8,197 nucleotides of DNA, taken from a bacterium. GTDB lineage: Bacteria > CSSED10-310 > JAJRTK01. Within the stretch, counting starts at the first letter, position 1. The number at the start of each line of letters is the position of its first letter. Made by a program: the position numbers and the translations under genes. The stretch is from NCBI GenBank assembly GCA_024278345.1, contig JAJRTK010000118.1, positions 1-8,197 of the forward strand. Reading direction: 5' to 3'. The notes below the pieces were generated by a model that saw only the letters and a program-made list of their open reading frames with translations, was not told where the DNA came from and did no database searches. Shown here in pieces: positions 1 to 8,197 of this stretch.

Positions 1-92
1 AGCGGTCTTCCTCTCTTCAGTTTCCGGGGCGGGAAACGACCTGGCAGCATGAAAAGCGGTCTTCCTCTCTTCAGTTTCCGGGGCGGGAAACG
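1..92. repeat. 54-bp tandem duplication, in frame, inside the minus-strand membrane gene
   Basis: Positions 1-38 and 55-92 are identical over 38 bases, with a period of 54 bp. On the minus strand the period equals 18 codons, so the coded protein repeats the unit AARPFPAPETEERKTAFH, with P/S variation in the fourth residue. The unit is proline- and glutamate-rich and hydrophilic. The first copy touches the window edge, so further copies may exist. Each copy also contains the small inverted repeat GTTTCC/GGAAAC around a 6-nt loop. Confidence 0.9.
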
Positions 93-564
93 GTCTAGCG
101 GCAGGATCATCACTTGTTTCCCCGGGTTTGTACGTTTCGCCTTCCGCCACGAACCCGCGGGCCGTGCCGGATGCCCGCTTCACCTCCCAACGGGCAAGAA
201 TAGAGAGGAGCAGCAAGAAAACCAGCACCGAGTTCGCCGCGTGAATCGCCACGTTGGTGATCAGGAAGGCCCGAGGCTCTCCACCGCCTCTCCACCAGTC
301 CAAAGCGAAGGTCAGACTTGGAAGGGGTCGGAACTTCATGGCGGGCTCCAGAAAGGCCCTGGCCAAATTGTCCAAACTGAGTCTCTCCATCCGGCAGGGA
401 GCATATTCGACAATGTTGGGAAAATCGTCGAAGTGAAAAGCGTTGTCAGGAGCCTCATGATAGACGAACGCCACCATCGCCCCCAGGAGAACAGCTCCCA
501 ATACAAGCCTTCTTCTAGAGGCCCGGCCTCGTGTGACATTTTTTCCCAAGCTTTCTGCCTCCAT
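1..564 (-). CDS. GT-C/TMTC-like integral membrane glycosyltransferase, N-terminal 188 residues (runs off left edge)
   Basis: This minus-strand frame is open from an ATG at 564-562, directly after three consecutive TGA stops, to the window edge, so only the N-terminus is visible. Residues about 20-37 form a first membrane helix after a basic stretch (RASRRR). An extracytoplasmic loop follows with HFDDFPNI at 44-51, and acidic DD residues in the first loop are typical of GT-C glycosyltransferases. Next come KFRPLPSLTFALDWW (78-91) and a second helix (about 101-125, ITNVAIHAANSVLVFLLLL). The order 'FDD..NI / RPL..LTFAL / N..IH..N..LVF.LL' matches what I recall of TMTC-type, often TPR-containing, membrane proteins. 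A hydrophilic insert then begins (about 128-188) and ends in an 18-residue tandem repeat. No good Shine-Dalgarno sequence precedes the ATG, so the start is less certain than the frame. The gene is divergent from the cytochrome cluster. A role in glycosylating exported proteins is only a guess. Confidence 0.78.
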   Translation of the reverse strand, partial: MEAESLGKNVTRGRASRRRLVLGAVLLGAMVAFVYHEAPDNAFHFDDFPNIVEYAPCRMERLSLDNLARAFLEPAMKFRPLPSLTFALDWWRGGGEPRAFLITNVAIHAANSVLVFLLLLSILARWEVKRASGTARGFVAEGETYKPGETSDDPAARPFPAPETEERKTAFHAARSFPAPETEERKTA

Positions 565-611
565 TCATCATCAATCGGGATAGCGCGGCGATCCTCCCAC
601 GGCCAGGATTC

Positions 612-697
612 CCGCACAACTGGTCCGCACATTGTGCGACTCTCCGCCCGCACCCGGACTTGCACAGTTGCTCCGCACACCGTGCGGATGTTCGCAC
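612..697. promoter_or_regulatory. Cluster of CGCAC/GTGCG palindromes, candidate operator array
   Basis: Two palindromes sit 48 bp apart in a longer imperfect direct repeat: CGCACA-T-TGTGCG at 626-638 and TCCGCAC-ACC-GTGCGGA at 672-688. Each is preceded by a GCACA..TG element (614-622 and 662-670). The half-site CGCAC occurs further at 613-617, 649-653 and 693-697. CAACTG (617-622) and CAGTTG (665-670) also form an inverted pair. Repeated dyads of this size in a divergent promoter region are typical of binding sites for a dimeric regulator. I cannot name the regulator, and the assignment is inference. Confidence 0.35.
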
Positions 698-780
698 ACT
701 CTCGCGGCGGCAAAAAGCGAAGAACGGGCTGCAAACAGGGAATTCCGGCCTTGGCCGCCCCGGAGATCTTTCCCCAAAGC

Positions 781-813
781 CGCAAACTCGCCCTGACGGG
801 ATCGAGTTTTGCG
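781..813. other. Long imperfect inverted repeat (hairpin)
   Basis: CGCAAACTCG at 781-790 pairs with CGAGTTTTGCG at 803-813 with one bulged base. The enclosed segment forms an extra CCC/GGG stem around a TGAC loop. The total is about 13 base pairs. No T-run follows on either strand, so it is not a standard intrinsic terminator. It could be part of a leader RNA or a small repeat element; the function is unknown. Confidence 0.4.
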
Positions 814-1254
814 ACCTTCCTCTCATTGCGGAGACTTTGCCAAGCTGGGAGAATGGTCTCTGGAAGACCGGGCTAAAGTCCGGCAAGGGCATCCACGCAA
901 GGCGGGACAGGTTGTCGTTGTTTCCATCCCTACATCAACCGCTGGTCAAGAATCTCAGTTCGGTGCTATACAGTTGACCTCGATTCTTGATTCTCGTGTG
1001 CCCTTCCGCGCCCATTCGGATGAGCTGCCACAACTGCCTGACTAGATTGTTTTATTCAGGAATTAGCCAGGAAAAATGGACACCTGGTAAAAGGAAAAAC
1101 AGGCAGGGAGGGTCATCTCATCTCTCCTTTTTTGCAGGAACAGGCAATGACCATCCAACGGAAGACAGGGTGTCTCTCTCTTGGTCCAGTGATCGATTGG
1201 CGCGGGAACAGAGCGCCCCTGGCCGGCCGATCACGCTTCAAACTCCTGGCACTG

Positions 1255-3042
1255 ATGAGTCTCCCTTTGGAAGAGTTACGGAGTGAGCACCCACCGGGAA
1301 AGAAGAGCATGGCACTGGCCGTGGTCGCCACGCTGGCCCTTGTCATCTCTTCGATCAGCTCGGCCGCTCACCCGCCGCTGATCGATCCGGAGTCCACGGA
1401 CTGCGGATCGTGCCACGCCAAGCTCACCCGCGGCTTCAAACAGGTCCACCCCCCCGCGGAAGAAGAGTGTGGAGCGTGCCACGAAGCCGTAGACGACGAC
1501 CAGGGGAAACGGTTCAAGCTGACGAAACCGGATCCCGAGCTTTGCCTTGGTTGCCATGACGAAAAAGAAAAGGCCGTAAAAGGAACTTTCTCTTCGGCCC
1601 ATCCTCCCGTCGCTGACTCCTGCCTTACCTGCCACTCCGCCCATGCCGCCAACCAATCCAAGCTCCTTTCGGAACCCGTGCCCGTTCTCTGTCTGGGCTG
1701 CCATGACATGGTGGATCTGGTGAAGCCCCACAAGGGGCAGGTGGGGAAGAAAACCAATTGCCTGCGCTGCCATGCTCCCCATGGCTCCCCCAACCCCAAG
1801 ATGCTCAACGCCTCCAATATCCATCCGCCCTTCAAAGCCGGAAGCTGCACCGCCTGCCACCTCAAGCCGATTATGGGGCGCGTGCGGTTTCGGGCACGAA
1901 GTGACAAACTGTGTGGCGCATGCCACAAGAAGATATCTCACCCCAAGGTGCAACCGAAAAGCGTACACGCAGCCATGAAGGGCAATCGCCGAAAGGCGGG
2001 ATGTCTCTCCTGCCACGACCCCCACTTGAGCCCACGCCCTTCTCTACTCTTGGCGAAGAATGACAACATCTGCGCGAGCTGCCACCAAGAGATTGTCGAG
2101 AAGGCCAAGGCTAAAACCGGTCATCCGCCAGCCAGTGAAGATTGCCTCAACTGCCACGTGCCTCATACTTCTCAGCAGCCGAAACTTCTCATAGAGCCGC
2201 CAGCGGATCTATGCGCAACCTGCCACGATCCCGGCGACGAGGTTCTCAAGAAGGCCCATCTTGGAGCGAATCTCAGGAAGCTCAACTGCCTCTCCTGCCA
2301 CACGCCCCATGGTTCAGGTCAGGAACACCTTCTTCACCGAAATGTACACGGCCCGGTCCTCTTCGGCTGCGACAACTGTCACAAGGGGAGGTACGACCAG
2401 TTCCTGGAAGACGGAAAAGCCGCCCTTTGCCTAAGTTGTCACGAAGACGTGGGGGACGAAATGAAGAAGGTCAAGATCGAGCATGGCGCCATGGAGGCGG
2501 GCGAATGCATCTTGTGCCACAATCCTCACGCCTCGAACCAAAGGCGACTCATCAAGGCACCAAATGGAGAGGAATGCCTATTCTGTCATGAAGATCAGGT
2601 GCCGGAACCAGGGGAACGCTCCCACGGAATTATCCAACTCATCGGATGTGAAGCCTGCCATGAACCCCACGGTGGAGATCGACCCATGTTTCTGCGAAAA
2701 ACTGGAAACGATCTGTGCCGCGCCTGCCACGACCCTGAGATTGCGCTGGACCAGGAAAAAGAAGGGATGATTCGCCTGCTCGATCAGTTCGACCTCCCCA
2801 AGGCCCTGGTGAAGCGCATGGCCAGGGTCGAGCTCAACGCGGACGGCGAACGTGGCCATCCCATTCCAAATCACCGGGTCTCGGGAGTTCCCACCAAAAA
2901 AGAGCTGAAAACCGTAGACACGACCTTCACCAGTGAATTGGCTTGCCTGACCTGCCACGATCCCCACAAGAGCAACGCTCTCAATCTTCTAAGAAAACAA
3001 GGCAACCGCATCATCGGCTGCGCCACCTGCCATCCCAAGTGA
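1255..3042 (+). CDS. Secreted 21-heme c-type cytochrome (doubled-CXXCH type)
   Basis: The protein contains 21 CXXCH heme-attachment motifs, the first at about residue 50 and the last at 589-593 of 595, with no other recognisable domain. Motifs mostly come in pairs: a His-containing lead (HPP or HG), then CxxCH-x-PH, a leucine-rich spacer, then LCxxCH. This is the arrangement of doubled-CXXCH and cytochrome c3-like families. One heme-free stretch lies at about 493-563 and contains GHPIPNH before the last two hemes. The hydrophobic segment ALAVVATLALVISSISSAA preceded by KKS is a Sec signal peptide, so the protein acts outside the cytoplasm. The start is uncertain. ATG 1255 gives an 18-residue n-region; ATG 1147 has AGGA seven bases upstream but leaves about 54 residues before the hydrophobic core; ATG 1309 leaves no basic residue. 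It is the first gene of the cluster, 18 bp before an NHL lipoprotein. It is likely a periplasmic or conduit electron carrier (inferred). Confidence 0.96.
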   Translation: MSLPLEELRSEHPPGKKSMALAVVATLALVISSISSAAHPPLIDPESTDCGSCHAKLTRGFKQVHPPAEEECGACHEAVDDDQGKRFKLTKPDPELCLGCHDEKEKAVKGTFSSAHPPVADSCLTCHSAHAANQSKLLSEPVPVLCLGCHDMVDLVKPHKGQVGKKTNCLRCHAPHGSPNPKMLNASNIHPPFKAGSCTACHLKPIMGRVRFRARSDKLCGACHKKISHPKVQPKSVHAAMKGNRRKAGCLSCHDPHLSPRPSLLLAKNDNICASCHQEIVEKAKAKTGHPPASEDCLNCHVPHTSQQPKLLIEPPADLCATCHDPGDEVLKKAHLGANLRKLNCLSCHTPHGSGQEHLLHRNVHGPVLFGCDNCHKGRYDQFLEDGKAALCLSCHEDVGDEMKKVKIEHGAMEAGECILCHNPHASNQRRLIKAPNGEECLFCHEDQVPEPGERSHGIIQLIGCEACHEPHGGDRPMFLRKTGNDLCRACHDPEIALDQEKEGMIRLLDQFDLPKALVKRMARVELNADGERGHPIPNHRVSGVPTKKELKTVDTTFTSELACLTCHDPHKSNALNLLRKQGNRIIGCATCHPK

Positions 3043-3060
3043 CCCGGAGGATCGCACCTG

Positions 3061-4104
3061 ATGGACCGCTCAATTCGGACACTCTGTTTTCTTCTGCTGG
3101 CTCTGCAGCTCGCGGCCTGCGTCCTTGCAACAAAGGGCAACAAAGGAGACAAGGACCCCTATGCCAAATACGTCTGGCCGCCTCCGCCGGCCGAGGCGAA
3201 GATCCGGCTCACGGAGATGATCCGCGGCCGGGCCAGTGTCGAGGCCGACTCCAAGCTCAAGAGAGCTCTCATCGGTGGAAGCAACAGATCTCGCTACGAC
3301 TGGCTGCTCAAGCCTTTCGACGTCGCTTATGACTCCCGGGGCCGCATTTTAGTCACCGATCCCGGAGTGGCGGCCCTGCTCAGATTTGATCGCGAGGGCA
3401 AACAGATGGATGTCCTGGGCACGCGGGGCGTCTTGCCCCTCAGCATCCCTCTGGGCGTCAATGTGGGGAAAGACGAGACCATCTACGTTGCCGACGGCGG
3501 TCTCAAGAACGTCGTTTCCTTCGACGAAAATGGTAAGCTCAGGGGCGTTTACGGCAAGCCCGGCGAGCTTCTGAATCCCACATCCACGGCCCTCTCTCCC
3601 AACGAATCGAAACTTTTCGTCACCGATTCCAAAGGCAACAAGGTCGTCGTCTTTGACGTCGCCACCGCCGATATGCTCTATGCCTTCGGCAAACTGGGCG
3701 TCGGTCCTGGAGAGCTCCACGCCCCCACTGACGCAATGTTCGGCCCCGACGGCAACCTCTTCGTCGTGGACCAGCTCAACTCCAGGGTCCAGGTGTTCAG
3801 CGAAGAAGGCGACCTTCTCGATTCCTTCGGATCCCGAGGCGTCGGGTTCGGAAACTTCGCCCGCCCCAAGGGAATCGCCGTTGATACCTTTGGTTTCATC
3901 TACGTCACGGACGGGGCCTTCAACAATATTCAAGTCTTTGACTACGATTTCGCCCTCCTCACCTTCGTCGGTACTGGAGGACGGAAACCGGGGCAGTTCA
4001 GCATCCCGTCTGGAATCGCCATCCGAGGGGATGAATTCGCCGTCGTGGATTCCCTGAACCGGCGGGTCCAGATCTTCCGATTCGTCCAGCCCAGAAGCGA
4101 ATAG
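3061..4104 (+). CDS. NHL-repeat beta-propeller lipoprotein (first copy)
   Basis: The start ATG has GGAGG at 3046-3050, ten bases upstream. Residues 1-20 are a lipoprotein signal peptide ending in the lipobox LAAC (Cys20), so the mature protein is probably lipid-anchored in the envelope. A short linker carries YVWPPPPAE (37-45), a motif shared with the second NHL protein of this window (YQWPP). From about residue 80 to 343 there are NHL-type blades of the form 'P.gva.d..g.i.VtD...n.vqvF...G', for example FVVDQLNSRVQVF and FAVVDSLNRRVQIF, consistent with a six-bladed propeller. Length is 347 residues. NHL propellers of this sort commonly lie beside multiheme cytochrome genes in electroactive bacteria. 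They have no heme motif and are thought to serve as binding scaffolds, but the exact role is not known. It is probably co-transcribed with the 21-heme gene. Confidence 0.93.
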   Translation: MDRSIRTLCFLLLALQLAACVLATKGNKGDKDPYAKYVWPPPPAEAKIRLTEMIRGRASVEADSKLKRALIGGSNRSRYDWLLKPFDVAYDSRGRILVTDPGVAALLRFDREGKQMDVLGTRGVLPLSIPLGVNVGKDETIYVADGGLKNVVSFDENGKLRGVYGKPGELLNPTSTALSPNESKLFVTDSKGNKVVVFDVATADMLYAFGKLGVGPGELHAPTDAMFGPDGNLFVVDQLNSRVQVFSEEGDLLDSFGSRGVGFGNFARPKGIAVDTFGFIYVTDGAFNNIQVFDYDFALLTFVGTGGRKPGQFSIPSGIAIRGDEFAVVDSLNRRVQIFRFVQPRSE

Positions 4105-4135
4105 TGGGTGGGCGTCGGCACGAGACTTGCTAACA

Positions 4136-4228
4136 GGGAGAGGTGGCAGCATAGCTAGGGAGAGATGGCAATCCTGAGCCACCATCGCATCGGTGGCAAA
4201 GAACGGCATTGAGTCTCTCCGTTGCTGC
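4136..4228 (+). promoter_or_regulatory. Structured leader RNA candidate upstream of the tetraheme gene
   Basis: Four nested helices can form: GCAGCA 4146-4151 with TGCTGC 4223-4228; GGAGAGA 4159-4165 with TCTCTCC 4214-4220; CAAT 4169-4172 with ATTG 4208-4211; and a terminal hairpin GCCACC 4178-4183 with GGTGGC 4192-4197. Together they give 23 base pairs. In addition GGGAGAGGTGGCA (4136-4148) is repeated with one mismatch at 4158-4170, so CTCTCC (4215-4220) can pair with either copy, which would allow two alternative folds. The structure ends 87 bases before the GTG start. It does not match the c-di-GMP/GEMM riboswitch consensus that I remember. Whether it is a riboswitch, a stability element or a protein site is unknown. 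Confidence 0.4.
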
Positions 4229-4315
4229 ATACGGTATCGGAATGTTTCTTGCTAGTTCTCTTGGCAGGAACTGTTTAATCCATTCGCTCACCACAAGATT
4301 AGGGAGGACGCGATC

Positions 4316-4951
4316 GTGAGACGTCAACTCTTTGTAGCCCTGGCAGTTTTTTTTCTGGCTCCGGCAGCATTCGCCGGGGTTTCTGGCACCGCTCATGACC
4401 TGAGTAGTGGCTCTGGCCCCAATCCGACCTACCGTGCGACCAACGTCAATCAGATTTGTGTGTTCTGCCACACGCCACACGCGGCCAGCCCCGCTGTGCC
4501 CCTTTGGAACCACAGCCTCAGTGCCGAGGGAGCCTACACGATGTACAGCAGCTCGACCATGGATTCTACGGCATGGGACTTTGCTGGCGGCACCGCTGTC
4601 TCGAACCTCTGCATGTCCTGCCACGACGGCACCGTCGCGGTTGGTGTGCTGGTGAACGATCCAGGCGGCGTGGCACCGGACAACAGTACGGCTGCGGACC
4701 GGATCACGGGCGTGGCAAACTTGGGCACCGATCTCTCCAACGATCACCCGGTCAACATGACCTACGACGCAGCCCTGGTGGCCGCCGATGGCGAGTTGGT
4801 GGCGGTGGGAAGCCTTCCCGGCACGATCCAGCTCTTCAACGGCACCGTGCAGTGCGCCTCTTGCCACGACCCCCACAACAACGCCAACGTTCCCTTCCTG
4901 GTCATGGCCAACACGGCCAGCGCTCTCTGCCTCTCTTGCCACGTGAAGTAG
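4316..4951 (+). CDS. Secreted tetraheme c-type cytochrome, OmcE-like, candidate filament subunit
   Basis: The GTG start has a strong ribosome site GGGAGGA (4302-4308) seven bases upstream. Residues 1-20 form a Sec signal peptide with cleavage after AFA. The mature protein of 191 residues has four CXXCH motifs (48-52, 99-103, 180-184, 205-209), the last almost at the C-terminus. Five further histidines (27, 55, 66, 144, 187) can supply the distal ligands for bis-His hemes. The N-terminal pattern GTAHDLS..., ICVFCHTPH, PLWNHSLS and a Y-rich stretch, then CMSCHDG, DHP, CASCHDPH and CLSCH, resembles as I recall it the tetraheme nanowire protein OmcE of Geobacter, which is of similar size. The layout is therefore compatible with an extracellular polymer. 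The stretch between hemes is rich in Ala, Ser, Asn and Thr. It lies between an NHL lipoprotein and a barrel gene and is followed directly by an intrinsic terminator. Heme count and export are certain; polymerisation is inference. Confidence 0.95.
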   Translation: MRRQLFVALAVFFLAPAAFAGVSGTAHDLSSGSGPNPTYRATNVNQICVFCHTPHAASPAVPLWNHSLSAEGAYTMYSSSTMDSTAWDFAGGTAVSNLCMSCHDGTVAVGVLVNDPGGVAPDNSTAADRITGVANLGTDLSNDHPVNMTYDAALVAADGELVAVGSLPGTIQLFNGTVQCASCHDPHNNANVPFLVMANTASALCLSCHVK

Positions 4952-4974
4952 CAAACCGCCGCGTCGCGTGATGC

Positions 4975-5006
4975 GGGCGGTGGCTTGATGCCGCCGCCCT
5001 TTTTTT
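4975..5006 (+). terminator. Strong Rho-independent terminator after the tetraheme gene
   Basis: GGGCGGTGGC (4975-4984) pairs fully with GCCGCCGCCC (4990-4999), including one U-G pair, around the loop TTGAT. Seven T's follow (5000-5006). It lies 23 bases after the tetraheme stop codon. ACCGCC at 4955-4960 can pair with GGCGGT at 4976-4981 and would compete with the terminator stem, so read-through control is possible. The barrel gene downstream therefore depends on read-through or on a promoter within 5007-5065. Confidence 0.92.
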
Positions 5007-5075
5007 GGGTCTCAATGCCCGAAGCTACCGAGATCCATCCCCTTAGAGTGATTGTTTTCTTTTCGGGAGGAGACC

Positions 5076-6881
5076 ATGCCCTCTTTGCGCCGCTTTCCCC
5101 TAGCCCTCCTCGTGGGCTGGCTCGTTTGCGGACCCTCCATGGCCCGCGCCCAGAGGTTTGGTCAATGGTCCTGGGACGCCTTTGTGGGAGTGGGGCAACG
5201 CCAAAACGAAACCCTCGATGACTCCGGACTCCTCAGTACATACGACCAGCGGAGAATCCGAACGATCCTGGGCCTCAATGGGTTCATCCTGCACCCCCAT
5301 ATCGGCCAATTTCGACTGGCGTTGAGTACATTGGCATCGAGATCCAAGACCCCGGAGAAACTGACGAATCAGTCGTGGGGAGCCTCGGGCGAGCTCGTGC
5401 TATTTCCCTATAACCACATTCCCATGACCTTCCACGCCGCACACAACATTCTTTCCTACGATGGGCTCACCCAGGAAGAGACTCAGACGTTCGGTATCCC
5501 GTCCAGCGTCACTTCTTGGGGGGGTACCATCAAAATACGTCGGGGTTTTTTGCCCGGTCTCCGTTTCGCGACGGACTACTCACTGATCAAGTTTGAAGAT
5601 CCCGGCATCAACGACCAACTTCACGAAAACCAGGTGTTGAGCTGGGCCACGTCCAGTGGAAAGGCCCGTCATCGGATTGTGGCAAGCCGCAGAAAGAAAC
5701 AGTATGGCATCATCCCCCTGACCACTGAGGATTGGACTCTTGACATCCAAGAACACCTCGAGCTTGGTAAGCGATGGACCTGGGACCTGTTCAACCTGGG
5801 AATCCTTCGGGACACAACGTATGAAACTGAAGAGCAAACCACCAACCAGAACACCGATCTCCTTCAGCTCCAGAACCGCCTGAACCGGACCTTTCGCAAA
5901 AATGACATCTTCTCCCTGGGCTATTCCCTCGGACTGACACGCAACAACGACGGCGCCACGGCCCAAGGCCACTCGAGCAGTGTCAGCTACAGTTGGACGG
6001 CTCGAGAGAACCTGCGTTTGACTCCCAGTCTCTCCTTCGCTTTTTCCCGTTTCGAAAGCAGGAAAAGCTATGCTCCTGGGGCCAGCCTTGCCGCCATCTG
6101 GAACCGCAACTTTGGCCCTGTCGATCTTGTCGTCAACGGCAACGTATCGTACAATGAGATCCGCCGCGACACCGTGGATGGAACAGGCAAGGAAAGCAGC
6201 CTGGGATTCGGGACCGACATCTCGATCCGAGATGCCACGGGTTCGAAGCTCAATAAAGAACTTTCGATTCTCCTTGCTCGCAACGAGCTCCGGATCAACG
6301 ACCAGGTGTTGACGGATCTCCCCGATCTGGGGATCTCCACCACCGAGCTTTCCCTGCAAGATCAAGTAAAGATCCGTCTCACAATGGACCGGCAGTGGGG
6401 ACGGGCAAGGCTCTCCAGCTACCTTGATTGGCAGCTTTTGAGGAACTCGGGTGGTTCAGAGACCCCAGACTTCACCAGGCAGACCTGGCAACATAATCTC
6501 AATCTGGACTGGCGGTTGCTCACGCTCTCTACGACCGGCAACTTAATTTATCTGCGCCAGGAGGAAAGCCGCAAGATCGCCTCTGTCTATGCTTTCCTTG
6601 GTTGGAAACCATGGAGGCGTTTGCGAACGAAGCTCTATTACCGTTATGAACTTCGGGAGTTCGACATCACCAGTGCTTCCAAACGGGATCGTTTTGGCGC
6701 CAGTCTGGCTATTGGGGTCGGCGATTACTCGTTGAACGGAAGTGTTTACTATGGCAGGGACGCTCCTGGAAGCGACAACGAAAACATCTATCAGGGCTTT
6801 TCCTGGACGATTTCCAGACGCTTTGCGGGATGGCTTCCCTTCATTTCCAATGTGGGGCGTCGCCGAGGAGTCATTCTGTGA
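5076..6881 (+). CDS. Predicted outer-membrane beta-barrel protein, candidate porin partner of the cytochromes
   Basis: The ATG at 5076 follows GGGAGGAG (5065-5072). Residues 1-25 are a Sec signal peptide ending in ARA before Gln26. The mature protein (576 residues) has no cysteine and no heme motif. It consists of many short amphipathic segments alternating with polar turns, rich in aromatic residues, Arg, Ser, Thr and Asn, for example WSWDAFVGVGQRQN, LFNLGILRDTTYET, FSLGYSLGLTRNND and LRTKLYYRYELREF. This is the look of a large outer-membrane barrel with perhaps 20 or more strands. The end (SWTISRRFAGWLPF then a basic tail) lacks a terminal aromatic residue. I do not recognise a named family. 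The setting beside a 21-heme and small extracellular cytochromes suggests the porin sheath of a porin-cytochrome conduit or a secretion pore for a filament; both are inference. Its stop overlaps the next start by 4 bp. Confidence 0.83.
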   Translation: MPSLRRFPLALLVGWLVCGPSMARAQRFGQWSWDAFVGVGQRQNETLDDSGLLSTYDQRRIRTILGLNGFILHPHIGQFRLALSTLASRSKTPEKLTNQSWGASGELVLFPYNHIPMTFHAAHNILSYDGLTQEETQTFGIPSSVTSWGGTIKIRRGFLPGLRFATDYSLIKFEDPGINDQLHENQVLSWATSSGKARHRIVASRRKKQYGIIPLTTEDWTLDIQEHLELGKRWTWDLFNLGILRDTTYETEEQTTNQNTDLLQLQNRLNRTFRKNDIFSLGYSLGLTRNNDGATAQGHSSSVSYSWTARENLRLTPSLSFAFSRFESRKSYAPGASLAAIWNRNFGPVDLVVNGNVSYNEIRRDTVDGTGKESSLGFGTDISIRDATGSKLNKELSILLARNELRINDQVLTDLPDLGISTTELSLQDQVKIRLTMDRQWGRARLSSYLDWQLLRNSGGSETPDFTRQTWQHNLNLDWRLLTLSTTGNLIYLRQEESRKIASVYAFLGWKPWRRLRTKLYYRYELREFDITSASKRDRFGASLAIGVGDYSLNGSVYYGRDAPGSDNENIYQGFSWTISRRFAGWLPFISNVGRRRGVIL

Positions 6882-7912
6882 CCGGGGATAGGGAGGTCTA
6901 TTCGGGGGAACTGGAACCGTACAGGGTTCCAATCTTTGGGCTCCTGCTCCTTGCCATGACTCTGGCCGTGGGGGGCTGTTCCCGAATCCGGAAGCCCATG
7001 GAACCAGATCTGGCAAGTTACCAGTGGCCTCCGGGCGACCCCAAGGTCCGGCTCGTGGAGGTCCTTGACGGAAGTTCGGGCACCCGCCGGGGGTTTCTCT
7101 CACGCTGGGCAGGGCTGCGCAAATCCAAGCAGCTCTTCCGCCGGCCATTCGGGATCGCATGGGCTGGCAGCGATCTGCTGATCGCCGATCCTGGCGCAGG
7201 GCGCGTCTTCTTGCTCACGGGGGATGGCCAGATCAGAAGAAGTGCCGCCAATCTCTTCGAAAGCCCTATCGGAGTCGCTGCATGCGGAGGCAAGCTCTTC
7301 GTGAGCGATTCCAAAACAGGTAAGATCGCACGGCTATCACGTCAGCTTCGGGTGGAAGAATGGATCGCGGAAGACCTTCAAAGGCCCACGGGGCTGGCTT
7401 GCGGGCCGCGAGGAGTTTTTATCGCGGAGACGGCGCGGCATCGCATCGTCATCATTCGTCCCGATGCCTCCCGCGGAACCGTGGGCCGCAGAGGAGAGAA
7501 AATGGGGGAATTCAACTATCCGACGACTCTCTCTCTCAAAGGCGATTTCCTGTGGGTGGGCGATACGCTCAATTTTCGAGTGCAAAGGATTGACTTGTCA
7601 ACCCAAACGGCATCCAAGGCTTTTGGGAAACTTGGTGACTCTCCTGGGGAAATGCCCAGAATCAAGGGAATCGCCGTCGATTCGGTAGGCCGGCTTTGGA
7701 TCTCTGACGGATACCTGGACCAAGTGTCGATCTACGATGAAAACGGTAATTTCTTGCTTTCTATGGGCAGAAGAGGGGCAGGTCCGGCGGAGTTTACTTT
7801 TCCCGCTGGAATTGCGGCGAACCCCGATGGCAGAATCGCCATCGCCGACTCCCTCAACGGTAGAATCCAGATCTTCCAGAACCTCTCATCGAATGTCGGG
7901 GGAGACAAATAA
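6878..7912 (+). CDS. NHL-repeat beta-propeller lipoprotein (second copy)
   Basis: The chosen start is GTG 6878, which overlaps the barrel stop in a GTGA arrangement and has GAGGAG (6865-6870) seven bases upstream. An ATG at 6830 in the same frame would lengthen the overlap and the n-region and is less likely. The hydrophobic segment (about 17-33) ends in the lipobox VGGC with Cys34, so a lipid anchor is predicted. The linker carries SYQWPP (47-52), like the first NHL protein. Blades continue to the C-terminus, ending in IAIADSLNGRIQIF, close to AVVDSLNRRVQIF of the first copy. Length is 344 residues. The two NHL proteins are clearly paralogous but divergent. The gene is probably translationally coupled on both sides: its stop TAA shares a base with the next ATG. 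The likely role is an envelope scaffold or assembly factor for the barrel and cytochrome; this is inferred from context. Confidence 0.92.
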   Translation: MTGDREVYSGELEPYRVPIFGLLLLAMTLAVGGCSRIRKPMEPDLASYQWPPGDPKVRLVEVLDGSSGTRRGFLSRWAGLRKSKQLFRRPFGIAWAGSDLLIADPGAGRVFLLTGDGQIRRSAANLFESPIGVAACGGKLFVSDSKTGKIARLSRQLRVEEWIAEDLQRPTGLACGPRGVFIAETARHRIVIIRPDASRGTVGRRGEKMGEFNYPTTLSLKGDFLWVGDTLNFRVQRIDLSTQTASKAFGKLGDSPGEMPRIKGIAVDSVGRLWISDGYLDQVSIYDENGNFLLSMGRRGAGPAEFTFPAGIAANPDGRIAIADSLNGRIQIFQNLSSNVGGDK

Positions 7913-8197
7913 TGGAACGAGTCCCAAGTGGAAAAGGGTCTTTCTCTGGTAGGCACAGAGCCTTCCATGGGATTTTTCTCATCTTGGCGGCTAGCGCGCT
8001 GGAGGCTGGCCCCGCCCGAGCCCAACAGGGAAGAGTGACAGAGACGCTTCACAACTTGTCAGCCTCGGGGCCGGGGAAAATTCGCTCCCAGAGTGAGACT
8101 CAAGTCTGTAAGTTCTGCCACATCCCCCACAGCGCCGTGGTTCCGGTTCCGTTGTGGGGACATGCCCTCTCTCGGGTCAAGGGGTACGACGTTCCGC
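7912..8197 (+). CDS. Second OmcE-like secreted multiheme cytochrome, N-terminal 95 residues (cut by right edge)
   Basis: The ATG at 7912 shares its A with the stop TAA of the NHL gene and has GGAG (7901-7904) seven bases upstream. Residues 1-37 form a signal peptide with a long n-region (RHRAFH), core GIFLILAASAL and a cleavage site after ARA. The visible mature part aligns with the tetraheme cytochrome upstream: TLHNLS corresponds to TAHDLS, VCKFCHIPH (65-73) to ICVFCHTPH, and PLWGHALS to PLWNHSLS. One CXXCH motif (66-70) is inside the window. The remaining hemes should lie beyond the edge, so the total number is unknown. It is likely another extracellular electron-transfer cytochrome of the same family, possibly an alternative filament subunit. 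Confidence 0.92.
   Translation, partial: MERVPSGKGSFSGRHRAFHGIFLILAASALEAGPARAQQGRVTETLHNLSASGPGKIRSQSETQVCKFCHIPHSAVVPVPLWGHALSRVKGYDVP

Follow-up and report, generated by a model that had tools for sequence, protein, structure and literature searches.

The window, i.e. the whole stretch of DNA analyzed here, has a length of 8,197 nt and represents the entire contig C37 (JAJRTK010000118.1). Its end coordinate 8197 is therefore an assembly break and not the end of the locus. All features are located on the forward strand. A gene for a 21-heme c-type cytochrome (MHC) is followed by an NHL lipoprotein gene, an intergenic region, an OmcE-like cytochrome gene (cyt1), a terminator-like hairpin, the gene of a predicted outer-membrane barrel, a second NHL lipoprotein gene and the beginning of a second OmcE-like cytochrome gene (cyt2). 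Every part listed in the earlier note on this DNA was recovered at its place by CxxCH counts, Pfam and PDB searches and, for the barrel, by structure prediction.

The intergenic region (4105 to 4315) carries a sigma-54-like -24/-12 site (4116 to 4130) with agreement at 9 of 10 positions. The pattern does not exceed chance level across the whole window, and only its location in the intergenic gap favors the site. Sites with 9 or 10 of 10 positions are also present in the loci L136, L016 and L060. Sigma-70 sites were found in the window at no more than chance level by a promoter scan, and an Rfam scan of the window gave no match. The hairpin (4975 to 4999), directly 3' of cyt1, consists of 10 pairs, 9 of them G-C, and is followed by T7. 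All of the 7 other loci have a hairpin in this position as well.

Cytochromes and NHL lipoproteins

The first gene (1255 to 3042, start ATG at 1255 or 1309) encodes a protein with a signal peptide and exactly 21 CxxCH motifs. Shuffling of its residues (n=2000) gave a mean of 0.23 CxxCH and a maximum of 3. The protein matches Paired_CXXCH_1 (1.8e-87), its strongest solved relative is MtrA (6r2q_A, E=3.8e-12), and it clears the cutoff of TIGR03508, a decaheme model of DmsE type, by 0.7 bit. The heme number is constant at 21 in all seven genomes with this subtype of the locus, and across 7 homologues 21 further histidines are invariant, which in the alignment offers an invariant candidate second histidine for each of the 21 hemes. 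The AlphaFold model of the protein was unusable (pLDDT 36.8).

The product of cyt1 (4316 to 4951, GTG start, signal peptide) has 211 aa and four CxxCH sites. In the PDB search it matches OmcE (PDB 7tfs) from end to end (E=1.5e-45; 52% identity in the alignment) and also 9yuq (6.5e-34), and is placed with OmcE, not with OmcS. Among the genomes searched, to which G. sulfurreducens itself does not belong, the best identity to OmcE was 65%. In a set of 85 tetraheme relatives, the candidate distal histidines H27, H55, H144 and H187 are each conserved in 95-100% of the proteins. These results assign cyt1 to the OmcE filament cytochrome family, and its link to filaments is by homology. The OmcE-like proteins could instead act here as single surface cytochromes that form no filaments. 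Their connection to filaments comes from sequence, and their relatives include large 11-heme fusions which may well not polymerise alike. Whether Geobacter physiologically needs cytochrome filaments is contested (PMC11077965). However, the similarity of cyt1 to OmcE covers the full length, and cyt1 has every candidate ligand histidine, also H27 near the N-terminus, so we consider the absence of filaments unlikely and keep to the reading of cyt1 as a putative filament cytochrome.

The second OmcE-like gene (cyt2, 7912 to 8197) is truncated by the contig end. Its 95 N-terminal residues contain one CxxCH and align with 4-heme orthologues in L014, L015, L136 and L137, which carry four CxxCH. The 11-heme proteins of other relatives represent fused 4-heme and 7-heme domains, whereas in the relatives of the window the two are separate genes. 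In the own genome, the junction between the 4-heme and the 7-heme part coincides with an assembly gap of about 0.5 kb (C37/C56), so that the two may be separate genes or one 11-heme gene. The rest of the locus is probably located on contig C56, which encodes a 7-heme protein (L114, 8749 to 9828).

Both NHL genes encode beta-propeller lipoproteins with Pfam NHL matches. NHL1 (3061 to 4104; 4.3e-21) has the lipobox LAAC. NHL2 (6878 to 7912; 3.2e-20) has VGGC, which is less typical. The best start of NHL2 is GTG 6878, which forms a GTGA overlap with the stop of the barrel gene and has GAGGAG upstream; a start at ATG 6830 was dropped in its favor. In the tree of the NHL proteins, NHL1 belongs to type NHL-A and NHL2 to type NHL-B, and this split agrees with the identity of the neighboring cytochrome. 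The two NHL genes are ancient paralogues, and each of them goes with a cytochrome of its own. This pairing is kept across many phyla and gives a direct and testable prediction of which one serves which.

The predicted outer-membrane barrel

The gene between cyt1 and NHL2 (5076 to 6881) encodes a protein of 601 aa with a signal peptide. It has no Pfam match and was assigned by profile match to a cross-phylum barrel family. Its AlphaFold2 model shows 28 strands (pLDDT 83.5); a plug or a periplasmic gate domain is not predicted. By VIA-align, MtrB (6r2q_B) is the top match of the model (Z 18.0, runner-up 15.0), whereas Foldseek ranks FecA first and MtrB 13th. The model also matches large barrels of other function, namely LptD, ushers and TonB-dependent receptors. 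A C-terminal Phe, as in outer-membrane barrels, is present in 59 of 66 relatives. On the basis of the model, the product is a predicted 28-strand outer-membrane barrel which is MtrB-like in size and fold.

The barrel might serve as a secretion pore for the OmcE-like cytochromes and not as the sheath of a 21-heme wire, with the 21-heme protein acting only as a periplasmic carrier or bridge. OscEFG has been put forward as the secretion channel of OmcS (PMC13194489). A barrel homologue was found in 66 of 80 OmcE-family loci, whereas the 21-heme protein occurs mainly in the Acidobacteriota-like subtype. Several relatives carry the gene of a PPIase, a folding factor, between the OmcE-like gene and the barrel gene. 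Nevertheless, VIA-align favors MtrB, the sheath of a heme wire, and the model of the barrel contains neither a plug nor a gate. We therefore regard the secretion pore as somewhat improbable and prefer a barrel in which heme proteins may sit or through which they may pass.

Searches with the barrel gave no match in plasmid records. With the cross-phylum profile, only Geomonas was matched among seven Geobacterales genomes. A 765-aa protein next to OmcE in a Geobacter relative was considered as the shared barrel and rejected: it has no profile relation to the barrel families, including that of the window, and a common barrel in Geobacter is therefore not claimed.

Conservation and relation to known clusters

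The gene order of the window is repeated in six other genomes, all of them Acidobacteriota (L014, L015, L016, L135, L136 and L137). Counting the window, seven genomes from at least two phyla carry the subtype. In a broader set of 80 OmcE-family loci from many phyla, an NHL gene adjoins the cytochrome gene in 74. Starting from the barrel, matches were obtained in 6 of 297 genomes of Acidobacteriota and, among 387 genomes of Verrucomicrobiota, in 7 with 8 places in total; all of them lie beside NHL and/or cytochrome genes. The earlier note had inferred that the parts form one system, and had named barrel and NHL homologues lying mostly away from cytochromes, or a structure prediction without a barrel, as evidence to the contrary. 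The shared order argues for one conserved unit, the barrel was always found in the company of cytochrome and/or NHL genes, and a barrel is what the model predicts.

A chance neighborhood of cytochrome and barrel genes that have nothing to do with each other, or mis-binning of the contig, would agree with the lack of barrel matches in the 7 other genomes of the host phylum that were searched and with the closest relatives being Acidobacteriota. However, the gene order is conserved in 7 genomes, which refutes the chance neighborhood. Other contigs of the own genome resemble the window in tetranucleotide profile (0.81-0.94) more closely than most of the Acidobacteriota loci do (0.63-0.86). Both explanations are therefore very improbable.

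The arrangement, for which the earlier note could offer no name, can be compared with two described clusters: its composition is close to that of Uet (PMC10734462), and it has an overlap with osc (PMC13194489). The locus is a distinct subtype of a known and widespread gene cluster and not a new kind of system. With it, such clusters are known from a further phylum, which has been sampled little. The Uet cluster (uetABCDEFGHIJ) occurs in Candidatus Tenderia / Tenderiales and in some Gallionella (PMC10734462). It shares with the window an extracellular tetraheme cytochrome, a beta-barrel porin, two NHL proteins and further multiheme cytochromes. This likeness is one of composition; the barrel itself was placed by profile in the cross-phylum family. 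Uet has three triheme periplasmic cytochromes (UetDEG), whereas the window has no triheme gene and one 21-heme gene instead. It also has a peptidyl-prolyl isomerase (UetB), which is absent from the window, where only 124 bp separate the OmcE-like gene and the barrel gene; a PPIase gene is located between these two genes in L015, L016, L060 and L136. The undecaheme UetJ corresponds in the relatives of the window to separate 4-heme and 7-heme genes. Two loci (L078 and L092) have nearly the make-up of Uet, with two triheme genes.

In Geobacter sulfurreducens, the osc (omcS companion) cluster comprises the morphology factor OscD, the secretion proteins OscEFG and the large cytochromes OscI/OscJ (PMC13194489). 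Like the window, it combines a filament cytochrome with companion genes; this is a likeness of composition. Its filament cytochrome is the hexaheme OmcS, whereas the window carries the OmcE-type tetraheme cyt1, and an OscH-type isomerase is not present in the window. Shen et al. (2025) reportedly describe OscD as a beta-propeller protein and OscH as a prolyl isomerase. In the OmcE neighborhood of a Geobacter relative (L130) the order is MHC, NHL, OmcE and 765-aa protein, and an NHL, OmcE-like and 7-heme run (L131) is located elsewhere in the same genome. MtrAB(C) (PDB 6r2q) shares with the window a large barrel without a plug and a multiheme protein with doubled CxxCH, which matches MtrA locally. 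However, the MtrB barrel has 26 strands (PMC12133095) and that of the window 28 predicted ones, and MtrA carries 10 hemes instead of 21. An MtrC-type decaheme is not found in the window, and the Mtr conduit in turn includes no NHL or OmcE-like protein.

A probable path across the outer membrane

The locus probably encodes an electron path across the outer membrane which ends in OmcE-type cytochrome filaments. We infer export, location, filament formation and electron transfer from the known families. The 21-heme protein would be exported by its signal peptide and serve as a long periplasmic wire of bis-histidine hemes. The 28-strand barrel would allow heme proteins to pass through or sit in the outer membrane, and cyt1 would be secreted and polymerise outside the cell. 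The pair of 4-heme and 7-heme proteins, resembling a split undecaheme UetJ, may link wire and filament or form the extracellular end. Each NHL lipoprotein could be the dedicated partner of one cytochrome in folding, docking or anchoring.

According to a recent review, little is known about assembly and anchoring of cytochrome filaments (PMC12307469). The subtype is compact, with nearly all parts in one gene run, and is relevant to the secretion of filaments and their wiring to the cell. As a more speculative version, which we think unlikely to hold as a whole, the parts may form a single launching device: the 21-heme wire, of a length that would suffice to cross the periplasm, inserted in the 28-strand barrel, the 4-heme and 7-heme proteins as an outer cap seeding the OmcE filament, and the NHL paralogues as dedicated assembly factors. 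If true, a heme conduit through the membrane would be the physical root of the filament.

The path could also serve electron uptake instead of output, with iron, electrodes or partner cells as the source. In Tenderiales, uptake is the function attributed to Uet, the closest cluster in composition (PMC12575090). Heme wires conduct in both directions, and gene content therefore cannot decide the direction of flow. A search of the own genome for a NapC-type quinol dehydrogenase, as a candidate partner in the inner membrane, gave a single weak partial match inside a multiheme ORF. We consider a function in uptake possible but rather doubtful, as the same parts occur in loci of Geobacter and Desulfuromonadales, i.e. 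of groups in which electron output is known.

Gene content and conservation of the cluster

The window, which spans contig C37 in full, contains a 21-CxxCH cytochrome gene ending at position 3042, followed on the same forward strand by genes for a first NHL lipoprotein (NHL1, 3061-4104), a tetraheme OmcE-like cytochrome (4316-4951), a 601-aa barrel protein (5076-6881), a second NHL lipoprotein (NHL2, 6878-7912) and the start portion of a second OmcE-like cytochrome, from 7912 to the contig end. The barrel and NHL2 genes overlap in GTGA, and the NHL2 and second OmcE-like cytochrome genes have one base in common. These parts were seen correctly in an earlier note, which took them for one extracellular electron transfer system in an unnamed combination. 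Positions 1-564 of the reverse strand encode the N-terminal portion of a probable multi-pass membrane protein with a short tandem repeat (FPAPETEERKTA) at the end, for which a Pfam search gave no match.

An OmcE-family alignment was scanned against 84,980 genomes, which revealed 80 loci. An NHL gene adjoins the cytochrome in 74 of them and a barrel-family gene is present in 66 (25 of 27 where the flanks are complete); 59 of these 66 barrels have a C-terminal Phe. The most frequent order is 13-heme, OmcE-like (4 hemes), NHL, 5-heme, barrel, NHL, 11-heme. Because these loci had been picked by the cytochrome, the search was repeated starting from the barrel. Matches were found in 6 of 297 genomes of Acidobacteriota and, at eight places, in 7 of 387 genomes of Verrucomicrobiota, one genome in each set being the already known search centre. 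All of them adjoin NHL and/or cytochrome genes, which bears out that the parts form one system.

The view that the combination is unnamed did not hold up. The Uet cluster of Gallionella and Tenderiales encodes a barrel, two NHL proteins and an isomerase along with its cytochromes, which are one undecaheme, one extracellular tetraheme and three triheme proteins (PMC10734462). It shares the tetraheme cytochrome, the barrel and two NHL genes with the window, which lacks the triheme and isomerase genes and is therefore not classed as a Uet cluster. In Geobacter, the osc cluster is responsible for folding and secreting OmcS filaments and for their shape (PMC13194489), whereas the filament cytochrome of the window is of the OmcE type; it is thus not filed as osc either. 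In Geoalkalibacter, OmcE homologues occur along with two NHL proteins (PMC12016550), and Desulfovibrio ferrophilus, in which iron reduction persisted after cytochrome deletion, has NHL genes with surface cytochromes (PMC9769857). Given these parallels, the kind of cluster is already known. As far as the literature searched shows, the subtype of the window has no description; its compact 21-heme form, split undecaheme protein and cytochrome-specific NHL paralogues are worth pursuing.

The 21-heme subtype and its cytochromes

The gene order of the window was found in L014, L015, L016, L135, L136 and L137, related loci of other genomes: 21-heme, NHL, OmcE-like (4 hemes), in some an isomerase, barrel, NHL, OmcE-like (4 hemes), 7-heme. 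Scripted gene calling was imperfect: the 21-heme and second OmcE-like ORFs of L016 were found in one pass and displaced in another, and in L135 NHL2 was missed and the second OmcE-like gene was found in one analysis only. At L060 the first part of the order is visible, likewise with 21 hemes. The genomes sharing the order are Acidobacteriota records or were found by search within Acidobacteriota; the phylum of the window is represented by only 8 genomes in the collection searched.

All seven 21-heme homologues (window, L014, L015, L060, L135, L136, L137) carry 21 CxxCH motifs, compared to a mean of 0.23 and a maximum of 3 in shuffled versions of the window's protein. Their alignment has 42 invariant His, 21 in CxxCH motifs and exactly 21 elsewhere, the pattern that would be expected if two His hold every heme. 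Solved relatives gave local matches only. The best is 6r2q chain A (3.8e-12), which is MtrA, oddly labelled cystathionine beta-synthase in the match table; the entry is named Mtr complex in the structure comparison. The AlphaFold model was not usable. A related 42-heme ORF in a Holophagaceae MAG (L046, 12993-16118) has exactly double the heme number, with tandem duplication or fusion as a possible origin.

Along its entire length, the tetraheme cytochrome matches Geobacter OmcE (7tfs) at E=1.5e-45, and 52% of the aligned residues are identical. It also matches 9yuq, a second deposited multiheme cytochrome. Conservation of the candidate distal His 27, 55, 144 and 187 amounts to 95-100% among 85 tetraheme relatives and to 99-100% among 70 relatives of the undecaheme or split type.

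In alignments with 11-heme proteins from other phyla, the 4-heme protein corresponds to the N-terminal half and the 7-heme protein to the C-terminal half; the undecaheme protein and the 4-heme/7-heme pair are therefore fused and split versions of one thing. In the window's draft genome (6.06 Mb, 550 contigs), the 7-heme gene, with 52% identity to that of L014, sits in the expected orientation at the terminus of contig C56. Judged from orthologue lengths, this contig and the window probably adjoin each other, separated by ~0.5 kb. C56 also encodes a third OmcE-like cytochrome with 5 CxxCH (L114, 7883-8713, forward strand), whose gene converges on the 7-heme gene, the probable continuation of the locus. 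Further multiheme genes of this genome are overlapping 9-heme and 16-heme ORFs (L151, 6140-9447), a 13-heme protein (L115, 7628-9202) and a run of NHL, 4-heme and 7-heme (1362 aa) on contig C40 (L011, 1-7784). A Nitrospirota locus (L149, 3478-11505) has the split arrangement and lacks a 21-heme gene in its vicinity: NHL, OmcE-like, isomerase, barrel, NHL, OmcE-like (4 hemes), 7-heme.

Barrel protein and NHL paralogues

The barrel protein has no match in Pfam or NCBIfam. Profile comparison with the cross-phylum barrel family (probability 98.5, E=2e-15, 545 columns) shows it, by sequence profile, as a divergent member. The model built with seven homologues as input has a mean pLDDT of 83.5 and 28 strands without a plug domain. 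In VIA-align, MtrB (6r2q_B) ranked top with Z 18.0 over 457 aligned residues (runner-up Z 15.0); in Foldseek alone it ranked 13. Therefore, the predicted fold is firmly that of a large outer-membrane barrel, and MtrB-like is a preference.

In a tree of 151 NHL proteins, the type adjoining the tetraheme OmcE-like gene (A) separates from that preceding the 11-heme gene or the 4-heme/7-heme pair (B). NHL1 falls into a group of 68 with zero B-labelled members (support 0.95), and NHL2 into a group of 61, of which 50 are B-type and one is A-type, although deep supports there are low. The split suggests that each NHL protein has stayed with its own cytochrome partner from a time before these lineages spread. 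This pairing is the strongest hint to the job of the NHL proteins.

Possible transcription signals near the OmcE-like gene

Directly 3' of the OmcE-like gene, the window has a GC-rich, T-tailed hairpin (4975-4999). Each of the seven other loci that were folded (L014, L015, L016, L060, L135, L136, L137) likewise has a GC-rich hairpin in this position, with a differing sequence; z < -3 in 7 of the 8 loci. Such a hairpin could keep the output of the OmcE-like protein above that of the barrel protein, matching what a filament subunit requires.

The gap upstream of the OmcE-like gene contains a sigma-54-like site (4116-4130) with 9 of 10 positions, a score reached by 44 of 5000 shuffles. Similar sites precede the gene in L136, L016 and L060, and none was found there in L014 or L137. 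No NtrC-type activator is visible within the window. Activators of this type with a sigma-54 interaction domain adjoin several related clusters (tested in L015, L136, L040 and L132), with genes at 4856-6214 in L015, 2572-3579 in L136 and 1937-3328 in L040.
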